Shown in pieces: positions 1-64,000 of a DNA stretch of 64,000 nucleotides; the first letter of the stretch is position 1; the number at the start of each line of letters is the position of its first letter. The position numbers were made by a program, and so were the translations under genes. Source of the DNA: Holdemania sp. Marseille-P2844 (GTDB lineage Bacteria; Bacillota_I; Bacilli_A; Erysipelotrichales; Erysipelotrichaceae); contig NZ_LT635454.1 of the NCBI RefSeq assembly GCF_900120005.1, forward strand, positions 526,759 through 590,758, given 5' to 3'. A model generated the notes under the pieces. It was not told where the DNA came from. It made no database searches and saw only the letters and a list, made by a program, of their open reading frames with translations.

Positions 1-999
1 GAAGGTGTGCGTGTGATTGAAGGAACATCGTTTTTTAACGCCGTGGACAGCCCGCTCAAAGAATTACTGAAAAAGGGAGACCTTCCGCATCTTTTCAGTA
101 AGCTGCGCTTGCTGCTGTACATGAAAACAGGATTGATCCGCAGTAAAATCCTCAAGGAGCGAAAAAAGATGCTGTCCGGCGTCTATGATGTGGAAATGGC
201 GGCGAAAGAGGGATTCTGTACAATCTTTACCGCTTATGGCAATAGTAAGCGGAAAGTCAATTGGGTATTGACTGATTACAGTGTCTGCAATTACTCCGCG
301 AATCATATGCGATTGGTGAAGTCTGCTCTGCAGAAGATTGACCTGAATATTGCGGATTCAGCGGAAGCTACGGAGGCCTATAAAAAGGTCTTTGGAATTC
401 AGAATGTCATAACGATTCATAATCTGATGAATACTGAAAAAGTAGAAAAAGGAAAGACAAAAACAGAAGATCAAGCAGAGATTGATCCTTCAAAACTGAA
501 TTTGATTTCGGTGATCCGATTTCATCCGCAAAAGGCGGCGGATCGATTGCTGCAGGCGCATAAATATGTGCTGGATCAAGGGATTGAACATGAACTTTAT
601 TTAATTGGCGGCGGCGAGCAGGAAGCGATGTTGTTGAAAATGCAGAAAGATCTGAATCTGACACACCTTCATTTCCTGGGCTTTAAAACAAATCCGTATG
701 CTGATATCCGGGCTTGCGATTTGTTTGTTCTGCCTTCTTTGTATGAAGGCTTCGCGACGGTGATCAATGAATCGTTTATTGCCGGAACGCCGGTCTTGTC
801 GACGGAGGTTGCGGGCGTTCATGAACAGATCACCGCTCCGCATTATGGATGGATTGTTGAGAATAGCCAGAAAGGCTTGAACGAAGGTTTGCTGAACGCG
901 TTGCAATCGAAGGATCAGTTGCAGGAGATGAAACGGCAGCTGCAGGGGTATCATTATCCGAATGATGAAATCATCCGAAAGTTTACAGAAGTTTTATAA
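1..999 (+). CDS. GT4-family glycosyltransferase, 5' end missing
   Basis: Partial gene: the frame is open from base 1 and no ribosome-binding site is visible, so the N-terminus lies upstream of the window. The C-terminal half has the look of a GT-B fold retaining glycosyltransferase of family GT4: ISVIRFHPQKAADRL at the start of the nucleotide-binding domain, a glycine-rich LIGGGEQ strand, LHFLGFKTNPYADIRACD and the E-x7-E signature EGFATVINE followed by GTPVLSTEVAGVHEQI. Such enzymes add a sugar from a nucleotide-sugar donor to a growing oligosaccharide on the cytoplasmic face of the membrane. The next gene starts 13 bp downstream. Donor and acceptor cannot be predicted from sequence. Confidence 0.88.
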   Translation, partial: EGVRVIEGTSFFNAVDSPLKELLKKGDLPHLFSKLRLLLYMKTGLIRSKILKERKKMLSGVYDVEMAAKEGFCTIFTAYGNSKRKVNWVLTDYSVCNYSANHMRLVKSALQKIDLNIADSAEATEAYKKVFGIQNVITIHNLMNTEKVEKGKTKTEDQAEIDPSKLNLISVIRFHPQKAADRLLQAHKYVLDQGIEHELYLIGGGEQEAMLLKMQKDLNLTHLHFLGFKTNPYADIRACDLFVLPSLYEGFATVINESFIAGTPVLSTEVAGVHEQITAPHYGWIVENSQKGLNEGLLNALQSKDQLQEMKRQLQGYHYPNDEIIRKFTEVL

Positions 1000-1012
1000 C
1001 GGAGGCGGATGT

Positions 1013-2536
1013 ATGGAAAAATTAAAAAAAGGAAAGTCCTGGTGCTGGCTGTTAGGCGCTTTGTTCATCTTTGTCCTGTTTTACTACATGACCGTCAGGA
1101 CGCCCCTGGCGGGAGATGATTGGGGCTACGCAGTCAATGGGATGAGCGGAAATCCGTTCGTCAAAGCGTGGGAATTCTATTTCACCTGGTCGGGGCGTTA
1201 TTTCGCGGAGCTTTGGGGCTTTATCGTCGCGCCGAGAAAAGGTCTGTGGAATTTCCTGAATCCTGCCTTATTCGCGGGAATCTATGTTTTGCTATATCAA
1301 ATTGTGAATCCAAAGCGTAATCCGCTATCCGTAGCGGTCTTGATTGCCGCGATGATGTTAACGGTTGCGGACCGGCTGCGGATGGAAACCTATACATGGA
1401 TTATGGGGACAACCTACGTCGTGCCGTTATTTTTGATTCTGCTGATCATCTGGATGATGAAAAATATCTTGTTTTCGGAACGGAAAATAAAAAAAGGACA
1501 TTATGCCGCGCTGATCCTTCTTAATTTTTATATCGGTTTGGCTATGGAAAATTGTTCAGCGGCCAGTATTTTGCTGAATCTTCTGATGCTGCTCTACGCA
1601 TATTTCAAGCGAAAAGACGCGTTGAAGTTAACGGGTGCGGGACTCGTGGTCAGCGTGCTTGGCTTTGCCTTGATCCGGATGTCGCCGGGCGCGGCGTTCC
1701 GGCTGGCGCGGGATAACCAGGCATGGATTGCGCTGGGCTTGTTTGGTCAGATCCAGCAGAACTGGGGTAATTTCCTGAATTACACGTTTATTGCGAATAA
1801 ATATATGATGCTGATTCTGAGTCTGATCACATTCCTGGCTTTGATTCATCATTGGGTAGACCGGATCTGGATGAATAAAAAAGATAAGCTGGCGGCGTTC
1901 GTTCAAGGATTCATCCTGACGATCGCGATCGTGGCCTGCTTTGCCCCGACATTCGTCGAGAAAATGAACCTTGAGGTTTTCAGTTTCTTTTATGACTTGG
2001 GAACGCCTCAGGGCTTGATCTTCTGTTCGATCTTCTATATTCTTTATATCGTCAATCTGTTTTGGATCTTATTTACTTTATATCAGGATGAAGAACGATT
2101 AGAAAAATTGATGATGGTGATGATGGCGGGAACGTGTAATTTAGCAATGCTGCTTTCACCGATTTATGGTCCGCGGAGTTCATTGTATACGGTGTACTTT
2201 ATCATCTTATTGACGGCCTCGGTGGCTTCAAAAATTAAAATCAGTTCCGCTGAGGCTGCGGTGATTCTGATTTGCTGCTCAGGGATGTGTCTGCAGCGCA
2301 GCTTATCCTGGAAACGGATCTATACTCAGGTTGCGCAAGTTCAGTCGGAACGGGAATCCGTTCTGCAGTATTATCGCGAACATCCGGAGGATGATGAAGC
2401 CTGGATCCCGCGGATGCCGGAAGAAAGCATTCATTCCGCGGACATTGAGGAAGGCGATACTTATCATCAGAATAGTTTCAGAGAATATTATGGTTTGCCG
2501 GAAACGACAAAATTAGTTTTTTATAAGAAACAATAA
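1013..2536 (+). CDS. polytopic membrane protein, GT-C-like (DUF6056-type)
   Basis: 507-residue integral membrane protein with about ten hydrophobic segments. I chose ATG 1013 because AACGGAGG lies just upstream; an in-frame ATG at 962 would overlap the previous gene by 38 bp and lacks a site. After the first membrane segment comes an acidic loop motif, PLAGDDWGYA. Acidic pairs in the first external loop are typical of GT-C fold transferases, which use polyprenyl-phosphate sugars outside the membrane. Overall look matches membrane proteins annotated as DUF6056. It follows the GT4 gene with a 13-bp gap and is followed by a fresh promoter. Role in decorating a surface glycan is inference; family assignment is by resemblance only. 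Confidence 0.6.
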   Translation: MEKLKKGKSWCWLLGALFIFVLFYYMTVRTPLAGDDWGYAVNGMSGNPFVKAWEFYFTWSGRYFAELWGFIVAPRKGLWNFLNPALFAGIYVLLYQIVNPKRNPLSVAVLIAAMMLTVADRLRMETYTWIMGTTYVVPLFLILLIIWMMKNILFSERKIKKGHYAALILLNFYIGLAMENCSAASILLNLLMLLYAYFKRKDALKLTGAGLVVSVLGFALIRMSPGAAFRLARDNQAWIALGLFGQIQQNWGNFLNYTFIANKYMMLILSLITFLALIHHWVDRIWMNKKDKLAAFVQGFILTIAIVACFAPTFVEKMNLEVFSFFYDLGTPQGLIFCSIFYILYIVNLFWILFTLYQDEERLEKLMMVMMAGTCNLAMLLSPIYGPRSSLYTVYFIILLTASVASKIKISSAEAAVILICCSGMCLQRSLSWKRIYTQVAQVQSERESVLQYYREHPEDDEAWIPRMPEESIHSADIEEGDTYHQNSFREYYGLPETTKLVFYKKQ

Positions 2537-2554
2537 ACTCAATCGTTAAAAAAT

Positions 2555-2583
2555 TAGACAATCGGAACGAAAACCGGTACAAT
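2555..2583 (+). promoter_or_regulatory. sigma-A-type promoter for the ligase-like pair
   Basis: TAGACA at 2555-2560, 17-bp spacer, TACAAT at 2578-2583. It lies 36 bp before the start codon at 2619, which has AAAGGAGG at 2604-2611. This separates the two ligase-like genes from the upstream genes. Confidence 0.6.
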
Positions 2584-2618
2584 GTCACAGAACCGAACCG
2601 CACAAAGGAGGCTGACTG

Positions 2619-4232
2619 ATGCGAAAAATCAAAGAGTTTCTGCGTCCCTGGTTTACGCAGGGGACAGCGATTGGAATTTTACTTTTAATTCTGGCGTTTC
2701 AGCCGATGATAGATCTGGACTATTTGATTTATCCCTTTTTAAATCAGTTTGGCTTACCGCGTCCTTCAACGATCGTCCGGTATTTGCTAATTCCCGTTTT
2801 AATCGTCGGATGTTTTTACAACAAGGGTAAAAATCGTCGGAAAACGTTGATTCTGGGCGGATTGTATATCGCGGTTTTCGCGGTTTATTTTCTGATTCAT
2901 GTCCAGGTGACGAGAAATGCCGCGGCGTTGCTGCGTCTGACTACCAATTTCCAGTTCTCCTTGTTCGGCGAGCTGGTCTATTGTTTAACCCTGATCATTC
3001 CCTTTGGGCTGATCGCCGCCTTTACGACGCTGCAGGTCAATGAGAAATTATTGAAGCAGATCACGGCGATTTTATCAGCGACGATCTCATTTCCCATTTT
3101 AATCAGCGACTTGTTTGTGTTTGGACAGTCGACCTATCTGGGCAATACTGCGGCCAGTTTCTTCAGCTGGTTTACCGGAATATATGAAACAGTGGAACCA
3201 CGGCGGTTAGCGTGTAAATTTTTCTTTGACGAAGGAAATACGATTGGGATTCTCTTGTTTATGCTGCTGCCGTTATTGTATTATTTCTTTTCCCGGAGCA
3301 AGGAAAACAAGGGAAAAATTTCCTGGGCAATGCTGATCATCGTTCAGAGCTTGTCCATGTTGATTTTGTCGACGCGGGTAGCGTCGCTGGGCGCGTTTTT
3401 GATCCCGATCGCCTTTGTCGGACTTTATCTCTTTGACGGTCTGCTGTTTCGGCATCAGAAAATAAAAGGGATAGTGCTGATTTTCTGCGCTGCTGTATCG
3501 TTAGTCAGCGTGGTGATTCTGCCCTATACGCCGGCCATCCAAAATCAAAAGCGTGATGCTCAAAGCGATGATGCGGTGCGCGGCGACGATGATTTGCTGC
3601 AAAAAGGAATTTTAGCCTATGAAGGCCGTTTAAACCTGACGCCAGGCTCGAAAGCCTATGAAGAATTCTGTTTAAAGGCCTTTGAGAAGTCCGGAATTGA
3701 GGATAATCTGATATCCAGTATTCCCAAGATGTATTACATGGATTGGTATAGCTACAAGGTTGATCCAGTCTTCTGGAGTGATTTGTTGTTCACCGTGCCG
3801 TTGGAAGAACGCTTAACGGGCCGCCAGTTCCAAACCTATTTCATGAATGTGAAATGGGGAATGGCGGATTCCAAGATGAAATTATTTGGTATGGGATATA
3901 CACCGTTTATGAATGGTTCCATTCTGCTTGAGCAGGACTTTATCCAACAAAAATATACGCTCGGCTATTTAGGCGATCTCCTGCTGGCAGGACCTTGGCT
4001 GATTCTGACGGCTTTCGGTGCTGTGTTTGTTCTGCTGCGATGGAAGAAGTGCATGAATCTGGAGATTATGGTTCTGGCTACATCCCTGTGCTGCGGCTTG
4101 GGGGCAGCGTATCTCAGCGGTCATACGTTAGATCAGTTTGTTACGACGATGTTCATGGCGCTGATCGCGGCGATTCTGTTGGATCGGGTTTTTGGTCTTC
4201 ATGATGATTCGGAAAGGGAGGGTAAACAATGA
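2619..4232 (+). CDS. O-antigen ligase/polymerase-like membrane protein, copy 1
   Basis: 537-residue polytopic membrane protein with about eleven hydrophobic segments and a large hydrophilic, presumably external, loop around residues 300-440. This layout fits the Wzy polymerase / WaaL O-antigen ligase superfamily, which joins or transfers undecaprenyl-linked glycans outside the membrane. The N-terminal stretch PMIDLDYLIYPFLNQFG and the segment RPSTIVRYLL recur almost unchanged in the next gene, so the two are tandem paralogues. ATG 2619 has an ideal site (AAAGGAGG, 7 bp away). Its stop overlaps the start of copy 2 by 4 bp (ATGA), implying translational coupling. Whether it polymerises, ligates or does something else is not determined by the sequence. 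Confidence 0.68.
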   Translation: MRKIKEFLRPWFTQGTAIGILLLILAFQPMIDLDYLIYPFLNQFGLPRPSTIVRYLLIPVLIVGCFYNKGKNRRKTLILGGLYIAVFAVYFLIHVQVTRNAAALLRLTTNFQFSLFGELVYCLTLIIPFGLIAAFTTLQVNEKLLKQITAILSATISFPILISDLFVFGQSTYLGNTAASFFSWFTGIYETVEPRRLACKFFFDEGNTIGILLFMLLPLLYYFFSRSKENKGKISWAMLIIVQSLSMLILSTRVASLGAFLIPIAFVGLYLFDGLLFRHQKIKGIVLIFCAAVSLVSVVILPYTPAIQNQKRDAQSDDAVRGDDDLLQKGILAYEGRLNLTPGSKAYEEFCLKAFEKSGIEDNLISSIPKMYYMDWYSYKVDPVFWSDLLFTVPLEERLTGRQFQTYFMNVKWGMADSKMKLFGMGYTPFMNGSILLEQDFIQQKYTLGYLGDLLLAGPWLILTAFGAVFVLLRWKKCMNLEIMVLATSLCCGLGAAYLSGHTLDQFVTTMFMALIAAILLDRVFGLHDDSEREGKQ

Positions 4233-5809
4233 CGAAAATAAAATCGGTTTTTCATTCGCATAAGGCAATGAAAGGCTTTGTTCTTCTTTTGTTTATCATC
4301 CAGCCTTTGATCGATCTGGATTACTTAATCTATCCGTTTCTTGATCAGTTTGGAATTCCCCGGCCGTCGACGATTATCCGCTTTTTAATCATTCCGCTGG
4401 CCGTGTTATGGACGTTTTTTCTGGCTGATAAAAATAAAAAGAAAACGTTGTTATTTGGCGGCCTGTACGGTTTGGCGCTGGCGGTTTATTTTCTGCTGCA
4501 TATCCGGCAGGGGGCTCAGATTTACAAAGGCTTATATCTGACGCCGAATTTCTTTTTCCAGTTATCAAAGGAAATCACCTATTTTCTGACGCTGGTCATT
4601 CCGTATGGAATGATCTATGCAGTTGTTCATCTTCGATTAACGGAAAAAATTGTAAAAGGGGTCACCGTCGCTTTATCGTGCCTGACTGCGCTGCCGATCT
4701 TTATCGGCGATTTGTTTGTGTTTGGCGAATCGACGTATGCCGGAATGACCGCGGCTCCGTTTCTGAGCTGGTTTTTAGGAATTTATGCGGATCCAACGAA
4801 GATTCATCCTCGTCAGCTAGCTTCCAAGTTTTTCTTTGAAGAAGGAAATACGGTCGGTATTTTAATGTTTATGCTGCTCCCGTTATTGTATCTGTTTTTC
4901 CAGCGCAGCACTTCGAAGAAAGAGCGGATTGCATTAGGCGCATTGATCGGAATTCATAGTTTGTCGATGATCATTCTTTCGACGCGGGTCGCCACGTTTG
5001 GCACGGTGCTGATCCCGATCGGATTCCTTGTTCTGTATCTTTTTACGACTTTGATCATGAAGGAATACCGGCTGGAAAAAACGGTCTTGTTCTTCTGCGC
5101 TGCTGCCGCAGCGATCAGCGGCTGTATCCTGCCATTTTCACCGGCGGTTGTCAATCAGAATATTGACTCAGCGAACACCGCGATCTTATTGCAGGATGAT
5201 TATCTGCGCAAAGAGCTGGGAACTTCGCTGGAGAATACGACGGAATTAAAAACAAGCGATTATTATCGTTTTATGTTTGAAGCTTATGGAATCCGCGCAA
5301 ATCTGATGGCCAGCGTGCCGACTCAGTATTATATGGAGTGGTACTATTACACAGCGGATCCGAAGTTCTGGGTTGACGTCCTGGAGCTGCCGCTGGAACA
5401 GCGGGTGAACGGCCGGCAGATCGAAAAGATTTTCATGAGCTACAAATGGGGGGAACTTTCTAACTCCGAAAAGTTTTTAGGTATGGGCTATTCAACCTTC
5501 AATAACGGCTCGATTTTGTTGGAACGGGATTTTGCCCAGCAGATTTATACGATGGGCTATGCCGGCGCCGCGCTGACGGTTTTGCCATGGCTGCTGGTGA
5601 CCTGCTTCGGCGCCATTATCGTACTGCTTCGTTGGAAAAAGATGCTCCGGCTGGATGTTTTAGTCTACGCAATGGCACTGGGCTGCGGGTTAGTGTCTTC
5701 TTATATCAGCGGACATACGATCGATCAGTTTCTGACGTCTTCGTTTATGGCTTTGCTGATGGGTGTTTTATTGGATCTCGTCATGCGCCCGAAAGAACAG
5801 AAAAATTGA
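4229..5809 (+). CDS. O-antigen ligase/polymerase-like membrane protein, copy 2
   Basis: 526-residue paralogue of the preceding protein, coupled to it by an ATGA overlap at 4229-4232. Shared blocks run along the whole length: LDYLIYPFLDQFGIPRPST near the N-terminus, SKFFFEEGNTVGI in the middle, LSMIILSTRVATFG, and FLGMGYSTFNNGSILLE with a following YTMGYAG segment in the C-terminal third. The large external loop (about residues 300-430) is the most divergent part, as expected if the two copies act on different glycans. An intrinsic terminator follows 3 bp after the stop codon. The family call (Wzy/WaaL-like) rests on topology and resemblance and not on a diagnostic motif. Confidence 0.68.
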   Translation: MTKIKSVFHSHKAMKGFVLLLFIIQPLIDLDYLIYPFLDQFGIPRPSTIIRFLIIPLAVLWTFFLADKNKKKTLLFGGLYGLALAVYFLLHIRQGAQIYKGLYLTPNFFFQLSKEITYFLTLVIPYGMIYAVVHLRLTEKIVKGVTVALSCLTALPIFIGDLFVFGESTYAGMTAAPFLSWFLGIYADPTKIHPRQLASKFFFEEGNTVGILMFMLLPLLYLFFQRSTSKKERIALGALIGIHSLSMIILSTRVATFGTVLIPIGFLVLYLFTTLIMKEYRLEKTVLFFCAAAAAISGCILPFSPAVVNQNIDSANTAILLQDDYLRKELGTSLENTTELKTSDYYRFMFEAYGIRANLMASVPTQYYMEWYYYTADPKFWVDVLELPLEQRVNGRQIEKIFMSYKWGELSNSEKFLGMGYSTFNNGSILLERDFAQQIYTMGYAGAALTVLPWLLVTCFGAIIVLLRWKKMLRLDVLVYAMALGCGLVSSYISGHTIDQFLTSSFMALLMGVLLDLVMRPKEQKN

Positions 5810-5811
5810 TC

Positions 5812-5836
5812 GCCATGGGAAACCATGGCTTTTATT
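5812..5836 (+). terminator. intrinsic terminator
   Basis: Perfect 7-bp stem GCCATGG/CCATGGC (5812-5818 with 5823-5829), tetraloop GAAA, followed by TTTTATTT. Ends the two-gene ligase-like unit. Confidence 0.85.
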
Positions 5837-5860
5837 TCAATGAAAATTTTAACAGGTCTA

Positions 5861-5889
5861 TTGTTGTAAACCTGCGGCGATGGTATAAT
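5861..5889 (+). promoter_or_regulatory. sigma-A-type promoter for GT2 gene
   Basis: TTGTTG at 5861-5866, 17-bp spacer, perfect TATAAT at 5884-5889, 57 bp before the start codon at 5947 and just after the terminator at 5812-5836. Confidence 0.8.
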
Positions 5890-5946
5890 AGGTTAAACAA
5901 ACAGAATGAAAATTAAAGGATTGATCAGAAAGGCAGGCGGTGGAAA

Positions 5947-6909
5947 ATGAAACCCATCCTCAGTGTGATTGTACCGGTATATAACGTTGAAAAGTATCTG
6001 CCCCGGTGTCTTGATTCCTTAGTGAATCAGACGCTCAAAAATATGGAAATTATCGTGATCAACGATGGAACAAAAGATAACAGCCAACAGATTATTGATG
6101 ACTATGCTGCGCGGTATCCGCAAATTCGTCCATTTAAGAAACCGAACGGCGGGATTGCAGAGACTCGCAATTTTGGCTTAGCGCAGGTGCAGGGAGAGTA
6201 TTTTGGCTTTCTGGACAGCGATGACTTTACAGAACTGGATATGTTCGAGAAGATGGTCGCGGCGGCAGAGAAAGAGAATGCGGATGTCGTTGTTTCCAAT
6301 TTTAATTGGGTCTATGGCGAACAGAAGCGGCTGGAAAAGGAAGGTCCGTACGCTCCGGGTAAAGAAATGATGATTCATTTATTTGCCACGCTTTGGAATA
6401 AAATTTACCGCACTGATTTTGTCCGGGAAACCGGCTTGCAGTTTCCGACGGGCTATCGCTATGAGGATGCGTGTTTTCTTTATTGCTTAGCGCCGCATGT
6501 AAAAAAATTAGCCTTTGTGGACGAAGCTTTTGTCAGTTATATCCAATTGGGAAATTCAATTACGCATACGAACAATCATGAAGTGAAGGATATGATTCAT
6601 GTTTTTGAAATCATTACGGATTATTTTAAGGTCCAGGGATGGGATCAGGAATATCATGATGAACTGGAATATCTGCATATTAAGTTCTTTTTAGGGAACT
6701 CTTTCTTAAGAAGCACGAAGATTGCGGATCGGCAGGATCGGAAAACGACGATTCAGATGGGGTGGGAGCGGTTGAATCAAAGCTTCCCGCAGTGGAAGAA
6801 GAACCCGTATCTGAAGTCGCTGGGCGGAATGAAAAATCGTTATTTCAAAACCGTTAGCAATTGGAATATTATGCTTTATTCCGAACTATTTCACAGATTT
6901 AAAAAATAA
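5947..6909 (+). CDS. family 2 glycosyltransferase
   Basis: 320 residues, GT-A fold. N-terminal LSVIVPVYNVEKYLPRCLDSL is the classic GT2 nucleotide-binding start, NDGTKDNS follows, and YFGFLDSDDF is the DxD-type metal/nucleotide site. The C-terminal half (about 200-320) resembles the sequence after the catalytic domain in many capsule and teichoic-acid glycosyltransferases. No membrane segments, so the enzyme is probably cytoplasmic and peripheral. It has its own promoter and terminator-isolated position. Close relatives occur at 17013, 18023 and 21607 in this window; the C-terminal motif FPQWKKNPYLKSLG recurs at 21607 as FYPNWKKNPYIRNLG. Sugar specificity unknown. Confidence 0.88.
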   Translation: MKPILSVIVPVYNVEKYLPRCLDSLVNQTLKNMEIIVINDGTKDNSQQIIDDYAARYPQIRPFKKPNGGIAETRNFGLAQVQGEYFGFLDSDDFTELDMFEKMVAAAEKENADVVVSNFNWVYGEQKRLEKEGPYAPGKEMMIHLFATLWNKIYRTDFVRETGLQFPTGYRYEDACFLYCLAPHVKKLAFVDEAFVSYIQLGNSITHTNNHEVKDMIHVFEIITDYFKVQGWDQEYHDELEYLHIKFFLGNSFLRSTKIADRQDRKTTIQMGWERLNQSFPQWKKNPYLKSLGGMKNRYFKTVSNWNIMLYSELFHRFKK

Positions 6910-6958
6910 GATCACTGAATTTAAAATATTAAGGAATCATGACAATTTAGGAAAGTAT

Positions 6959-6987
6959 TTGTACTTCTTGAATTTCTCCTTTATAAT
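6959..6987 (+). promoter_or_regulatory. sigma-A-type promoter
   Basis: TTGTAC at 6959-6964, 17-bp spacer, TATAAT at 6982-6987, 27 bp before ATG 7015. Likely drives the unit 7015-11155. Confidence 0.65.
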
Positions 6988-7014
6988 TAAATGGTGAATT
7001 TGCGGAGGTTAGAT

Positions 7015-7944
7015 ATGGATAAGCTTTCAATCGTAGTTCCTTGTTATAACGAACAGGAAACGGTGAACATCTTTTACCGCGAAACAACAAAAGTAGTGGA
7101 TGCCATGAACATGGATTATGAAATTATTTTTGTCAACGATGGTTCCCGCGATAATACCTTAGAAGAATTGGTGAAGCTCCATGACGCGCATCCGGGTATT
7201 GTCAAGGTCATTGACTTCAGCCGGAATTTTGGCAAAGAGGGCGGCCTGTTAGCGGGATTGGAAAACGCGACGGGCAATTACGTTACAGTCATGGATGCTG
7301 ATTTACAGGATCCGCCGGAATATTTGCCAAAGATGTTTGAAGCAATGAATCAGCAGCATGTGGACATTGTAGGTACCCGCCGGGTTACGCGAAAAGGGGA
7401 ACCGAAGATCCGTTCCTTCTTTGCACGGCAATTTTATAAACTGATCAATAAATTTACTGAAGTCGAAATTGTTGACGGCGCGCGGGATTTCCGGCTGATG
7501 ACCCGCGAGGTTGTCGACAGCGTTCTTTCACTTCAGGAATATCACCGGTTCTCCAAAGGCATCTTTGCCTGGGTTGGTTATAAAACGGTTTATTTGGAGT
7601 ATGAGAATGTGGAGCGTGTCGCCGGGGAAACGAGCTGGTCGTTCTGGAAGTTATTCGCTTACGCGATTGAAGGCATTGTTGCCTTTACTGTTGCCCCGCT
7701 GCGAATGGCGACGATTTCTGGAATCTTCGTTTCTATCATCGCTTTCCTTTATATGATCTTTGTTTTTGGGAAGGCCTTGATCGTAGGCGATCCGGTTGCG
7801 GGTTATCCATCAATGGTCGTCATCATTCTGTTTTTGGGAGGAATTCAGCTGTTAAGCTTAGGCATTATCGGTGAATATCTGTCGAAAACGTACATGGAGA
7901 CCAAGAAACGTCCGAAATATATCGTCCGTAAAAAATACGAGTAA
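7015..7944 (+). CDS. GtrB/CsbB-like polyprenyl-phosphate glycosyltransferase
   Basis: 309 residues. N-terminal GT2 domain (LSIVVPCYNEQETV, FVNDGSRDNT, VMDADLQDPP) plus two C-terminal membrane segments around residues 225-250 and 260-285. This matches the DPM1/GtrB/CsbB/YkcC group, which loads glucose or GlcNAc onto undecaprenyl phosphate for extracytoplasmic glycosylation. ATG 7015 is preferred over an in-frame ATG at 6991 because GCGGAGG precedes it at the right distance. In the known CsbB-GtcA-YfhO arrangement such an enzyme feeds a YfhO-type transferase; a YfhO homologue is at 19050 in this locus, so they may work together (inference). The sugar is not predictable. Confidence 0.85.
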   Translation: MDKLSIVVPCYNEQETVNIFYRETTKVVDAMNMDYEIIFVNDGSRDNTLEELVKLHDAHPGIVKVIDFSRNFGKEGGLLAGLENATGNYVTVMDADLQDPPEYLPKMFEAMNQQHVDIVGTRRVTRKGEPKIRSFFARQFYKLINKFTEVEIVDGARDFRLMTREVVDSVLSLQEYHRFSKGIFAWVGYKTVYLEYENVERVAGETSWSFWKLFAYAIEGIVAFTVAPLRMATISGIFVSIIAFLYMIFVFGKALIVGDPVAGYPSMVVIILFLGGIQLLSLGIIGEYLSKTYMETKKRPKYIVRKKYE

Positions 7945-7961
7945 TAAAAGGAGGAATGTTA

Positions 7962-8648
7962 GTGAGTAAGCAGGATAAAGCAAAAGCAAAACGCGCAAAG
8001 AAAAATAAACAGATTATTTATATGATGTTGGCGGCTTCTTTAGTCGTCGTTGCGGTTATGGGCTTTAACATCGTCCGGATTTCGTTAAAGAAATCCGCGG
8101 GTAGCGGAGAGGTCGTTGAAAAGACGAATACCTCATCGATGAAGAATGACAAGTATGTCATTGGAAATAATCCGACGCAGTTTCAGCAGGATGAGTTCAA
8201 GAAATTGACAGAGGCATTAAAAGGCGATGATCCACAAGAGATAACAGCCGCGGTTGTTCGTAATTTTATTGCCGATTATTTTACCTGGACGAACAAAGAT
8301 GGTAATTATGAAGTCGGGGGTCTGCAATATATTTATGGCCCAATGTTTACCAGTTTTCAAGAACAGTCCCGTTGGGAGTTTTATAAAGATTTAGATTTAT
8401 ACATCAGTCAGTATGGTCGCGAAAATCTATTAGAAGTCACCGATATTACATTAACAGATGTAGTTTATGCAGGAAAATTTGAACATTATTCTGGAGAAGA
8501 ATATGAAGCTTATTATGTTGAAGCAACGTGGAATTATAAGCCAAGTTCAAAAATCGATGTTAATAGTTTTCAGAAAACAGGGTATTTCACAGTCGTAGAC
8601 AACGATGGACGCTATGAAATCGCGCAGTTCTTCGACCATTATGATTAA
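7962..8648 (+). CDS. membrane-anchored extracytoplasmic protein of unknown function
   Basis: 228 residues. A short lysine/arginine-rich cytoplasmic tail (KQDKAKAKRAKKNKQ) precedes one membrane segment (about residues 20-40) and an external domain of some 180 residues rich in Tyr, Asp and Glu. GTG 7962 is chosen because GGAGG (7950-7954) is 7 bp away; the in-frame ATG 7956 would be only 1 bp from it. The gene lies 17 bp after the GtrB-like gene and 11 bp before the LCP gene, so it is probably co-translated with the attachment protein. Topology (basic tail, single span, external domain) is the same as the unrelated-looking protein at 31105. I do not recognise the family. Confidence 0.7.
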   Translation: MSKQDKAKAKRAKKNKQIIYMMLAASLVVVAVMGFNIVRISLKKSAGSGEVVEKTNTSSMKNDKYVIGNNPTQFQQDEFKKLTEALKGDDPQEITAAVVRNFIADYFTWTNKDGNYEVGGLQYIYGPMFTSFQEQSRWEFYKDLDLYISQYGRENLLEVTDITLTDVVYAGKFEHYSGEEYEAYYVEATWNYKPSSKIDVNSFQKTGYFTVVDNDGRYEIAQFFDHYD

Positions 8649-8659
8649 GGAGGTTGGTT

Positions 8660-11155
8660 ATGACGAAACAGAATAAAATGAGTAAACGTAAACTTTCCAA
8701 CATTAATCTTGTTCTGGCTGCCATCGCGATTCTGACTGATATTTTGATGGTCTTGGGCATCCTCAACATTACGCGTTACAGTAACTTCAGCAAGTCGATC
8801 TTCGTCCTCATTAACGTTGTGATTCTGGTAATTCTGCTGGTATTAAACGGCTTAATTGCTTACAACGCCTATGCGATGAAAAAGAGTATTCTCTATGTGA
8901 CGATCGGCGTCTTGGTGATTGCGTTTTTATCCGGTGGTGCGTTAACCTATATTACGACCCGGGTAAACAAAAATATTGATAAGATTATCAACACGGGGAC
9001 AACCAGTGAAAAAGTTGAAGTTTCCTTTGTTGTTTACAGTGAAAATGGAAATTTCACGGTCAATGATATTAATGATCTTGAAGGCAAGACCTTCGGTATC
9101 TTATCGAATACGGAAGAACAAGTCGGCTATATTCTTCCTAAGAAAGAATTAGAAGCGAAAAAAATCAATGTTACTTATCACGAATATGACGATTACAACA
9201 GTATGTTGATGGGACTGTTCGGTGGGGAGATTGACGCGGCAGCCCTGCCAAGCAACTATGTTGCGATGTTTGAAGTGAATGATGGATACAGTGAGTTCTT
9301 AGACAATACTAAAGCAATTTTGACTTTTGATAAGAACATTACAGTAACAACGGAATCCGGTTCGGATAAAGATATTACAAAAGAACCATTTACAGTGTTG
9401 ATCATCGGTACCGATGAACAACGTTCTGACGCCTTAATGCTGGCTTCTTTCAATCCGCTTAGCATGCAGGTAACTCTGACCTCGATCGCTCGTGACAGCT
9501 ATGTGCCGATCGCCTGTTATGCAGGGAAATCAGAAGATAAGATCACGCACGCCCGTGTCCGCAGCCGTCAGTGTACGATTGACACTGTTGAAGATCTGAT
9601 GGATATCGATATTGACTTTTATTTTGAAAGTAACTTTGCAGGTGTCGTTGAGATGGTTGATGCTTTAGGTGGTATCATCATTACGAATCCGTACGAATTT
9701 GTAGGTCAGAGATCCGATGCTCGTGGGAAGATGACGGTCTGGGTTCCGGCTGGAACTAACCGATTAAACGGTGAACAGGCGCTGGCCTATGCTCGTGAAC
9801 GTCATCTGTACGCTAACGGTGATTTTCAGCGGCAGGCGAATCAGCAGCAGGTCATTCAGGCAATTTTAACGGAAGCCATGAAACTGACTGACGTGAATAA
9901 GGCATTAAAAGTATTGGATGCGGCCGGAGATAATGTTTCTACGAACTTTACTGTAGATCAGCTGATCAGCTTATTTAATTATTCGATTAAGAAGATGAAT
10001 CGCAGTTACGTCAAAAACGCTAACGTTATTAATATGGTAGGTTCTCGTGTAACCGGCTATGGATCTTCGAAATGGAATGAAAGCATGCAGCTGAATCTGT
10101 ACATTTATCGTGTATATCAGGGATCGATTACGGATAACCGCAATGCAATCTTAAGAAATATTAACTTGGATTCTAAGATCGACGCGCCGAAAGCAATTTC
10201 GTTTAGTGCAAACTGGGTCTTCACAGCACCGACGTTATCGAATGAAACGTATTCAGAGCCGATTATTCATGATGAGGCTCCAGATACTGTGATTAACTTC
10301 AGCGGAAAACTATTGTCAGACGTACAGGCTTGGGCTTCTACTCGAGGGATTACAGTTAATGTCACCAAGGTCCATCAAGGTGAAGAAGGCTATGTTGATT
10401 CCTATCCGGAAAATATGGTTATCGCCCAAAGTGTCCGCGCTGGTATCAAGACGGAAAATGTAACGGAAATTACGGTCAGCGTTATTACGCATGAAGGGGC
10501 AACGAAGAATTGTCCTGCGAATTCCTACTATGATTCAGGTAAAAACGCCTGCGTCTGTGAGAATGGATATTATGCTAAGAATGATTCTGATTTGAACACC
10601 GGAGGTGCAGGATGTATTGCAAATCCGACAACGACACCTACGGTAACTCCTACAGTAACTCCAACAACAACCCCGACAACAACGCCAACCACTGATCCTA
10701 CAACTAAACCAACGACGGATCCAACGAATAAGCCTCATGAACATACTTGGGGAGAATGGATCATTGATCAAGAGGCAACTTGTGACGCTCCGGGTAAAAA
10801 ACATCGAGTATGCACACAAGATCCTGAACACACAGAAACCGAAGTCATTGCACAATTAACGGGAGATAGTTGTAAAGCACATGAACATGCGTGGACGGAA
10901 ACTGGACGGCAGGATGCCACTTGTGATGCGGACGGTTATATTAATTACACTTGTACTTGTGGTCAAACAAAACAAGATGTGATTCCAAAGAGAACGGATT
11001 GTGAAGCTTCTCCCGACCCAACAACGGATACTTCAGATGGATCTGAAGACGGAAATAATGAAGGTGGGGAACAGACTCAAAACCCGGAAAATCCACCTAC
11101 AGGTTTTATCTTCCCGAACCGATTCTTCAATCTATTCTCAAAACTCTTTAAGTAA
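8660..11155 (+). CDS. LytR-CpsA-Psr (LCP) family glycopolymer attachment protein with long C-terminal extensions
   Basis: 831 residues. Three membrane segments (about 15-37, 45-70, 74-98), then a periplasmic-binding-protein-like stretch (about 115-220; DLEGKTFGILSNTEEQ, DAAALPSNYVAM), then the LCP domain (about 240-420) with FTVLIIGTDEQRSDALML, SIARDSYVPI, LNGEQALAYARERH and FQRQANQQQ. LCP enzymes transfer lipid-linked glycopolymers to peptidoglycan. After it come a PASTA-like region (about 540-605), a cysteine-rich segment (617-655), a Thr/Pro stalk (657-692), two cysteine-bearing HEHTW/HEHAW repeats (693-777) and a short tail containing NPPTG. ATG 8660 is preferred to TTG 8654 given AAGGAGG upstream. 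It likely attaches the polysaccharide made by this locus. Tail function is unknown. Confidence 0.9.
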   Translation: MTKQNKMSKRKLSNINLVLAAIAILTDILMVLGILNITRYSNFSKSIFVLINVVILVILLVLNGLIAYNAYAMKKSILYVTIGVLVIAFLSGGALTYITTRVNKNIDKIINTGTTSEKVEVSFVVYSENGNFTVNDINDLEGKTFGILSNTEEQVGYILPKKELEAKKINVTYHEYDDYNSMLMGLFGGEIDAAALPSNYVAMFEVNDGYSEFLDNTKAILTFDKNITVTTESGSDKDITKEPFTVLIIGTDEQRSDALMLASFNPLSMQVTLTSIARDSYVPIACYAGKSEDKITHARVRSRQCTIDTVEDLMDIDIDFYFESNFAGVVEMVDALGGIIITNPYEFVGQRSDARGKMTVWVPAGTNRLNGEQALAYARERHLYANGDFQRQANQQQVIQAILTEAMKLTDVNKALKVLDAAGDNVSTNFTVDQLISLFNYSIKKMNRSYVKNANVINMVGSRVTGYGSSKWNESMQLNLYIYRVYQGSITDNRNAILRNINLDSKIDAPKAISFSANWVFTAPTLSNETYSEPIIHDEAPDTVINFSGKLLSDVQAWASTRGITVNVTKVHQGEEGYVDSYPENMVIAQSVRAGIKTENVTEITVSVITHEGATKNCPANSYYDSGKNACVCENGYYAKNDSDLNTGGAGCIANPTTTPTVTPTVTPTTTPTTTPTTDPTTKPTTDPTNKPHEHTWGEWIIDQEATCDAPGKKHRVCTQDPEHTETEVIAQLTGDSCKAHEHAWTETGRQDATCDADGYINYTCTCGQTKQDVIPKRTDCEASPDPTTDTSDGSEDGNNEGGEQTQNPENPPTGFIFPNRFFNLFSKLFK

Positions 11156-11162
11156 TTAAATC

Positions 11163-11196
11163 AAAAGAAGGCTGATGTATTCGGTCTTCTTTTCTT
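11163..11196 (+). terminator. intrinsic terminator after LCP gene
   Basis: 8-bp stem AAAAGAAG/CTTCTTTT (11163-11170 with 11186-11193) with a 15-nt loop that can pair further; T-rich 3' side. Confidence 0.65.
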
Positions 11197-11310
11197 TATG
11201 CGTCACCGAAAGTGAATCGCTGAACTACTTTCAGAATTCAATGAATGAATGGTATTCAATGCTTAACTATGATAAAATAATGAGGAATTAAAGAGTTTGG
11301 GAGGAAATCC

Positions 11311-12201
11311 ATGAAAGGAATTATTCTTGCAGGAGGCAGCGGCACCCGTTTGTATCCCCTGACGAAAGTCACATCCAAACAACTGCTGCCCGTCTATGAT
11401 AAACCGATGATCTATTATCCCCTGTCGACGCTGATGCTGGCAGGAATCCGCGATATTCTGATCATCTCCACACCCCAGGATCTGCCCAATTTCGAACGCC
11501 TGCTGGGCGACGGAAGCCAGTTTGGAATTCAGCTGTCCTATAAAGTTCAGCCATCGCCCAACGGTTTGGCGCAAGCTTTCGTTCTAGGCGAAGAATTTAT
11601 CGGCGATGAGGATGTCTGCCTGATTTTGGGAGATAATATATTCCATGGCAACCACTTCAGTGAGATGCTGGAAAGAGCCAAAAATAACAAAGGCCGCGCA
11701 ACGATCTTCGGGCAATACGTCCCGGATCCAGAGCGATTCGGCGTCGTCGAATTCGATAAAACCGGCAAAGTCCTTTCTCTGGAAGAAAAACCGGAAACTC
11801 CGAAATCCAATTATGCCGTTGTCGGCCTCTATTTCTACGACAACCGCGTTGTTGAATACGCTAAGAACCTAAAGCCTTCAGCCCGCGGCGAATATGAAAT
11901 CACCGATCTGAATAAAGTCTATCTGGAAAAAGGCGAAATTGACTGCGTCGTTTTTGGCCGCGGCTTTGCCTGGCTGGATACCGGGACGATCAGTTCGCTT
12001 GCTCAGGCCAGTGACTTTGTCAAAACCATCGAGGAAGTTCAGGGAATCAAGATTTCGGTTCCTGAAGAAATCGCTTTCTACAATCACTGGATTGACACCG
12101 ACCAACTTTTGGCTTCCGCCGCTTCTTATGGGAAATCCCCCTATGGTGAACATTTAAGAACGGTTGCTTCCGGAAATTTTGTCACCAGCTACAACAAATA
12201 A
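11311..12201 (+). CDS. rfbA: glucose-1-phosphate thymidylyltransferase
   Basis: 296 residues, the usual length. Converts glucose-1-phosphate and dTTP to dTDP-glucose, the first step of dTDP-deoxysugar synthesis in the cytoplasm. N-terminal signature [14 protein letters not shown], followed by [26 protein letters not shown] for metal/nucleotide binding, and GFAWLDTGT near the C-terminus are all diagnostic of RmlA. ATG 11311 has GGGAGG upstream. First gene of a tight four-gene block; the SDR gene follows after 10 bp. The upstream region contains a possible -10 (TATGAT, 11268-11273) but no convincing -35. Confidence 0.96.
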
Positions 12202-12211
12202 AGGAGTCGCA

Positions 12212-13114
12212 ATGAAAATCATACTATTAGGCTGCGGCTATTTAGGCTACAATCTCGCATCCCTGCTGAGTCAGAAAGCAGAAACTGAGGTCATCGGGTT
12301 ACCCAGTCCCTACACGCCGCTGTGTTCCAACTTTAAAGAAATCAACGCCTTTTCGGCTAAAGATCTCGATCAAGTCGATTTTGAAGACGCTGTCGTCATT
12401 GATACCATTTCGCTGCTTGCCAACAACGCCCGCAGCGAGGATGAGGAAAAAACACTCCGCGGAGTTGAAGAAAAATACGAATTTCTGTTATGTCAGCTGA
12501 AGCAGCGCGGCGCGCGGCTGTTCATCTTTATGTCATCGGGGGGCACGGTTTACGGCAATGCCGCGGAGCCGATCTGCGAAGACGCACCGCTGCATCCGAT
12601 CACTCTTTACGCCCGAAGCAAGACCCGCTGCGAACAGGTGATCCGCCAATCCGGTCTGCCTTATCTGATCCTGCGTCTCGCTAACCCTTACGGCGGGCAT
12701 CAGACGACGGATAAGAAACAAGGCGTTATCCCGATCCTGATCGAAAAAGCGCTGAACCACGAAGCCTTTGAAATGTGGGCTTCTCCGCACAGCAGCCGCG
12801 ATTACATTTATATCGAAGACTTTGCCTGGGCGATCCAGCTGCTTCTTGAACATCAAATCCAGAATGAAGTCGTCAATGTCGCTTCGCAAACAGCGACCAG
12901 CCTGACGGAAATCCTGGATGAAGTCCAGGAAAAAACTGGCCAGGCGATCGAGATTCAACATGTCAACAGCGAAGTCCCAGTCGTCGATCAGATTGTCCTC
13001 AATATCGAAAAACTGAAACGTCTGACCGGCTTCACAATTCAGACGACGATTCAGGAAGGCATTGCCAAAGAAATCAAACGGATAAAAAAAGAACAAGGGG
13101 GAATTCGTAAATGA
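12212..13114 (+). CDS. NAD-dependent epimerase/reductase (extended SDR)
   Basis: 300 residues. Rossmann glycine motif at the very N-terminus (ILLGCGYLGYNLA), a SSGGTVYG strand with the catalytic Ser region, and the YxxxK pair in LYARSKTRCE. ATG 12212 is preceded by AAAGGAG; an in-frame upstream ATG at 12164 lies inside rfbA. It overlaps rfbB by 4 bp (ATGA), so it acts on the same pathway. It is not an obvious RmlD. A reductase or epimerase acting on dTDP-4-keto-6-deoxyglucose is the best reading; an Fcf1-like role (making dTDP-fucose) would fit the mutase-like gene downstream. The exact product is inference. Confidence 0.75.
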   Translation: MKIILLGCGYLGYNLASLLSQKAETEVIGLPSPYTPLCSNFKEINAFSAKDLDQVDFEDAVVIDTISLLANNARSEDEEKTLRGVEEKYEFLLCQLKQRGARLFIFMSSGGTVYGNAAEPICEDAPLHPITLYARSKTRCEQVIRQSGLPYLILRLANPYGGHQTTDKKQGVIPILIEKALNHEAFEMWASPHSSRDYIYIEDFAWAIQLLLEHQIQNEVVNVASQTATSLTEILDEVQEKTGQAIEIQHVNSEVPVVDQIVLNIEKLKRLTGFTIQTTIQEGIAKEIKRIKKEQGGIRK

Positions 13115-14133
13115 AGTTTTTAGTTACAGGCGGAGCCGGTTTTATCGGCGGCAATTTCGCTCACTACATGGTCAACACCTATCCGGAAGACCAGATCGTC
13201 GTATTAGACCTTCTGACTTATGCGGGCAATCTGGAAACCCTGGAGCCGATCATGGAAAAGCCGAATTTTAAATTTGTCAAAGGCGATATCCGCGACCGCG
13301 AGTTGATTGATCACTTGTTTGCCGAAGAAAAATTCGACATGGTCGTCAACTTTGCTGCGGAAACTCATGTCGACCGTTCTGTAGAGGATCCAGAGGTCTT
13401 CATCACGACCAATATTCTCGGCACTCAGGTCTTGATGGACGCCTGCCGCAAATACGGCATCCAGCGTTACCATCAGGTCTCGACCGACGAAGTCTACGGC
13501 GATCTGCCGTTAGATCGTCCGGATCTGTTCTTCACCGAGGAAACGCCGATCCATACCTCCAGCCCTTACAGTGCGGCCAAGGCCGGCGCCGATCTGTTAG
13601 TTCAGGCCTATCACCGCACATTTAAGCTGCCGGTAACGATTTCCCGCTGCTCTAACAACTATGGCCCTTATCATTTTCCTGAAAAGCTGATCCCCTTAAT
13701 GATCAGCCGCGCGCTGGCCGATGAAAGTCTGCCGGTGTATGGCGATGGAATGAACGTGCGCGACTGGCTGCACGTCTACGATCACTGCACGGCGATTGAT
13801 CTGATTCTGCGCAAGGGCCGCGTAGGCGAAGTCTACAACATCGGCGGCCATAATGAAAAGACCAATCTGGAAGTTGTGAAGACGATTCTCGCCGCTTTGA
13901 ATAAGCCGGAATCACTGATCCACTTCGTCAAGGACCGCCCGGGTCATGATCTGCGCTATGCGATGGATCCGACTAAAATTGAAACGGAACTCGGCTGGAA
14001 GCCTAAATATACGTTTGAGACCGGGATTCCGCAGACCATCGACTGGTATCTGACGCACCGCGACTGGTGGGAGCACATCCTGCAGGGCGACTATCAGAAC
14101 TACTACAAAACCATGTATAAGGACAGACTGTAA
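13111..14133 (+). CDS. rfbB: dTDP-glucose 4,6-dehydratase
   Basis: 340 residues, normal for RmlB. Removes water from dTDP-glucose to give dTDP-4-keto-6-deoxyglucose. Glycine motif TGGAGFIGGNF, FAAETHVDRS, the catalytic STDEVYGDL segment, YSAAKAGADLLV (YxxxK) and NNYGPYHFPEKLIP are all present. Starts inside the preceding SDR stop codon (ATGA) with AAGGGGG as ribosome-binding site, and is followed 12 bp later by the glf-like gene. No rmlC or rmlD follows, so the end product of this block is probably not dTDP-rhamnose unless those genes are elsewhere. Confidence 0.96.
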   Translation: MKFLVTGGAGFIGGNFAHYMVNTYPEDQIVVLDLLTYAGNLETLEPIMEKPNFKFVKGDIRDRELIDHLFAEEKFDMVVNFAAETHVDRSVEDPEVFITTNILGTQVLMDACRKYGIQRYHQVSTDEVYGDLPLDRPDLFFTEETPIHTSSPYSAAKAGADLLVQAYHRTFKLPVTISRCSNNYGPYHFPEKLIPLMISRALADESLPVYGDGMNVRDWLHVYDHCTAIDLILRKGRVGEVYNIGGHNEKTNLEVVKTILAALNKPESLIHFVKDRPGHDLRYAMDPTKIETELGWKPKYTFETGIPQTIDWYLTHRDWWEHILQGDYQNYYKTMYKDRL

Positions 14134-14145
14134 AAGGAGATCGGA

Positions 14146-15330
14146 ATGAAACCAGAAGTTATTGTTATCGGCGCGGGCTTTGCCGGCAGCGTCATCGCGG
14201 AACGCTTTGCCCATGTTGCGGGCAAACGTGTGCTCGTCCTGGAAAAACGCGCCCATGTCGGCGGCAACATGTACGACTATATCGATGAAAACGGCGTGCG
14301 CCGTCACGAATACGGCCCGCATATCTTCCATACCCATTCCCGCGAGGTCGTCGATTACCTCTCCCAGTTTACAGACTGGTATCCTTATCAGCATCGCGTA
14401 CTCGGCCACATTAACGGCGTCGTTGCACCGATTCCATTCAATCTGACAACGATTGAACGCTCGTTCCCCAAAGAAAAAGCTGAGCGTTTAAAAACATTGC
14501 TGATCAACGAATATGGGATGGAAAAGAAGGTGCCGATCCTGCAGCTGCGCGCCAATGCCAATCCGGAAATTAACGAGCTGGCGGAATACATCTACGAACA
14601 TGTCTTCAAATACTACACGATGAAACAATGGGGACAGACGCCGGTAGAAATCGATCCGGCGGTCACCGGCCGCGTTCCCGTTCATATTTCCTATGACGAC
14701 CGCTATTTCCAGGATACCTATCAGATGATGCCGGCGCATGGATTTACCGGAATCTTTGAAAACATGCTGAAAAATGAAAAGATCGAAGTCCGCCTGAAGA
14801 CCGACGCGAAGTCATGTCTGAAGGTCGATTTGGAAAACAAGCAGATTCTGTTTGAAGGCGAAGTCTTCCAGGGGCCGGTGATCTTCACCGGTGCGATCGA
14901 CGATCTGCTTGACTATCCGTTAGGCGAGCTGCCATACCGTTCGCTGGAATTCGATATTCAGAGCCATCCGCATACCTATCAGGAAGCGGCGACTGTTAAC
15001 TATCCGACCCCGGCCCAGCAGAACGCGTTTACCCGCATCACGGAATACAAACTCCTGATGCAGGCGGATCAGCAGCCGGAAGCGACGACCATCGCTGTCG
15101 AATACCCGCTGACTTACCATCATGATGGGGAAACCGGGAACATCCCGTACTACCCGATCGCCAAAGAAGAATGCCGCCGGCAGTATCAGGCGTATTGCGA
15201 GCTGATCCGCGGGATCGACAATCTTCATCTCTTAGGCCGACTGGCAGAATATCAATACTACAACATGGATGCGATCGTTGCGAAAGCCTTGCAAATGTTC
15301 AACAAATTAAACGAAACCTCGCACTCTTAA
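14146..15330 (+). CDS. glf: UDP-galactopyranose mutase family protein
   Basis: 394 residues. FAD-binding N-terminus VIVIGAGFAGSVIAERFA, then HVGGNMYDYIDENG, HEYGPHIFHT, the KQWGQTPVEIDPAV segment and the C-terminal LLGRLAEYQYYNMD, all typical of Glf. Glf is a flavoenzyme that interconverts pyranose and furanose forms of a nucleotide sugar. It ends the rfbA-SDR-rfbB block, preceded by AAAGGAG. In that setting the substrate may be a dTDP-sugar (as for the Fcf2 mutase that makes dTDP-fucofuranose) and not UDP-galactose; sequence alone does not settle this, so the gene symbol denotes family only. Confidence 0.88.
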   Translation: MKPEVIVIGAGFAGSVIAERFAHVAGKRVLVLEKRAHVGGNMYDYIDENGVRRHEYGPHIFHTHSREVVDYLSQFTDWYPYQHRVLGHINGVVAPIPFNLTTIERSFPKEKAERLKTLLINEYGMEKKVPILQLRANANPEINELAEYIYEHVFKYYTMKQWGQTPVEIDPAVTGRVPVHISYDDRYFQDTYQMMPAHGFTGIFENMLKNEKIEVRLKTDAKSCLKVDLENKQILFEGEVFQGPVIFTGAIDDLLDYPLGELPYRSLEFDIQSHPHTYQEAATVNYPTPAQQNAFTRITEYKLLMQADQQPEATTIAVEYPLTYHHDGETGNIPYYPIAKEECRRQYQAYCELIRGIDNLHLLGRLAEYQYYNMDAIVAKALQMFNKLNETSHS

Positions 15331-15504
15331 TCGAGAGCGATTTGATCACGGAAACAAGCTGAACGAAAACGCCAAGCACGGATTTTCCCAGGGATAGGTG
15401 GTCAATCGAATTCGCTAAACGGAAATCTAAGCAGCAACATTGGCCTGTCCTGATGCGTGATCAATCCCCTAACCAGAAGCTTGGAAAAAAAGAAAGAAAC
15501 AGGG
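15331..15504. other. intergenic stretch with distant inverted repeat
   Basis: No gene seen. GATTTGATCACG (15339-15350) and CGTGATCAATC (15456-15466) are nearly inverted copies about 105 nt apart; this may fold in the transcript or be chance around the TGATCA palindrome. Confidence 0.25.
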
Positions 15505-15536
15505 AAACTGCGTTAACAATTCGCAGTTTTCTTCTA
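15505..15536 (+). terminator. intrinsic terminator
   Basis: 8-bp stem AAACTGCG/CGCAGTTT (15505-15512 with 15522-15529), 9-nt loop, then TCTTCT. Lies 30 bp before the flippase start; a -10-like TATACT (15544-15549) follows it. Confidence 0.7.
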
Positions 15537-15565
15537 TTCATGCTATACTAAATAAAGGTGATTTT

Positions 15566-17020
15566 ATGGATAAAAAGATACTGCAAAACTATTTCTATAA
15601 TATTTTATATCAACTGTTAGTCGTTTTGGCGCCGATGATTACGGTGCCGTATGTGACCCGGACGCTGGGCGCGACGATGCTGGGCATCAGTGACTGGACC
15701 GGCAGCAATGTTCAGTGGTTCGTGCTGTTTGGAATCATGGGCGTTTCGATCTACGGCAACCGGGAGATCGCGCGCGTCCGCGACGACCAGACCAAGATGT
15801 CAAAGACGTTCTTTGAGATCTTCACAATGCAGTTTTTGAGCATGTGCGCCTCCACGCTCGTTTATTTCCTCTACTTGTTTACCGTGCAGGACAGCGTGCG
15901 CTTGTACGCGACGATCCAGACGATTTCGCTGTTGTCAGTTGCCCTGGATATCACCTGGTTTTTCTATGGCGTCGAGGATTTCAAAACGGCTTCGATCCGC
16001 AACATGATCATCAAGATCCTGGGGATTATCCTGATCTTTGCGTTCGTGAAGAAACCTTCTGATCTGGCACTGTTCATCGTGATCAACGCCGGCTCCGGCG
16101 TGCTGGGCCAGTTGATCATGTGGACCCAGCTGAAGCAATATGTCAAGTGGACGCCGATTCATTTCAAAGATGTGCTCAAGCATTTCAAACCCAATCTCAT
16201 GCTTTTCATCCCGCAGATTGCGACCAGCGTTTATACAATGCTGGATGTTTCGATGTTAGGCTACTTATACGCCGACGTCAGTCACGTCAGCTTTTATAAC
16301 CAGGCCCAGCGGTTCATTAAGATGTTCCTGTTTTTCATCACGTCGATCGGCAGCGTCATGCTGCCGCGCATCGCCAACATCCACGCCAAGGGGCAGGATG
16401 AGGAAGTGCTGCGGTTTTTGCGCACGACGTTAAGGATGGCGCTGTATCTGGCCATTCCGATGATCGCCGGAATCATCTCGCTGATTCCTTATTTTATCGG
16501 CTGGTTCCTCGACGACACTTATCAGATCGTGACGCCGCTGATCATCTTTACGACGCCGATCATCCTGTTTATTTCCCTCAGCAACGTCTTTGGTACGCAA
16601 TACCTTCTGCCGATCGGCCGGACGAAGGAATATACCCGCTCGGTGATCCTCGGCGCCTTGACGAATTTCTGCCTGAATGCCTTACTGATGCCGAAGTTCG
16701 GCGCTTTCGGCGCGATCACCGGGTCAGTCATCGCCGAGTTGATGGTGACGTTCACGCAATGGCTGTCAATCCGCGGTCAGCTGGATCTGGGTTTTCGCGT
16801 AAGAGAAGTGACGAAGTATGTCATCGCTTCGCTCGTCATGATGCTTCCCGTCCATTTCATCGGGGAAGCGATGGGTCCGCGATTTACGACCAACCTCATT
16901 CAGATCGCAGCCGGCGTCATCGTGTATTTTGGTCTGCTGACGCTGATGAAAGATGATTTCCACATGAATCTGATTCATAAAGTGTTAAACCATCGTAAAG
17001 GAGAAGCCGCCCATGAGTAA
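15566..17020 (+). CDS. oligosaccharide flippase (Wzx-like, MOP superfamily)
   Basis: 484-residue polytopic protein with about 12-14 hydrophobic segments. The N-terminus (KILQNYFYNILYQLLVVLAP followed by ITVPYVTRTLGA) is the familiar start of Wzx/RfbX flippases, which move undecaprenyl-diphosphate oligosaccharides across the membrane. AAAGGTG precedes ATG 15566. The stop overlaps the next glycosyltransferase gene by 8 bp, so repeat-unit synthesis and export are translationally linked. A second polysaccharide-transport-like protein lies at 22582; which one carries which glycan cannot be told from sequence. Confidence 0.88.
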   Translation: MDKKILQNYFYNILYQLLVVLAPMITVPYVTRTLGATMLGISDWTGSNVQWFVLFGIMGVSIYGNREIARVRDDQTKMSKTFFEIFTMQFLSMCASTLVYFLYLFTVQDSVRLYATIQTISLLSVALDITWFFYGVEDFKTASIRNMIIKILGIILIFAFVKKPSDLALFIVINAGSGVLGQLIMWTQLKQYVKWTPIHFKDVLKHFKPNLMLFIPQIATSVYTMLDVSMLGYLYADVSHVSFYNQAQRFIKMFLFFITSIGSVMLPRIANIHAKGQDEEVLRFLRTTLRMALYLAIPMIAGIISLIPYFIGWFLDDTYQIVTPLIIFTTPIILFISLSNVFGTQYLLPIGRTKEYTRSVILGALTNFCLNALLMPKFGAFGAITGSVIAELMVTFTQWLSIRGQLDLGFRVREVTKYVIASLVMMLPVHFIGEAMGPRFTTNLIQIAAGVIVYFGLLTLMKDDFHMNLIHKVLNHRKGEAAHE

Positions 17021-17990
17021 AGTCAGCGTTGTCGTTCCGGTTTATAACGTCGAAGATTATCTGGAAAAATGCCTGGATTCCTTAATTCATCAGACACTCG
17101 AAGAGATTGAGATTCTGTGCGTCGACGATGGATCGACCGATCATTCCAATGAACTGCTCTACATCTATAAGAACCGTGATCCGCGGATTCAGGTGCTGGA
17201 AAAACCTAATGGCGGATTGTCCGACGCGCGCAACTATGGCATGAAATTTGCCACCGCGCCGTATATCCTGTTTGTGGATTCCGATGATTTCCTTGAACCG
17301 CAGGCACTTGAAAAAGCGGCGGCGAAGCTGGATGAAACCGGTGCGGATCTCGTGATTTTCGATGTTTATCAATATTTTATGAAAACGCAGACCAAGGAAG
17401 TGATTGCCAACCGCTATTCCGGCGACCGCGTCTATACGCTGAAAGAAAATCCCGAAATGATCACGCGCATCCTTAACGCCGCCTGGAACAAGATGTACCG
17501 GCGCTCGCTGTTTGAGGACAACGGCATCACTTACCCGTTCGGTTATCTGTACGAGGATCTGGGCACAACCTATAAGCTCCTGTTGAAAGCCAAATCGATT
17601 GCGTTTGTCAATGAGCCGCTGTACAACTACCTCGCCGACCGGCCGGGCAATATCACCCAATCCTTTAATCAGAAGGCTTATCACATTCTGACAATGGCTG
17701 AGGAAACGATGAATTACTACCGGCAGGAAGGCGTCTACGACCAATACTATGAAGAACTGAAGTATCTGGCCTGCGTTAACATCATCGAAAACCTGAAGAA
17801 GACCCGCACGGTCAAAGACCGGAAGCTGGTCAACGAATACATCGACGCGTGTTTCGCGTTCATTCATAAGAATTTTCCGGACTATCCGGAGTGCAAATAC
17901 CCGATCAACCGCCAGAAAAACGACTGGATCTACATGCGCCCACAGGTGCTGAAGGGCTATCTGTGCACCCGCAATTGGATCCGCCGGTAA
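17013..17990 (+). CDS. family 2 glycosyltransferase
   Basis: 325 residues, soluble GT-A type. KVSVVVPVYNVEDYLEKCLD at the N-terminus, VDDGSTDHS, KPNGGLSDARN, FVDSDDFLEP (DxD-type site), then AAWNKMYRRSLF, a motif common to capsule GT2 enzymes. Starts 8 bp inside the flippase gene with AAAGGAG upstream. The C-terminal third binds acceptor in relatives and is poorly conserved. Adds one sugar to the repeat unit; donor unknown. Confidence 0.9.
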   Translation: MSKVSVVVPVYNVEDYLEKCLDSLIHQTLEEIEILCVDDGSTDHSNELLYIYKNRDPRIQVLEKPNGGLSDARNYGMKFATAPYILFVDSDDFLEPQALEKAAAKLDETGADLVIFDVYQYFMKTQTKEVIANRYSGDRVYTLKENPEMITRILNAAWNKMYRRSLFEDNGITYPFGYLYEDLGTTYKLLLKAKSIAFVNEPLYNYLADRPGNITQSFNQKAYHILTMAEETMNYYRQEGVYDQYYEELKYLACVNIIENLKKTRTVKDRKLVNEYIDACFAFIHKNFPDYPECKYPINRQKNDWIYMRPQVLKGYLCTRNWIRR

Positions 17991-18022
17991 AGCTGGATCG
18001 TGAAGTAAAGGAGAAACTGACC

Positions 18023-19045
18023 ATGAGTAAAGTTACGATTATCGTGCCAATTTACAATGTTGAGGAATACGTCGCCAAGTGTCTGGATTCCTTGCTGCGG
18101 CAAACCTATTCCGACTATGTGATCTATGCCGTCAACGACGGATCACCGAAAAATGAACAGCCGATCATCGACCGCTACGCTGCGGCGTATCCGGAGAAAG
18201 TCGTCGCCATCCGCAAGGAAAACGGCGGCTATGGTTCTGTTTTGGAAATGGCAATCGCACGGCTGGATTCGGAATATTTCCTCGTCTGCGATCCGGATGA
18301 TTACTTAGCGGACGACGCGCTGGAAACCCTGGTCGGCTTGGCGGATGCCAACCAGGCGGATCTGGTGATCGGCGCGAAGAATTTTATTTATTCCGACAGC
18401 GACGAACAGAAGTACGATCCGGCCTACAACACAAAATTTGCGACGCTGCAGCCGGGCCAGGGGTATGTAAAGGGCACGCCGGAATTTGAGAATCTGTTCT
18501 TTGTGGATCCCTCGCCGCACGCCAAGCTGTACCGGCGATCCCTGGCGGCGAACATTCAGTTTCCGCATAAAATCGGCTACACCGATAACCTGTTGTTTTA
18601 CATCAGTCTGTTAAACGCTGAGAAAGTCGTCTATACCGACAAAGCGCTGGCGTATTATCTGATCGACCGGGCCGGCAACACGATGACCGATCTGAAGCCG
18701 CAGGTGATCGACGCGCACGCCCAGGTGTTCTCCACGATTCTGGATCAGGCGGAGCGCTGCGCTGCGGTTCCAGCGTTGTTTTATTACCGGATTTTTGAAG
18801 CCTATAAATTCTCATTTTATCAGCTGCGCCGGATCAAGGGCACACCGGCGGAAAAACTGGAACATGCCGAAGTTCTGTACCGGCTGGTTGAAAAGCTGAT
18901 GCCTCACCGGGCCGCGATCCTGGAAGGGATGGCGCGCTTCGGCTACACCGGCAGCCGCGAGCGGATGAAGGATAAGCTGGTTCTGACGGCGGGGATTTCG
19001 CATCCGGTTTACCGCCGCTGGGTGAAATCCTTCGTTAAGGAGTAA
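18023..19045 (+). CDS. family 2 glycosyltransferase
   Basis: 340 residues. VTIIVPIYNVEEYVAKCLDS, VNDGSPKNE, RKENGGYGSVLEMA and VCDPDDYL (the metal site is DPDD here, where its neighbours have DSDD). An in-frame ORF extends upstream to 17891 inside the previous gene; I chose ATG 18023 because AAAGGAG (18007-18013) precedes it and the GT2 motif starts immediately after. Soluble. Followed after 4 bp by the YfhO-like gene, so probably in one operon from 15566. The YGSVLEM variant suggests a subgroup distinct from the GT2 proteins at 5947, 17013 and 21607. Confidence 0.9.
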   Translation: MSKVTIIVPIYNVEEYVAKCLDSLLRQTYSDYVIYAVNDGSPKNEQPIIDRYAAAYPEKVVAIRKENGGYGSVLEMAIARLDSEYFLVCDPDDYLADDALETLVGLADANQADLVIGAKNFIYSDSDEQKYDPAYNTKFATLQPGQGYVKGTPEFENLFFVDPSPHAKLYRRSLAANIQFPHKIGYTDNLLFYISLLNAEKVVYTDKALAYYLIDRAGNTMTDLKPQVIDAHAQVFSTILDQAERCAAVPALFYYRIFEAYKFSFYQLRRIKGTPAEKLEHAEVLYRLVEKLMPHRAAILEGMARFGYTGSRERMKDKLVLTAGISHPVYRRWVKSFVKE

Positions 19046-19049
19046 CGGA

Positions 19050-21575
19050 ATGCGCCGACTGAGATCCATCCGCCGGCCGTTTTTCGCGTTTCTGGGCGCA
19101 GCCGTCCTGCTTTGCGGAATTTTCGCGGCGCTGGGCTTCGTTCCATTTGGCGGCCGTTCGCTTTTGATCAACGACCTGAACATTCAATATGTCGAATATT
19201 TGAAATATCTGCATACGGTCGTCACCGGGCAGAACAGCCTGACTTATGCGCAGGCGGCGGGCATGGGCGGCAGCTTCATCCCGATTTTTTCCTACTACTG
19301 CTCCAGTCCGCTGCAGCTGCTTCTGGCCTTGCTGCCTAACGATGCCATTTTGCTTTCCGTCAGTCTGGCGACCCTTCTGAAGCTGAGCCTGAGCTGCGGG
19401 ACAATGATGTTCTATCTGGAGGATCGTTTTGGTCCGCGCCGGGTTCATGGCTTGTTCGCGCTGAGTTACGCACTGAGCGGCGCAGCGCTGGCGTATTCTC
19501 AATGTTTAATGTGGCTGGACGGTTTAATCTGGCTGCCGATGGTGCTGAGTGGTGTTGAACAGATCCTGCGGGGGAAATCGGCCAAGGGATTTACGCTGGC
19601 GGTAGCGGCCAGCGTGTTTTCCAATTACTACACGGCGATCATGGGTCTGATGTTCGCCTGTCTGATGGCGTTGACGCGCTATTTCAGTGAGGACCAACAC
19701 GCGGTTTCATTTTGGACAGTCTTGAAGAAGGGCATACTCGGCATGGCGATCGGCCTGGCTTGCAACGGCTGGCTGCTGATGCCCAGCTTCTTATCTGTGA
19801 TCAACAACCGGCTTGCCCAGCCCGCAGAGGCGCTGCCGCTTTTCAGCTTCGCCCGGCTGGCAGGATTGAACAATGCGTTTCCAGGTGTGCCGGCTGTGAC
19901 GCTGGGGCAGGAGATCACGTTTGATTACGCCGGATTGTTGTGTCTGATCCTCGTCTTTTCTTCATTTTTCCAGCGGCTGCGATCAAACCGGAAGAAGCTC
20001 GTCGATGGTCTGACGCTGCTTTTCTTTGCGGCGTCGGTGTTCTTCACGCCGTTGTATAAGCTCTGGCATTTTCTGTCGATGCCCTATGGTTTCCCAACGC
20101 GGTTCAGCTTTGTGATCGTGTTCTGGCTGATCGCCGCGGCGGCGGACGCGTGGGACACGCGCGACAAGAAGTCGCTAGCCTGCGGGGCACTTGGTGTCTT
20201 GCTTCTGTTGGTCGCGAATGGAACGATGACGCTGCCGGCCAAGCTGATCGCCGCCGGGTTCATCGCCGGGATCACGGCGCTGCTGTGTCTGGGGTTTCAG
20301 AAAGCGCTGGCGGTCACCGTCGCAGCCGAGCTGACTTTCGCGGGCGCTGCCACATTCATTTCACTGGATCGGGATAACGTCTATGACGGCTATGCCTCGG
20401 CCCAGGCAGTGCTGGACTATCAAAACGAAGTGCGGACCGCCCTGGCAAGCTTTGCGTCTGAGCCGGGCTACCGGATTGAAAATCTGTCAGCGCGCAATCA
20501 AAACGAAGGGCTGGGCTATAACTACCCGAGCATCTCACATTACTCGTCAACCTACGATAAGAAGGTCAGCGATTTCCTGGAACATTACGGCGTCAGCCAC
20601 CGGATGTTCGGCAGCACCTATCACGGCACGACGCTGGCGCTCGACGCATTTCTGGGCATTCGCTATGTGCTGCGGGAAAAAGGCGCCGTTCACGTTCAGG
20701 TCCAGACCGATCATTACCGGAAAATTGCGGAGACTGAAACCTTCGAGGTGCTGGAAAATCCCTACGCGCTGCCGCTGGGATTTGTCATTGACGATCATGA
20801 TGAGACGCCGGTGCCTCAGACCTATTCGATTGCCGCGCAAAACGAGCTAATTCGGCTGTGCGGCGGCGAACCGCTGATCACGCGGCTGGATGATCCCGAC
20901 CTGTTTGTGTGGGATGGGGATGAATTGAGCCGCTCGCCGCTGATTGTGGCGAAGCGGCCGGAGGCGGAAACCTCGGTCGCGATTTACACCCAGTCCTTGA
21001 ATGAGGAAGATCCGCTCTATCTTCAGCTGCCTTTTGAAACGGATGAAACATGGTTTCAGCTGTGGATCAATCAGAACTATGCCCAAGACGATCATACCGG
21101 AATCAACGCCGGCGCACTGTATCTGGGCGCCTATCCGCCGGGACAGGATATCCTGATTCAGCTGGTCGTGCGCGATCAGCTGCTGCGCTTAACCCGGGCC
21201 GAGGTTTATTCCCTGGATATCTCGGCGTTAGCGCAATGGACACAGAAGCTGCAGAAACAGGCGGCACAGGATATTCAGATTCACGGCTCAACGATTACGA
21301 TGCACGTTCAGGCGGAAGCGGGGCAGCGGCTGCTGACAACGGTCCCCTATGATAAAGGCTGGCATGCGGAAATCGACGGGCAGCCGGCGGCGGTCACGCC
21401 GTTTCAGAACACGTTCATCGAACTGCCGCTGAGTGAGGGCACCCATGAAATCAAGCTTGTTTTCCGTCCCCGCGGACTGACGCTGGGGCTGGTGATCACC
21501 GCCGGCGGCATCCTGACAGCGCTGGCCTGCGCGGGGGCAGAACGAAAAAAACGAACTGTGAAGTCACGATTATGA
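19050..21575 (+). CDS. YfhO-family membrane glycosyltransferase-like protein
   Basis: 841 residues: about 12 membrane segments in the first ~430 residues, then a large external domain and one C-terminal membrane segment (about 810-832). The first external loop has LLINDLNIQYVEYLKYL and TYAQAAGMGGSF, recognisable YfhO features. YfhO proteins are GT-C-like and, in Bacillus and Listeria, act in glycosylation of lipoteichoic acid with CsbB-type partners. The GtrB-like enzyme at 7015 could supply the lipid-linked sugar. TAAGGAG lies upstream of ATG 19050. High-GC coding, no sign of disruption. The function as surface-glycan modifier is by family, the polymer is unknown. Confidence 0.8.
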   Translation: MRRLRSIRRPFFAFLGAAVLLCGIFAALGFVPFGGRSLLINDLNIQYVEYLKYLHTVVTGQNSLTYAQAAGMGGSFIPIFSYYCSSPLQLLLALLPNDAILLSVSLATLLKLSLSCGTMMFYLEDRFGPRRVHGLFALSYALSGAALAYSQCLMWLDGLIWLPMVLSGVEQILRGKSAKGFTLAVAASVFSNYYTAIMGLMFACLMALTRYFSEDQHAVSFWTVLKKGILGMAIGLACNGWLLMPSFLSVINNRLAQPAEALPLFSFARLAGLNNAFPGVPAVTLGQEITFDYAGLLCLILVFSSFFQRLRSNRKKLVDGLTLLFFAASVFFTPLYKLWHFLSMPYGFPTRFSFVIVFWLIAAAADAWDTRDKKSLACGALGVLLLLVANGTMTLPAKLIAAGFIAGITALLCLGFQKALAVTVAAELTFAGAATFISLDRDNVYDGYASAQAVLDYQNEVRTALASFASEPGYRIENLSARNQNEGLGYNYPSISHYSSTYDKKVSDFLEHYGVSHRMFGSTYHGTTLALDAFLGIRYVLREKGAVHVQVQTDHYRKIAETETFEVLENPYALPLGFVIDDHDETPVPQTYSIAAQNELIRLCGGEPLITRLDDPDLFVWDGDELSRSPLIVAKRPEAETSVAIYTQSLNEEDPLYLQLPFETDETWFQLWINQNYAQDDHTGINAGALYLGAYPPGQDILIQLVVRDQLLRLTRAEVYSLDISALAQWTQKLQKQAAQDIQIHGSTITMHVQAEAGQRLLTTVPYDKGWHAEIDGQPAAVTPFQNTFIELPLSEGTHEIKLVFRPRGLTLGLVITAGGILTALACAGAERKKRTVKSRL

Positions 21576-21606
21576 TATACTTATTTCATCAGACAGGAGG
21601 AACGCT

Positions 21607-22566
21607 GTGGAACCCAAAATTACTGTGATTGTGCCCGTTTACAACGTGGAAAAATACTTGCCGGAATGTCTCGATTCGTTAGCCGGCCAGACCTATAAAA
21701 ACTTGCAGGTGCTGGTGGTCAACGATGGTTCGACCGATTCCTCCCCGCAGATTATTGAAGACTATGTGCGTCGGTTTCCGGATCGTTTCGCGCAGTTGAA
21801 TAAACCCAACGGCGGGTTGTCGGACGCCCGCAATTTCGCGATCGGCAAGGCCGAGGGCGAATGGATTGCCTTCCTTGACAGCGACGACTGGGCCGATCCT
21901 GAGTATTACGCGAAAATGGCGGAAGTCATGGCGCGGGGCGCGGACGTCGTGGTCAGCGATATCGAATATTTTTATGAAAACGGCCAGCCGTCCTGGATCA
22001 TGCCGGGGCTGAATCCGCATGTCTTCGACAGCCCAATAAAGGAGGCGTTTCTATCGCCGATGTTCGCATGGAACAAGCTCTACCGCGCGGACTTTTTCAC
22101 CCGGAAGCATTATCGCTATCCGCTGGGCACCTGGTATGAGGATATCCCGGTCACGATGCCGATCTTCGCGCAATCCCAAACGATCGGAATTCAGCACGAG
22201 GCGCGGATTCATTACCGCCAGCGGGAAGGTTCGATCATGTCCGTCACCAAGAGCGAGCGGCTGAAGGAAATCTTTCCGGTCATGAAGCAGGTCCGCGATC
22301 AGTTTGCGGAAATGGGCCTCAGCGAACGGTATCACGATGAGCTGGAATATTTACATATTGAGCATCTGCGTCTGTACGGCATGTTCCGCTTTCTGCGCTC
22401 GCCGCTAACCAGCGAGCTGAAAGCGATGAGCGACGCCGTGATGGCGGAGTTTTACCCAAACTGGAAAAAGAATCCCTACATCCGCAATTTAGGCTGGAAG
22501 GATCAGCTGTTTTTGAAAACCTTCGGCAGTCTGACGCTGCCGCTCTACAAATACGTGATTCATTAA
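21607..22566 (+). CDS. family 2 glycosyltransferase
   Basis: 319 residues. ITVIVPVYNVEKYLPECLDS, VNDGSTDSSPQ, KPNGGLSDARNFA, FLDSDDWADP. Start is GTG 21607, with ACAGGAGG ending 6 bp upstream. Closely similar in architecture to the GT2 at 5947, including the FYPNWKKNPYIRNLG stretch near the C-terminus. A -10-like TATACT at 21576-21581 lies between the YfhO gene and this one, without a good -35; it may be an internal promoter. Soluble, cytoplasmic, repeat-unit assembly. Confidence 0.9.
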   Translation: MEPKITVIVPVYNVEKYLPECLDSLAGQTYKNLQVLVVNDGSTDSSPQIIEDYVRRFPDRFAQLNKPNGGLSDARNFAIGKAEGEWIAFLDSDDWADPEYYAKMAEVMARGADVVVSDIEYFYENGQPSWIMPGLNPHVFDSPIKEAFLSPMFAWNKLYRADFFTRKHYRYPLGTWYEDIPVTMPIFAQSQTIGIQHEARIHYRQREGSIMSVTKSERLKEIFPVMKQVRDQFAEMGLSERYHDELEYLHIEHLRLYGMFRFLRSPLTSELKAMSDAVMAEFYPNWKKNPYIRNLGWKDQLFLKTFGSLTLPLYKYVIH

Positions 22567-22581
22567 GATTAGGAGGAGCTT

Positions 22582-24126
22582 ATGCGCACAAAATATTCGT
22601 TTTACAATTTTTTGGTGAGCCTGATCACCAGCGTCGCTCTTCCGATTTTCGGATTTATCAAGGTGCGGATGTTCATCGACTTGTACGGCAGCGACCTCAA
22701 TGGTCTGCAGCTGACGATCATGAACGTCATCACCTTTCTGAATGTCTTTGAGCTGAGCTATTCGCTGGCTTTCCGCCAGCTGTTGTTTAAGCCGCTGGCC
22801 GAGAACGACCGGGATCGGGTGCTGTCGATCTATAACGGCGCCGTCAAGGTGTTCCGTTTTACCGGCATGGCGGTCTTGGCTGTCGGCGCGCTGACCGCGC
22901 TGTTGTTCCCGATGTTCGCCGAATCGCCGCTGGGCTATGGCGAAACGGTGACGATGTTTTTAATCCTTTGTGTTCCTTTTGGTTTGTCTTATTTCCTGAT
23001 GGGACCGAATTTTGTCATCATCGCCGATCAAAAGGAGTACAAAATCAACATCTGGATCCAGACGATCGCCATTTTGCGGATGGTGCTGATGGTCGGCGTC
23101 ATCCTGCTGAAGCTGCCGTATATTTATATCTTCTTGATCGAAGGCTTGCAGGTGTTCATCGCCAACTTCATCGCCCGCCGGATCGCTTTGAAAAACTATC
23201 CGTGGCTGAAGGAAAACAAGCAGCTGCCCTATGACGACGCGTTCCAGAAAAACGCCAAGTATACGATTATCCAGCGCCTCTCGACGCTGGCCACCAACAA
23301 TACGGACAACCTGGTGATTACCTTTTTCATGGGCTATACGATGACCAGCGTCTATGGCTCTTACAGCTATCTGACCGAGTCGGTATCCAAGATCATCAAC
23401 TCCGCGATCACCTCGCCGATTAACAGCTTCGGCAACCTGTTCAACGATTCCGGCGCGGATTCGTACAGCGTCTTTACGGAGTTCTTTAACTTCGCCGTGT
23501 ATATCGCATCGATCATCGGCGTGTGCATCTTCGTTGTGATCGGACGGTTCGTTTTGATCTGGATGAAGATGCGGCCGGAGTATTCGGTGACGATTCTGAT
23601 TGCCTTCCTGTTTGCGATCAATATTTTCTACATGACGATGCGCGAGCCGATCATCATCTGCCGTGACGCCAACGGCTTGTTCAAAGACGCGAAAAACAAT
23701 GCTTATTTACTGGCGATTTCCAAGGTCGTCCTGTCGATTGCGCTGATCCAGCCGTTGGGGATCGCGGGCGTGCTGGCGGCGACGATGCTGACGAACTGGA
23801 CTGTTGATTTCTTATACAATCCGGTTCTGGTCTATAAAAAAGTGTTCCATCTGAATCCGCTGCGCTATTACAAGATGGTGTTTACCCGGCTGGGCGTAGC
23901 GATCCTGATCGGCGCTGCGGCGTATGCCGGCTGGCAGACCCAACAGGCGTTCGTGACGTCTTCGACCCTGCATTTTTTGATGGGATGCGTTGCCTTGGGA
24001 TTGATCGTGTTTGTTGTCTTTACGATTGTTTACTGGTTCTCCTACGCCTCCTTCCGCAAACTGATCCAGCGCGGCTGGCGTTTGATCCGGCATAAGATGA
24101 ACAAGAACAAAGAGGTGCAGGCATGA
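22582..24126 (+). CDS. polysaccharide export/flippase-like membrane protein
   Basis: 514-residue polytopic protein with about 12-14 hydrophobic segments, resembling the polysaccharide biosynthesis (MOP/MviN-like) transporters. The start KYSFYNFLVSLITSVALPIF, followed by GFIKVRMFIDLYGSDLNGLQ, is typical of a flippase subgroup in Firmicutes that differs from classical Wzx. TTAGGAGGAG precedes ATG 22582. Stop overlaps the next gene (ATGA at 24123-24126). With a Wzx-like protein at 15566, the locus appears to have two exporters. Substrate unknown. Confidence 0.78.
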   Translation: MRTKYSFYNFLVSLITSVALPIFGFIKVRMFIDLYGSDLNGLQLTIMNVITFLNVFELSYSLAFRQLLFKPLAENDRDRVLSIYNGAVKVFRFTGMAVLAVGALTALLFPMFAESPLGYGETVTMFLILCVPFGLSYFLMGPNFVIIADQKEYKINIWIQTIAILRMVLMVGVILLKLPYIYIFLIEGLQVFIANFIARRIALKNYPWLKENKQLPYDDAFQKNAKYTIIQRLSTLATNNTDNLVITFFMGYTMTSVYGSYSYLTESVSKIINSAITSPINSFGNLFNDSGADSYSVFTEFFNFAVYIASIIGVCIFVVIGRFVLIWMKMRPEYSVTILIAFLFAINIFYMTMREPIIICRDANGLFKDAKNNAYLLAISKVVLSIALIQPLGIAGVLAATMLTNWTVDFLYNPVLVYKKVFHLNPLRYYKMVFTRLGVAILIGAAAYAGWQTQQAFVTSSTLHFLMGCVALGLIVFVVFTIVYWFSYASFRKLIQRGWRLIRHKMNKNKEVQA

Positions 24127-26180
24127 AAAAAATGATTCAATGGCTGTGCGGCTTTTGTCTGTTAGCGGGATTGCTGAGCGGCTGTCATACCAAGTTTATT
24201 CAGGATCAGGTGGAGATCTACGCACCGGAGGATCCGGAGCTGTTCAGCATCGCGGGAATCGACGCGCAGGGCTATCGTCTGGATGCCCAGACCGAACACC
24301 GGGTTCAATCGCAGATTCTGCGCAGTTCCAAGAGCTTTACGATTTCGTTCTGGTTTAAAACGGAAGCGAACTTTGAGTGGACGACGCTGCTTTCGATGGG
24401 CCGCGACGACCGGCATGTGATGCAGCTGGCGACTTCCGGCAATCCAACCGGCGAGCGCTGCGGACTGAATTATTCGATTCAGTCGGGAAACAAAGCGTAC
24501 CGGGTTATCTCTGCGAAGGAAGCGACGGTTGAAACCGGCATCTATAACCATATCGTGCTGACCCAGGAGGGCAACACGGTCACCTTGTATCTCAACGGCG
24601 AGGAAACCGCGTCGGGCAATGTGGCCAGGCAGGTGAAACAACTGCGGACAGACGAGCTGATCATCGGCAAGAGTTTGATCTACAACGACCCGCAGGCGGA
24701 AGGCACGTTTCAGGATTTCCAGATTATCAATCAGGCTTGGACCGCCGAGGAGGTCCTGGCGGAGTTTGACCGTTTCTATCCGAAAGCTGTGCTGGATACG
24801 TTCCATTTCAGCAATCAGGACGATCTGACCGGCAATCTCTGGTTTGCCGAGAATCCGGTGCGTGATCTGTATTTCAGCTGGTCCAGCGATAAGCCCAAGA
24901 TCATTACTGATCAAGGCAAGCTGACGAAACCGACGGCGGCGCAGGGCGATCAGGAAGTAACGATCACCGCGAAGGTGGAACATAAAGGGCAGATCTTTAC
25001 CAAGGACTTCAAATTCGCGGTGCTGGCGGATTCGCCGAAGACGCGTTTAAAGCGTGACCGGATCGCCGTGAATAACGACTTCCAGCCGCTGATGAACGAA
25101 AACGATGTGCTGCCGGCTGCGGCGGAAAATGGTTCACTGCTCGAATGGACAGTGCTGTCCGGCGGGATTGAGCTGCAGGAAAACCGGATTGTTAAAACCG
25201 CGGCTTCGGAAAAGGTTAACGCCCGGCTGCGGGTTACAATCCGGCAGGGAGAGCTGAGCGAAACAATCGAACGTGATGTCGTCGTGCTTGACGCGTTTAC
25301 CGGGTATGTGCTTTCCTATTTTAACGGCGAGCTGGGCGAGGAGCGCGGCAAGCTGGCTTACAGCCGCGACGGGCTGCATTGGACTGATCTGAATCAGGGG
25401 GAAGCCGTGCTGAGCTCTGAGCTGGGCAATGGCCGGATCCGCGATCCGTTTATCGGCCGGGATCGAGATGGAAATTTTGTGCTGCTGGCAACGGAGGGCT
25501 TTGACAATCCGGATATTTATCTCTGGCGCAGTTCGGATTTAGTGACGTTTACCGATCATCAACTGGTGCCGGTTTCACTGTGGGATCCGTTTTTAAAGAT
25601 GAGCGGGACCCGTGCCTGGGCTCCGGAAATGAGCTACGACCCGCAGCAGGATCTGTATTACATTTATTTCTCTGATCCGACGGAAAAGGATGAAAGCGCG
25701 CTGTATTATGTGACGACGCGGGATTTCGAACATTACAGCTATCCGGGCAATTTCTTTAAACCGGGCTATACCGTGATCGACGGAACGGTGCTGCAGACAC
25801 AGGGAAAATACTGGCTGTTCTATAAGGATGAACGAAAAGCGGCGCAGACGATTTATTACGCGTCGACGGACGCGCTGTCCAAGCTGTTCGGCGAAGCCTA
25901 TGATCAGGAATTCCTGTTTCCGCTGCGGTTTATGGAAGGTCCGTTCGTCTTCCCAGTCAACGGCGAAGATCAATATTACCTGTACGAGGACTATTACCCG
26001 TACGGAACCTTCCATGTCGCGCAGTTCTCAACGCTGGGCGAAGACAGTGATCTGCGCTGGCTGGAAGAATCGGAATATACGCTGCCGAATGAGGATGTCC
26101 GACATGGATCGGCCACGCCGGTGACGGAGCAGGAATTGCAGCGGCTGCTTCAAGCCTATCCGCCAGCTCTGATCGATTAA
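24123..26180 (+). CDS. secreted lipoprotein with LamG-like and GH43-like domains
   Basis: 685 residues. Signal peptide with lipobox LLAGLLSGC (lipidated Cys21). Residues ~50-210 look like a LamG/concanavalin-like domain (SFTISFWFKTEANFEWTTLL, VTLYLNGEE, FQDFQIINQAWT). Then one or two Ig-like segments (~220-395). The C-terminus (~400-670) is a five-bladed propeller of GH43/GH32-like type: RIRDPFIGRDRDGNF, RAWAPEMSYD, VIDGTV, FMEGPFVF supply the expected acidic residues. GH43 enzymes cleave arabinose, xylose or related linkages; activity here is unproven. Last gene of the locus, coupled by ATGA to the exporter, so it may trim or process the exported glycan or degrade dietary glycans. Confidence 0.78.
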   Translation: MKKMIQWLCGFCLLAGLLSGCHTKFIQDQVEIYAPEDPELFSIAGIDAQGYRLDAQTEHRVQSQILRSSKSFTISFWFKTEANFEWTTLLSMGRDDRHVMQLATSGNPTGERCGLNYSIQSGNKAYRVISAKEATVETGIYNHIVLTQEGNTVTLYLNGEETASGNVARQVKQLRTDELIIGKSLIYNDPQAEGTFQDFQIINQAWTAEEVLAEFDRFYPKAVLDTFHFSNQDDLTGNLWFAENPVRDLYFSWSSDKPKIITDQGKLTKPTAAQGDQEVTITAKVEHKGQIFTKDFKFAVLADSPKTRLKRDRIAVNNDFQPLMNENDVLPAAAENGSLLEWTVLSGGIELQENRIVKTAASEKVNARLRVTIRQGELSETIERDVVVLDAFTGYVLSYFNGELGEERGKLAYSRDGLHWTDLNQGEAVLSSELGNGRIRDPFIGRDRDGNFVLLATEGFDNPDIYLWRSSDLVTFTDHQLVPVSLWDPFLKMSGTRAWAPEMSYDPQQDLYYIYFSDPTEKDESALYYVTTRDFEHYSYPGNFFKPGYTVIDGTVLQTQGKYWLFYKDERKAAQTIYYASTDALSKLFGEAYDQEFLFPLRFMEGPFVFPVNGEDQYYLYEDYYPYGTFHVAQFSTLGEDSDLRWLEESEYTLPNEDVRHGSATPVTEQELQRLLQAYPPALID

Positions 26181-26185
26181 AATGA

Positions 26186-26230
26186 AAAAAGTCAGGAAGA
26201 GAAAAAACCACTTCTTTGCCTGGCTTTTTA
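26186..26230. terminator. bidirectional terminator between convergent genes
   Basis: 11-bp stem with one G-T wobble, AAAAAGTCAGG with CCTGGCTTTTT (26186-26196 and 26219-26229). A and T tracts on both sides let it serve both the + operon and the - strand gene ending at 26297. Confidence 0.8.
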
Positions 26231-26296
26231 ATATGAAAAAAATGGAAGCAAAGTACGAGAATTCCAGTTCTTTCCTGTGGATGTAAAAACGCATTT

Positions 26297-27817
26297 CTAC
26301 TTGAACTTCACAACCCGGTAGCTGTATTGTCCATACGCCGGAATCATTTCCGCAATGACCTCCCGGTTCTCAAAGTCGATCTCGCTCATTAAGGAATGGA
26401 CGCTGCCCGTGCCCCAGCCGATCACATAGGTGTCCGCTTCGGTCTTCATCACCGAGCCGGTCGCAAACGAATATTTTCCCGCAACGATCCTTTCCTGAAA
26501 CGATGTCACGGACTGATTCTTTTCATTCAGCTTGAATTCCAGAATCCGCGTCTGTTCGTTGGCGTTGCCGTTATCAAACAGAAGCAGTGTTCCCGCATCC
26601 GTCAGCTTGGCGTAATGCTGACGGGAGAACCGCTGGTCCTCGGTTAACCCGAAATCATCGCCCAAACCGCCTAAAGTCCAGAGAATCTCGCCGGTCTTCC
26701 GGTCGATCTTTAATACCTCGTCCAGATTGCGGAACGAAGCGATCACATGGCCGTCGCTTGGGTCGACGCACAGGCTGTTGATATGCGCGTAATCCGCGGC
26801 ATAATAAGTATCGTTGGTATTGGTATAGTCGTTGTTTTCCACAGATTGTTTCAACAAGGCCGGATGATCGCTGCTGCACCACTCAAAGATGACCTCGTCA
26901 TCCTGAATTTCCTGAATCAGCGCCGCCTTGATCCGGACATACCGCCGTTCACTGGACATCCATATATTCTGATCCACAGAACCGGTGATCAGATAATGAT
27001 TTTCTCCCAGCATCAGAAATTCATGATTTTCACACATTCCGCCTGATGGCAGCGCCTTGGAAGGCAGAAGTTCAACTTGTTTAACCGGCTGATATTGATT
27101 ATCCAGAATGTTGATGTGACCCACTTGCACGCCCCTGTATAACAGATGATTGGAGACATCTGCCGTTGGTTCAAAGAAGGAGTAATAGATAACGCCGTCA
27201 ATTTCATGTTTTTGAAAGTTCATGACCGAGCCGCTCTTATTATAGAATCCGCGGTAGTAATACAACAGCTGTCCGTCATTATCCATTTTAAAGATGTAGG
27301 AATCGCCGTCATCATTCATCAGATCCCCATAGAAATCCCCTTCGCTGCGGCTGTGACCCGTAAACTGCACGGTCGGAAAGCTGTCCGGCAGCGTTTGAAT
27401 GGTGACGCTGCGTTGGCAGTCTCCTTTGCGGATCGTCAGCGTGGCGGTTGTCTGCGGACTGAGCTGATCCACTTCGATCATGGCCGGGGATGACAGCTTC
27501 TGACCATTCCAGCTGAGCTGAAGATTCCGGTCGCTTGTCGTCCAGGTCAGGATGTTCGCCGTCTCACAGCTTAAGGACACTGGCGCGGCGATCGGTGCGG
27601 TTTGGGAGAGATCCAGCGAGAGCGGCAGACCATTGATCTGAATTTCCAGATCGCTGGTCGTCAACAGGTCGCCGAGATGGCTGCCGTCAGCGCTGATGCT
27701 GACAACACAGCCCGCAGCTTCCTTGGACGAAAAGCCCACAACAGCGAAAAAAAACAAAGCAGCGCCGAATAACCCCCAGGGTAAAATTCGAAGCAGAAGG
27801 GATCGATCCAATTTCAT
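26297..27817 (-). CDS. arylsulfotransferase-like (AssT-type) membrane-anchored protein
   Basis: 506 residues. An N-terminal hydrophobic segment (about 8-28) is probably an uncleaved anchor; an Ig-like region (~35-145) precedes a beta-propeller. The propeller carries the arylsulfotransferase pattern YAHINSLCVDPSDGHVIASF followed by EVLKIDRKTGEILWTLGG, then RQHYAKLTDAGTLLLFDNGN. AssT enzymes move sulfate from one phenolic ester to another without PAPS and use a catalytic His. Several His are present, but I cannot say which would be catalytic. A role in sulfation of phenols or surface compounds is by family. GAGGTGAAC precedes the ATG at 27817. Convergent to the polysaccharide operon. Confidence 0.75.
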   Translation of the reverse strand: MKLDRSLLLRILPWGLFGAALFFFAVVGFSSKEAAGCVVSISADGSHLGDLLTTSDLEIQINGLPLSLDLSQTAPIAAPVSLSCETANILTWTTSDRNLQLSWNGQKLSSPAMIEVDQLSPQTTATLTIRKGDCQRSVTIQTLPDSFPTVQFTGHSRSEGDFYGDLMNDDGDSYIFKMDNDGQLLYYYRGFYNKSGSVMNFQKHEIDGVIYYSFFEPTADVSNHLLYRGVQVGHINILDNQYQPVKQVELLPSKALPSGGMCENHEFLMLGENHYLITGSVDQNIWMSSERRYVRIKAALIQEIQDDEVIFEWCSSDHPALLKQSVENNDYTNTNDTYYAADYAHINSLCVDPSDGHVIASFRNLDEVLKIDRKTGEILWTLGGLGDDFGLTEDQRFSRQHYAKLTDAGTLLLFDNGNANEQTRILEFKLNEKNQSVTSFQERIVAGKYSFATGSVMKTEADTYVIGWGTGSVHSLMSEIDFENREVIAEMIPAYGQYSYRVVKFK

Positions 27818-27981
27818 GTCTGTTCACCTCATGAAATTATTATAAAAAACAATCATGAATTTCGTGTGAAATATGTCATAAAAATGTAATAATTTCGAAA
27901 TAAATGTTAAAAAAGAAATTGGCTATCCGCAGCCTGAGAAAAGACTGGGATAAACCAATTTCATATTTCATACGGGTAATT

Positions 27982-28728
27982 TTAATCTTCAACGGTTTCT
28001 GCCGCTGGCGTCGCTTTACGAATCACGATCTGATCGTTCAGATACAACTGAATCAAGGCGAGCGCTTCCTGACAGACACCTTCATCCTCAAACATCACAT
28101 GATGACCATTTTCAATGATAAACATCTGTTTCTGCGTTGCCGGCATCCGTGAAAACGCGATTTTGGAACTCTGCGGGGAGACAATCCCATCTTGAGAACC
28201 ATGAATTAACAACACCGGGCAGGTGAGCCGTGAAGCATAAGGCCGGAATTGAACGACCACGTCGATCAGCGTCTGAAAGAAATTCGCAGGCAGGCCGTTG
28301 AAGTTGGCGATCTCCTGCGGCGAATCCAGATGCGTGAAATGCGTGATCAGCGACGCCAGAATATTTCCGGTATTTTTCAGATTGATCAGATCGAAGGCTG
28401 GCGCGACCAGAATCAGCTTTTCCACCGGAAGCATCGAGGCGATCCAGCTGGCGATCACGCCGCCCATCGAAAATCCGCCCAGGATGACCTGACGTTGTTT
28501 TAACAGTTCCTTCTCAACGACGTGCAGCGCCCGGTTGGCCCACAGGATTCCGTTGGAATCCCTGGGATCTTCGGGATCGAAAAGCTCGGGCATGAGAATA
28601 TCGTAATCATGTTCAAACGCTTTTTGAAACGCCTCCAGCTCGCCTGTCCGTTTTCTTCCAAAGCCATGCAGGAAGATGATGACCGGCCGTTTGGCGCGCG
28701 TTCCTTTCAGCTGTTTTTCAAGAATCAT
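27982..28728 (-). CDS. alpha/beta hydrolase
   Basis: 248 residues. FLHGFGRKRTG forms the oxyanion strand, GGFSMGG the nucleophile elbow (Ser87), HGSQDGIVSP the acid-containing loop, and ENGHHVMFED the catalytic His near the C-terminus. Resembles carboxylesterases/acyl hydrolases related to dienelactone hydrolase and feruloyl esterase. No signal peptide, so cytoplasmic. GGAGGAAAC precedes the ATG. Substrate unknown. An extended -10 promoter lies upstream and is divergent from the flavoprotein gene. Confidence 0.85.
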   Translation of the reverse strand: MILEKQLKGTRAKRPVIIFLHGFGRKRTGELEAFQKAFEHDYDILMPELFDPEDPRDSNGILWANRALHVVEKELLKQRQVILGGFSMGGVIASWIASMLPVEKLILVAPAFDLINLKNTGNILASLITHFTHLDSPQEIANFNGLPANFFQTLIDVVVQFRPYASRLTCPVLLIHGSQDGIVSPQSSKIAFSRMPATQKQMFIIENGHHVMFEDEGVCQEALALIQLYLNDQIVIRKATPAAETVED

Positions 28729-28751
28729 TTTGTTTCCTCCAATTTTGTCCT

Positions 28752-28760
28752 ATTATATCA
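28752..28760 (-). promoter_or_regulatory. extended -10 promoter for the hydrolase gene
   Basis: On the minus strand the 9 bases read TGATATAAT, a perfect TGnTATAAT extended -10, about 25 bp from the start codon. No good -35. Confidence 0.6.
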
Positions 28761-28768
28761 TACAAACA

Positions 28769-28797
28769 TTGGGAATCCCTCTTTTTTGTGCTAAAAT
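28769..28797 (+). promoter_or_regulatory. sigma-A-type promoter for the flavoprotein gene
   Basis: TTGGGA at 28769-28774, 17-bp spacer, TAAAAT at 28792-28797 with an upstream TG (extended -10). Divergent from the hydrolase promoter. Confidence 0.65.
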
Positions 28798-28839
28798 GAA
28801 GGTCGGGAAAAGGTCTTAACAGAAAGGCAGGAATGAGGG

Positions 28840-30222
28840 TTGAATTGTAACAACAAGTATGATGTCGTCATCATCGGCGGCGGCATCGGCGGACTGATGT
28901 GCGCTTATCGCATTGCCGAGCGGGATCCAAAGGCGTCGGTTTTGCTTCTGGAGCGAGGATTGGATTTAGAGCATCGCCAGTGTCCGATCATTTCAGGAAA
29001 GGCGGATAAATGCCTGAAATGCGAGCCTTGCGCCGTAATGGAAGGCATCGCCGGGGCCGGCGCGTTTTCCGATGGCAAGTATATCATTTCAACGGAATAC
29101 GGCGGATGGCTGCCGGATTTCATGGAACCGGCCAAGGTCATGGATTATATCGAACAGGCGGATCAGGTGCTGATGCGCTTTGGGGCGCAGAAGGAACGAT
29201 TTGTGCCGAACGATGAATTAAAGCAGCTTTGCCTGCGCTACGATCTGCACATGCAGCAGGCGCAGCTGAAGCATTTGGGAACGGACGCCAACCTGAAGAC
29301 GATGCAGCGCTTAGTCGACGATCTGAAGCAGCGCGTTCAGATTGAAACGCTGTGCACCGTCACGGATGTCAACAAGGAAACCCACGAGGTCTTCTTTACC
29401 CACCGCGGCAAGCAATACAGCGTCGTCGGCGATAAAGTGGTCTTTGCGGTTGGCCGGGCGGGCAGCCGGGTTTTCCTGGACTGGTGCAAGCGCAACGGCG
29501 TGGCCTGCGCGAACAATCAGGTCGATATCGGCGTGCGCGTCGAATTGCCGGCGATGGTGTGGGAACACTTCTCCAGGAAAATTTATGAGCCGAAGATCCT
29601 GTACCGCTCGAAAGCATATGGCGATACGACGCGGATGTTCTGCTTCAATGAGCGTGGCTTGGTCGTTACGGAGAATACCGACGGCGTGCTGACGGTCAAC
29701 GGCCATGCATACAAGGAGCTCGACCGCAAGACGGACAATTCCAACTTCGCTCTGCTCTGCACGATCCGGTTTACCGAACCGTTTAATGATCCGATTGATT
29801 ATGCCCGCTACGTCGCCTCACTGGCGAATAAGATTTCCGGCGGCAGCGTGCTCGTGCAGCGCTTGGGCGATCTGGAAAGCGGCCGGCGTACGGATGAGAA
29901 ACGCTTGAAGCAGTCGACGGTCAGACCGACGCTGAACGCCGTGCCGGGCGATCTGAGCCTGTGCATGCCGAAGCGCCAGCTTGACAACATCATTGAAACG
30001 CTGCACGCGCTCGATAAAGTTGCACCGGGTACCGCAAACTATGATACGCTGCTGTACGGCGTGGAATGCAAGTATTACTCCGCCCGTCCGGACTGCGTTG
30101 ACTTTGAGATCAAAGACTGTCCGGGAATTTACGCTTTAGGCGACGGCGCAGGCTTTACCCGCTCGCTGTCCCAGGCGGCGGCCAACGGGCTGATCATCGG
30201 CGAAATTTTGACTAAAAAATAA
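28840..30222 (+). CDS. FAD-dependent oxidoreductase (COG2509-like)
   Basis: 460 residues. DVVIIGGGIGGLMCAYRIAE is the FAD-binding Rossmann motif; CPIISGKADKCLKCEPC is a cysteine-rich stretch early in the protein; VFAVGRAGSRVF and the C-terminal GIYALGDGAGFTRSLSQAAA complete the flavin site. This layout is that of the NAD(FAD)-utilising dehydrogenase group, uncharacterised flavoproteins common in anaerobes. Start taken as TTG 28840 with AGGCAGGA (28826-28833) upstream; the nearby ATG 28834 is out of frame and stops at once. The four cysteines (CxxCxxC and an earlier Cys) may bind a metal or form disulfides. Reaction unknown. Confidence 0.8.
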   Translation: MNCNNKYDVVIIGGGIGGLMCAYRIAERDPKASVLLLERGLDLEHRQCPIISGKADKCLKCEPCAVMEGIAGAGAFSDGKYIISTEYGGWLPDFMEPAKVMDYIEQADQVLMRFGAQKERFVPNDELKQLCLRYDLHMQQAQLKHLGTDANLKTMQRLVDDLKQRVQIETLCTVTDVNKETHEVFFTHRGKQYSVVGDKVVFAVGRAGSRVFLDWCKRNGVACANNQVDIGVRVELPAMVWEHFSRKIYEPKILYRSKAYGDTTRMFCFNERGLVVTENTDGVLTVNGHAYKELDRKTDNSNFALLCTIRFTEPFNDPIDYARYVASLANKISGGSVLVQRLGDLESGRRTDEKRLKQSTVRPTLNAVPGDLSLCMPKRQLDNIIETLHALDKVAPGTANYDTLLYGVECKYYSARPDCVDFEIKDCPGIYALGDGAGFTRSLSQAAANGLIIGEILTKK

Positions 30223-30232
30223 ATCAATTCCA

Positions 30233-30261
30233 TTGCCGAAGGCCCATAAATTGACTATAAT
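30233..30261 (+). promoter_or_regulatory. sigma-A-type promoter for PduL-like gene
   Basis: TTGCCG at 30233-30238, 17-bp spacer, TATAAT at 30256-30261, 28 bp before ATG 30290. Confidence 0.75.
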
Positions 30262-30289
30262 GAACATGAAAGAAAGAGGGAGTAAAATT

Positions 30290-30865
30290 ATGTCAGAAGA
30301 AAAAGTATTAGTTGAAGTTTCCGCACGGCACATCCACCTGACCGATGCCGACGTTGAAGCTTTGTTCGGTCCAGGATACAAATTAACGGTCAAGAAAGAG
30401 CTGTCTCAGCCAGGTCAGTTCGCTTCCAATGAGAAGGTAACGATCAAGGGTGAGCGCGGCGAAATGAAGCTGTCCGTTCTGGGACCAACCCGTCCTGAAA
30501 CGCAGGTTGAGCTGTCGTTGACGGATGCGCGCACGGTCGGTGTGAAAGCGATGATCCGCGAATCCGGCGATATCGAAGGCACACAGGGCATCACGATCAT
30601 CGGTCCGGCCGGCTCGATCGAGGTTTCCAAAGGCGTGATCGCGGCGAAGCGGCATATCCACATGACTCCGGCCGATGCTGAAAAGTACGGCGTAACCAAC
30701 GGTCAGATCGTTTCCGTTAAGATTGATACCGACGGCCGCAGCCTGACCTTCGGCGATACGGTTGTCCGCGTTTCTGAAAAGTACGCGCTGGCGATGCATA
30801 TTGATACCGACGAAGCCAATGCAGCGGCGATTTCCGGTTCCGCCATGGGCGAAATCATCAAATAA
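30290..30865 (+). CDS. pduL: PduL-type phosphate acyltransferase
   Basis: 191 residues. Phosphotransacylase that interconverts acyl-CoA and acyl-phosphate (acetyl or propanoyl). The duplicated PduL fold carries the zinc-binding motifs VSARHIHLTDADV near the N-terminus and AAKRHIHMTPADAEKYG in the second half; AMHIDTDEANAA ends the protein. I start at ATG 30290, which begins the conserved VLVEVSARH region after a few residues, with GAGGGAG upstream; a longer frame to 30233 would overlap the promoter. There is no N-terminal encapsulation helix and no microcompartment gene nearby, so this is likely a housekeeping Pta substitute for acetate formation. Single-gene unit with promoter and terminator. 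Confidence 0.9.
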   Translation: MSEEKVLVEVSARHIHLTDADVEALFGPGYKLTVKKELSQPGQFASNEKVTIKGERGEMKLSVLGPTRPETQVELSLTDARTVGVKAMIRESGDIEGTQGITIIGPAGSIEVSKGVIAAKRHIHMTPADAEKYGVTNGQIVSVKIDTDGRSLTFGDTVVRVSEKYALAMHIDTDEANAAAISGSAMGEIIK

Positions 30866-30895
30866 GGCATCAGGATTTCAATTTTGTCTATCCCT

Positions 30896-30923
30896 TGAAA
30901 AAGCGGCGAGTCCGCTTTTTTTT
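30896..30923 (+). terminator. intrinsic terminator after pduL
   Basis: AAAAAGCGG/CCGCTTTTT stem (30898-30906 with 30912-30920), 5-nt loop CGAGT, then further Ts. Confidence 0.9.
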
Positions 30924-31033
30924 GTGTGATTGGATGTTTGTCTGATCCTGAGCTTGCGCGTTCCCTCCGCAGCAGCGCCGCCTGCTCTGCCAAACAAGGT
31001 TCTGCACAGACAATTCCCATAAAGTGCGGCGAA

Positions 31034-31065
31034 GCAAAAAAAGAAAACCGGGATTTCCGGTTTTC
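31034..31065 (-). terminator. intrinsic terminator for the minus-strand pair
   Basis: 9-bp stem GAAAACCGG/CCGGTTTTC (31043-31051 with 31057-31065), 5-nt loop; on the minus strand it runs into a T-rich tract. About 40 bp after the stop at 31105. Confidence 0.8.
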
Positions 31066-31104
31066 CATGAGGAGGATTGTTTTACTGGGATGGTTGAGCT
31101 TTGC

Positions 31105-32460
31105 TTATTCCGTCTCCATCTCCGTCTCTGTCTCTGTCTCTGTTTCCGGCTGGCTTTGATTGGCGATCACTAGATTGCTGCAAAGCCATTTGCCGCTGAC
31201 GTTTAAGAACGTCATCTGATACGTGTTGGAATAAGTCTGTGACTTCTCGCCTTCAATCGTGACGACGTAGTCGAATGAGATCGTGCCGGTGAAACCGACG
31301 TCCTCGCCATAGCTGATCAGATCGCTGATATGCATGTTATCGAAACGATACGAATCATGGGTGGAGAAGTACCGGTTGACAAAGCTGGAGATCGCTTTGT
31401 AATAATCTGTGCGGCGGTATAAATACTGCTGCAGATCAGAGAAGCGGGTGTCCTCGGAAATGTACTTCGCATAGGTCATCGCGGTGTCGCGGATGCGTGT
31501 CCGCATAATCTCTTCCATCGCTCCGCCCGGTTTTTCGGCGATATAGAAGCGATCCTGCAGCGCGTCCTTGACGACGCTGTATTTTGTATCGTCCTGAGTC
31601 GTAACGGCCGGGACGGTGACCAGATTGTCGATGTGATAACGGGTAACCAGCGGCGCCTGATTCAGATCGAATAAATTGGAATAGGCGTCGGAGCTGACGT
31701 TGCGCTCACTGATGTAATGCTCATTCAGCCGGATTCCGTTGACATAAACCTGCGCATCGCCGAAGACCTCGATGTAGAAATTGCGCGCGTCGATGACCGT
31801 CCGCACATTCCATTGCCGGGCCTCTTCATTGTAGATCAGCTCCAGCGTCGAGATTTTCTGCTTGTCGACGATCATGTCGTAATAGAGGAAGGTATCATTG
31901 GAGTAAGCCTTTTTGGAGAATACCGCCTTTTTCAGATTGACGTCCTCATAGATCGACTTCAGATACTCGATATAGGGCTCTTTCTCATTGAACTGCGTGA
32001 AGATCACGGTTGAGTTTTCATAAATCTTATCATAGTTGTTTGCCTGAAGCAGGTGAACGTAAGCGCTCATCGCGCCGTTGGGCGTACTTTTTTCGTAGTT
32101 TTCCAATACCTTCCACGTCAGAAACATGATCGCGCTGCCCAGAATCATCAAGGCTAAAAACAGTTTGAGCAGAAAGTAGAGGAACTGCTGGTTTGAAGAA
32201 TTGATCTTCCTGCGCTCACGCTCGGAAGCTTCGCGAATCCGCTCGACCGATAAATGCCACAGATCGGTGGTTTCCTGTTTCCCGCCGATATGGCCTTCGG
32301 GACTGTGATGCAGGACGGTTTCGGTTTTCTTCTTTTTTTTCTTAACCGGCTGATCGGCCGCTTTAGCCGGTTTTGCCGGCCGCTTGGCGGTCGGGCTGCC
32401 TGCGGGTCTTGTCTTTTTCGGCGCGGCCGCGGGTTTTTTTTGTTCGTCGTTGTTGCTCAT
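31105..32460 (-). CDS. single-span membrane protein of unknown function with basic tail
   Basis: 451 residues. Residues 1-~85 are cytoplasmic, Pro/Ala/Lys-rich with a run of six Lys; one membrane segment at 93-118; the rest is external and rich in Tyr, Asp and Asn with no cysteines seen. A short Glu-Thr repeat (TETETETEMETE) forms the C-terminus, encoded by a hexanucleotide-type repeat. The gene lies 12 bp after the phosphodiester glycosidase gene and they surely form one transcript. Basic tail plus single span plus external domain is seen in several cell-wall-associated proteins of this group (compare 7962), which suggests a role in envelope assembly, but I do not recognise the family. GGAGGGCC precedes the ATG. 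Confidence 0.8.
   Translation of the reverse strand: MSNNDEQKKPAAAPKKTRPAGSPTAKRPAKPAKAADQPVKKKKKKTETVLHHSPEGHIGGKQETTDLWHLSVERIREASERERRKINSSNQQFLYFLLKLFLALMILGSAIMFLTWKVLENYEKSTPNGAMSAYVHLLQANNYDKIYENSTVIFTQFNEKEPYIEYLKSIYEDVNLKKAVFSKKAYSNDTFLYYDMIVDKQKISTLELIYNEEARQWNVRTVIDARNFYIEVFGDAQVYVNGIRLNEHYISERNVSSDAYSNLFDLNQAPLVTRYHIDNLVTVPAVTTQDDTKYSVVKDALQDRFYIAEKPGGAMEEIMRTRIRDTAMTYAKYISEDTRFSDLQQYLYRRTDYYKAISSFVNRYFSTHDSYRFDNMHISDLISYGEDVGFTGTISFDYVVTIEGEKSQTYSNTYQMTFLNVSGKWLCSNLVIANQSQPETETETETEMETE
31106..31147. repeat. simple hexanucleotide-type repeat at gene end
   Basis: Repeated (C/T)TCCGTCTC / TCTGTC units encode the Glu-Thr tail of the protein at 31105. In-frame unit gain or loss would change only tail length. 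Confidence 0.6.
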
Positions 32461-32472
32461 GAGGCCCTCCTG

Positions 32473-33477
32473 TTATTTCACGATAAAGGCGGTCGGCACT
32501 TTGCGGTCGCCGTTCATGGAAACCACGTTGTTGATAATCTGACCGTCGTAGACCATGACGGACGAAGAACCGCCGTCCAGGTTCGCCGCATTCATTGCGC
32601 CGTATTGGGTCATGATGTCGATGCAGTCGGAATAGGAAGCGCCCAGACTGGTCGTCTGCCGTCCGTCGATGACTAACAACAGCACCGCGCCGTCTTCCCG
32701 CTGGCCGATGACAGTGCGCGGATTCACGCCGCCGCCGGTGCCGGTAACTTCAACCGGAACATAGTTGACGATGAAGATCGGTTTAAAAGTAACGGCGTCG
32801 CGCAGGCCGTATTCCAGCGCCTGCCGCCCTGTCATGTTGCCCACGATCAGTTTGTTCTGTTCATTGAAGCCGATGACCGAATTGTAATCATCCAGACTGC
32901 CGCTGACCAGCTCGCCGTCCTGAATGACGATGCCGTAAGGAATTCCGCCGGTTCCCTGACCGTTGGGATCGTCGAAGCCTCCGGCGTTGATGCCGGCGAT
33001 CGCGTCGTTCGCCTTGACGTATTCCTCCACGAAGTACCCCTCGTTGCCATTGCCCAGGTCGGAATTGACCGCCAGATGGATTCGCGAAGGATCGTAGACG
33101 ATCATCAGCTTCCCCTCATAGGTCGGACCCTTGATATCAATAATTTCAATTTTATCTTTCTTGCTTTCGTCAATCACGAAATCCGTTTCCGAATCGGTGA
33201 TTTCATCCGTGTCGCTGACGGAGTTGCGGTTCATGATCGTTTCCATTTCCTCTTCCGAGAAAAACAGCCGGGCGATACTCTTTAACGTCCGGGTTTCCAT
33301 CATCGTGCTCGTCAGCAGGTTGCTGACGGTGACTGACGGCCCTTTCAGCACGATCATAGCCGAGCCGTAAACCGTGATCATGCCGGCCAGGACAAAAACA
33401 CCGGCGATCATATATGTTTTCTGTAAAATCGTAAAGGGTTTGATTTTCCGCGTGCGGTTTCGCTTTCGCTTTGCCAC
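32473..33477 (-). CDS. phosphodiester glycosidase (NAGPA-like) family protein
   Basis: 334 residues. One N-terminal membrane segment (about 18-42) and an external domain. The C-terminal ~220 residues match the family named for the enzyme that uncovers mannose-6-phosphate in animals; bacterial members cleave or modify phosphodiester-linked sugars or are found beside exopolysaccharide genes. Visible motifs: GINAGGFDDPNGQGTGGIPYG, NPRTVIGQREDGAVLLLVID followed by GRQTTSLGAS, and NLDGGSSSVMVYDG. A role in teichoic-acid or polysaccharide metabolism is likely but unproven. First gene of the minus-strand pair with 31105. Confidence 0.85.
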   Translation of the reverse strand: MAKRKRNRTRKIKPFTILQKTYMIAGVFVLAGMITVYGSAMIVLKGPSVTVSNLLTSTMMETRTLKSIARLFFSEEEMETIMNRNSVSDTDEITDSETDFVIDESKKDKIEIIDIKGPTYEGKLMIVYDPSRIHLAVNSDLGNGNEGYFVEEYVKANDAIAGINAGGFDDPNGQGTGGIPYGIVIQDGELVSGSLDDYNSVIGFNEQNKLIVGNMTGRQALEYGLRDAVTFKPIFIVNYVPVEVTGTGGGVNPRTVIGQREDGAVLLLVIDGRQTTSLGASYSDCIDIMTQYGAMNAANLDGGSSSVMVYDGQIINNVVSMNGDRKVPTAFIVK

Positions 33478-33576
33478 CCAATCCCACCTTTCTATCTGTT
33501 GGAACTTTTAGATTAATTGATCCGGCGAAAGTTTACATTCCGGCTCAGATCAGGCTTTTTAACAGATTCGTGTATC

Positions 33577-33605
33577 ATTATAGTATAAAAGAGAGAAATT
33601 GTCAT
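33577..33605 (-). promoter_or_regulatory. sigma-A-type promoter for glycosidase operon
   Basis: Minus strand: ATGACA (33600-33605), 17-bp spacer, TATAAT (33577-33582), about 100 bp before the start codon at 33477. Confidence 0.65.
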
Positions 33606-33648
33606 AGGAAAAAGCTTTCATTCCGCGAACACTTTTGTAAGGATCGGG

Positions 33649-34656
33649 CTATTTCAGAAACGGCAGCCATTTGCGGATGATCGCCGTCATGATCATCGTC
33701 AAGGGGAAAACAAAGCAAAACCGCACCGCGCCGTTGGTTAAATACAAGGAACCCAGCAAGATTTCGCCCAGCTCCAGAAACATCGCATGACAAAAATAAA
33801 TGACGGTGCTCGACTCGCGCAAAGCTTTGAAGTTCAGTTTCCAGTTCAGTGGGATCCGTAATAATCCCGCGAACCAGTATAACGTAAACGGCACTGTCAT
33901 GAAATACATGTTGTAATCCAGCGCCCAGTGAAAATGCCGCACGGTAAACGCCTCGATCACCAGCAGCCCAAACGCCGCGGCCGCCTTGGCAAACGGATGG
34001 CGGATCGCTTCTACCCGGTTCTGATCAGCCAGCGCCATGCCCAGCGCGACAAACAGCACACCGAAGAACAGGCCGTTGCGGGTCGTGAACATCAACAGAA
34101 AGTACGTGTTGACTGACTGCAGCAGGATTTCATTAGTGATCAGTCCGTGGTAGGTTTCGATCAAACCGAATAAAAACAACACGCCGCCGGTGATCAATAA
34201 AGCCTTCATTGAAAATTTTTTTAAAAACAGATGACAGAACACCATCGCGAAGATCAGCGCCGACATATACCACAGATGAAAGTAGGTGCCGATGTTGAAC
34301 AGCGCGATCGGCAAGGCCGCCAGCCACAGCGCGCCGCTGATTTCCATCATGGTGCCCAGCTTGTGCATGCCGAAGGGGATGTAAATCACACTCCAGATCA
34401 GATACAGCTTGACTAACCGCTTGATATAGCTGCGGAAGTAATTCTCATCCTTGTGGCAGCGGCCGATCTGCATGAAATATCCGGCCGAAATAAAGAAAAA
34501 CGGAATGACGATTCTTCCTAATATATTGCTTGTCACAAAGCCGAGATCCGGCCAGACTTCATAGAAGGGATAAGTGTGAACGACGATGACGAGGAAAGCA
34601 CAGATAAATTTCATCATGTCGACGGCAGGATACTGACGGGTTTTGGCAGAGGTCAT
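33649..34656 (-). CDS. acyltransferase 3 family membrane protein
   Basis: 335 residues with about ten membrane segments. The N-terminus (YPAVDMMKFICAFLVIVVHT) carries the conserved His of family 3 acyltransferases, followed by GRIVIPFFFISAGYFMQIG. These enzymes move acetyl or other acyl groups onto sugars of surface polysaccharides or peptidoglycan. The locus at 1-26180 offers plausible acceptors, but there is no direct link. Single gene, no clear terminator seen. AGGAGCG precedes the ATG. Confidence 0.88.
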   Translation of the reverse strand: MTSAKTRQYPAVDMMKFICAFLVIVVHTYPFYEVWPDLGFVTSNILGRIVIPFFFISAGYFMQIGRCHKDENYFRSYIKRLVKLYLIWSVIYIPFGMHKLGTMMEISGALWLAALPIALFNIGTYFHLWYMSALIFAMVFCHLFLKKFSMKALLITGGVLFLFGLIETYHGLITNEILLQSVNTYFLLMFTTRNGLFFGVLFVALGMALADQNRVEAIRHPFAKAAAAFGLLVIEAFTVRHFHWALDYNMYFMTVPFTLYWFAGLLRIPLNWKLNFKALRESSTVIYFCHAMFLELGEILLGSLYLTNGAVRFCFVFPLTMIMTAIIRKWLPFLK

Positions 34657-34775
34657 GGTATCGCTCCTTTAATCTACTCTGTTTTCATTAGGATACCACA
34701 TTTAGGAAACCGGTGGGAATAAAACCTTCAGCTCTGAAAGAAAGATGAAAGAATTAAAGCCGGAAAGCGTCTGAA

Positions 34776-34804
34776 TTGACTTTCTGCGCCGCTTTCTTTA
34801 CAAT
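34776..34804 (+). promoter_or_regulatory. sigma-A-type promoter for ZIP gene
   Basis: TTGACT at 34776-34781, 17-bp spacer, TACAAT at 34799-34804; 47 bp before ATG 34852. Confidence 0.8.
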
Positions 34805-34851
34805 GAATTCATAAAGTTAAATAAATCTAACAAACTCAAGGAGGAGTGAAG

Positions 34852-35640
34852 ATGAATGCAATAGCTTATGCGGCCCTGGGCACCGGATTTACGTTTCTTC
34901 TGACTTCGGCCGGCGCGGCGGTCGTCTTCTTTTTCAAAAATCAGGTAGGCGGGAATATCCAGAAGGGATTTCTTGGCTTCGCGGCGGGCGTGATGGTCGC
35001 GGCTTCGGTGTGGTCGCTTTTAATCCCGGCGATCAGCGAGGCGGAGGCGATGGGCTTGATCGGCTGGGTTCCGGCGGCGATCGGCTTTGTCGCAGGCGGC
35101 GTGTTCCTGTATGCTCTGGATCATCTGCTTCCGCATCTGCATCTGGAAGAGAAACAGCCGGAAGGGCTGAGCAGCAGCTGGAAGAAGACGACGTTGCTGG
35201 TTTCCGCGGTGACGCTGCACAACATCCCCGAAGGCATGGCCGTCGGTCTGGCGTTCGCGATGGCGGCCCAGCATCAGGATCCGGCGATGATGTCGGCGGC
35301 GATGGCGCTGGCGATCGGCATCGGGATTCAGAATTTTCCCGAGGGCGCGGCGATTTCGCTGCCGCTGCGGCAGGAAGGCTTCAGCCGTTTTAAAGCATTT
35401 CTGTACGGGAGCTTGTCGGGGATTGTCGAACCGATCTTCGGGATTTTGACAGTGCTGGCAGCTTCGCAGATCGCCGGATTGATGCCGTGGCTGCTTTCGT
35501 TTGCGGCTGGGGCGATGATCTTTGTCGTCGTCGAGGAACTGGTTCCTGAAGCCCACCTGAGCGAGCATACTCATATTGGCACGCTCGGCTTCATGCTTGG
35601 CTTTCTGATCATGATGATTCTCGACGTCGCGCTGGGCTGA
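34852..35640 (+). CDS. ZIP family metal transporter
   Basis: 262 residues, about eight membrane segments. The two metal-site helices are clear: TLHNIPEGMAVGLAFA and QNFPEGAAISLPL, which bind zinc or other divalent cations in the transport path. A short His-bearing loop (DHLLPHLHLEEKQ) lies between segments 3 and 4, as in other ZIPs. ATG 34852 is chosen over GTG 34846 since AAGGAGG (34838-34844) is 7 bp away. Imports Zn, Mn or Fe into the cytoplasm; the metal is not predictable. Its own promoter and a terminator 60 bp later mark a single-gene unit. Confidence 0.93.
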   Translation: MNAIAYAALGTGFTFLLTSAGAAVVFFFKNQVGGNIQKGFLGFAAGVMVAASVWSLLIPAISEAEAMGLIGWVPAAIGFVAGGVFLYALDHLLPHLHLEEKQPEGLSSSWKKTTLLVSAVTLHNIPEGMAVGLAFAMAAQHQDPAMMSAAMALAIGIGIQNFPEGAAISLPLRQEGFSRFKAFLYGSLSGIVEPIFGILTVLAASQIAGLMPWLLSFAAGAMIFVVVEELVPEAHLSEHTHIGTLGFMLGFLIMMILDVALG

Positions 35641-35702
35641 GCGAAGAAATAAAGAATGCTCGACAAGGCAGGAACGCTGACTTTTTCATTGCAGAAATAA
35701 CC

Positions 35703-35751
35703 GGCAGGACAACCCCGGCGGCTGATGATGCCGTCCGTCCTGTCTTTTCTT
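35703..35751 (+). terminator. intrinsic terminator after ZIP gene
   Basis: Two-part stem: GGCAGGAC/GTCCTGTC (35703-35710 with 35737-35744, one wobble) and an inner GGCGGC/GCCGTC, then TTTTCTTTTTT. A TATAAT at 35764-35769 follows and is probably the -10 for the next gene. Confidence 0.75.
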
Positions 35752-35794
35752 TTTTGTTTGCGGTATAATGGAAAAAAATAAGGAGTGAAAAGAT

Positions 35795-37666
35795 ATGGAT
35801 TGCGAATGGAGTAAAAGAACCTCGGATTTTTTAAGCATGACGCTGGCGAAGGACTATACGTCGGTTTCGTATGCTTTGCAGGTCAATGGCGAACTGGTCG
35901 CTGCGGACGCCCTGGGTTGGCAGGATCAGCCGGAAAACGTGAAGGCGGACACGCGCTGCACTTACAACGTGGCTTCGGTATCGAAGATTTACTGCACGGC
36001 GGCGGTGATGGTATTAGTCCAGCGGGGTCTGGTGGATCTGGATACGCCGGTCGTTCAGTATGTGCCGGATTTTAAAATGCTCGATGACGATTATAAGAAA
36101 ATCACGGTGCGGCATTTGTTAAACCATGCCAGCGGTCTGCCGGGAACGCAGTGGAAGGGCTTTTCCGTCACCGCGCAGACAGAGCGGGATTATTATAAAG
36201 AAGTGCTCGACTATCTGGCGGTCAGTCATCTGAAAGCGCAGCCGGGCGAATATTCGGTTTACTGCAATGACGGCTTCACGTTGGCGGAAATTGTCGTGGC
36301 ACGCGTCAGCAATCAGCGCTACTGCGATTTTCTGCGTGAGAACATCACCGCTTTAATCGGCGCCGAATCAACCCGCACGATTGAAGACCGCAATCCGGAA
36401 TATCCGTTGGTCCATGAAAAGAAGAAACCGGCCGAGCTGTTGTTAGTCGAAGGCGCGGGCGGATTGACGACGTCGATGATCGATTTGTGCAAGTTCGGTC
36501 AGCTGTTCCTCTCTGAAAATCCTATTCTGACGGAAACGTCCAAGCAGGAAATGGCAAAGAAACAGGGCGTTTCCTTTCTGCCGCAGGATCAGAAAAGCCC
36601 ATCTTATGGCTTAGGCTGGGATACGGTGTGTTTCAGCGATCCGGATTTTGACCTGGGCGAAGGCGTGCTGCGCAAGGGCGGCAACAGCTTTCAGTTTACC
36701 TCCCAGCTGATCGTCATCCCGAAGTACAACGCCGTGCTGGCAATCAGCGAAACGCATGACTGCAAGATCGACGTCACGCAGGCCGCGCTGCATATTTTAG
36801 CGCAGTGGCTGCTGGAAAAACGGGGAATTTCGATTTACCGCCGGGCACAGGCAATTCCGCAGGCAATTTCCGACGCCTTCAGCGGAACGTATCTGATGCC
36901 CAGCGCGATTGCCAAGGTCGCGATGCGGGGCGCCATCGCTCACTTTCAGGACACGCCGTTAAAAGCTCAGGCCTATCCGTGGGAAACCTACTTACGCTAT
37001 GACGGAAGCCGCTGGATCGCCAGTGAAAAGGTGAATTATTTCTTTGCCGAAGCGCAGGGCGACCTGTATCTGATGAGCGGGATGAACGGTCAGACCTATC
37101 CGGTCGCAATGAAGGCGAAAGCCTTCAGCCCGTTAAGCGAAACATGGAAACAACGGCTGGATCATCCGTATGTCGTTGTCAATCCGACGCCGGAGGATTT
37201 AGTCATCGGGGAGATCATGACCGGTTTTCGTCTGCAGGCGCTGCCGGACTTCGACGGCGTCCTCGTCGCTTCATTCAGCGGACGGCAGGGCAGTGATGTG
37301 TACAGCGGCGGCTTTGACGGCAGCTTTATACCGGCGGACGAAAATCATGGCCGGGGTTTCCTGCGCACCCCATGCAACGGCAGCCGGGATCTGATCGATC
37401 CGTATTTCTTCACGCAGAAAGAGGCGGAATTCTGCGATGTCGCGTCCTACCGCTATCAGCGGGCAGACACGCTGCCGGTCTATGAAGGGCAGGGCTTTGC
37501 CGATCAGCCGCAGACGTTCCGTCTGGATCATCGCTTTGATGGTACGCTGAGCGTTCCGGAAGGCCGGCGTCTGATGGTGCTGGATAACGATCTCAACGTA
37601 ATCGGGGATACCTTAAGCGATGAAAAGATCCAGCCGGCAGAGGCGGGCTACCTGCTTTTGATCTGA
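35795..37666 (+). CDS. serine hydrolase, beta-lactamase/PBP-like fold
   Basis: 623 residues. N-terminal ~340 residues form the class C beta-lactamase / D,D-peptidase-like domain: SVSK (S61-K64) as SxxK nucleophile and base, Y156-x-N158 as second motif, and a GGLTTSMIDLCKFGQLFL helix. The last ~270 residues resemble the beta-rich C-terminal domains of esterase-like members. There is no signal peptide, so it is probably cytoplasmic and more likely an esterase or aminopeptidase than a beta-lactamase. AAGGAG precedes ATG 35795. Substrate unknown. Confidence 0.85.
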   Translation: MDCEWSKRTSDFLSMTLAKDYTSVSYALQVNGELVAADALGWQDQPENVKADTRCTYNVASVSKIYCTAAVMVLVQRGLVDLDTPVVQYVPDFKMLDDDYKKITVRHLLNHASGLPGTQWKGFSVTAQTERDYYKEVLDYLAVSHLKAQPGEYSVYCNDGFTLAEIVVARVSNQRYCDFLRENITALIGAESTRTIEDRNPEYPLVHEKKKPAELLLVEGAGGLTTSMIDLCKFGQLFLSENPILTETSKQEMAKKQGVSFLPQDQKSPSYGLGWDTVCFSDPDFDLGEGVLRKGGNSFQFTSQLIVIPKYNAVLAISETHDCKIDVTQAALHILAQWLLEKRGISIYRRAQAIPQAISDAFSGTYLMPSAIAKVAMRGAIAHFQDTPLKAQAYPWETYLRYDGSRWIASEKVNYFFAEAQGDLYLMSGMNGQTYPVAMKAKAFSPLSETWKQRLDHPYVVVNPTPEDLVIGEIMTGFRLQALPDFDGVLVASFSGRQGSDVYSGGFDGSFIPADENHGRGFLRTPCNGSRDLIDPYFFTQKEAEFCDVASYRYQRADTLPVYEGQGFADQPQTFRLDHRFDGTLSVPEGRRLMVLDNDLNVIGDTLSDEKIQPAEAGYLLLI

Positions 37667-37756
37667 TGCTCAGAATTTTCACAATTTTCTTTTTACGTAA
37701 AAGGACAGGCGGAGGATTTTGTCAGCCATGTGAGGCTGGCGGTGAGAAAGGAAAGT

Positions 37757-37803
37757 AAAACGCTGAGCGGCAAGGTTCATTCCAGCCGTTCAGCGCTTTT
37801 TGC
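37757..37803 (+). terminator. intrinsic terminator after serine hydrolase gene
   Basis: 11-bp stem CGCTGAGCGGC/GCCGTTCAGCG (37761-37771 with 37785-37795, one wobble), then CTTTTTGC. About 95 bp after the stop codon. Confidence 0.8.
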
Positions 37804-37929
37804 ATTGTTTTTTAGCGAGTGAGATTTTTTAAATTCTTATGAAAAACAGACGATATGCCTTCTTCTCATTAAAATACTTGTTTTTTATGATCTGCTTTAT
37901 ATAAGGCGGTCTTGAAATTTGAAGGCATT

Positions 37930-37946
37930 CGCCTGACCATCAGGCG
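37930..37946. other. compact GC-rich hairpin
   Basis: CGCCTGA-CCA-TCAGGCG: perfect 7-bp stem, 3-nt loop, no T-tract on either strand. Lies ~75 bp beyond the stop of the minus-strand cyclase gene; may be an RNA 3'-end stabiliser. Confidence 0.4.
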
Positions 37947-38018
37947 GCTCGCTGTCTGCTTGCGGCAGATAAACTGGTTGGAAACTTGCACCATCCGTCT
38001 CACATCAAATTCTGAGTC

Positions 38019-39623
38019 TTAAGCGTGCGCAAAGCCGCCGTCGTGAGTTGTTTTGGCTTGGTACAAGGCGGCGTCCGCGGTTTTCGCCAGCTGAGCGTAA
38101 TTGCTTCCCCGGCGTGCGATCACCGCACCGGCGGATAAGGTGATGTTCGGCATGTGCCGGCGGGCGGATTCTGCTATCAACGTCGCGTTGATATCGCCGA
38201 CGATCTTTTCGGCAACGGTGTAATCCTGCGTATTCGCGATAAAGATTGCAAATTCATCGCCATGCAGACGCGACGCAGAGTCCACGGTTCGAATACGGCC
38301 GATGATCATCTGCGCGGCCAGCTTGATTACCTCGTCGCCCATCTGATGCCCGTAATTGTCATTGATCGTCTTGAAGTGATCGCCATCCAACAGGATCAGA
38401 ATACCGCTGTCGGTTTCCTGCATGCTCTGAATCTGATCTGTCACGTTCTGCCGGAACGATTTAAAATTCATCATGCCGGTCAAGTCGTCGATGGCCGCCG
38501 CTTTCTGCGCGGCTTTCAAGGCGATTTCCAGACGTTTCTGCGTCTGGCCCAGCTCGACGTAGGCCTGCTGCAGCTCGCGGGTGTTCCATTCCTTGCGGAT
38601 GCGGCTCAATCCGTAAACCAGCACCAGTTCCAGCAATAAGAACGGAAGCAGCCAGACCTGCGCGGTTGCGGCGAGCATCGCGCCCAGCGGGACCAGAATC
38701 AGGATCTGATAATCTTTCCCGGGACTCAGATAACCATAAACCTGTTGGGAACCCAGCTTGATCAACATGGCCTGCTGCGGCCGGGCGAGCAGCTTTTGGA
38801 AACCGGCGTCCCCTTGTTGGCGGAAGTGGGCGAAGGCTTCGGCGGCGTCGGCTTGTTCTTTGGCTTTCTGCCACGCTTCAGTGCCTTCTTCCAACGTTTT
38901 GACCGCAGCCTGCGCCTGCTGCAGGGCAGCGGGGGCAAGAGCGGCGTTTGGACTCAGTGTGCTGCCCAGATATGTTTCTTCCGTACTCCCGATAATCGTG
39001 CCATTGGCGTCGTAGACCAACAGCTGTTCGTGCGCATAGCTGCCTAGCTCGCTGACTAACCGCTGGATATTGCCCATTTTGATATCGTAGGCGAAGACCG
39101 TTTTCTGATCCGGCTGCAGCTGCGAGATCGTCGAAAGAATATAATGGTTGGCATAGCTCATGTAGGGTGGCGTGAAGACGATCGCGCCCTGACCCTTGAC
39201 GGCATTCTGATACCAGGGCCTGTCCTGCGGCCGGTAACCGGTGCTCTCATATTGCGAATACGGCGTATCCCAGCTGTAAAGATAGCGGTCCTGATACACC
39301 ATGTAAACACCGTCGAAGGTGTCGCCCTCAATCGCCGCCAGCGGCCGGTCCAACGTTTTCAGATGGTCCCAGATGAAATCAGGATCCGGATGATCGCTTA
39401 CGGTTTGCTGAAGCAGCTGCGCAAACAACTGGAATGAATGAGTGTAATCTGCCATGACGCTGCCGAGTTTTTCCTGAGCCTGCTCCCCATGATGCGTTAA
39501 GACTTGCTGAACGTGGCGTGATTCCTGAACGGCGATTAAACTGCCGGCGATCAGATTCACGCCGAGGAAAAACAGAACGAGAACAAGCTGGCGGTGCTGT
39601 ACTTTGCTTTTTGACGCTTTCAA
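38019..39623 (-). CDS. membrane-bound diguanylate cyclase with extracellular Cache sensor
   Basis: 534 residues. Membrane segment at about 12-32, an external dCache-like sensor (~35-300; GYRPQDRPWYQNAVKGQGAI and YMSYANHYILSTISQL are typical), a second membrane segment (~312-335), a short coiled linker and a GGDEF domain (~370-534). The cyclase core has DDLTGMMNF, LLDGDHFKTINDNYGHQMGD, and the signature is HGDEF in place of GGDEF. The inhibitory I-site RxxD (RTVD) lies five residues before the signature, as in regulated cyclases. Makes c-di-GMP in response to an external ligand; the His in the signature makes activity uncertain. An HD-GYP protein at 58672 could degrade the product. Confidence 0.88.
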   Translation of the reverse strand: MKASKSKVQHRQLVLVLFFLGVNLIAGSLIAVQESRHVQQVLTHHGEQAQEKLGSVMADYTHSFQLFAQLLQQTVSDHPDPDFIWDHLKTLDRPLAAIEGDTFDGVYMVYQDRYLYSWDTPYSQYESTGYRPQDRPWYQNAVKGQGAIVFTPPYMSYANHYILSTISQLQPDQKTVFAYDIKMGNIQRLVSELGSYAHEQLLVYDANGTIIGSTEETYLGSTLSPNAALAPAALQQAQAAVKTLEEGTEAWQKAKEQADAAEAFAHFRQQGDAGFQKLLARPQQAMLIKLGSQQVYGYLSPGKDYQILILVPLGAMLAATAQVWLLPFLLLELVLVYGLSRIRKEWNTRELQQAYVELGQTQKRLEIALKAAQKAAAIDDLTGMMNFKSFRQNVTDQIQSMQETDSGILILLDGDHFKTINDNYGHQMGDEVIKLAAQMIIGRIRTVDSASRLHGDEFAIFIANTQDYTVAEKIVGDINATLIAESARRHMPNITLSAGAVIARRGSNYAQLAKTADAALYQAKTTHDGGFAHA

Positions 39624-40052
39624 TGAAACTCCCCCTTATTATAAAACACAGAAACGGCCCGGTTCGCGAGGCGATGCAGGAAAACGACAGCCATCGACAT
39701 CCGGACGGCAGAAAAACAGAAGATGAGATATTGTATAAAAATCGAAGGGATCAAGATAATTTAATCATAGACCTTTGTTAGAAAAAAAGCCAATTTATTC
39801 TTACGTTATTTGAAATTTGTTCGATTACGAGCACAATTTAGCTTTTTTAAGGAAGTCAAAGAGACTGGATTACAAAATCCCCGGTCCCCGCAAAGAAAAA
39901 AGTAAACGCTTTCTTCTATTCCCTATATCTAACCCTTCCTCATCTAGTGTTTATCCATAATAGTTCTATGTTAATCCATACTGTGTGAAGCAAACGGCTG
40001 TCCCGCCCCGCTTCGACATGCTATGCTAAAAACATCACAGGGAGGAAAAATT
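39624..40052. other. intergenic region between divergent genes
   Basis: 429 bp, AT-rich in the middle. No ORF with a convincing ribosome-binding site and no strong hairpin or full promoter seen; a TATGCT (40022-40027) may be the -10 for the lipoprotein gene. Confidence 0.5.
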
Positions 40053-41732
40053 ATGAAAAAATGGACTCGGCTTCTGGCCGCAGCCGTACTGTTGATATCC
40101 GCAGCGGCGTGCAGCACTCCGGAAGCCAAAACCGAAACGTTGGAAGGCAAAGGCAACGGGTTCGGTGGTTTGATCACCGTCACTGTAACGCGCAAAGATG
40201 GCAAGATCACAGACGTCAAGGCGGTGGGCGATCAGGAGACGCAGGGAATCGGCTCCCAGGCGATCGAACAGCTGCCGCAGGCGATCGTCAAGGCGAACTC
40301 CACCGACGTCGATAATGTCAGCGGAGCGACGTTCTCCAGTCAGGGAATTAAAGACGCAGTCAACAACGCGCTGGATCCGCAGGCCTATCCGTATGTGGCA
40401 AAGGCGGAAAAAGAAGAACAGCCGAAGGAAGTCGTGGCATCCGATCTGAATCAGGGACTTGCGATCGTATCCAACGGCCGGTTAGGTCCGGGCAAGGATG
40501 ATCAGGAAGTCTCCGTTTACAGCTTCAACGAAGTGGTGCTGAACGCTTTATTTGATAAGGACGGCAAGATTCTGGATCTGAATATCGACGAGCTGGAAGT
40601 TGCAACGCCGAATTATGACGGTGCGGATATGCCGCAGTTCTCCGGTTTCCCGGGTCAGGGTGGCTATAACTATGATGAAAATCACGATGGCAAGGTCGAA
40701 GGTAAGACAGCTGACAGCGAGGAACAGTTCTTGGCTGAGTTTGATACCTGGAAGACCAAGCGCGAACGCGGCGAGAGCTATAAGCTCAACAGCGGTACCT
40801 GGGCGAGTGAGATGGATGTTTTTGAACAGCTGTTTGTCGGTAAGACGGTCGCGGAAGTGGAAGACTGGTTTGCCAAGTACACCGATGCCAACGGCCGGCC
40901 ATTGCAGGCGGAAGCCAAGAGCGATGAGGACAAGGCAAAATTCAGCGCGTTGAGCGATGAGGAAAAGAAGATGCTGGAAGACGTCCGCACCGGCGCGACG
41001 ATCTCTTTAAAAGATGCGCACGGCGATTTTATTACGGCATTGAAAAAAGCGTATGAACTGCGCCAGCCGTTAGACGTCAGGGAAGCCGCGGCGGAAGGGC
41101 TGGGCGTCGCTTCCAACGGCCGTGTCGGACCGGGCAAGGATGATCAGGAGGTTCAGGTTTACAGCTTTAATACGCTGGTGGCCAGCGCGTTGTTTGATGC
41201 GGAAGGCCGGATCGTATCGTTGAAGCTGGATGAACTGGAAGTCGCGACGCCGAATTACGACGGTGCGGATATGCCGCAGTTCTCCGGATTCCCGGGTCAG
41301 GGCGGATACAACAATGATGAAAATCACGACGGCAAGGTCGAAGGCAAGACAGCCGACAGTGAGGAACAGTTCTTGGCTGAGTTTGATACCTGGAAGACCA
41401 AGCGCGAACGCGGCGAGAGCTATAAGCTCAACAGCGGCACCTGGGCCAGCGAAGCCGATGTGTTTGAGAAGTTGTTTGTCGGCAAGACGGTCGCGGAAGT
41501 GGAAGACTGGTTTGCCAAGTATACCGACGCCAACGGCCGGCCATTGCAGGCGGAAGCCAAGAGCGACGAGGACAAGGCAAAATTCAGCGCATTGAGCGAT
41601 GAGGAAAAGAAGATGCTGGAAGACGTCCGCACCGGCGCGACGATTTCCTTAAAAGACGGTCATGGCGACTTCATCCAGGCGATTAAAAACGCTTACGAAA
41701 ACCGTCGTCCGATCACATTGAAAAGCGAATAA
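40053..41732 (+). CDS. FMN-binding-domain lipoprotein with two ~215-residue repeats
   Basis: 559 residues from ATG 40053 (GGGAGG upstream; the frame is open to 40023 without a site). Signal peptide with lipobox SAAAC (Cys20). Residues ~30-108 form an FMN-binding domain (GFGGLITVTVTRKDGKITDV, ending in VDNVSGATFSSQGI); the Thr of SGATxSS is the usual site of covalent FMN attachment by an ApbE-type transferase. Two tandem repeats of ~215 residues follow, starting GLAIVSNGRLGPGKDDQEV and GLGVASNGRVGPGKDDQEV and containing ELEVATPNYDGADMPQFSGF, nearly identical at the DNA level. Likely an extracellular electron-transfer protein; the repeat domain is unknown to me. Single-gene unit. Confidence 0.85.
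   Translation: MKKWTRLLAAAVLLISAAACSTPEAKTETLEGKGNGFGGLITVTVTRKDGKITDVKAVGDQETQGIGSQAIEQLPQAIVKANSTDVDNVSGATFSSQGIKDAVNNALDPQAYPYVAKAEKEEQPKEVVASDLNQGLAIVSNGRLGPGKDDQEVSVYSFNEVVLNALFDKDGKILDLNIDELEVATPNYDGADMPQFSGFPGQGGYNYDENHDGKVEGKTADSEEQFLAEFDTWKTKRERGESYKLNSGTWASEMDVFEQLFVGKTVAEVEDWFAKYTDANGRPLQAEAKSDEDKAKFSALSDEEKKMLEDVRTGATISLKDAHGDFITALKKAYELRQPLDVREAAAEGLGVASNGRVGPGKDDQEVQVYSFNTLVASALFDAEGRIVSLKLDELEVATPNYDGADMPQFSGFPGQGGYNNDENHDGKVEGKTADSEEQFLAEFDTWKTKRERGESYKLNSGTWASEADVFEKLFVGKTVAEVEDWFAKYTDANGRPLQAEAKSDEDKAKFSALSDEEKKMLEDVRTGATISLKDGHGDFIQAIKNAYENRRPITLKSE
40455..41720 (+). repeat. two tandem ~645-bp coding repeats
   Basis: Period 645 bp (215 codons). For example GATGAAAATCACGA begins at 40674 and again at 41319, and long blocks differ only at silent positions. 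Unit 1 about 40455-41100, unit 2 about 41100-41720. Confidence 0.9.
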
Positions 41733-41805
41733 CAACCAACGGGAATCATCAGCTGGAAGTTTCAAATCACCCCTTTTAAACACGGGTATGATGGTTATTG
41801 GCGCA

Positions 41806-41838
41806 AAAAGACGAACTTCAATTTCTTCGTCTTTTTTA
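41806..41838 (+). terminator. intrinsic terminator after FMN-binding lipoprotein
   Basis: Perfect 11-bp stem AAAAAGACGAA/TTCGTCTTTTT (41806-41816 with 41827-41837), 10-nt loop, T-tract. Confidence 0.9.
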
Positions 41839-42015
41839 CTTCTGTCCTGACCAGCCCGAGGTTTGATCAAAACTAAGGATCGAAATTCTATCCCGCAATG
41901 AAGAGTGAGAATGGAATGAGTGTGGCGGCGATGCGAGTTCAGGCAGCCTTAGGCGCAATGACGTTTGATCGGGACTGCCGCCGCATAAACAGCGGTGGAT
42001 AAAAAAGAAAAATAT

Positions 42016-42051
42016 AAAAAAGGAAAATCTGAAACACGATTTTCCTTTTTT
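42016..42051 (-). terminator. intrinsic terminator of carboxypeptidase gene
   Basis: Perfect 14-bp stem AAAAAAGGAAAATC/GATTTTCCTTTTTT (42016-42029 with 42038-42051), 8-nt loop, directly after the stop codon at 42055 on the minus strand. The 41839-42015 stretch beyond it holds no gene that I can see. Confidence 0.85.
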
Positions 42052-42054
42052 CCT

Positions 42055-43413
42055 TTATTTAGAACGAAGGAGATCGGCAACGAGCATACCACTTTCCAGC
42101 TGCACGCCGATCAGGCTGCGGATCGGAACGACAGAATAGTCGATGTCGTTTTCAAGTGCCGCCGCCAGAGTGTCAAAGCCGGCCTGTGCCTGATCCAGCG
42201 CGGTCTTGGCCAGGTGCGGATCAATGTCGGTGTGCTCGATTGCGTAATTGATTGCGCGGACGCTCAGCCCCCAGCTTAACAGTGTGTAGAAACGGGTGAT
42301 GTCCAGACAGTCGAAGGCTTCCGATTCCTTGCACGGCTGCTGGTAAGCTTCCGTCTTTTTATAATAATCAATCTGCGCCTGCGTGGACGCGTCGTTTTTA
42401 TCGACGGAAAGCAAAACGATCTTCGGGAACGGATTATCCTCGGTCAACCATGGTTTAACCGGTTTTAGGATCTTGCCGATCTGTTCGATCTGATCATGTT
42501 TGACCTGTTCGCCCTGGATCGCCGCTTCCGCCCGGGTGAACGGCATGATCGTATCGGATACAATTTTGCGGGAGAAGAAATACGGCAGCTCGGCGACCAG
42601 CGTGTAAGTGCCGTATTGCGAAGCATAATCGTCGGAGCTGGTGCCGCAGCTCATCATCGCTTCCGGATGTTCCATGCTTTTCTCATAATAGTCGTAGGAA
42701 TCCTTGGAGCCGGTCATTTTGTAGCAGGCCGGGGCGTATTGGGTGACGTAAACCATTTCCGGTTCGCCCAGATTCAGCGGTACATTCTGCTTTTCCGCCG
42801 CCTTGTAGAAGCCGTCCCATAAGCTTGGCTCATCGCCGGATACATACCAATATGCGCCGCCGAAGCCGGCATTGTGCAGCGAGTACATGAATTCCGGTTT
42901 GACACGGTCGATGATGTTCATCAGCACCTGAGTTTCCGGGATCGGCGTCGTCCAGCTGTAATTTTTGTAAGTGAACGGGAATGTCCATTCTGCCTGTTCC
43001 GAACCGACCGGACGGAAGAAATTCCGGGCGTAATTGGTAATCGTAAACGGTCCCTTGAACCATCCTTCATTCAGCTTTGTGCCGTCGACGTCGATGCTTT
43101 TGATCAGATACCAGGTATACCCCAGTTCACTGCGCAGCGCTTCATCCTCGCATAAGCGGCGTGAGAAATATTCCAGCATCATCGCGCCCATTGGTTCGTT
43201 CGGATGCGGACAACCGAACATAAAGGCGTTCTTCGGGCCGTCGCCGATCTTCAGACAATAGATCGGATGGCCGCCGCGGGAAGTCCCCTCCTTTGTGACC
43301 GTGACCAGATCCGGATATTCTTCGGCCAGCTTCAGGGTGCTGGCATCCATTTCATCCACGGTCAGAAAATGATCGTAGGCCGGGATTTCGTCGATGAGTT
43401 TTTTAAAGTCCAT
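42055..43413 (-). CDS. M14 family zinc carboxypeptidase
   Basis: 452 residues. Zinc ligands are visible: HPNEP (H70 and E73, the HxxE motif) and SLHNAGF (H180). A Glu in LVAELPYF (E275) is placed like the catalytic Glu of the family, and NYARNFFRP resembles the substrate-binding Asn-Arg. M14 enzymes release C-terminal residues from peptides or cell-wall peptides. There is no signal peptide, so this one acts in the cytoplasm. The C-terminal ~150 residues are helical and may form a separate domain. AAGGAGAAA precedes the ATG. Not closely linked to its neighbours. Confidence 0.88.
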   Translation of the reverse strand: MDFKKLIDEIPAYDHFLTVDEMDASTLKLAEEYPDLVTVTKEGTSRGGHPIYCLKIGDGPKNAFMFGCPHPNEPMGAMMLEYFSRRLCEDEALRSELGYTWYLIKSIDVDGTKLNEGWFKGPFTITNYARNFFRPVGSEQAEWTFPFTYKNYSWTTPIPETQVLMNIIDRVKPEFMYSLHNAGFGGAYWYVSGDEPSLWDGFYKAAEKQNVPLNLGEPEMVYVTQYAPACYKMTGSKDSYDYYEKSMEHPEAMMSCGTSSDDYASQYGTYTLVAELPYFFSRKIVSDTIMPFTRAEAAIQGEQVKHDQIEQIGKILKPVKPWLTEDNPFPKIVLLSVDKNDASTQAQIDYYKKTEAYQQPCKESEAFDCLDITRFYTLLSWGLSVRAINYAIEHTDIDPHLAKTALDQAQAGFDTLAAALENDIDYSVVPIRSLIGVQLESGMLVADLLRSK

Positions 43414-43547
43414 ACTTTGTTTCTCCTTTCAGCAAGTAGATTCATTTTATCATGGGTCATTCAGTTTGGGCGGCGCTTTCTGAAAAAAGAAAGACGAAAA
43501 AACGAAAATTCTCCTTTTTCATCTGTAACAATTTTCAATCTGAAGTG

Positions 43548-44352
43548 TTAAGGAATTGCTAGCACTGCGCCCAACGCCGCGGCATAGACGGCATGTGTGG
43601 GAATCAGAAAGTTCACATTGTAAATCTGGCTCATTCTTTCATAAAGCGGTTTGGCCTGCGGCAAAGCCGTCAGAGCACCGGTCAGCACGATCGTCTGAGT
43701 GGTGTCCCGGCGCAAAGCCAGAATCCATGACGCCGATGGTCTCCAGAATCATATTGATCACGCCCGCTGCCTGATCTGCGGGACTGCCGATGGAGTTCAG
43801 CTTTCCCAAATTGGCGGCCGTCAGATCGGCGGTCAGCGACTGTGTTTCATCGCGGGTCAGATCGCCCACCTTCAGATCGACATTTTTCAAATTACCGGAC
43901 CCGGCCAGCTCAATAAAATCGGCCAGCACGGCAGTTCCGTTTAACCGCAGCGCCAATCCCGCCAGGGTTCCTCCGCCGACGCCGGTTCCGCCGATGTGGC
44001 TGATCTTTTCATGATCAGCCCGAACCAGCGCTGTCCCTGTGCCCATACTGACGGCCAGAATGTCCCGCTGCTTTGCCAAAGCCTGCGCACCCCGGCCCAC
44101 TGCCTGCATTTCGTCGATTTTCAGCCAGCCTGGCCGATCTTCGATAAATGAGCTGCCGACTCCTGTTAAAGCAATTCCGGATACCGTCTGATTGCCGCAG
44201 TGTGACGCCAGAAAATGACTGAGCGCAGCATCCAGTTTTACCGGACTGCGCAATGCGGTCAGCTGCGTTTCGGCCACAATTTGACTGCCGGGGTGAACAG
44301 CGATCAGTTTTGTTGTGGAACCACCAAGGTCAATTCCGATTCTGATAGTCAT
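43548..44352 (-). pseudogene. coaW: type II pantothenate kinase, frameshifted
   Basis: The intact frame from ATG 44352 gives IGIDLGGSTTKLIAVHPGS (phosphate-binding motif), VGRGAQALAKQRDILAVSMGTG and HIGGTGVGGGTLAGLALRL, all typical of the CoaW/BadF-like kinases that make 4'-phosphopantothenate for CoA. After IETIGVM (about 43722-43730) the frame runs into a non-homologous tail ending at 43639. In the next frame the expected C-terminus continues: LALRRDTTQTIVLTGALTA and PTHAVYAAALGAVLAIP, ending at TAA 43548-43550. The total span of 805 bp is 267 codons plus a stop and one extra base, so a single-base insertion explains it; 267 residues is the usual CoaW length. A sequencing error is possible. 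Confidence 0.88.
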
Positions 44353-44554
44353 AGGTTATCCCCCGTTTCTGTTCTCTTATAATAAGTTAGTTATATCGTG
44401 GACTGTAAAATTTCGCAAGCGTGAATAACTGATTATCCACTAAAGGAGAAATTAATTTATTTTATTTTTTCAATCTTTCTCCCTGCAAAACCAGATATCT
44501 AACCATTTTATAACCGCCTGCTGATAGAATGAAAATGTCTTGGAGGTGTAGCGT

Positions 44555-45085
44555 ATGCGGAAAAAGTTAGTTCTTGGGTTAATGGCAGCGATGTTGGTAA
44601 TGAGTCCGATACAAATTTTAGCGGATTCTGCGACACCGGAGCCGGAAACTGAACAAATTGACGATGAAGAAACACCGCGGGCTGCCCGCAGAAATCAGGA
44701 CTCTGCGCTCCTCTTTGCTTTCCTTGGCGCCGGCATCGTTGTGATTGCCGCAGCCTGGAAAACAAAAAATCAGAATCTGAGTTTGTTTGTCAATCAAGTG
44801 GATTCCAATGGAGACGGCAGTTATACAGTCACCTGGGGTTATAAGAATCCCAAGCATTCCAAGATCAAATACGACAAGGATGAAGCCGGTTTGAAAATAA
44901 AACGAGGCACTGCGATCGTCCTGAAAAAAGCAGAGCCGACAGAATTTGAACCAGGTATCCACAAAGACGCTATCATTACGGTCATTAACGACGAAACTGA
45001 AATCGAATGGATTGCGGGAAATCAGAAGGTCGGCGTTAATGGAAGAATGATCAAAATAGAAGGGAGGAACGAGAATGAAGATTAA
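44555..45085 (+). CDS. small secreted/membrane protein upstream of giant surface protein
   Basis: 176 residues. Signal peptide (MRKKLVLGLMAAMLVMSPIQILA), an acidic linker, one membrane segment (~50-66: SALLFAFLGAGIVVIAAAW) and a Lys/Asn/Glu-rich domain with a SNGDGSYTVTWGYKN stretch. I do not recognise the family. ATG 44555 has TTGGAGGTG upstream; an extended -10 (TGATAGAAT, 44522-44530) lies 25 bp away. It overlaps the giant surface protein gene by 11 bp and is therefore translated with it, suggesting a partner, chaperone or anchor. Confidence 0.75.
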   Translation: MRKKLVLGLMAAMLVMSPIQILADSATPEPETEQIDDEETPRAARRNQDSALLFAFLGAGIVVIAAAWKTKNQNLSLFVNQVDSNGDGSYTVTWGYKNPKHSKIKYDKDEAGLKIKRGTAIVLKKAEPTEFEPGIHKDAIITVINDETEIEWIAGNQKVGVNGRMIKIEGRNENED

Positions 45086-48000
45086 AAACAGGTTTGACAG
45101 AGTATTAAAGATGTTGACCGTCTTCGCGATGACGATGTCCTGCTTTGTGGACATGCCGATTCGGGTTGTAGCGGAAAGCTTTGACGTCGATTCTGTAATC
45201 AGCATTGAATCACACAACAACGAGACCGATGTGAATGATAGCGAAGCGAGCTTAGCTGTAAGCGTTACTGTCAATGGTCAGACAGCAACAGCGCAAAAAT
45301 CAGTCGCATCGGGTACTCTGACCGTAAGGGCCAACGATGGTTTTGAAATTGATTCAATGATTTTGGACGGCGTGGAATTTAGCGAATCCACAGACGTTCA
45401 ATCGGGGGAACATTCTCTTAACATCACGGCTCACACAACAACTTCTCAGATTGATAAATCTAAAGAAAACCAACAGCCGGATCCGACGGTGGAACCAACA
45501 CCGACGATTACTCCTGATCCAACACCAGAGGCGAGTGAGGAGCCAAAGACCACGGAAACTCCAGTGGTTACGGAAACACCGAAGGTAACGGAAGGACCAA
45601 CGGAATTTATTCCTCCAACAAGTAACGCCATTATTCAAAATATTGAAGGTGATGATGTATATCTTCTCACTATATACTATGTTTATGGGGAAGATGCAGC
45701 TCCAGAAATTGCGAACACGGCAGCGCAAGCAACGTATTATGCAGATGTAATTGCTGGAAATGAATACAAAGTTACTTCTAAAGAAATTCAAGGATATGAG
45801 GCAAGTCAAAGCCTTGTAAGTGGAATAATGCCGTCGGAAGATCTGACGATTACCGTTACGTATCATCCTACTGAGACTGCGTATACTGTTAATCATAAAT
45901 TCATACAACTTGATGGTTCATTTATTACGGAGTCAGAAACTTTGTATGGCAAATTTGGAACAGAAACTCAGGCAGTTGCCCGGCAAGTCAATGGCTTTGA
46001 AGCTGGTGTAATCGAAAACACTCTAATTTCGGCGAACACAGTTGTTGAAATTGAGTATACACGAATCAATTATACAGTGCGATTTGACTCTGATGGAGGT
46101 AACTATATCAGCGCTGTGGAAGCACCTTTCGAAACAGTAGTTGATTTATCAACGAAAGTACCGACGAAAGCAGGCTACGATTTTGCTGGATGGTATAATG
46201 GAGATTCTAAAGTTGAAGGATCTGTTAGTTTGACGGAAAATATAACTTTAACTGCTCATTGGACATTAAAAGCAAATCAGAAAGCTGATTATCAAGTTAT
46301 TTTCTGGGTAGAAAAAGCAGAATCTAATGAATATGATTTCTTATATAGTCAGACCATTCATGATGCAATTGTAGGCAGTGAAATTAAGAACTATCCTACA
46401 TTTGATAGTACTAAACTTTCAGATATTGGATTAGATGAAGCTGGATTTGAAAAGCCTGACATGGAATCTGGTAAAACAGTTGCGCTAGATGGCAGTACTG
46501 TTTTAAATGTTAGATTAAACAGAAAAATTTTTACAGTTACCTTTTATGTAAAAGAATCTTGGTATTCTAATTGGAAAATTCAACCCAAATTAACTATAAC
46601 GGCAAAATATGGTGCGGATGTTTCTTCAGTTTGGAATGATGTAGATCATAAAGAATACATGTGGTATACATCATCAAGTTGTAAAACGAGTGTAGGTGCA
46701 ATGAAAACCATGCCCGCTGAAAACTTATCGCGTTATGGTAATAAAGTTAATACAACGAAGATTAAATACCTAACACAGAACTTATCTGGTAGCGGCTATT
46801 CCACTTATATGGAAGGGGTATTACCTGATGGTTGGACTATAAATGAGGGAGATATTATTCAAATAGAAGGTTTCTCTTATGAAAGAATGGATACGCGATA
46901 TAAAACATTGTATTATACAAGAAATAACTATACTCTAAGTTATAATGCAAATGGCGGATCTGATATTCCATCACCAGAAACTAAAAAATTTGAAAGTATC
47001 CTTAAAGTTCCGGTAAAACAACCAGTTAAAGAAGGCTATGAGTTCACAGGCTGGTATTATGATCCAGGAGCTCAAGAAAAAGTTAATTTTGATAAAGATA
47101 AAATGCCAGCTCATAATACAGTATTGTATGCAGGGTGGACAGTTAAAACTTATCAAGTTGAATTTGACGTGAATTATGAAGGCGGAACAGGTTTTGCTGT
47201 AAATGCTAATTATAATACTCCTGTCAAAATTCCTGATACTCCAGAACGTGATGGATATACTTTCTTAGGTTGGTCAATCAAATCTGACACTTTGGTTAAG
47301 TATGATTTTGGGACACCAATAAAAGATAACATCACACTTTATGCTCATTGGCAGGCTAAGAATTATACCTCTTATAATATTCGTTATTTATTAGAAGGTA
47401 CTGATACGGAACTTGCTGATTCGATAAAAGTTGATAATCAAAGAGTAGGTAAAACAATTACTGTTTTTGCAAAGAGTATTGAAAATTATATTCCTTTATT
47501 GTCAAGTCAAAGCTTAACTTTAAAACAGACAGATAATGAAATTATATTCTATTACTCTCAGGCAAAAGAAAGAGGATATACGATCATTGCGATGGATGTA
47601 AGTGATCCTGAAAAACCAGTTGAGTTAATTCGTAACGGAGATAACAAAACAGATCGTGCTGCAGTAGTAATTGATGCCCCTTCAATTAATGATTATATTC
47701 TTGCTGATGGAGAGACTGCTCGAAAAACATTAGTTGTTTCTGATAACGAAACAGAAAATGTTGTAACATTTAATTATGTAAAACGCAATGTTGGTTATAC
47801 TGTGAATTATTACAAAGATTCGACAGATGAATCAAATTTACTCAAATCTGAAACAGGAACTGGGAGAATAGGAACAACCATTCCTTATGAAAACGGCAAG
47901 TATTTACCTAAAGGATATGTTGCTCCAGGAACTGTAACAGGACCGGAAAAGATAACTAATATTGCCGCAAATAATGTCATTAATATCGTTTATGCAGAAG

Positions 48001-50390
48001 CTGCAAAAATAACGATCAACTACGCAGCAACAACAGGTGGAAGTGTGGATCGTTCAAGTGAAAGCTTAGCACCGGCAACGGGCGAAGCTCAGGGCTCGAC
48101 GGCAACAGCAAGCGCAGGATACCATTTCGTGAATTGGACGAATGCGGAAGGCACAGAAGTCAGCACAGACGCTCACTTTACACCAGAAAAAGTTGATGGA
48201 TTGAATGTAGCGGCAACGTACACTGCAAACTTTGCGGAAGATGCGAACGTAACGATCAACTACGCAGCAACAACAGGTGGAAGCGTGGATCGTTCAAGTG
48301 AAAGCTTAGCACCGGCAACGGGCGAAGCTCAGGGCTCGACAGCAACAGCAAGCGCAGGATACCATTTCGTGAATTGGACGAATGCGGAAGGCACAGAAGT
48401 CAGCACAGACGCTCACTTTACACCAGAAAAAGTTGATGGATTGAATGTAGCGGCAACGTACACTGCAAACTTTGCGGAAGATGCGAACGTAACGATCAAC
48501 TACGCAGCAACAACAGGTGGAAGCGTGGATCGTTCAAGTGAAAGCTTAGCACCGGCAACGGGCGAAGCTCAGGGCTCGACAGCAACAGCAAGCGCAGGAT
48601 ACCATTTCGTGAATTGGACGAATGCGGAAGGCACAGAAGTCAGCACAGACGCTCACTTTACACCAGAAAAAGTTGATGGATTGAATGTAGCGGCAACGTA
48701 CACTGCAAACTTTGCTGTCAACTCCTATAACTACAAAGTTTCCCATGTCTACCGTGATGCTGATAACAATGTTGTTGAAGAACTGACAACGACGGCAGCT
48801 GACGAGAAACGTGATTACCTGTCTGCTATTTCTGAATCTCCAAGAGGTCCAGAAAATGCAAATGGCAATTTCGTTCTGTCGAATATCGAAGTTGACAGTG
48901 TTGATGAATCGACATTGCAGGCAGATGAAGAAGGCAATATTACGGGAACCATGCCAGCTGAAAATCTGACAATCACGTTCTACTATGATGCAGATAATAT
49001 CGGTGAGAAAGATCCTGAAGAAGGAGATGGAATCGCAGATAAATATCAAATCACGGTTACGTATGACGCTGTAAACGGCAAAGTTGTTGCTAATCAGGGG
49101 CCATTTGTATTGACGAAATACAATGCCAATCATGAATATGCAATGGATGGAGTCGCTTATCTGGCTGAAAATCAGATCGCAACAGTTGAACCTTATTCAG
49201 GTTATCATCTGGCAAGTTGGGCACCAGAAGAACCGACAACAGAAATCGCATTGAATAAAGATACGGAATTCGTAGCGACATTCGTCATTAATGAATACCA
49301 AGCGACAGTGAAGTACGTTGATGAAGATACAAAGGAAGAAATCGGGACAGCGAAGGAAGTCACAGCGAAGCATGGGGAAACGATCAATGGTGCGGATCAT
49401 AAGATCAACATCGAAGATTACGTTTATACCTATGCGGAAAGCAAGGAAATCACGGAAGACGGAATGATTGTCAACGTTTATTACAGCGCAGATAAAAATC
49501 ATGACGAGATTCCGGATAAGTATCAGATTCACGTATACTACAATGCGGTGAATGGTACGATCACTGCTAACCAGGGTCCGTTTACCTTGAATAAGGTCAA
49601 CGAGAAAGGCGAATATGCGGTTGATGGCATCGCTCATCTGAGCGACGATCAAATTGCGAAGGCAAGTCCGAATAACGGATATCGGGGTGGTACTTGGAGT
49701 CCAATGGCTCCGACGACTGCACTGGATCTGACAGAGGACATTACTTTCACGATTACCTTTACAGCAAATCCAGTCGATCCGGATCCTGTTAACCCAGGCT
49801 GTCCGGCAGGAACGGAATGGAACGAAGAAGCCCAGGCTTGCTTAGCGCCAGTCGTTCCGCCAGCACCAGTTGTACCTCCGGGACCAGGTCCAAATAATCC
49901 TGAACCGGAAGAAGAAGTCATTGTTGAACCGACAACACCGGAAGGCGGCGGAGAAGTAACGCCAACACCGACGCCGGAAGTTGAAGAGATCGAAGAACCG
50001 GAACAGCCGCAGGTCAGCCACAAGGGTTCTTGGGCTCTGATCAACCTGATCGCCAGCTTGCTTGGCTTGTTAGCGGCGCTGTTCCTGATTTTCGCGAAGC
50101 ACTCGAAAGAGGATGACGACGAGGATGATCAGAATCAGACCGCAGCGATGAATGAAGAAGAAGATCCGGAACAGCTGAAGCGCAAGAGAATCTACAAGTG
50201 GATCTCGGGCTTAACGGCTGTCATCTCAGTCATCGTCTTCGTTCTGACCGAAAACATGCGGCTGCCGATGGTCTTGGTAGATAAGTGGACGCTGTTGATG
50301 GTCGTCTTCTTCCTGATCAATGCCGTAACGCTGTACTTAGGCAGAAAATGGCATGAAGATGAGGATGACGAAGAACAAACACAGGCGTAA
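45075..50390 (+). CDS. giant mosaic surface protein with InlB-type, MucBP-like and tandem repeats
   Basis: 1771 residues. Signal peptide (1-~35); Thr/Pro stalk (~130-180); MucBP-like segments; InlB B-repeat-like units (about 333-400, 618-685, 690-760; YTLSYNANGGSDIPSP, GYEFTGWYYDPGA, TLYAHW); MucBP-like YNIRYLLEGTDTELADSIK; three 80-residue repeats (~979-1215, TTGGSVDRSSESLAPATGEA); two long repeats (VNGKVVANQGPFVL and VNGTITANQGPFTL); a CPAGTEWNEEAQAC loop, a Pro-rich stalk and three C-terminal membrane segments. There is no LPxTG, so anchoring is by membrane spans. Repeat types are common in adhesins and mucus-binding proteins. AGGGAGG precedes ATG 45075. Base composition is uneven along the gene. 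Adhesion is inference. Confidence 0.88.
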   Translation: MKIKNRFDRVLKMLTVFAMTMSCFVDMPIRVVAESFDVDSVISIESHNNETDVNDSEASLAVSVTVNGQTATAQKSVASGTLTVRANDGFEIDSMILDGVEFSESTDVQSGEHSLNITAHTTTSQIDKSKENQQPDPTVEPTPTITPDPTPEASEEPKTTETPVVTETPKVTEGPTEFIPPTSNAIIQNIEGDDVYLLTIYYVYGEDAAPEIANTAAQATYYADVIAGNEYKVTSKEIQGYEASQSLVSGIMPSEDLTITVTYHPTETAYTVNHKFIQLDGSFITESETLYGKFGTETQAVARQVNGFEAGVIENTLISANTVVEIEYTRINYTVRFDSDGGNYISAVEAPFETVVDLSTKVPTKAGYDFAGWYNGDSKVEGSVSLTENITLTAHWTLKANQKADYQVIFWVEKAESNEYDFLYSQTIHDAIVGSEIKNYPTFDSTKLSDIGLDEAGFEKPDMESGKTVALDGSTVLNVRLNRKIFTVTFYVKESWYSNWKIQPKLTITAKYGADVSSVWNDVDHKEYMWYTSSSCKTSVGAMKTMPAENLSRYGNKVNTTKIKYLTQNLSGSGYSTYMEGVLPDGWTINEGDIIQIEGFSYERMDTRYKTLYYTRNNYTLSYNANGGSDIPSPETKKFESILKVPVKQPVKEGYEFTGWYYDPGAQEKVNFDKDKMPAHNTVLYAGWTVKTYQVEFDVNYEGGTGFAVNANYNTPVKIPDTPERDGYTFLGWSIKSDTLVKYDFGTPIKDNITLYAHWQAKNYTSYNIRYLLEGTDTELADSIKVDNQRVGKTITVFAKSIENYIPLLSSQSLTLKQTDNEIIFYYSQAKERGYTIIAMDVSDPEKPVELIRNGDNKTDRAAVVIDAPSINDYILADGETARKTLVVSDNETENVVTFNYVKRNVGYTVNYYKDSTDESNLLKSETGTGRIGTTIPYENGKYLPKGYVAPGTVTGPEKITNIAANNVINIVYAEAAKITINYAATTGGSVDRSSESLAPATGEAQGSTATASAGYHFVNWTNAEGTEVSTDAHFTPEKVDGLNVAATYTANFAEDANVTINYAATTGGSVDRSSESLAPATGEAQGSTATASAGYHFVNWTNAEGTEVSTDAHFTPEKVDGLNVAATYTANFAEDANVTINYAATTGGSVDRSSESLAPATGEAQGSTATASAGYHFVNWTNAEGTEVSTDAHFTPEKVDGLNVAATYTANFAVNSYNYKVSHVYRDADNNVVEELTTTAADEKRDYLSAISESPRGPENANGNFVLSNIEVDSVDESTLQADEEGNITGTMPAENLTITFYYDADNIGEKDPEEGDGIADKYQITVTYDAVNGKVVANQGPFVLTKYNANHEYAMDGVAYLAENQIATVEPYSGYHLASWAPEEPTTEIALNKDTEFVATFVINEYQATVKYVDEDTKEEIGTAKEVTAKHGETINGADHKINIEDYVYTYAESKEITEDGMIVNVYYSADKNHDEIPDKYQIHVYYNAVNGTITANQGPFTLNKVNEKGEYAVDGIAHLSDDQIAKASPNNGYRGGTWSPMAPTTALDLTEDITFTITFTANPVDPDPVNPGCPAGTEWNEEAQACLAPVVPPAPVVPPGPGPNNPEPEEEVIVEPTTPEGGGEVTPTPTPEVEEIEEPEQPQVSHKGSWALINLIASLLGLLAALFLIFAKHSKEDDDEDDQNQTAAMNEEEDPEQLKRKRIYKWISGLTAVISVIVFVLTENMRLPMVLVDKWTLLMVVFFLINAVTLYLGRKWHEDEDDEEQTQA
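48012..48714 (+). repeat. three near-identical 240-bp tandem repeats
   Basis: Units begin at 48012, 48252 and 48492 (each ACGATCAACTACGCAGC); they differ at very few bases. Each encodes 80 residues; the third diverges after GCAAACTTTGC near 48714. Confidence 0.95.
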
Positions 50391-50412
50391 TTATCACAAA
50401 GTTAACGGAAAG

Positions 50413-50439
50413 GTCGAGCATACGCTCGGCTTTTCTTTT
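50413..50439 (+). terminator. intrinsic terminator after surface protein gene
   Basis: 7-bp stem GTCGAGC/GCTCGGC (50413-50419 with 50424-50430, one wobble), loop ATAC, then TTTTCTTTT. Confidence 0.8.
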
Positions 50440-50628
50440 GCTTTTCAAGCTTGGAATAACCATCATTAAAATGAAAACGCATGTCAGTCATCAATCCGGT
50501 TTATGGAAAACTGAAAATGATTTCAAGATTAGAAGGGGCTAACCTGTCAAAATCCGCCTGGTTAAAGGACTTAGCTCTTTTGAGTGAACTCAGTCGAAAT
50601 CTGAATAAAAAATTCAGGAGAACAAGGC

Positions 50629-50657
50629 TTGATGGAGCAGGTTATACGTGCTATCAT
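50629..50657 (+). promoter_or_regulatory. sigma-A-type promoter of the nrd operon
   Basis: TTGATG at 50629-50634, 17-bp spacer, TATCAT at 50652-50657, 37 bp before ATG 50695. The rest of 50440-50628 holds no gene I can support. Confidence 0.65.
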
Positions 50658-50662
50658 TTCAA

Positions 50663-50680
50663 TAGTTGAGTTTCCAACTA
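50663..50680 (+). promoter_or_regulatory. candidate MarR operator (palindrome)
   Basis: TAGTTG-AGTTTC-CAACTA: perfect 6-bp inverted arms with a 6-bp centre, placed at the predicted transcription start (about 50664). Size and symmetry suit a winged-helix MarR dimer, and the adjacent gene encodes a MarR domain, so autoregulation is likely (inference). Confidence 0.6.
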
Positions 50681-50694
50681 ATTGAGGTGAGGGG

Positions 50695-51840
50695 ATGAAA
50701 AAGACAGGACGGCTGTTGACGGACTCGTCTATTTTGTATCGCTGTTCGCAAAAATACTACGATAAAGTGCTGGACGCCTATCAGCTGGGTTCCGGACAGC
50801 TTCCGTTTTTAATTTTCATTTATGAGAACGAAGGCATTACGATGAACGGTCTGGCGCAGCTGGGCTGTTATGACAAAGGAACCGTAACCAAAGGCGTTCA
50901 GCGGCTGGAAGAAGTCGGATATGTCACGATCGAGGTCAGTCCAACGGATAAACGCGTGCGCACGCTGCGAACGACGGCGAAAGCGAAAGAGATTATCGGT
51001 CAGATCTATTTGATTCGCCAACAGTGGTGGGATCAGATCACGCAGAATATGAGCGAGGATGAAGCGGCGCTGTTTGAAAAGCTGCAAAGTAAGGCGGTTG
51101 CCAACGCATTAGATTATCTGGCGGAAGAAGAACAGGAATCGCAGCGGGTGGGAATTTTCGGCATTCAGAAAATGACGCTGCTCGATTATCCCGGCAAGAT
51201 CGCATGCACGCTGTTTACCGGTGGCTGTAATTTCCGCTGTCCGTTCTGCCAGAACTCTGATCTGGTGTTTCTGGCGGAGAATATGGCACAGATTCCCAGG
51301 GAAGAACTGTTCGACTTTTTAACCCGCCGTCAGGGAATTCTGGAAGGAATTTGTATCAGCGGCGGGGAACCGCTGCTGCAGCCGGGGATCGAAGCTTTCT
51401 TACGCCGGATTAAGGAATTGGGTTATCCGATCAAATTGGATACCAACGGCAGTTTCCCAGATCAGCTGGAGCATCTGATCGACGAGGGATTGATTGATTA
51501 CGTGGCGATGGACCTGAAAAACTGCCGTGAACGCTACAGCGAAACGGTCGGTTTGACAAAGCTGGATCTTGCGGCTGTTGAAAAAAGTGTCGCGCTGTTA
51601 ATGCAGGAGAAGATTCCGTATGAATTTCGAACGACAGTAGTCAAGGAGCTGCATACCGCTGAGGATATGCGGCGTCTGGGCGAGTGGATCAAGGGCGCCC
51701 GCAAGCTGGTTCTGCAGCAGTTTGTCGACAGCGAGCGGGTGATTCAGCCCGGCTTGCACGCCTGCACCAAAGAAGAAATGGAAGCGTTTCGGAAGATTCT
51801 GCTTTCGTGGGTACCGGACACCGAGCTCCGGGGGTTATAG
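50695..51840 (+). CDS. nrdG: MarR-type regulator fused to anaerobic RNR activating radical-SAM protein
   Basis: 381 residues in one uninterrupted frame. Residues 1-~145 form a MarR winged helix (NEGITMNGLAQLGCYDKGTV, GYVTIEVSPTDKRVRTLRTT). Residues ~155-381 are an NrdG2-type activase: GIFGIQKMTLLDYPGKI leads to the [4Fe-4S] radical-SAM motif GCNFRCPFCQN (Cys178, Cys182, Cys185), then ISGGEPLLQPGI for SAM binding. It makes the glycyl radical on NrdD at 51862. ATG 50695 follows GGTGAGGGG. The fusion would allow DNA binding and activase function in one chain, perhaps sensing cluster state or SAM. Relation to the palindrome upstream is strong circumstantial evidence for autoregulation. Confidence 0.88.
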   Translation: MKKTGRLLTDSSILYRCSQKYYDKVLDAYQLGSGQLPFLIFIYENEGITMNGLAQLGCYDKGTVTKGVQRLEEVGYVTIEVSPTDKRVRTLRTTAKAKEIIGQIYLIRQQWWDQITQNMSEDEAALFEKLQSKAVANALDYLAEEEQESQRVGIFGIQKMTLLDYPGKIACTLFTGGCNFRCPFCQNSDLVFLAENMAQIPREELFDFLTRRQGILEGICISGGEPLLQPGIEAFLRRIKELGYPIKLDTNGSFPDQLEHLIDEGLIDYVAMDLKNCRERYSETVGLTKLDLAAVEKSVALLMQEKIPYEFRTTVVKELHTAEDMRRLGEWIKGARKLVLQQFVDSERVIQPGLHACTKEEMEAFRKILLSWVPDTELRGL

Positions 51841-51861
51841 AGGAAAGAAAGGTAGAGACGT

Positions 51862-54249
51862 ATGTATAAAGTAGTTAAACGCGACGGCATGATTACGGAA
51901 TTTGATATCAGCAAGATTTCACTGGCGATCACCAAAGCCTTTGAGGCTCAGCAGAAACAATACCATTCCAGCGTGATTGATATGCTGGCGCTGCGGGTAA
52001 CCGCGGATTTTGAAAGCAAAATCAAAGACGATCTGATCCAGGTGGAAGATATTCAGGACAGCGTGGAATCAATTCTGATCCAATCCGGATATTCCGACGT
52101 CGCCAAGGCATACATTCTATACCGCAAACAGCGGGAAAAAATCCGCAATATGAAATCGACGATTCTCGATTATAAAGAACTGGTCGACAGCTACGTCAAA
52201 GCGACGGACTGGCGCGTGAAAGAAAATTCAACCGTGACTTATTCGGTCGGCGGTTTGATTCTGAACAACAGCGGTGCGATCACCGCCAACTACTGGCTTT
52301 CGGAGATCTATGACGAGGAAATCGCCAACGCACACCGCAGCGGCGATATCCATCTGCACGATCTTTCGATGCTGACGGGCTACTGCGCCGGCTGGTCGCT
52401 GAAGCAGCTGATTCTGGAAGGCTTAGGCGGCGTACCGGGCAAAATTACCTCCAAACCGGCGAAACATCTGGCTTCGCTGTGCAATCAGATGGTCAACTTC
52501 CTGGGCATCATGCAGAACGAATGGGCGGGCGCACAGGCGTTCTCCTCGTTTGATACGTATCTGGCGCCGTTTGTCAAGGTCGATCAGCTGAGCTATGACG
52601 AAGTCAAGAAATGCGTCGAGTCGTTTGTCTATGGCGTCAACACACCGAGCCGCTGGGGCACGCAGGCGCCGTTTTCCAACATCACTCTGGATTGGGTTGT
52701 GCCGGCGGATTTAGCGCAGCAGCCGGCGATTATCGGTGGTCAGCCGCAGGATTTCACCTATGGCGACTGCCAGAAAGAAATGGATCTGGTCAATAAGGCG
52801 TTTATTGAAGTTATGATCGAGGGCGACGCCAACGGCCGCGGCTTCCAGTATCCGATCCCGACGTATTCGATCACGAAAGATTTCGACTGGTCGGACACGG
52901 AAAATAATAAATTGTTGTTTGAGATGACCTCGAAGTATGGCACGCCGTATTTCTCCAATTACGTCAACAGCGACATGCAGCCCAGCGACGTCCGCAGCAT
53001 GTGCTGCCGGCTGCGGCTGGATCTGCGCGAACTGCGGCGGAAGTCCGGCGGCTTTTTCGGCAGCGGCGAAAGCACCGGTTCGGTTGGCGTCGTGACGATC
53101 AACCTGCCGCGGATCGCTTACCTGGCCAAGGACAAAGATGATTTTTATGCCCGGCTGGATCGTTTAATGGATATTTCCGCGCGGTCGCTGAAGGTCAAGC
53201 GTCAGATCATCACCAAGCTGCTCAATGAAGGGCTTTATCCTTATACCAAGCGCTATCTTGGATCGTTTGATAACCATTTCTCAACGATCGGACTGATCGG
53301 CATGAACGAGGTCGGACTGAACGCGGCCTGGCTGCGCGCCGATCTGACGCATAAGGAAACGCAGGAATTCGCCAGGGAAGTGCTGAACCACATGCGCGAA
53401 CGGTTAGTCGTGTACCAGGAAGAATACGGCGATCTGTATAACCTGGAAGCCACGCCGGCGGAATCGACGACCTATCGCCTGGCCAAGCATGACAAGCAGC
53501 TGTATCCCGACATCATCACCGCGACGGAGGACGGCAACACGCCGTATTACACCAACAGCTCGCATTTGCCAGTTGGTTATACCGAGGATATCTTTGAGGC
53601 GCTGGACGTTCAGGACGAGCTGCAGACGCTGTATACTTCCGGTACCGTCTTCCATGCTTTCTTAGGCGAAAAGCTGCCGGACTGGAAAGCCGCCGCTTCC
53701 CTCGTCCGCAAGATTTCCCAGAATTATAAACTGCCTTATTATACATTGTCTCCGACATATTCGATCTGCAAAGACCACGGTTATATCGCGGGAGAGCAGT
53801 ATGTCTGCCCGATCTGCGGCCGTACAACTGAGGTTTACAGCCGGATCACGGGTTACTACCGGCCGGTTCAGAACTGGAATGCCGGCAAGACGCAGGAATA
53901 CAAGGAACGTAAGGTCTATGATATCGGTCATTCCGTCCTGAAAGGCCGTCAGGCGCTGAAAGAAGCCCCGGTCCAGCCGGAAAGCCGCGAGGAAAAGAGT
54001 GTGCCGTCCTCTTCCGCGGAAGGCCGTGTCCTGTTGTTTACGACGAAGACCTGCCCGAATTGCAAGATGGCCGGCCGGCTGCTGGAGAAAGCCGGGATCG
54101 CCTATGAGCTGATCGACGCCCAGGAACAGGCGCAGCTCAGCGAACGCTTCTCGATTATGCAAGCGCCGACGCTGGTCGTCGTAGATCAGAATTCCAACTG
54201 CGTCTACAAGACGAATAACGTCCAGGAATATATCACGCGGCAGCGCTGA
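51862..54249 (+). CDS. nrdD: anaerobic ribonucleoside-triphosphate reductase with C-terminal glutaredoxin-like domain
   Basis: 795 residues. N-terminal ATP cone (1-~95; YKVVKRDGMITEFDISKIS), catalytic barrel, zinc site (C636, H639, C649, C652 in SICKDHGY and VCPICGR), and the glycyl-radical loop SRITGYYRPVQNWNAGK with Gly664 as the radical residue. The last ~80 residues (about 715-795) are a thioredoxin/glutaredoxin fold: VLLFTTKTCPNCKMAGRLLE has a CPNC active site and MQAPTLVVVD the cis-Pro. Class III enzymes reduce NTPs to dNTPs under anaerobic conditions, using formate or thiol donors; a fused glutaredoxin suggests thiol reduction. Follows the activase after 21 bp. The terminator at 54255 ends the operon. 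Confidence 0.95.
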   Translation: MYKVVKRDGMITEFDISKISLAITKAFEAQQKQYHSSVIDMLALRVTADFESKIKDDLIQVEDIQDSVESILIQSGYSDVAKAYILYRKQREKIRNMKSTILDYKELVDSYVKATDWRVKENSTVTYSVGGLILNNSGAITANYWLSEIYDEEIANAHRSGDIHLHDLSMLTGYCAGWSLKQLILEGLGGVPGKITSKPAKHLASLCNQMVNFLGIMQNEWAGAQAFSSFDTYLAPFVKVDQLSYDEVKKCVESFVYGVNTPSRWGTQAPFSNITLDWVVPADLAQQPAIIGGQPQDFTYGDCQKEMDLVNKAFIEVMIEGDANGRGFQYPIPTYSITKDFDWSDTENNKLLFEMTSKYGTPYFSNYVNSDMQPSDVRSMCCRLRLDLRELRRKSGGFFGSGESTGSVGVVTINLPRIAYLAKDKDDFYARLDRLMDISARSLKVKRQIITKLLNEGLYPYTKRYLGSFDNHFSTIGLIGMNEVGLNAAWLRADLTHKETQEFAREVLNHMRERLVVYQEEYGDLYNLEATPAESTTYRLAKHDKQLYPDIITATEDGNTPYYTNSSHLPVGYTEDIFEALDVQDELQTLYTSGTVFHAFLGEKLPDWKAAASLVRKISQNYKLPYYTLSPTYSICKDHGYIAGEQYVCPICGRTTEVYSRITGYYRPVQNWNAGKTQEYKERKVYDIGHSVLKGRQALKEAPVQPESREEKSVPSSSAEGRVLLFTTKTCPNCKMAGRLLEKAGIAYELIDAQEQAQLSERFSIMQAPTLVVVDQNSNCVYKTNNVQEYITRQR

Positions 54250-54254
54250 GGAAC

Positions 54255-54292
54255 AATCCCATTTTCCAATGTCAGGAGGATGGGATTTTTTA
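54255..54292 (+). terminator. intrinsic terminator after nrdD
   Basis: 8-bp stem AATCCCAT/ATGGGATT (54255-54262 with 54280-54287) extended by a TTCC/GGAG pairing, then TTTTT. Confidence 0.85.
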
Positions 54293-54323
54293 TTCTGAAA
54301 ATTGAGTCAATCTATGAATAATA

Positions 54324-54353
54324 CTGGCATTCGTGAAAGCGCTTCGTTATAAT
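54324..54353 (+). promoter_or_regulatory. promoter of deoC-nagA
   Basis: CTGGCA at 54324-54329, 18-bp spacer, perfect TATAAT at 54348-54353; ATG 54400 is 46 bp on. The -35 is weak. Confidence 0.55.
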
Positions 54354-54399
54354 GAAAGCAGACAGAACGGAGATTGAAAAGAAAGCGAGGAACAGGAAG

Positions 54400-55107
54400 A
54401 TGGAAGAAAAGTTGGAAGCGCAGCTGCGCGAATTGGCCGGGATGATCGACCATACGATACTCAAGCCGGACGCGACAAAACAGAAAGTGCTGGAGGTTTG
54501 CCAGGAGTGCCGGGATTATCATTTCAAGATGATCGCGATCAACTCCTGTCAGGTGACGTTGTGTCACCATGCCTTAAAGGGCAGCGGCGTGCATGTCGGA
54601 GCGGCGATCAGCTTTCCGCTGGGCCAGACTGAACTGAACGTCAAGCTGCTGGAAACGGAGCATGCCATCCGCCAGGGCGCAGACGAGATCGATTATGTCG
54701 TCAACCTGACGGAGCTGAAAAGCGGCAACTGGGATCTTGTGCGCAAGGAGATGGATCGGATCACGCGGCTGTGTCACCAATATGGCAAGATCTGCAAGGT
54801 CATCTTTGAAACATGTTATCTGAGCGAGGAAGAAATCATTCGCCTGGCGCAGATTGCGCGCGAGGTGAAGCCGGACTTCATCAAGACCTCGACGGGTTTC
54901 GGTCCGGCTGGAGCGACAGCCAAGGACGTGTTTATCATGAAGCATGAAGCGGGCGAGGACGTCCAGGTCAAGGCGGCCGGGGGCATCCGTTCCTTAGCGG
55001 CGCTGCTGGAAATGAAGAAGGCGGGAGCGACACGTTTCGGCACCTCCTCGTCGATCAAGATCATGGAAGAAGCCCGGAAGCTGCTGGAAGAAGGTGGTAC
55101 GCTGTGA
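54400..55107 (+). CDS. deoC: deoxyribose-phosphate aldolase
   Basis: 235 residues. Splits 2-deoxyribose-5-phosphate into acetaldehyde and glyceraldehyde-3-phosphate. Visible are IDHTILKPDATKQ, the ISFPLGQTELNVK strand, EIDYVVNL, KVIFETCYL and KTSTGFGPAGAT with the Schiff-base Lys. ATG 54400 is used because the longer frame to 54352 would start on top of the -10 element; GAGGAACAGGA lies upstream. Coupled by a 4-bp GTGA overlap to nagA; shared nucleoside and amino-sugar salvage is plausible. Confidence 0.93.
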   Translation: MEEKLEAQLRELAGMIDHTILKPDATKQKVLEVCQECRDYHFKMIAINSCQVTLCHHALKGSGVHVGAAISFPLGQTELNVKLLETEHAIRQGADEIDYVVNLTELKSGNWDLVRKEMDRITRLCHQYGKICKVIFETCYLSEEEIIRLAQIAREVKPDFIKTSTGFGPAGATAKDVFIMKHEAGEDVQVKAAGGIRSLAALLEMKKAGATRFGTSSSIKIMEEARKLLEEGGTL

Positions 55108-56270
55108 AAACGCTGATCCATAACGCGCATGTGATCGCCGACGGGTTTCGCGAGATTCCCTGCGGCGCGGTGCTGGTCGAGGAGGGAAAGATCGCCGCGT
55201 TGATGCCGGAAGCGGATTGGTCTGCGCAGGCGGAGAACGCGGACGAGGTCATCGACGCGGAAGGGTTGATGCTGACGCCGGGCTTGATCGACATTCACAT
55301 CCACGGGGCGGCCGGGGAAGATCTGATCAGCGGGAAGGCTGAGGCGGCGGAAGCGGTGAGCCGCAACGTCGCGATGGACGGCTGTACGGCGTTCATGGCT
55401 TCGCTGACGGTCGTTTCGCATGAACGATTGTTGGAAATTCTGCGCGGCCTGGCATCGGTGGCGGACTTGCCGGGGGCCGCGATGCTGGGCATTCATTCGG
55501 AAGGCCCGTATTTAAGCCCGGATTATAAGGCGCTGATGGATGAACGCTACCTGCGCGATCCGTCGTTAAAGGAACTGCGGGACATGGTTGAAGCGGCGCA
55601 GGGACGCTTGAAAGTGATGACCGTCGCGCCAGAGCGGGCGGGCATGGATGGCTTTATTCAGGCCGCGGTGCAGGCGGGAATCACGGTGATGGTCGGCCAT
55701 ACCAACGCGACCAGCGCCGACGTTCACCGCGCCAGTCTCGCCGGGGCTGCCGGCTTCACCCATTTATACAACGCGATGAGCCAGCATCTGCACCGCGATC
55801 CCGGCACGGTCACGGGCGCGTTTTTAGAGGAAGGCATGAAGGCGGAGCTGATCGCGGACGGCTTCCATGTCGATCCCGAGGTTGTCCGGATGACGTGGAA
55901 ACATTTCGGTTCACAGCGGCTGGTGCTGATCACCGACGCGATGCTGGGCAAAGGGATGCCGGACGGCGACTTCGAATTCAGCGGGCTGCATTGCCGCAAG
56001 CACGGCCAGCATGTTCAGGTAGTGGAAACCGGCCGGCGCGCGGGATCGGCGATCGGCATGAACGACGCGGTGCGGATGATGGGTGAGATGTGCGGCTGCA
56101 CGCCGTGCGAGCTGGTTCAGATGGCCTGCGTCAACCCGGCTTCCTTAGCCCAGGTCGGAAATCGTAAAGGCCGTCTGGCAGCCGGTATGGACGCCGATCT
56201 GGCGCTGTTTGACAAGCAGTGGCAATGTCGGGGAACCCTGGTGGAAGGGCGTTGGGTTTACCGCCCTTGA
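55104..56270 (+). CDS. nagA: N-acetylglucosamine-6-phosphate deacetylase
   Basis: 388 residues. Removes the acetyl group from GlcNAc-6-phosphate, feeding glucosamine-6-phosphate to glycolysis or wall synthesis. Amidohydrolase motifs: GLIDIHIHGAAGEDLISG, HSEGPYLSPDYKAL, VGHTNATSAD, FTHLYNAMS and TDAMLGKGMPDG with the catalytic Asp. Starts at GTG 55104, overlapping the deoC stop (GTGA), with GAAGGTGG upstream. No nagB or PTS nearby. The pairing with deoC is less usual than nagA-nagB. Confidence 0.93.
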   Translation: MKTLIHNAHVIADGFREIPCGAVLVEEGKIAALMPEADWSAQAENADEVIDAEGLMLTPGLIDIHIHGAAGEDLISGKAEAAEAVSRNVAMDGCTAFMASLTVVSHERLLEILRGLASVADLPGAAMLGIHSEGPYLSPDYKALMDERYLRDPSLKELRDMVEAAQGRLKVMTVAPERAGMDGFIQAAVQAGITVMVGHTNATSADVHRASLAGAAGFTHLYNAMSQHLHRDPGTVTGAFLEEGMKAELIADGFHVDPEVVRMTWKHFGSQRLVLITDAMLGKGMPDGDFEFSGLHCRKHGQHVQVVETGRRAGSAIGMNDAVRMMGEMCGCTPCELVQMACVNPASLAQVGNRKGRLAAGMDADLALFDKQWQCRGTLVEGRWVYRP

Positions 56271-56350
56271 TCACAGCGGAACAGTCTGGCGAACTCCGTG
56301 TCCAAAGAAAGTGCTTCCCTTGGTAAAAAATTAAAATTTCGGGTTTAAGA

Positions 56351-56380
56351 TTGGATATTCTTTCCAGCTTCGGGTATAAT
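56351..56380 (+). promoter_or_regulatory. promoter of the 180-residue hypothetical gene
   Basis: TTGGAT at 56351-56356, 18-bp spacer, TATAAT at 56375-56380; GGAGG then precedes ATG 56405. Confidence 0.7.
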
Positions 56381-56404
56381 ACAAACCACTGGAGGCATAA
56401 AACT

Positions 56405-56947
56405 ATGAAAAAAGCGATTTATTGTTATAACATCGACGACGTCGATCAGCATATTTTAGAGACGATTACAGCCCCGATGAACATTGAGCTGGGCTTGTTG
56501 GACGACGGCATGCTGAAGCTGACGGTCGAGGAAATCCTGCAGCGGCAGCCTGCCAGCAATCAGGACTGCACGCGGTTCGATATTTCGTTTATGCTGATGG
56601 ATGAGCTGAGCGACGAAGAGATGAAGCAGATTCTAAGCGCTGGCGAACAGGCGCACTGGCACTTTGATCCGATCAAAATGTTCGTGACTGAGCACAATCG
56701 TTCGTGGACGCTGGAAACGCTGTTTGGCGAAGTGATGAAGGAACATCACCTGTTTGCCAAAGCCGAGCAGGTGGCTGCGATTCTGCGCCGTGCGGATCAG
56801 CTGGATTTGAAAAGCTGGCCGTCTGAGCAGGCGGAACGCCTGAACATCGCGCTGATGAAAGGCTATATGTTGTTAAAGAGCGGCCGGTTTGACGAGGCGC
56901 AGCTCGATCAGACGCTGAGCGAACTGACGCAGGCGATGGGGGAGTGA
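56405..56947 (+). CDS. hypothetical cytoplasmic protein
   Basis: 180 residues from ATG 56405 (CTGGAGGC upstream); an in-frame ATG at 56351 would lie in the promoter. Acidic, no signal peptide or membrane segment. An N-terminal YCYNIDDVDQHILETI segment and helical DELSDEEMKQILSAG may form a small alpha/beta fold similar to DUF3783 proteins; this is a weak impression. The C-terminal half is helical. An imperfect hairpin at 56938-56972 with a TTTT tract overlaps the stop codon and may be its terminator. No functional hint from neighbours. Confidence 0.7.
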   Translation: MKKAIYCYNIDDVDQHILETITAPMNIELGLLDDGMLKLTVEEILQRQPASNQDCTRFDISFMLMDELSDEEMKQILSAGEQAHWHFDPIKMFVTEHNRSWTLETLFGEVMKEHHLFAKAEQVAAILRRADQLDLKSWPSEQAERLNIALMKGYMLLKSGRFDEAQLDQTLSELTQAMGE

Positions 56948-57043
56948 ATTTCATTCTCCCTTTTAATTTGACTTAAAAACTCGCAGGCAAGCTACCAATC
57001 TTGAATAAATTATGCTAAACTGGGAGAGCAGAGGTGAATAAAT

Positions 57044-58219
57044 ATGAAATATAATTTTGATCAAGTGACCGACCGCAGCCATACCGACGCCACGAAGTGG
57101 TTTGTTGTACAGGAAACGCTGGATATCCCGGATGTGACGCCGTTGTGGATCGCGGATATGGATTTCGCGGTTTCCGATCCGATCCAGGCCGCGCTGAAAA
57201 AGCGCATGGAGTGCCCGGCTTACGGATATACGGAACGCGGTCCGATTTATACGCAGGTCATGGCCGACTGGTTCAACCGCCGCTATCAATACGGCGCGGA
57301 TCCGGAAATGATGATGATGTCGACCGGCGTCATGTACTCAGTGTCCGCCGCGATCCGGCTGTTCAGCCAGGAAGGCGATAAGATCCTGATTCCGACTCCG
57401 GCGTATGAGCCGTTTGTCGACAAGACGCTGTCCAACCGCCGCGTGCCGACGCTGTGTCCGATGCACGAAGAGGATGGGTATTATACGCTGGACTTTGAGG
57501 ACATGGAGAAGAAAATTGACGAGCAGACGAAGATTTTCATTCTGTGCAATCCGCAGAATCCGACCGGCCGCGTTTATACGAAGAGGGAACTGGAACAGAT
57601 CGCCGCGTTCTGCGAGAAGCACCAGCTGAAGATCATCGCCGATGAAATCCATGCCGATTTCATCTTTGACGGTCAATTTACGCCGATCATCAATATCAAC
57701 GACTACACCCGTCAGAACACGATCGCCTGTGTCTCCTGCACGAAGTCGTTCAATCTGGCCGGCTTGAAAATTTCCGGCGTGATCATCAAAAATCCGGAGC
57801 TGTTCAAAGCGTTTAAGGCCGAGGCGGTCAACGTCGGCATCGCGAGCATCAACATCTTCGCACTGGAAGCGATGAAAGCGGCGTATCAGTATTCCGAAGA
57901 CTGGATGGATCAGCTGCTGGAATACATCAAGGCCAACCGGGATTACGCTGATGACTTCTTCCGCACACGGCTGCCGATGATCAAGACGCGCAAACCGGAA
58001 GGAACGTATTTCTTCTGGCTCGACATGCGGAATTGCGGCATTGCGTGGGACAAGCTGAACCAGACCTGCATCGAGGAAGGGCATGTCTATCTGTCCGAAG
58101 GCAAATTCTTCGGCGAAGACTATCTGGGCTTTGAGCGGCTGAACCTGGCCAGTCCGCGCGCCCAGCTGCAGACGGGTTTGGAAAAGTTGGAAAAAATGGT
58201 GCTGGCGCATCAGAAATAA
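57044..58219 (+). CDS. MalY/PatB-type PLP-dependent aminotransferase or C-S lyase
   Basis: 391 residues, fold type I. The start YNFDQVTDRSHTDATKWF and WIADMDFAVSDPIQAAL are the hallmark of the MalY/PatB group (cystathionine beta-lyase-like). PLP site: Asn/Pro in LCNPQNPTGRVY, Asp in IIADEIHADF, and the Schiff-base Lys in SCTKSFNLAGLKIS. Members cleave cystathionine or cysteine S-conjugates to give a thiol or H2S, pyruvate and ammonia. Substrate is not predictable. AGAGGTG precedes ATG 57044. Terminator follows. Confidence 0.9.
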   Translation: MKYNFDQVTDRSHTDATKWFVVQETLDIPDVTPLWIADMDFAVSDPIQAALKKRMECPAYGYTERGPIYTQVMADWFNRRYQYGADPEMMMMSTGVMYSVSAAIRLFSQEGDKILIPTPAYEPFVDKTLSNRRVPTLCPMHEEDGYYTLDFEDMEKKIDEQTKIFILCNPQNPTGRVYTKRELEQIAAFCEKHQLKIIADEIHADFIFDGQFTPIININDYTRQNTIACVSCTKSFNLAGLKISGVIIKNPELFKAFKAEAVNVGIASINIFALEAMKAAYQYSEDWMDQLLEYIKANRDYADDFFRTRLPMIKTRKPEGTYFFWLDMRNCGIAWDKLNQTCIEEGHVYLSEGKFFGEDYLGFERLNLASPRAQLQTGLEKLEKMVLAHQK

Positions 58220-58232
58220 CAACCTTACAACG

Positions 58233-58258
58233 AAAGCGGTGAACGCCGCTTTTTTTTG
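58233..58258 (+). terminator. intrinsic terminator after PatB-like gene
   Basis: 7-bp stem AAAGCGG/CCGCTTT (58233-58239 with 58246-58252), 6-nt loop, T-tract of eight or more. Confidence 0.9.
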
Positions 58259-58434
58259 TTTCTTTCATATAAAGTTTGTCTGCGGACACTGTATGGAATA
58301 AACAATAAAGAGCACTGTGCGGCGCGATGCCAAAGCAGGGGCTGAGCTGGTGATGGCGAAAAAGGCAGGCGCTGCGGTGGATTTGCGATCCGAAGGTTTC
58401 CACGCACTTTTTTCCTTTTCAATCAGGAAAAACA

Positions 58435-58462
58435 TTGCCTCGAAAAGCAAAAGCGTTATGAT
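58435..58462 (+). promoter_or_regulatory. promoter of a predicted short transcript
   Basis: TTGCCT at 58435-58440, 16-bp spacer, TATGAT at 58457-58462. Start predicted near 58469. The 58259-58434 stretch before it has no gene I can support. Confidence 0.6.
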
Positions 58463-58468
58463 AAAATG

Positions 58469-58533
58469 GAATTGTCATCCAAAGGATATGCAGTCAGAGT
58501 CTCCTCCCTTTCTCTGAGGGCATATCTTTTTTT
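58469..58533 (+). ncRNA. candidate ~65-nt RNA ending in an intrinsic terminator
   Basis: After the promoter, GATATGC (58485-58491) pairs with GCATATC (58520-58526) and TCAGAG (58494-58499) with CTCTGA (58512-58517), leaving a 12-nt loop; seven Ts follow (58527-58533). The unit is a promoter, ~16 nt, then a terminator hairpin. It could be a small RNA, or a terminator-type leader for the HD-GYP gene 140 bp downstream. No translated ORF with a binding site fits inside it. Confidence 0.45.
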
Positions 58534-58671
58534 GCGTCTGTTTCCATCGTGCTTGGCGGAATGGGAGAGTTTTTCAGCCCCTGTCAAAAATGTGTTGGTT
58601 CGGTTCATCTGCGCTTGTTTAAATAGCGTGTTTTTCGCCCATACTGCTAAAAAAGAAGGGCGGGATCACAC

Positions 58672-59244
58672 ATGAAAAATAAACTGACGCCGCGGCAGGC
58701 CGCCATGGAAGCGTATTTGTCGGCGCTGCGTTTGCGGGATTTGGAGACTTGCCGCCACAGTCTGCGCGTCAGCCGGCTGGCTTACGAAATGGCGCAGGAA
58801 CTGGCGTGGTCCGAGGATCGCTGCCGCAAGCTGAAAGAAGGAGCGCTGCTGCACGACTTGGGCAAGCTGGCAACGCCCGACGCCGTGCTGTTAAAACCAG
58901 ATCGTTTAGACCAGGGGGAATGGCGGCAGATGCAAAAACATCCCGCTGAAGGCGCGCGTCTGATCAGCGTAACGCTGCTGAACGATCTGACGCCGATCAT
59001 CCTGCAGCATCATGAACGTTGGGACGGCGGGGGATATCCTTATGGATTAAAAGCTTCTGAGATCTGTGAGGAAGCCCGCGTGCTGGCGCTGGCCGACGCG
59101 TATGACGCGATGATTTGCCGCCGCCGCTATCATGACCCGCTGCCGCAGCGGGAGGTTCTGCGCCGGATTGAAGAGGGCCGGGGAACGCAATTTGATCCGG
59201 AGCTGACCGATTCCTTTTTGTCGCTGCATCGGCTTCTGCGCTGA
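58672..59244 (+). CDS. HD-GYP domain protein, possible c-di-GMP phosphodiesterase
   Basis: 190 residues, almost all one HD-GYP domain. CRHSLRVSRLAYEMA and LLHDLGKLATPDAVLLKP carry the HD metal ligands; HPAEGARLI, IILQHHERWDGGGYPYGLK (the HHExxDGxGYP signature, with W before DG) and RVLALADAYDAM complete the site. HD-GYP enzymes hydrolyse c-di-GMP (or related dinucleotides) to GMP/pGpG. No sensor domain or membrane anchor. A diguanylate cyclase is at 38019. AAGAAGGGCGGG precedes ATG 58672. It might be controlled through the terminator at 58485-58533. Confidence 0.85.
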   Translation: MKNKLTPRQAAMEAYLSALRLRDLETCRHSLRVSRLAYEMAQELAWSEDRCRKLKEGALLHDLGKLATPDAVLLKPDRLDQGEWRQMQKHPAEGARLISVTLLNDLTPIILQHHERWDGGGYPYGLKASEICEEARVLALADAYDAMICRRRYHDPLPQREVLRRIEEGRGTQFDPELTDSFLSLHRLLR

Positions 59245-59342
59245 TCTTTTGAAAAGTAAATGAATAAAAATGAAAGTCGGCTGATTCAGTTTGACATCGC
59301 TTTCATCCCATTGTAAACTGAGGATCAGAAGGAGAATATCGA

Positions 59343-61298
59343 ATGGAAAAATTTGAACTGAACGACTTTAGAAAACTTCGCGAGTTGAGCGACGTAACTT
59401 TCTCCCCCGACGGCCGGCACATTGCCGTCGTCGTCAAAGCCTGCAACGAGCAGGACGGGTATGATTTTACGATCTGGGCGCGCCCTGAGGATGGGGAATT
59501 CCGCCAGCTGACCAGCTTCGGCAAGGAAAGCAGCTATCTGTGGGACGATGCGAAAACAATGATGTTTTTATCGCTGCGCGATCCGGCGGATCAAAAGCGC
59601 GCTGAGGCCGGCGAGGAATTGACCGGCGTTTACCGCCTGAGCCTGGAGGGCGGCGAGGCGATCAAGGCGTTTACGCTGCCGATACAGGCGGGAAAGCTGG
59701 AAAAGCTGAAGAATGGCCTGTATCTGGTCACGGCCCGCTGCGATGCGAACGTGCCGGATTATTATAAGATGAACGCCGAGGAGCGCAAGCAGGTTGCCGA
59801 GGATAAGAAAAAGAACGCCGAGTTTCACGTATTGGATGAAACTCCGTTCTGGTCTAACGGCACGCCGGGCTTTACGAGCAAAATGCGCACGCGCTTATTT
59901 GTTTACGACGAGAAAAAAGCCGAGCTGACCCCATGCAGCGAACCGCTGTTTCAGGTCGAAGCCAGCGCTGTCGTGGGCCGGAAGATCTATTATTCCGGCT
60001 GCGCGTACACATTGCGCACCAAGCTGCAGAAGGACGTCTGGTGTTACGATCTGGATACCGGTGAAAACCGGCAGGTCTACGTCAACGAAGGCTTCGGCAA
60101 CCGCAGTCAGAACGTTGCGACCGACGGCACAAGGGTGCTGTTCTGCGCTGCCAAGGGCGAAACCTGGGGACAAAACGAGCATCCGAATTTCTACGAACTC
60201 GATCCGGCATCAGGAACGCTGGCGCTGTTGGCGGAAGCGGATCTGTCCTACTATCTTGCCAAACCCAAAGAAGGCGCGCTGTGGATCAACGGCAGCGACC
60301 GGATTTCGAATAATCTGTTCTGCTTCGGCGGGGACAATGAGTTGAAAAAGATGTCCGACTGGAGCGGCGATATCGGCAGCTTCGATATCTTTGGCGATCA
60401 GGCTGTCATCGCCGGCAAGCAGGGAACCGATTTTGACGAGGTCTGGACGATTGATCTGAAAACGCAGAAAGCCTGCTGCCTCAGCGACTTCAACCGTTCA
60501 TTCTTACAGACCAGACAGGTCAGCAAATGCGAACCGCTGACGATTGCCAGTCACGATTGGGACGTCGACGGCTGGGTCATGAAGCCGGCCGACTTTGATC
60601 CGGAAAAGACCTATCCGGCGATTCTGACGATCCATGGTGGGCCGAAGGGCGCCTATCACGGCACGTTTGGGGTCGATATGCAGACCTGGGCTTCCGCCGG
60701 TTACTTCGTCTTCTTCTGCAATCCGATCGGCTCTGACGGCCGCGGCAACAAGTTTGCGGAAATCCGGGAAAAACACGGCACCATTGATTATGAAGACATC
60801 ATGAACTTCACCGACGAAGTGCTCAAGCGCTATCCGCAAATCGACCCGCAGCGGATGGGCGTCACCGGCATTTCCTATGGCGGCTACATGACCAACTGGA
60901 TCATCGGCCATACCGACCGGTTTAAGGCGGCCTCCAGCCAGTGCTCGGTTGTCAACTGGGTTTCGATGTACGGCGTGTCCGACATCAGTATGGAATTCGT
61001 TCCGGATCAGATGGGCGGCTCGATCTTTGAGAAAACGCAGACGTATTGGGACCGCTCGCCGCTGAAATACGCGTGCAACGCGGTGACGCCGACGCTGTTT
61101 ATCCAGCCGCTGGCGGATTTCCGCTGCCATCTTTCCGACGGCCTGCAGATGATCACGGCACTGATGGACAAGGGTGTGGAGACCCGTGTCGTCTGCTTTG
61201 ACGGCGATCATCATGGACTGAATCATTTCGGCAAGCCGTCGCACCGCGAACGCTCCTATTCTGAAACGCTCAACTGGATGGACAGCCATCTGAAATAA
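59343..61298 (+). CDS. S9 family prolyl oligopeptidase-like peptidase (acylaminoacyl-peptidase type)
   Basis: 651 residues: N-terminal beta-propeller (~1-390) starting with LRELSDVTFSPDGRHIAVVV, then the alpha/beta hydrolase domain. Triad: Ser511 in GISYGGYMTNW, Asp592 in LIQPLADFRC, His623 or His624 in GDHHGLNHFGKP. Such enzymes release small peptides or N-acylated residues in the cytoplasm; no signal peptide is seen. AGGAGAATATC precedes ATG 59343. Single gene with its own terminator. Confidence 0.93.
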   Translation: MEKFELNDFRKLRELSDVTFSPDGRHIAVVVKACNEQDGYDFTIWARPEDGEFRQLTSFGKESSYLWDDAKTMMFLSLRDPADQKRAEAGEELTGVYRLSLEGGEAIKAFTLPIQAGKLEKLKNGLYLVTARCDANVPDYYKMNAEERKQVAEDKKKNAEFHVLDETPFWSNGTPGFTSKMRTRLFVYDEKKAELTPCSEPLFQVEASAVVGRKIYYSGCAYTLRTKLQKDVWCYDLDTGENRQVYVNEGFGNRSQNVATDGTRVLFCAAKGETWGQNEHPNFYELDPASGTLALLAEADLSYYLAKPKEGALWINGSDRISNNLFCFGGDNELKKMSDWSGDIGSFDIFGDQAVIAGKQGTDFDEVWTIDLKTQKACCLSDFNRSFLQTRQVSKCEPLTIASHDWDVDGWVMKPADFDPEKTYPAILTIHGGPKGAYHGTFGVDMQTWASAGYFVFFCNPIGSDGRGNKFAEIREKHGTIDYEDIMNFTDEVLKRYPQIDPQRMGVTGISYGGYMTNWIIGHTDRFKAASSQCSVVNWVSMYGVSDISMEFVPDQMGGSIFEKTQTYWDRSPLKYACNAVTPTLFIQPLADFRCHLSDGLQMITALMDKGVETRVVCFDGDHHGLNHFGKPSHRERSYSETLNWMDSHLK

Positions 61299-61309
61299 GC
61301 AGCACACCG

Positions 61310-61338
61310 GCCGCACACGTCAAACTGTGCGGCTTTTT
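61310..61338 (+). terminator. intrinsic terminator after S9 peptidase gene
   Basis: 8-bp stem GCCGCACA/TGTGCGGC (61310-61317 with 61326-61333), 8-nt loop, then TTTTT. Confidence 0.9.
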
Positions 61339-61450
61339 CGCGTCAGAAATAAAAATTTTGAACTTTTTTAACCTTTTTGGCAGGCATTTTGGAATTTTCC
61401 GCAATATTAATAATGGAGATATGAATTCCAAAGAAAGGTAGGGATTAAAC

Positions 61451-61714
61451 ATGCACGAAAAAAACACGGTGGAAAAGGATTGGACGATCAAGCTGCTCAA
61501 GGAGGTCATGCGTCAGACCGGCATGGATGAAGACGAGCTGTGCCGCAAAGCCCGGCAATCACCCGGCTGGATGGGCCGGCTGAAACGGAAGGAGGAGGAA
61601 GCGACGCTGCAGGATTGTTTCGCTCTGGCGAGCGCTCTGGACCTGTCTTTACATGAATTTTTTATCCGATTTGATGAAGATGAACGGAATAAAACTTGTC
61701 AAATGATGAAATAG
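61451..61714 (+). CDS. small helix-turn-helix (XRE-like) protein
   Basis: 87 residues. After a short N-terminal tail, LKEVMRQTGMDEDELCRKA, then QSPGWMGRLKR, then ATLQDCFALASALDLSLHEF has the five-helix rhythm of Cro/CI-type DNA-binding domains (helix 2 DEDELCRKA, helix 3 SPGWMGRLKR). AAAGAAAGGTAGGG precedes ATG 61451. A perfect terminator at 61816 ends the unit. Target unknown; could be a small transcription regulator. The recognition helix is less canonical than in well-known XRE proteins, so confidence is moderate. Confidence 0.6.
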   Translation: MHEKNTVEKDWTIKLLKEVMRQTGMDEDELCRKARQSPGWMGRLKRKEEEATLQDCFALASALDLSLHEFFIRFDEDERNKTCQMMK

Positions 61715-61815
61715 TATTTATTTCCGCAAGCTTAAAGGATTAAAAAACGATCGAAACTTCCAGAAAAAGAATACGAGGTTTGAAAAACGACTTTTTAATC
61801 TGATCTGACAGGCTG

Positions 61816-61840
61816 AAAAAGTGACGGCTGTCACTTTTTT
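61816..61840 (+). terminator. intrinsic terminator
   Basis: Perfect 10-bp stem AAAAAGTGAC/GTCACTTTTT (61816-61825 with 61830-61839), loop GGCT, then Ts. Confidence 0.9.
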
Positions 61841-61905
61841 AGTCTTTTCTCGCTGTAAAAACAAAACAATTACCGTAATTTGTTATTTTCATTCTCAGGG
61901 GTTGC

Positions 61906-61914
61906 TGATATAAT
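61906..61914 (+). promoter_or_regulatory. extended -10 promoter
   Basis: TGATATAAT, a perfect TGnTATAAT, 36 bp before ATG 61951. No clear -35. Confidence 0.65.
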
Positions 61915-61950
61915 TTATCTGGCGTTAATTATAATTAAAGGAGTAATGGA

Positions 61951-62658
61951 ATGGGAGCTAAAATCACAGATTACAAATCGCTGATTGAGAACCTGAAAAC
62001 CGAGGCGGCTCAGACCGGCGATTCTTATTTGGAATGCTCGGCGAAAGAACTAATGGGCAAGCTGAATGAAGGCAATGCGACGCTGATTACCTGCTGCAGC
62101 GCGATGCGCCAGTGCATGCTCAGCGGCGACGAAATGATCGTTGCGCCGACCGGCAAGAAGAACGTCAGCACCAAGATGAAGATTCGTTATTACCTGAATG
62201 ATCTGGACAGCCGCGAAAGCGCGTATATTCCGAAAAAACGCGGCCGCAAAGCCGGATCCACATTGAAGAAAACTCCAGGTCTCAAGCGTAACCCGAAGAC
62301 GGGCAAGCTGGAAGCAAAGTTTAACAAGGCCTATATGACCCTGTCCCTGCAGAACTGGCTGGATAAGAAAAAGCTGACTTATAAAGAATTGGAAGACGCG
62401 TACCTCGTCGATACTCCGGAAGGAAAATGGCTGATCGAGGTGGATTATGAAAAGCGCGGCAAAAAGCAGACGTTTAATTCGAAAATGTACTCGCTGATCA
62501 AAAGGATGGATCCGGCGATCGCCAAATATTCGATCCTGATGGAGTCTAAGATTTCCTCCAAGCAGGAATGGAAACAGTTGAGCGATTATATGAAAAGCCG
62601 CCTGGGCATTTCGTTGATTTTTGTGAATCATCAGGGAAAAGTGAAAGAATATCGCTAA
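61951..62658 (+). CDS. unknown basic protein with AT-hook-like motif
   Basis: 235 residues, Lys/Arg-rich. An N-terminal region (SYLECSAKELMGKL, RYYLNDLDSRE) is followed by KKRGRKAGS (residues ~94-102), which has the RGR core of an AT-hook, the minor-groove DNA-binding motif. After that come KTPGLKRNPKTGKLEAKFN and a C-terminal part with LSLQNWLDKKKLTYKELE. I do not know the family. DNA binding would fit the motif and charge but is inference. AAAGGAG precedes ATG 61951. Its own promoter and terminator mark a single-gene unit. Confidence 0.7.
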   Translation: MGAKITDYKSLIENLKTEAAQTGDSYLECSAKELMGKLNEGNATLITCCSAMRQCMLSGDEMIVAPTGKKNVSTKMKIRYYLNDLDSRESAYIPKKRGRKAGSTLKKTPGLKRNPKTGKLEAKFNKAYMTLSLQNWLDKKKLTYKELEDAYLVDTPEGKWLIEVDYEKRGKKQTFNSKMYSLIKRMDPAIAKYSILMESKISSKQEWKQLSDYMKSRLGISLIFVNHQGKVKEYR

Positions 62659-62676
62659 CCATAACGACAATCCATC

Positions 62677-62706
62677 GACGGGGAAATCCATCTCCGTCTT
62701 TTTTAT
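62677..62706 (+). terminator. intrinsic terminator
   Basis: 8-bp stem GACGGGGA/TCTCCGTC (62677-62684 with 62691-62698, one wobble), then TTTTTTAT. Confidence 0.8.
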
Positions 62707-62737
62707 AAATCCGGCTGCGGATAAAGGAGGAAGTTCG

Positions 62738-63484
62738 ATGCGTTTAGTCACGATGAAATTCAGCGCTTCTCAAACTACGGCAAGGGTCGTTGATCAGCTG
62801 TGCGCCGGGTTAAGACTGCCGCGGAAAGATCTGAATCTGAACGAGGGCGTCAGTCTGGGGCCGCAGGATTGCCTGATTGCGGCATTTCCGGTATTCAGCG
62901 GAAGGCTGCCGGCGTTTTTCCAAGCCTGGATGAATCAGATTCAGGGACGAAACACGCCTGCGGTTGCGGTCGTCGTTTACGGCAACCGAGCGTATGAGGA
63001 CGCGCTATTGGAACTGAGCGATGCTCTGAGTGCCGCCGGGTTCACCGTGGTCGGCGCCGCTGCGGTCGTCGCACAGCATTCGATTTTTCCGACGGTCGCA
63101 AATGGCCGTCCGGATGCCGCTGATTTCGCTGGAATTGCCCACTTTGCCCGAGCTTTGCTTGAAAAGGGGCTGGATGCCGCGCACCCGATGATTTCCTCGA
63201 TTCCCGGTCAGCGCCCTTACCGGAAAATTACGGCGCTGCCGCTGAAGCCCCAGACGAATTCTCGTTGTCTTCGCTGCGGTCGTTGCGCTGTGGTCTGTCC
63301 GGTTCAGGCCATTGACCCGGCCCAACCGCACATCACGGATAAGGCGCGCTGCGTGTCCTGTACAGCCTGCATCCATGTCTGTCCTGCCGGTGCACGTCAG
63401 TTTCCGCCGGCGCTCTATTACCCAGCGCAGCTTGTTTTCCGGCAGAAGATGAAACAACGCCGTCAGCCGGAGTGGTTCCTGTAA
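62738..63484 (+). CDS. flavodoxin-like plus two-[4Fe-4S] ferredoxin fusion (EFR1-type)
   Basis: 248 residues. N-terminal ~165 residues form a flavodoxin-like domain: FSASQTTARVVDQL is the phosphate-loop position, PVFSGRLPAFFQAW and AVAVVVYGNRAYEDAL match the flavin-contact loops. C-terminal ~75 residues have two ferredoxin clusters: CLRCGRCAVVCP and CVSCTACIHVCP. These proteins are common in anaerobes and are thought to shuttle electrons between flavin and Fe-S partners. AAAGGAGG precedes ATG 62738. Specific partner unknown. Confidence 0.88.
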   Translation: MRLVTMKFSASQTTARVVDQLCAGLRLPRKDLNLNEGVSLGPQDCLIAAFPVFSGRLPAFFQAWMNQIQGRNTPAVAVVVYGNRAYEDALLELSDALSAAGFTVVGAAAVVAQHSIFPTVANGRPDAADFAGIAHFARALLEKGLDAAHPMISSIPGQRPYRKITALPLKPQTNSRCLRCGRCAVVCPVQAIDPAQPHITDKARCVSCTACIHVCPAGARQFPPALYYPAQLVFRQKMKQRRQPEWFL

Positions 63485-63618
63485 GCACGCTTTTAAATGG
63501 AGGATGTAGAACCTTGGGGATACGCTGAAGAGGCGGAATATCCGCTTACCGGTTTCCTGGAGATGGAAGAAAGGGAAACCTGAAAATGTAAAATTCTTGC
63601 AAAAAATAAATGAAAGTA

Positions 63619-63647
63619 TTGCTTTCAATTTGAAAGTCATGTAAACT
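63619..63647 (+). promoter_or_regulatory. promoter of leader peptide-DAHP synthase transcript
   Basis: TTGCTT at 63619-63624, 17-bp spacer, TAAACT at 63642-63647. Start predicted near 63654, only 2 bp before the GGGAG (63656-63660) of the leader peptide. The 63485-63618 stretch upstream holds small hairpins (GCGGA/TCCGC; GGTTTCC/GGAAACC at 63551-63580) but no gene. Confidence 0.6.
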
Positions 63648-63669
63648 AAGAAGCAGGGAGTGATATTCC

Positions 63670-63711
63670 ATGTTAAAAATCAAATTGAACCACTCTTATT
63701 ATTATTATTGA
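63670..63711 (+). CDS. tyrosine-rich leader peptide
   Basis: 13 residues: MLKIKLNHSYYYY, encoded by ATG at 63670 with GGGAG 9 bp upstream and stop TGA at 63709-63711. Codons 10-13 are four consecutive Tyr codons, all TAT, right before the stop. Position between a promoter and a terminator, ahead of the first enzyme of aromatic amino-acid synthesis, matches the trp/phe/his leader-peptide pattern, with Tyr as the sensed amino acid. Too short to have another function. Translation is inferred. Confidence 0.8.
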   Translation: MLKIKLNHSYYYY

Positions 63712-63714
63712 TAG

Positions 63715-63759
63715 ACCAATGTAACCCAAGATTCCTTGGAATTTTCGCGTTATATTGGT
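63715..63759 (+). promoter_or_regulatory. nested leader hairpin downstream of the leader peptide stop
   Basis: Outer stem ACCAATGTAAC/GTTATATTGGT (63715-63725 with 63749-63759, one wobble) and inner stem CCAAG/CTTGG (63726-63730 with 63735-63739). TGGTTCAA (63756-63763), sharing the 3' side, can instead pair perfectly with TTGAACCA (63685-63692) inside the leader peptide coding sequence, giving mutually exclusive structures. Confidence 0.65.
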
Positions 63760-63764
63760 TCAAG

Positions 63765-63800
63765 AAAACATCAAAGCGGATTTGATGTTTTTTATTTTTT
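63765..63800 (+). terminator. attenuator terminator before DAHP synthase gene
   Basis: Perfect 11-bp stem AAAACATCAAA/TTTGATGTTTT (63765-63775 with 63781-63791), loop GCGGA, then TTATTTTTT. ATCAAA within the leader coding sequence (63679-63684) could compete for the TTTGAT arm. Ends 22 bp before the ATG at 63823. Confidence 0.88.
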
Positions 63801-63822
63801 AACGGAAAAGAGGAGAAAACGT

Positions 63823-64000
63823 ATGATTTTAACCGTAAAAAAAGATTGTGATCGCAATGAACTGCAGCGGCTGATGAATCAGCTGGAGAAAAAGGGGCTG
63901 GAACTCAATTTCAGCGAAGGCGCCAACTATATCGTTCTGGGATTGGTCGGCGATACAACCGCGCTGGACGTCGACTGGCTGAAAAGCTTCACCTGCGTCA
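63823..64000 (+). CDS. aroF: DAHP synthase, 3' end beyond window
   Basis: First 59 residues only. Start MILTVKKDCDRNELQRLMNQ, then LEKKGLELNFSEGANYIVLG and VGDTTALDVDWLKSF form the small ferredoxin-like N-terminal regulatory domain seen in type I-beta DAHP synthases, which often bind the feedback inhibitor Phe or Tyr. The enzyme condenses phosphoenolpyruvate and erythrose-4-phosphate, the first step of the shikimate pathway. AGAGGAG (63809-63815) precedes ATG 63823 by 7 bp. The catalytic barrel is outside the window, so the identity rests on this domain and on the Tyr leader. The gene could also be a close relative with the same N-domain. Confidence 0.75.
   Translation, partial: MILTVKKDCDRNELQRLMNQLEKKGLELNFSEGANYIVLGLVGDTTALDVDWLKSFTCV

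Follow-up and report, generated by a model that had tools for sequence, protein, structure and literature searches.

Predicted tyrosine attenuator upstream of DAHP synthase

The DNA immediately 5' to the DAHP synthase gene at the end of the window (the whole 64-kb stretch that was analysed) probably specifies a ribosome-mediated transcription attenuator that tunes DAHP synthase expression to the supply of tyrosyl-tRNA. Comparison with related genomes supports the assignment of this leader to a class of predicted tyrosine (or tyrosine/phenylalanine) attenuators in the Erysipelotrichaceae, of which 44 distinct elements were counted after removal of antisense and false matches. The features of the leader in the window are as follows.

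63619-63647, + strand: inferred promoter, with a -35 sequence TTGCTT (63619-63624), a spacer of 17 nt and a -10 sequence TAAACT (63642-63647)
63656-63660, + strand: Shine-Dalgarno site of the leader ORF, GGGAG, from direct reading and from relatives
63670-63711, + strand: leader ORF, MLKIKLNHSYYYY and stop, 13 codons, with ATG at 63670, four TAT codons at 63697-63708 and TGA at 63709-63711; kept in 42 elements of the family
63712-63714, + strand: in-frame second stop, TAG, the one used by the congeners (whose leaders end YYYYR and stop), from comparison with them
63715-63759, + strand: hairpin P1, 5' arm 63715-63725 and 3' arm 63749-63759, with compensatory changes at 11 of 11 pairs
63726-63748, + strand: inner hairpin of P1, CCAAG-ATTC-CTTGG, followed by the AT-rich AATTTT, from reading of the window and of relatives
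63765-63800, + strand: predicted intrinsic terminator, AAAACATCAAA / TTTGATGTTTT plus T-tract, stem about 63765-63775 with 63781-63791, from folding and covariation
63810-63815, + strand: Shine-Dalgarno site of DAHP synthase, GAGGAG, from direct reading
63823-64000, + strand: DAHP synthase gene (aroF), ATG at 63823, 338 codons, running past the end of the window (L003:1823-2839)

The original prediction had read this layout from the window, and on direct reading all its components are present: promoter, GGGAG, 13-residue ORF with four tyrosine codons, nested hairpin, terminator with T-tract and DAHP synthase gene. It had also seen no T-box, in agreement with the Rfam searches, in which neither the T-box covariance model (RF00230) nor any other model matched above threshold in the window. 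None of the amino-acid leader families (Trp, His, Leu, Thr and Phe leaders) exceeded its gathering score there, and no regulatory family was prominent at permissive thresholds. The window occupies G000:C17:526759-590758, and the encoded DAHP synthase is 97% identical to the Holdemania massiliensis enzyme, which points to Holdemania as the genus.

A consensus scan for promoters and terminators was uninformative, as it missed both the promoter and the terminator of the leader. The promoter went unlisted because its -35 sequence agrees with TTGACA at only 3 of 6 positions. Support for the promoter comes from conservation in relatives: the congeners and the genera g21 and g31 keep the layout of TTGCNT, about 17 nt and TGTAAACT/TGTACACT upstream of the leader. 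Equivalents of the leader Shine-Dalgarno site, AGGAG or GGAG, are found in most relatives at an unchanged position. After the tyrosine run, the two closest congeners have CGA (Arg) and then TAG, whereas the window has TGA and then TAG; the window leader thus stops one codon earlier, with the distance from the last tyrosine codon to P1 unchanged. In the window, P1 begins 9 nt after the first base of that codon. Folding of the leader RNA gives -39.4 kcal/mol, where shuffled sequences average -24.6 (z = -4.5). The predicted terminator is weak and AT-rich, at about -8 to -10 kcal/mol (-10.8 kcal/mol for the stem with its tail), a weakness that in this folding model would suit a regulated terminator.

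Distribution of the leader class

A search of the family for DAHP synthase relatives found them in 196 genomes, and the regions upstream of these genes were then compared. Leaders with tyrosine runs were found in the congeners, g21 and g31 (MLKIKLNHSYYYYR, MLKFNLNHSYYYYYR, MNTIVITRSYYYYR, MKLKTGRFYYYE, MLNFFSSYYYYQ and MILKHAYYYYR), and genera g22 and g56 have tyrosine/phenylalanine runs. A covariance model, R1, was built from six sequences in a length-equalised alignment and searched against 273 whole Erysipelotrichaceae genomes; its matches extended to the regions upstream of the aroB and aroE/K operons. A second model, R2, was built from 15 sequences and used with a cut-off of E <= 0.01. 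It matched in 35 genomes representing 18 of 60 genera, or about 32 of the 273 genomes once the false matches within the family (L227, L228, L229, L232, L233 and L273) had been taken out. Leader ORF, P1 and terminator are kept together as one unit in these approximately 32 genomes. The model searches covered whole genomes and were blind to gene annotation; all elements with readable downstream DNA precede aroF, aroB-aroC or aroE/K(-aroF). The class occurs in many genera of gut bacteria, with predicted control over three kinds of shikimate-pathway operon.

Among 295 genomes of the order, every match falls within the Erysipelotrichaceae, and 395 genomes of the class searched with R2 yielded no true relative outside the family. 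Five out-of-family matches (G320, G348, G432, G592 and G646) were rejected as ordinary terminators with neither a leader nor an aro gene. The closest Oscillospiraceae DAHP synthases have no tyrosine leader within 500 nt upstream, and a search of plasmid records with DAHP synthase returned distant relatives only.

About 284-350 nt upstream of aroF in genome G020 (L084) lies a divergent leader, MIRGNYMIKLDKKGFYYFYYR and stop, with another hairpin and terminator; the covariance models did not detect it. The count of 44 elements probably understates the size of the class.

Covariation of P1 and the terminator

Compensatory changes in the stems and conserved tyrosine codons in relatives were the two signs that the original prediction had proposed to look for, and both were found. 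P1 covaries at all 11 pairs across the relatives, 6 of the 11 already within the first six sequences, and its positions pair in 90.9% of alignment cells. For the whole structure of P1 and terminator, there are 233 double-changed cells as against 70 in shuffles, a count that includes a few antisense matches. The outer stem of P1 varies freely; its inner hairpin is conserved in sequence as CC...UGG, with UGG in 42 of 44 elements. The terminator stem likewise shows compensatory changes, with a nearly constant core, AGCAUC/GAUGCU. This constancy arises in part from the way in which the elements were found, since a second leader with a different terminator was missed.

Leader peptides and operon specificity

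In 42 of the 44 elements, spread over many genera, the leader encodes a peptide of 9-15 residues with a terminal tyrosine (or tyrosine/phenylalanine) run. The spacing from run to stop is exactly one residue in 40 of these 42 leaders and none in the other two. Over their last eight positions, the 42 leaders contain 122 tyrosine codons, 72 phenylalanine codons and no tryptophan codon. The aroB element L253 (genome G087) has a tyrosine run with no in-frame stop at the usual place, possibly reflecting a sequencing error or a decayed leader. Element L267 is truncated by a contig end and its leader peptide is unreadable.

The composition of the run differs with the operon. Tyrosine makes up 0.83 of the run in aroF leaders, 0.67 in aroB leaders and 0.40 in aroE/K leaders; for aroB or aroF against aroE/K, p is about 0.001, computed on related sequences that are not independent. 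In four of the sampled genomes (G006, G038, G043 and G055), the leader of an aroB-aroC-aroF-...-tyrA operon is the richer in tyrosine and that of an aroE/K-aroF operon the richer in phenylalanine, so that each DAHP synthase would have its own sensor. Genome G168 is the extreme case, with a presumed natural specificity swap between its two leaders (L250, L265): a tyrosine-only leader on aroB, MRMSKMYYYYE and stop, and a phenylalanine-only leader on aroE/K, MKHSLIFVFPFTFR and stop (FVFPFTF). Genomes G021 and G071 are exceptions to the pattern of tyrosine-rich and phenylalanine-rich operons. With this operon-dependent make-up, isozyme-specific feedback seems to be encoded in about a dozen codons.

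Proposed mechanism

In the mechanism that we propose, RNA polymerase would initiate just before the leader ORF, with a ribosome trailing it onto MLKIKLNHSYYYY. When tyrosyl-tRNA is ample, the ribosome would clear the four tyrosine codons and exit at the stop, P1 would form, and with P1 formed the weak downstream terminator would halt transcription. When it is scarce, the ribosome would stall in the tyrosine run, close enough to P1 to mask its base; termination would then fall and aroF would be transcribed. A pause of the polymerase after the inner hairpin of P1 may synchronise the two machines. The sequences themselves show the anatomy, its conservation and covariation, its confinement to shikimate-pathway genes and the operon-specific Tyr:Phe ratio; tyrosine shortage as the signal, read-through as its result and the way in which P1 acts on the terminator are inferred.

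Given the usual ribosome footprint, a ribosome whose A site holds the last tyrosine codon would cover roughly 4 nt at the 5' end of P1. With these 4 nt masked, the mean predicted stability of P1 drops to -6.9 kcal/mol, from -14.7 kcal/mol unmasked. Modelled at the stop, the ribosome abolishes P1; on an earlier tyrosine codon it barely touches it. According to these models, the geometry of stalling alone would not determine which way the response goes, because a stall at the first tyrosine codon spares P1 and a ribosome at the stop melts it most.

In the classical four-segment attenuator, a stalled ribosome would mask the 5' arm of P1 and leave the 3' arm (region 2) free to pair with the 5' arm of the terminator (region 3) as an antiterminator. 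Such an arrangement is a sub-model of ribosome-mediated attenuation and no alternative to it, and we regard it as doubtful for the present class. Regions 1 and 3 are alike in several groups and partial 2:3 pairings can be drawn, UUGA with UCAA in the aroF group and UUUGAGGC with GCAUCGAA in the aroE/K copy L234/L272, but in the average over the 44 elements regions 2 and 3 pair just as well as shuffled sequences or swapped partners do (mean -3.5 kcal/mol, versus -3.3 shuffled), and the terminator out-competes this pairing thermodynamically. Other upstream segments showed no clear excess of pairing with the terminator arms, the leader ORF with the terminator 3' arm being marginal. The terminator was still predicted when folding was done with the P1 5' arm masked. 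A weak 2:3 pairing or some non-classical coupling may operate. Two competing pairs had been suggested from the window, TTGAACCA with TGGTTCAA and ATCAAA with TTTGAT; both are present there, but their conservation does not extend beyond the genus. The 44 sequences provide a natural series on which the question of the missing antiterminator can be tested.

Short of an antiterminator, the proposed attenuator might work kinetically. We tentatively suggest a family-wide, tyrosine-specific ribosome sensor in which P1, melted only when a ribosome has reached the final codons or the stop, and a polymerase pause together set the extent of termination, and in which duplicated copies with differing Tyr:Phe composition would confer a separate amino-acid specificity on every DAHP synthase operon. 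The motif TTNTTT occurs in the loop region of P1 in 24 of 44 elements, compared with 17% in shuffles; about 17 of the copies lie at -1 to +2 relative to the point where the inner hairpin ends, and many relatives read UGG-UUAUUU. In the window this stretch reads AATTTT, with no exact TTNTTT. The NusG protein of the window's genome carries RNTPGVTGF, whose RNTPG motif we take to contain the Asn-Thr recognition pair of Bacillus subtilis NusG. In B. subtilis, for which that pair has been described, a NusG-dependent pause has its hairpin 11-12 nt upstream of the RNA end and TTNTTT at 11 to 6 nt upstream of it (PMC12288461). By analogy, the conserved inner hairpin with UUAUUU possibly constitutes a NusG pause site, at which a pause would give the ribosome time to catch up; the window's copy, with AATTTT, may pause less.

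Three further readings compete with ribosome-mediated attenuation. The element might act on translation or on RNA stability, the second hairpin being no working terminator, as its weak, AT-rich stem might suggest; the stem and T-tract are nevertheless kept in the elements with compensatory changes of their own, and the downstream Shine-Dalgarno site lies outside both hairpins, so we consider this improbable. More improbable still is that the hairpins form part of a T-box or of a small-molecule riboswitch, the ORF and its tyrosine codons being incidental. The window's genome does contain 23 T-boxes, one of them before tyrS, and the UGG of the inner hairpin could in principle face the CCA end of a tRNA. 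What is conserved, however, is the reading frame, the identity of the codons and the single codon between run and stop, whereas the P1 outer stem changes freely; the window has no Rfam match above threshold and no T-box in the genome lies near an aro gene. This reading is largely refuted by the covariation and the codon pattern. Contact of the conserved UGG with a tRNA CCA end was itself dropped as a candidate, the UGG being paired with CCA inside the inner hairpin. Finally, a chance ORF before an ordinary promoter-terminator pair is refuted by the sequence comparisons: a short AT-rich ORF is by itself unremarkable, but four TAY codons running (TAYTAYTAYTAY, found once) are expected 0.01 times in the 64-kb window, and the leader is conserved in many genera, always upstream of aromatic genes.

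Other aromatic control in the same genome

In addition to the YYYY leader of the stand-alone aroF, the window's genome has a second aromatic leader, MLKNICEKIEHPSSSYFYFTFR and stop (ending SYFYFTFR), upstream of an aroB-aroC-aroE/K-aroF-aroA-tyrA-aroQ operon (L235:4654-4720; G000 contig C15, about 417153). This leader, which neither R1 nor R2 detected, comes with a separate hairpin and with a terminator richer in GC. The T-box that precedes tyrS, a gene identified by eye from its sequence, is located at L204 (G000 C12:173319-173523); most of the other 22 T-boxes are found before genes for tRNA synthetases or transporters. Two different tyrosine sensors, the predicted leader and a T-box, thus appear to coexist in this genome.

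Comparison with known leaders

The closest relatives of the present class would seem, by analogy, to be the aroR-aroF leader of Corynebacterium, the aroF uORF motif of Acholeplasma and the His leaders of the Erysipelotrichales. No description of a tyrosine-run leader, and nothing on the Holdemania element, was found in the open-licence literature, a result that is no proof of absence. The original prediction needs correcting in that ribosome-mediated attenuation is already on record in the Firmicutes and in this order: leader peptides of Firmicutes had been reported by 2010 (PMC2965389), and both Erysipelotrichales His leaders (PMC9413887) and an Acholeplasma aroF leader (PMC8632094) have been described. 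The His leader-peptide attenuators occur in Erysipelotrichales, Peptostreptococcaceae and the Bacillus cereus group (PMC9413887). Those of the Erysipelotrichales share with the present class their order, the placing of the regulatory codons (3-5 consecutive) directly upstream of the attenuator hairpin, and the terminator that follows. They differ in that they control histidine operons and that their authors report antiterminators, a feature not confirmed for the present class.

The Acholeplasma candidate, uORFC-13-1, is a computed uORF before aroF with at least one Phe codon (PMC8632094). Like the present class it has aroF as target, a promoter, an RBS, a further stem and a terminator. Compared by description, it differs in being confined to Acholeplasma and environmental sequences, with no tyrosine run and no other aro operons reported. 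If Acholeplasma was among the 395 genomes of the class that were sampled, the lack of a true R2 relative outside the family argues against close homology with uORFC-13-1.

The general logic of codon run, hairpin, terminator and biosynthetic gene is shared with trpL, hisL and pheL of the Proteobacteria. These leaders have their regulatory codons within or beside the first pairing segment, and their antiterminator is strong, whereas the hairpin of the present class begins after the stop codon. In the tlrB and vmlR leaders of Bacillus subtilis, the leader peptide is accompanied by a NusG pause at TTNTTT, which gives translation time to catch up (PMC12288461, PMC9226507). Many members of the present class resemble them in having TTNTTT after the P1 inner hairpin, although the window's copy does not; tlrB and vmlR respond to antibiotics and not to amino acids.

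The aroR-aroF leader of Corynebacterium glutamicum, reportedly the subject of Neshat et al. in 2014, likewise places an aromatic-codon leader peptide before a DAHP synthase gene. Its Phe-Tyr-Phe run answers limitation for phenylalanine, not tyrosine (PMC11802643, PMC4046766). In that system ribosome stalling raises transcription, a response that in the present class is predicted. C. glutamicum belongs to another phylum, the DAHP synthase leader of the window has four tyrosines and no phenylalanine, and two kinds of leader are found per genome. Tyrosine control in the Firmicutes is usually assigned to T-boxes, and the known aroF leader, that of Corynebacterium, answers to phenylalanine; the leaders described here would sense tyrosine through the ribosome.
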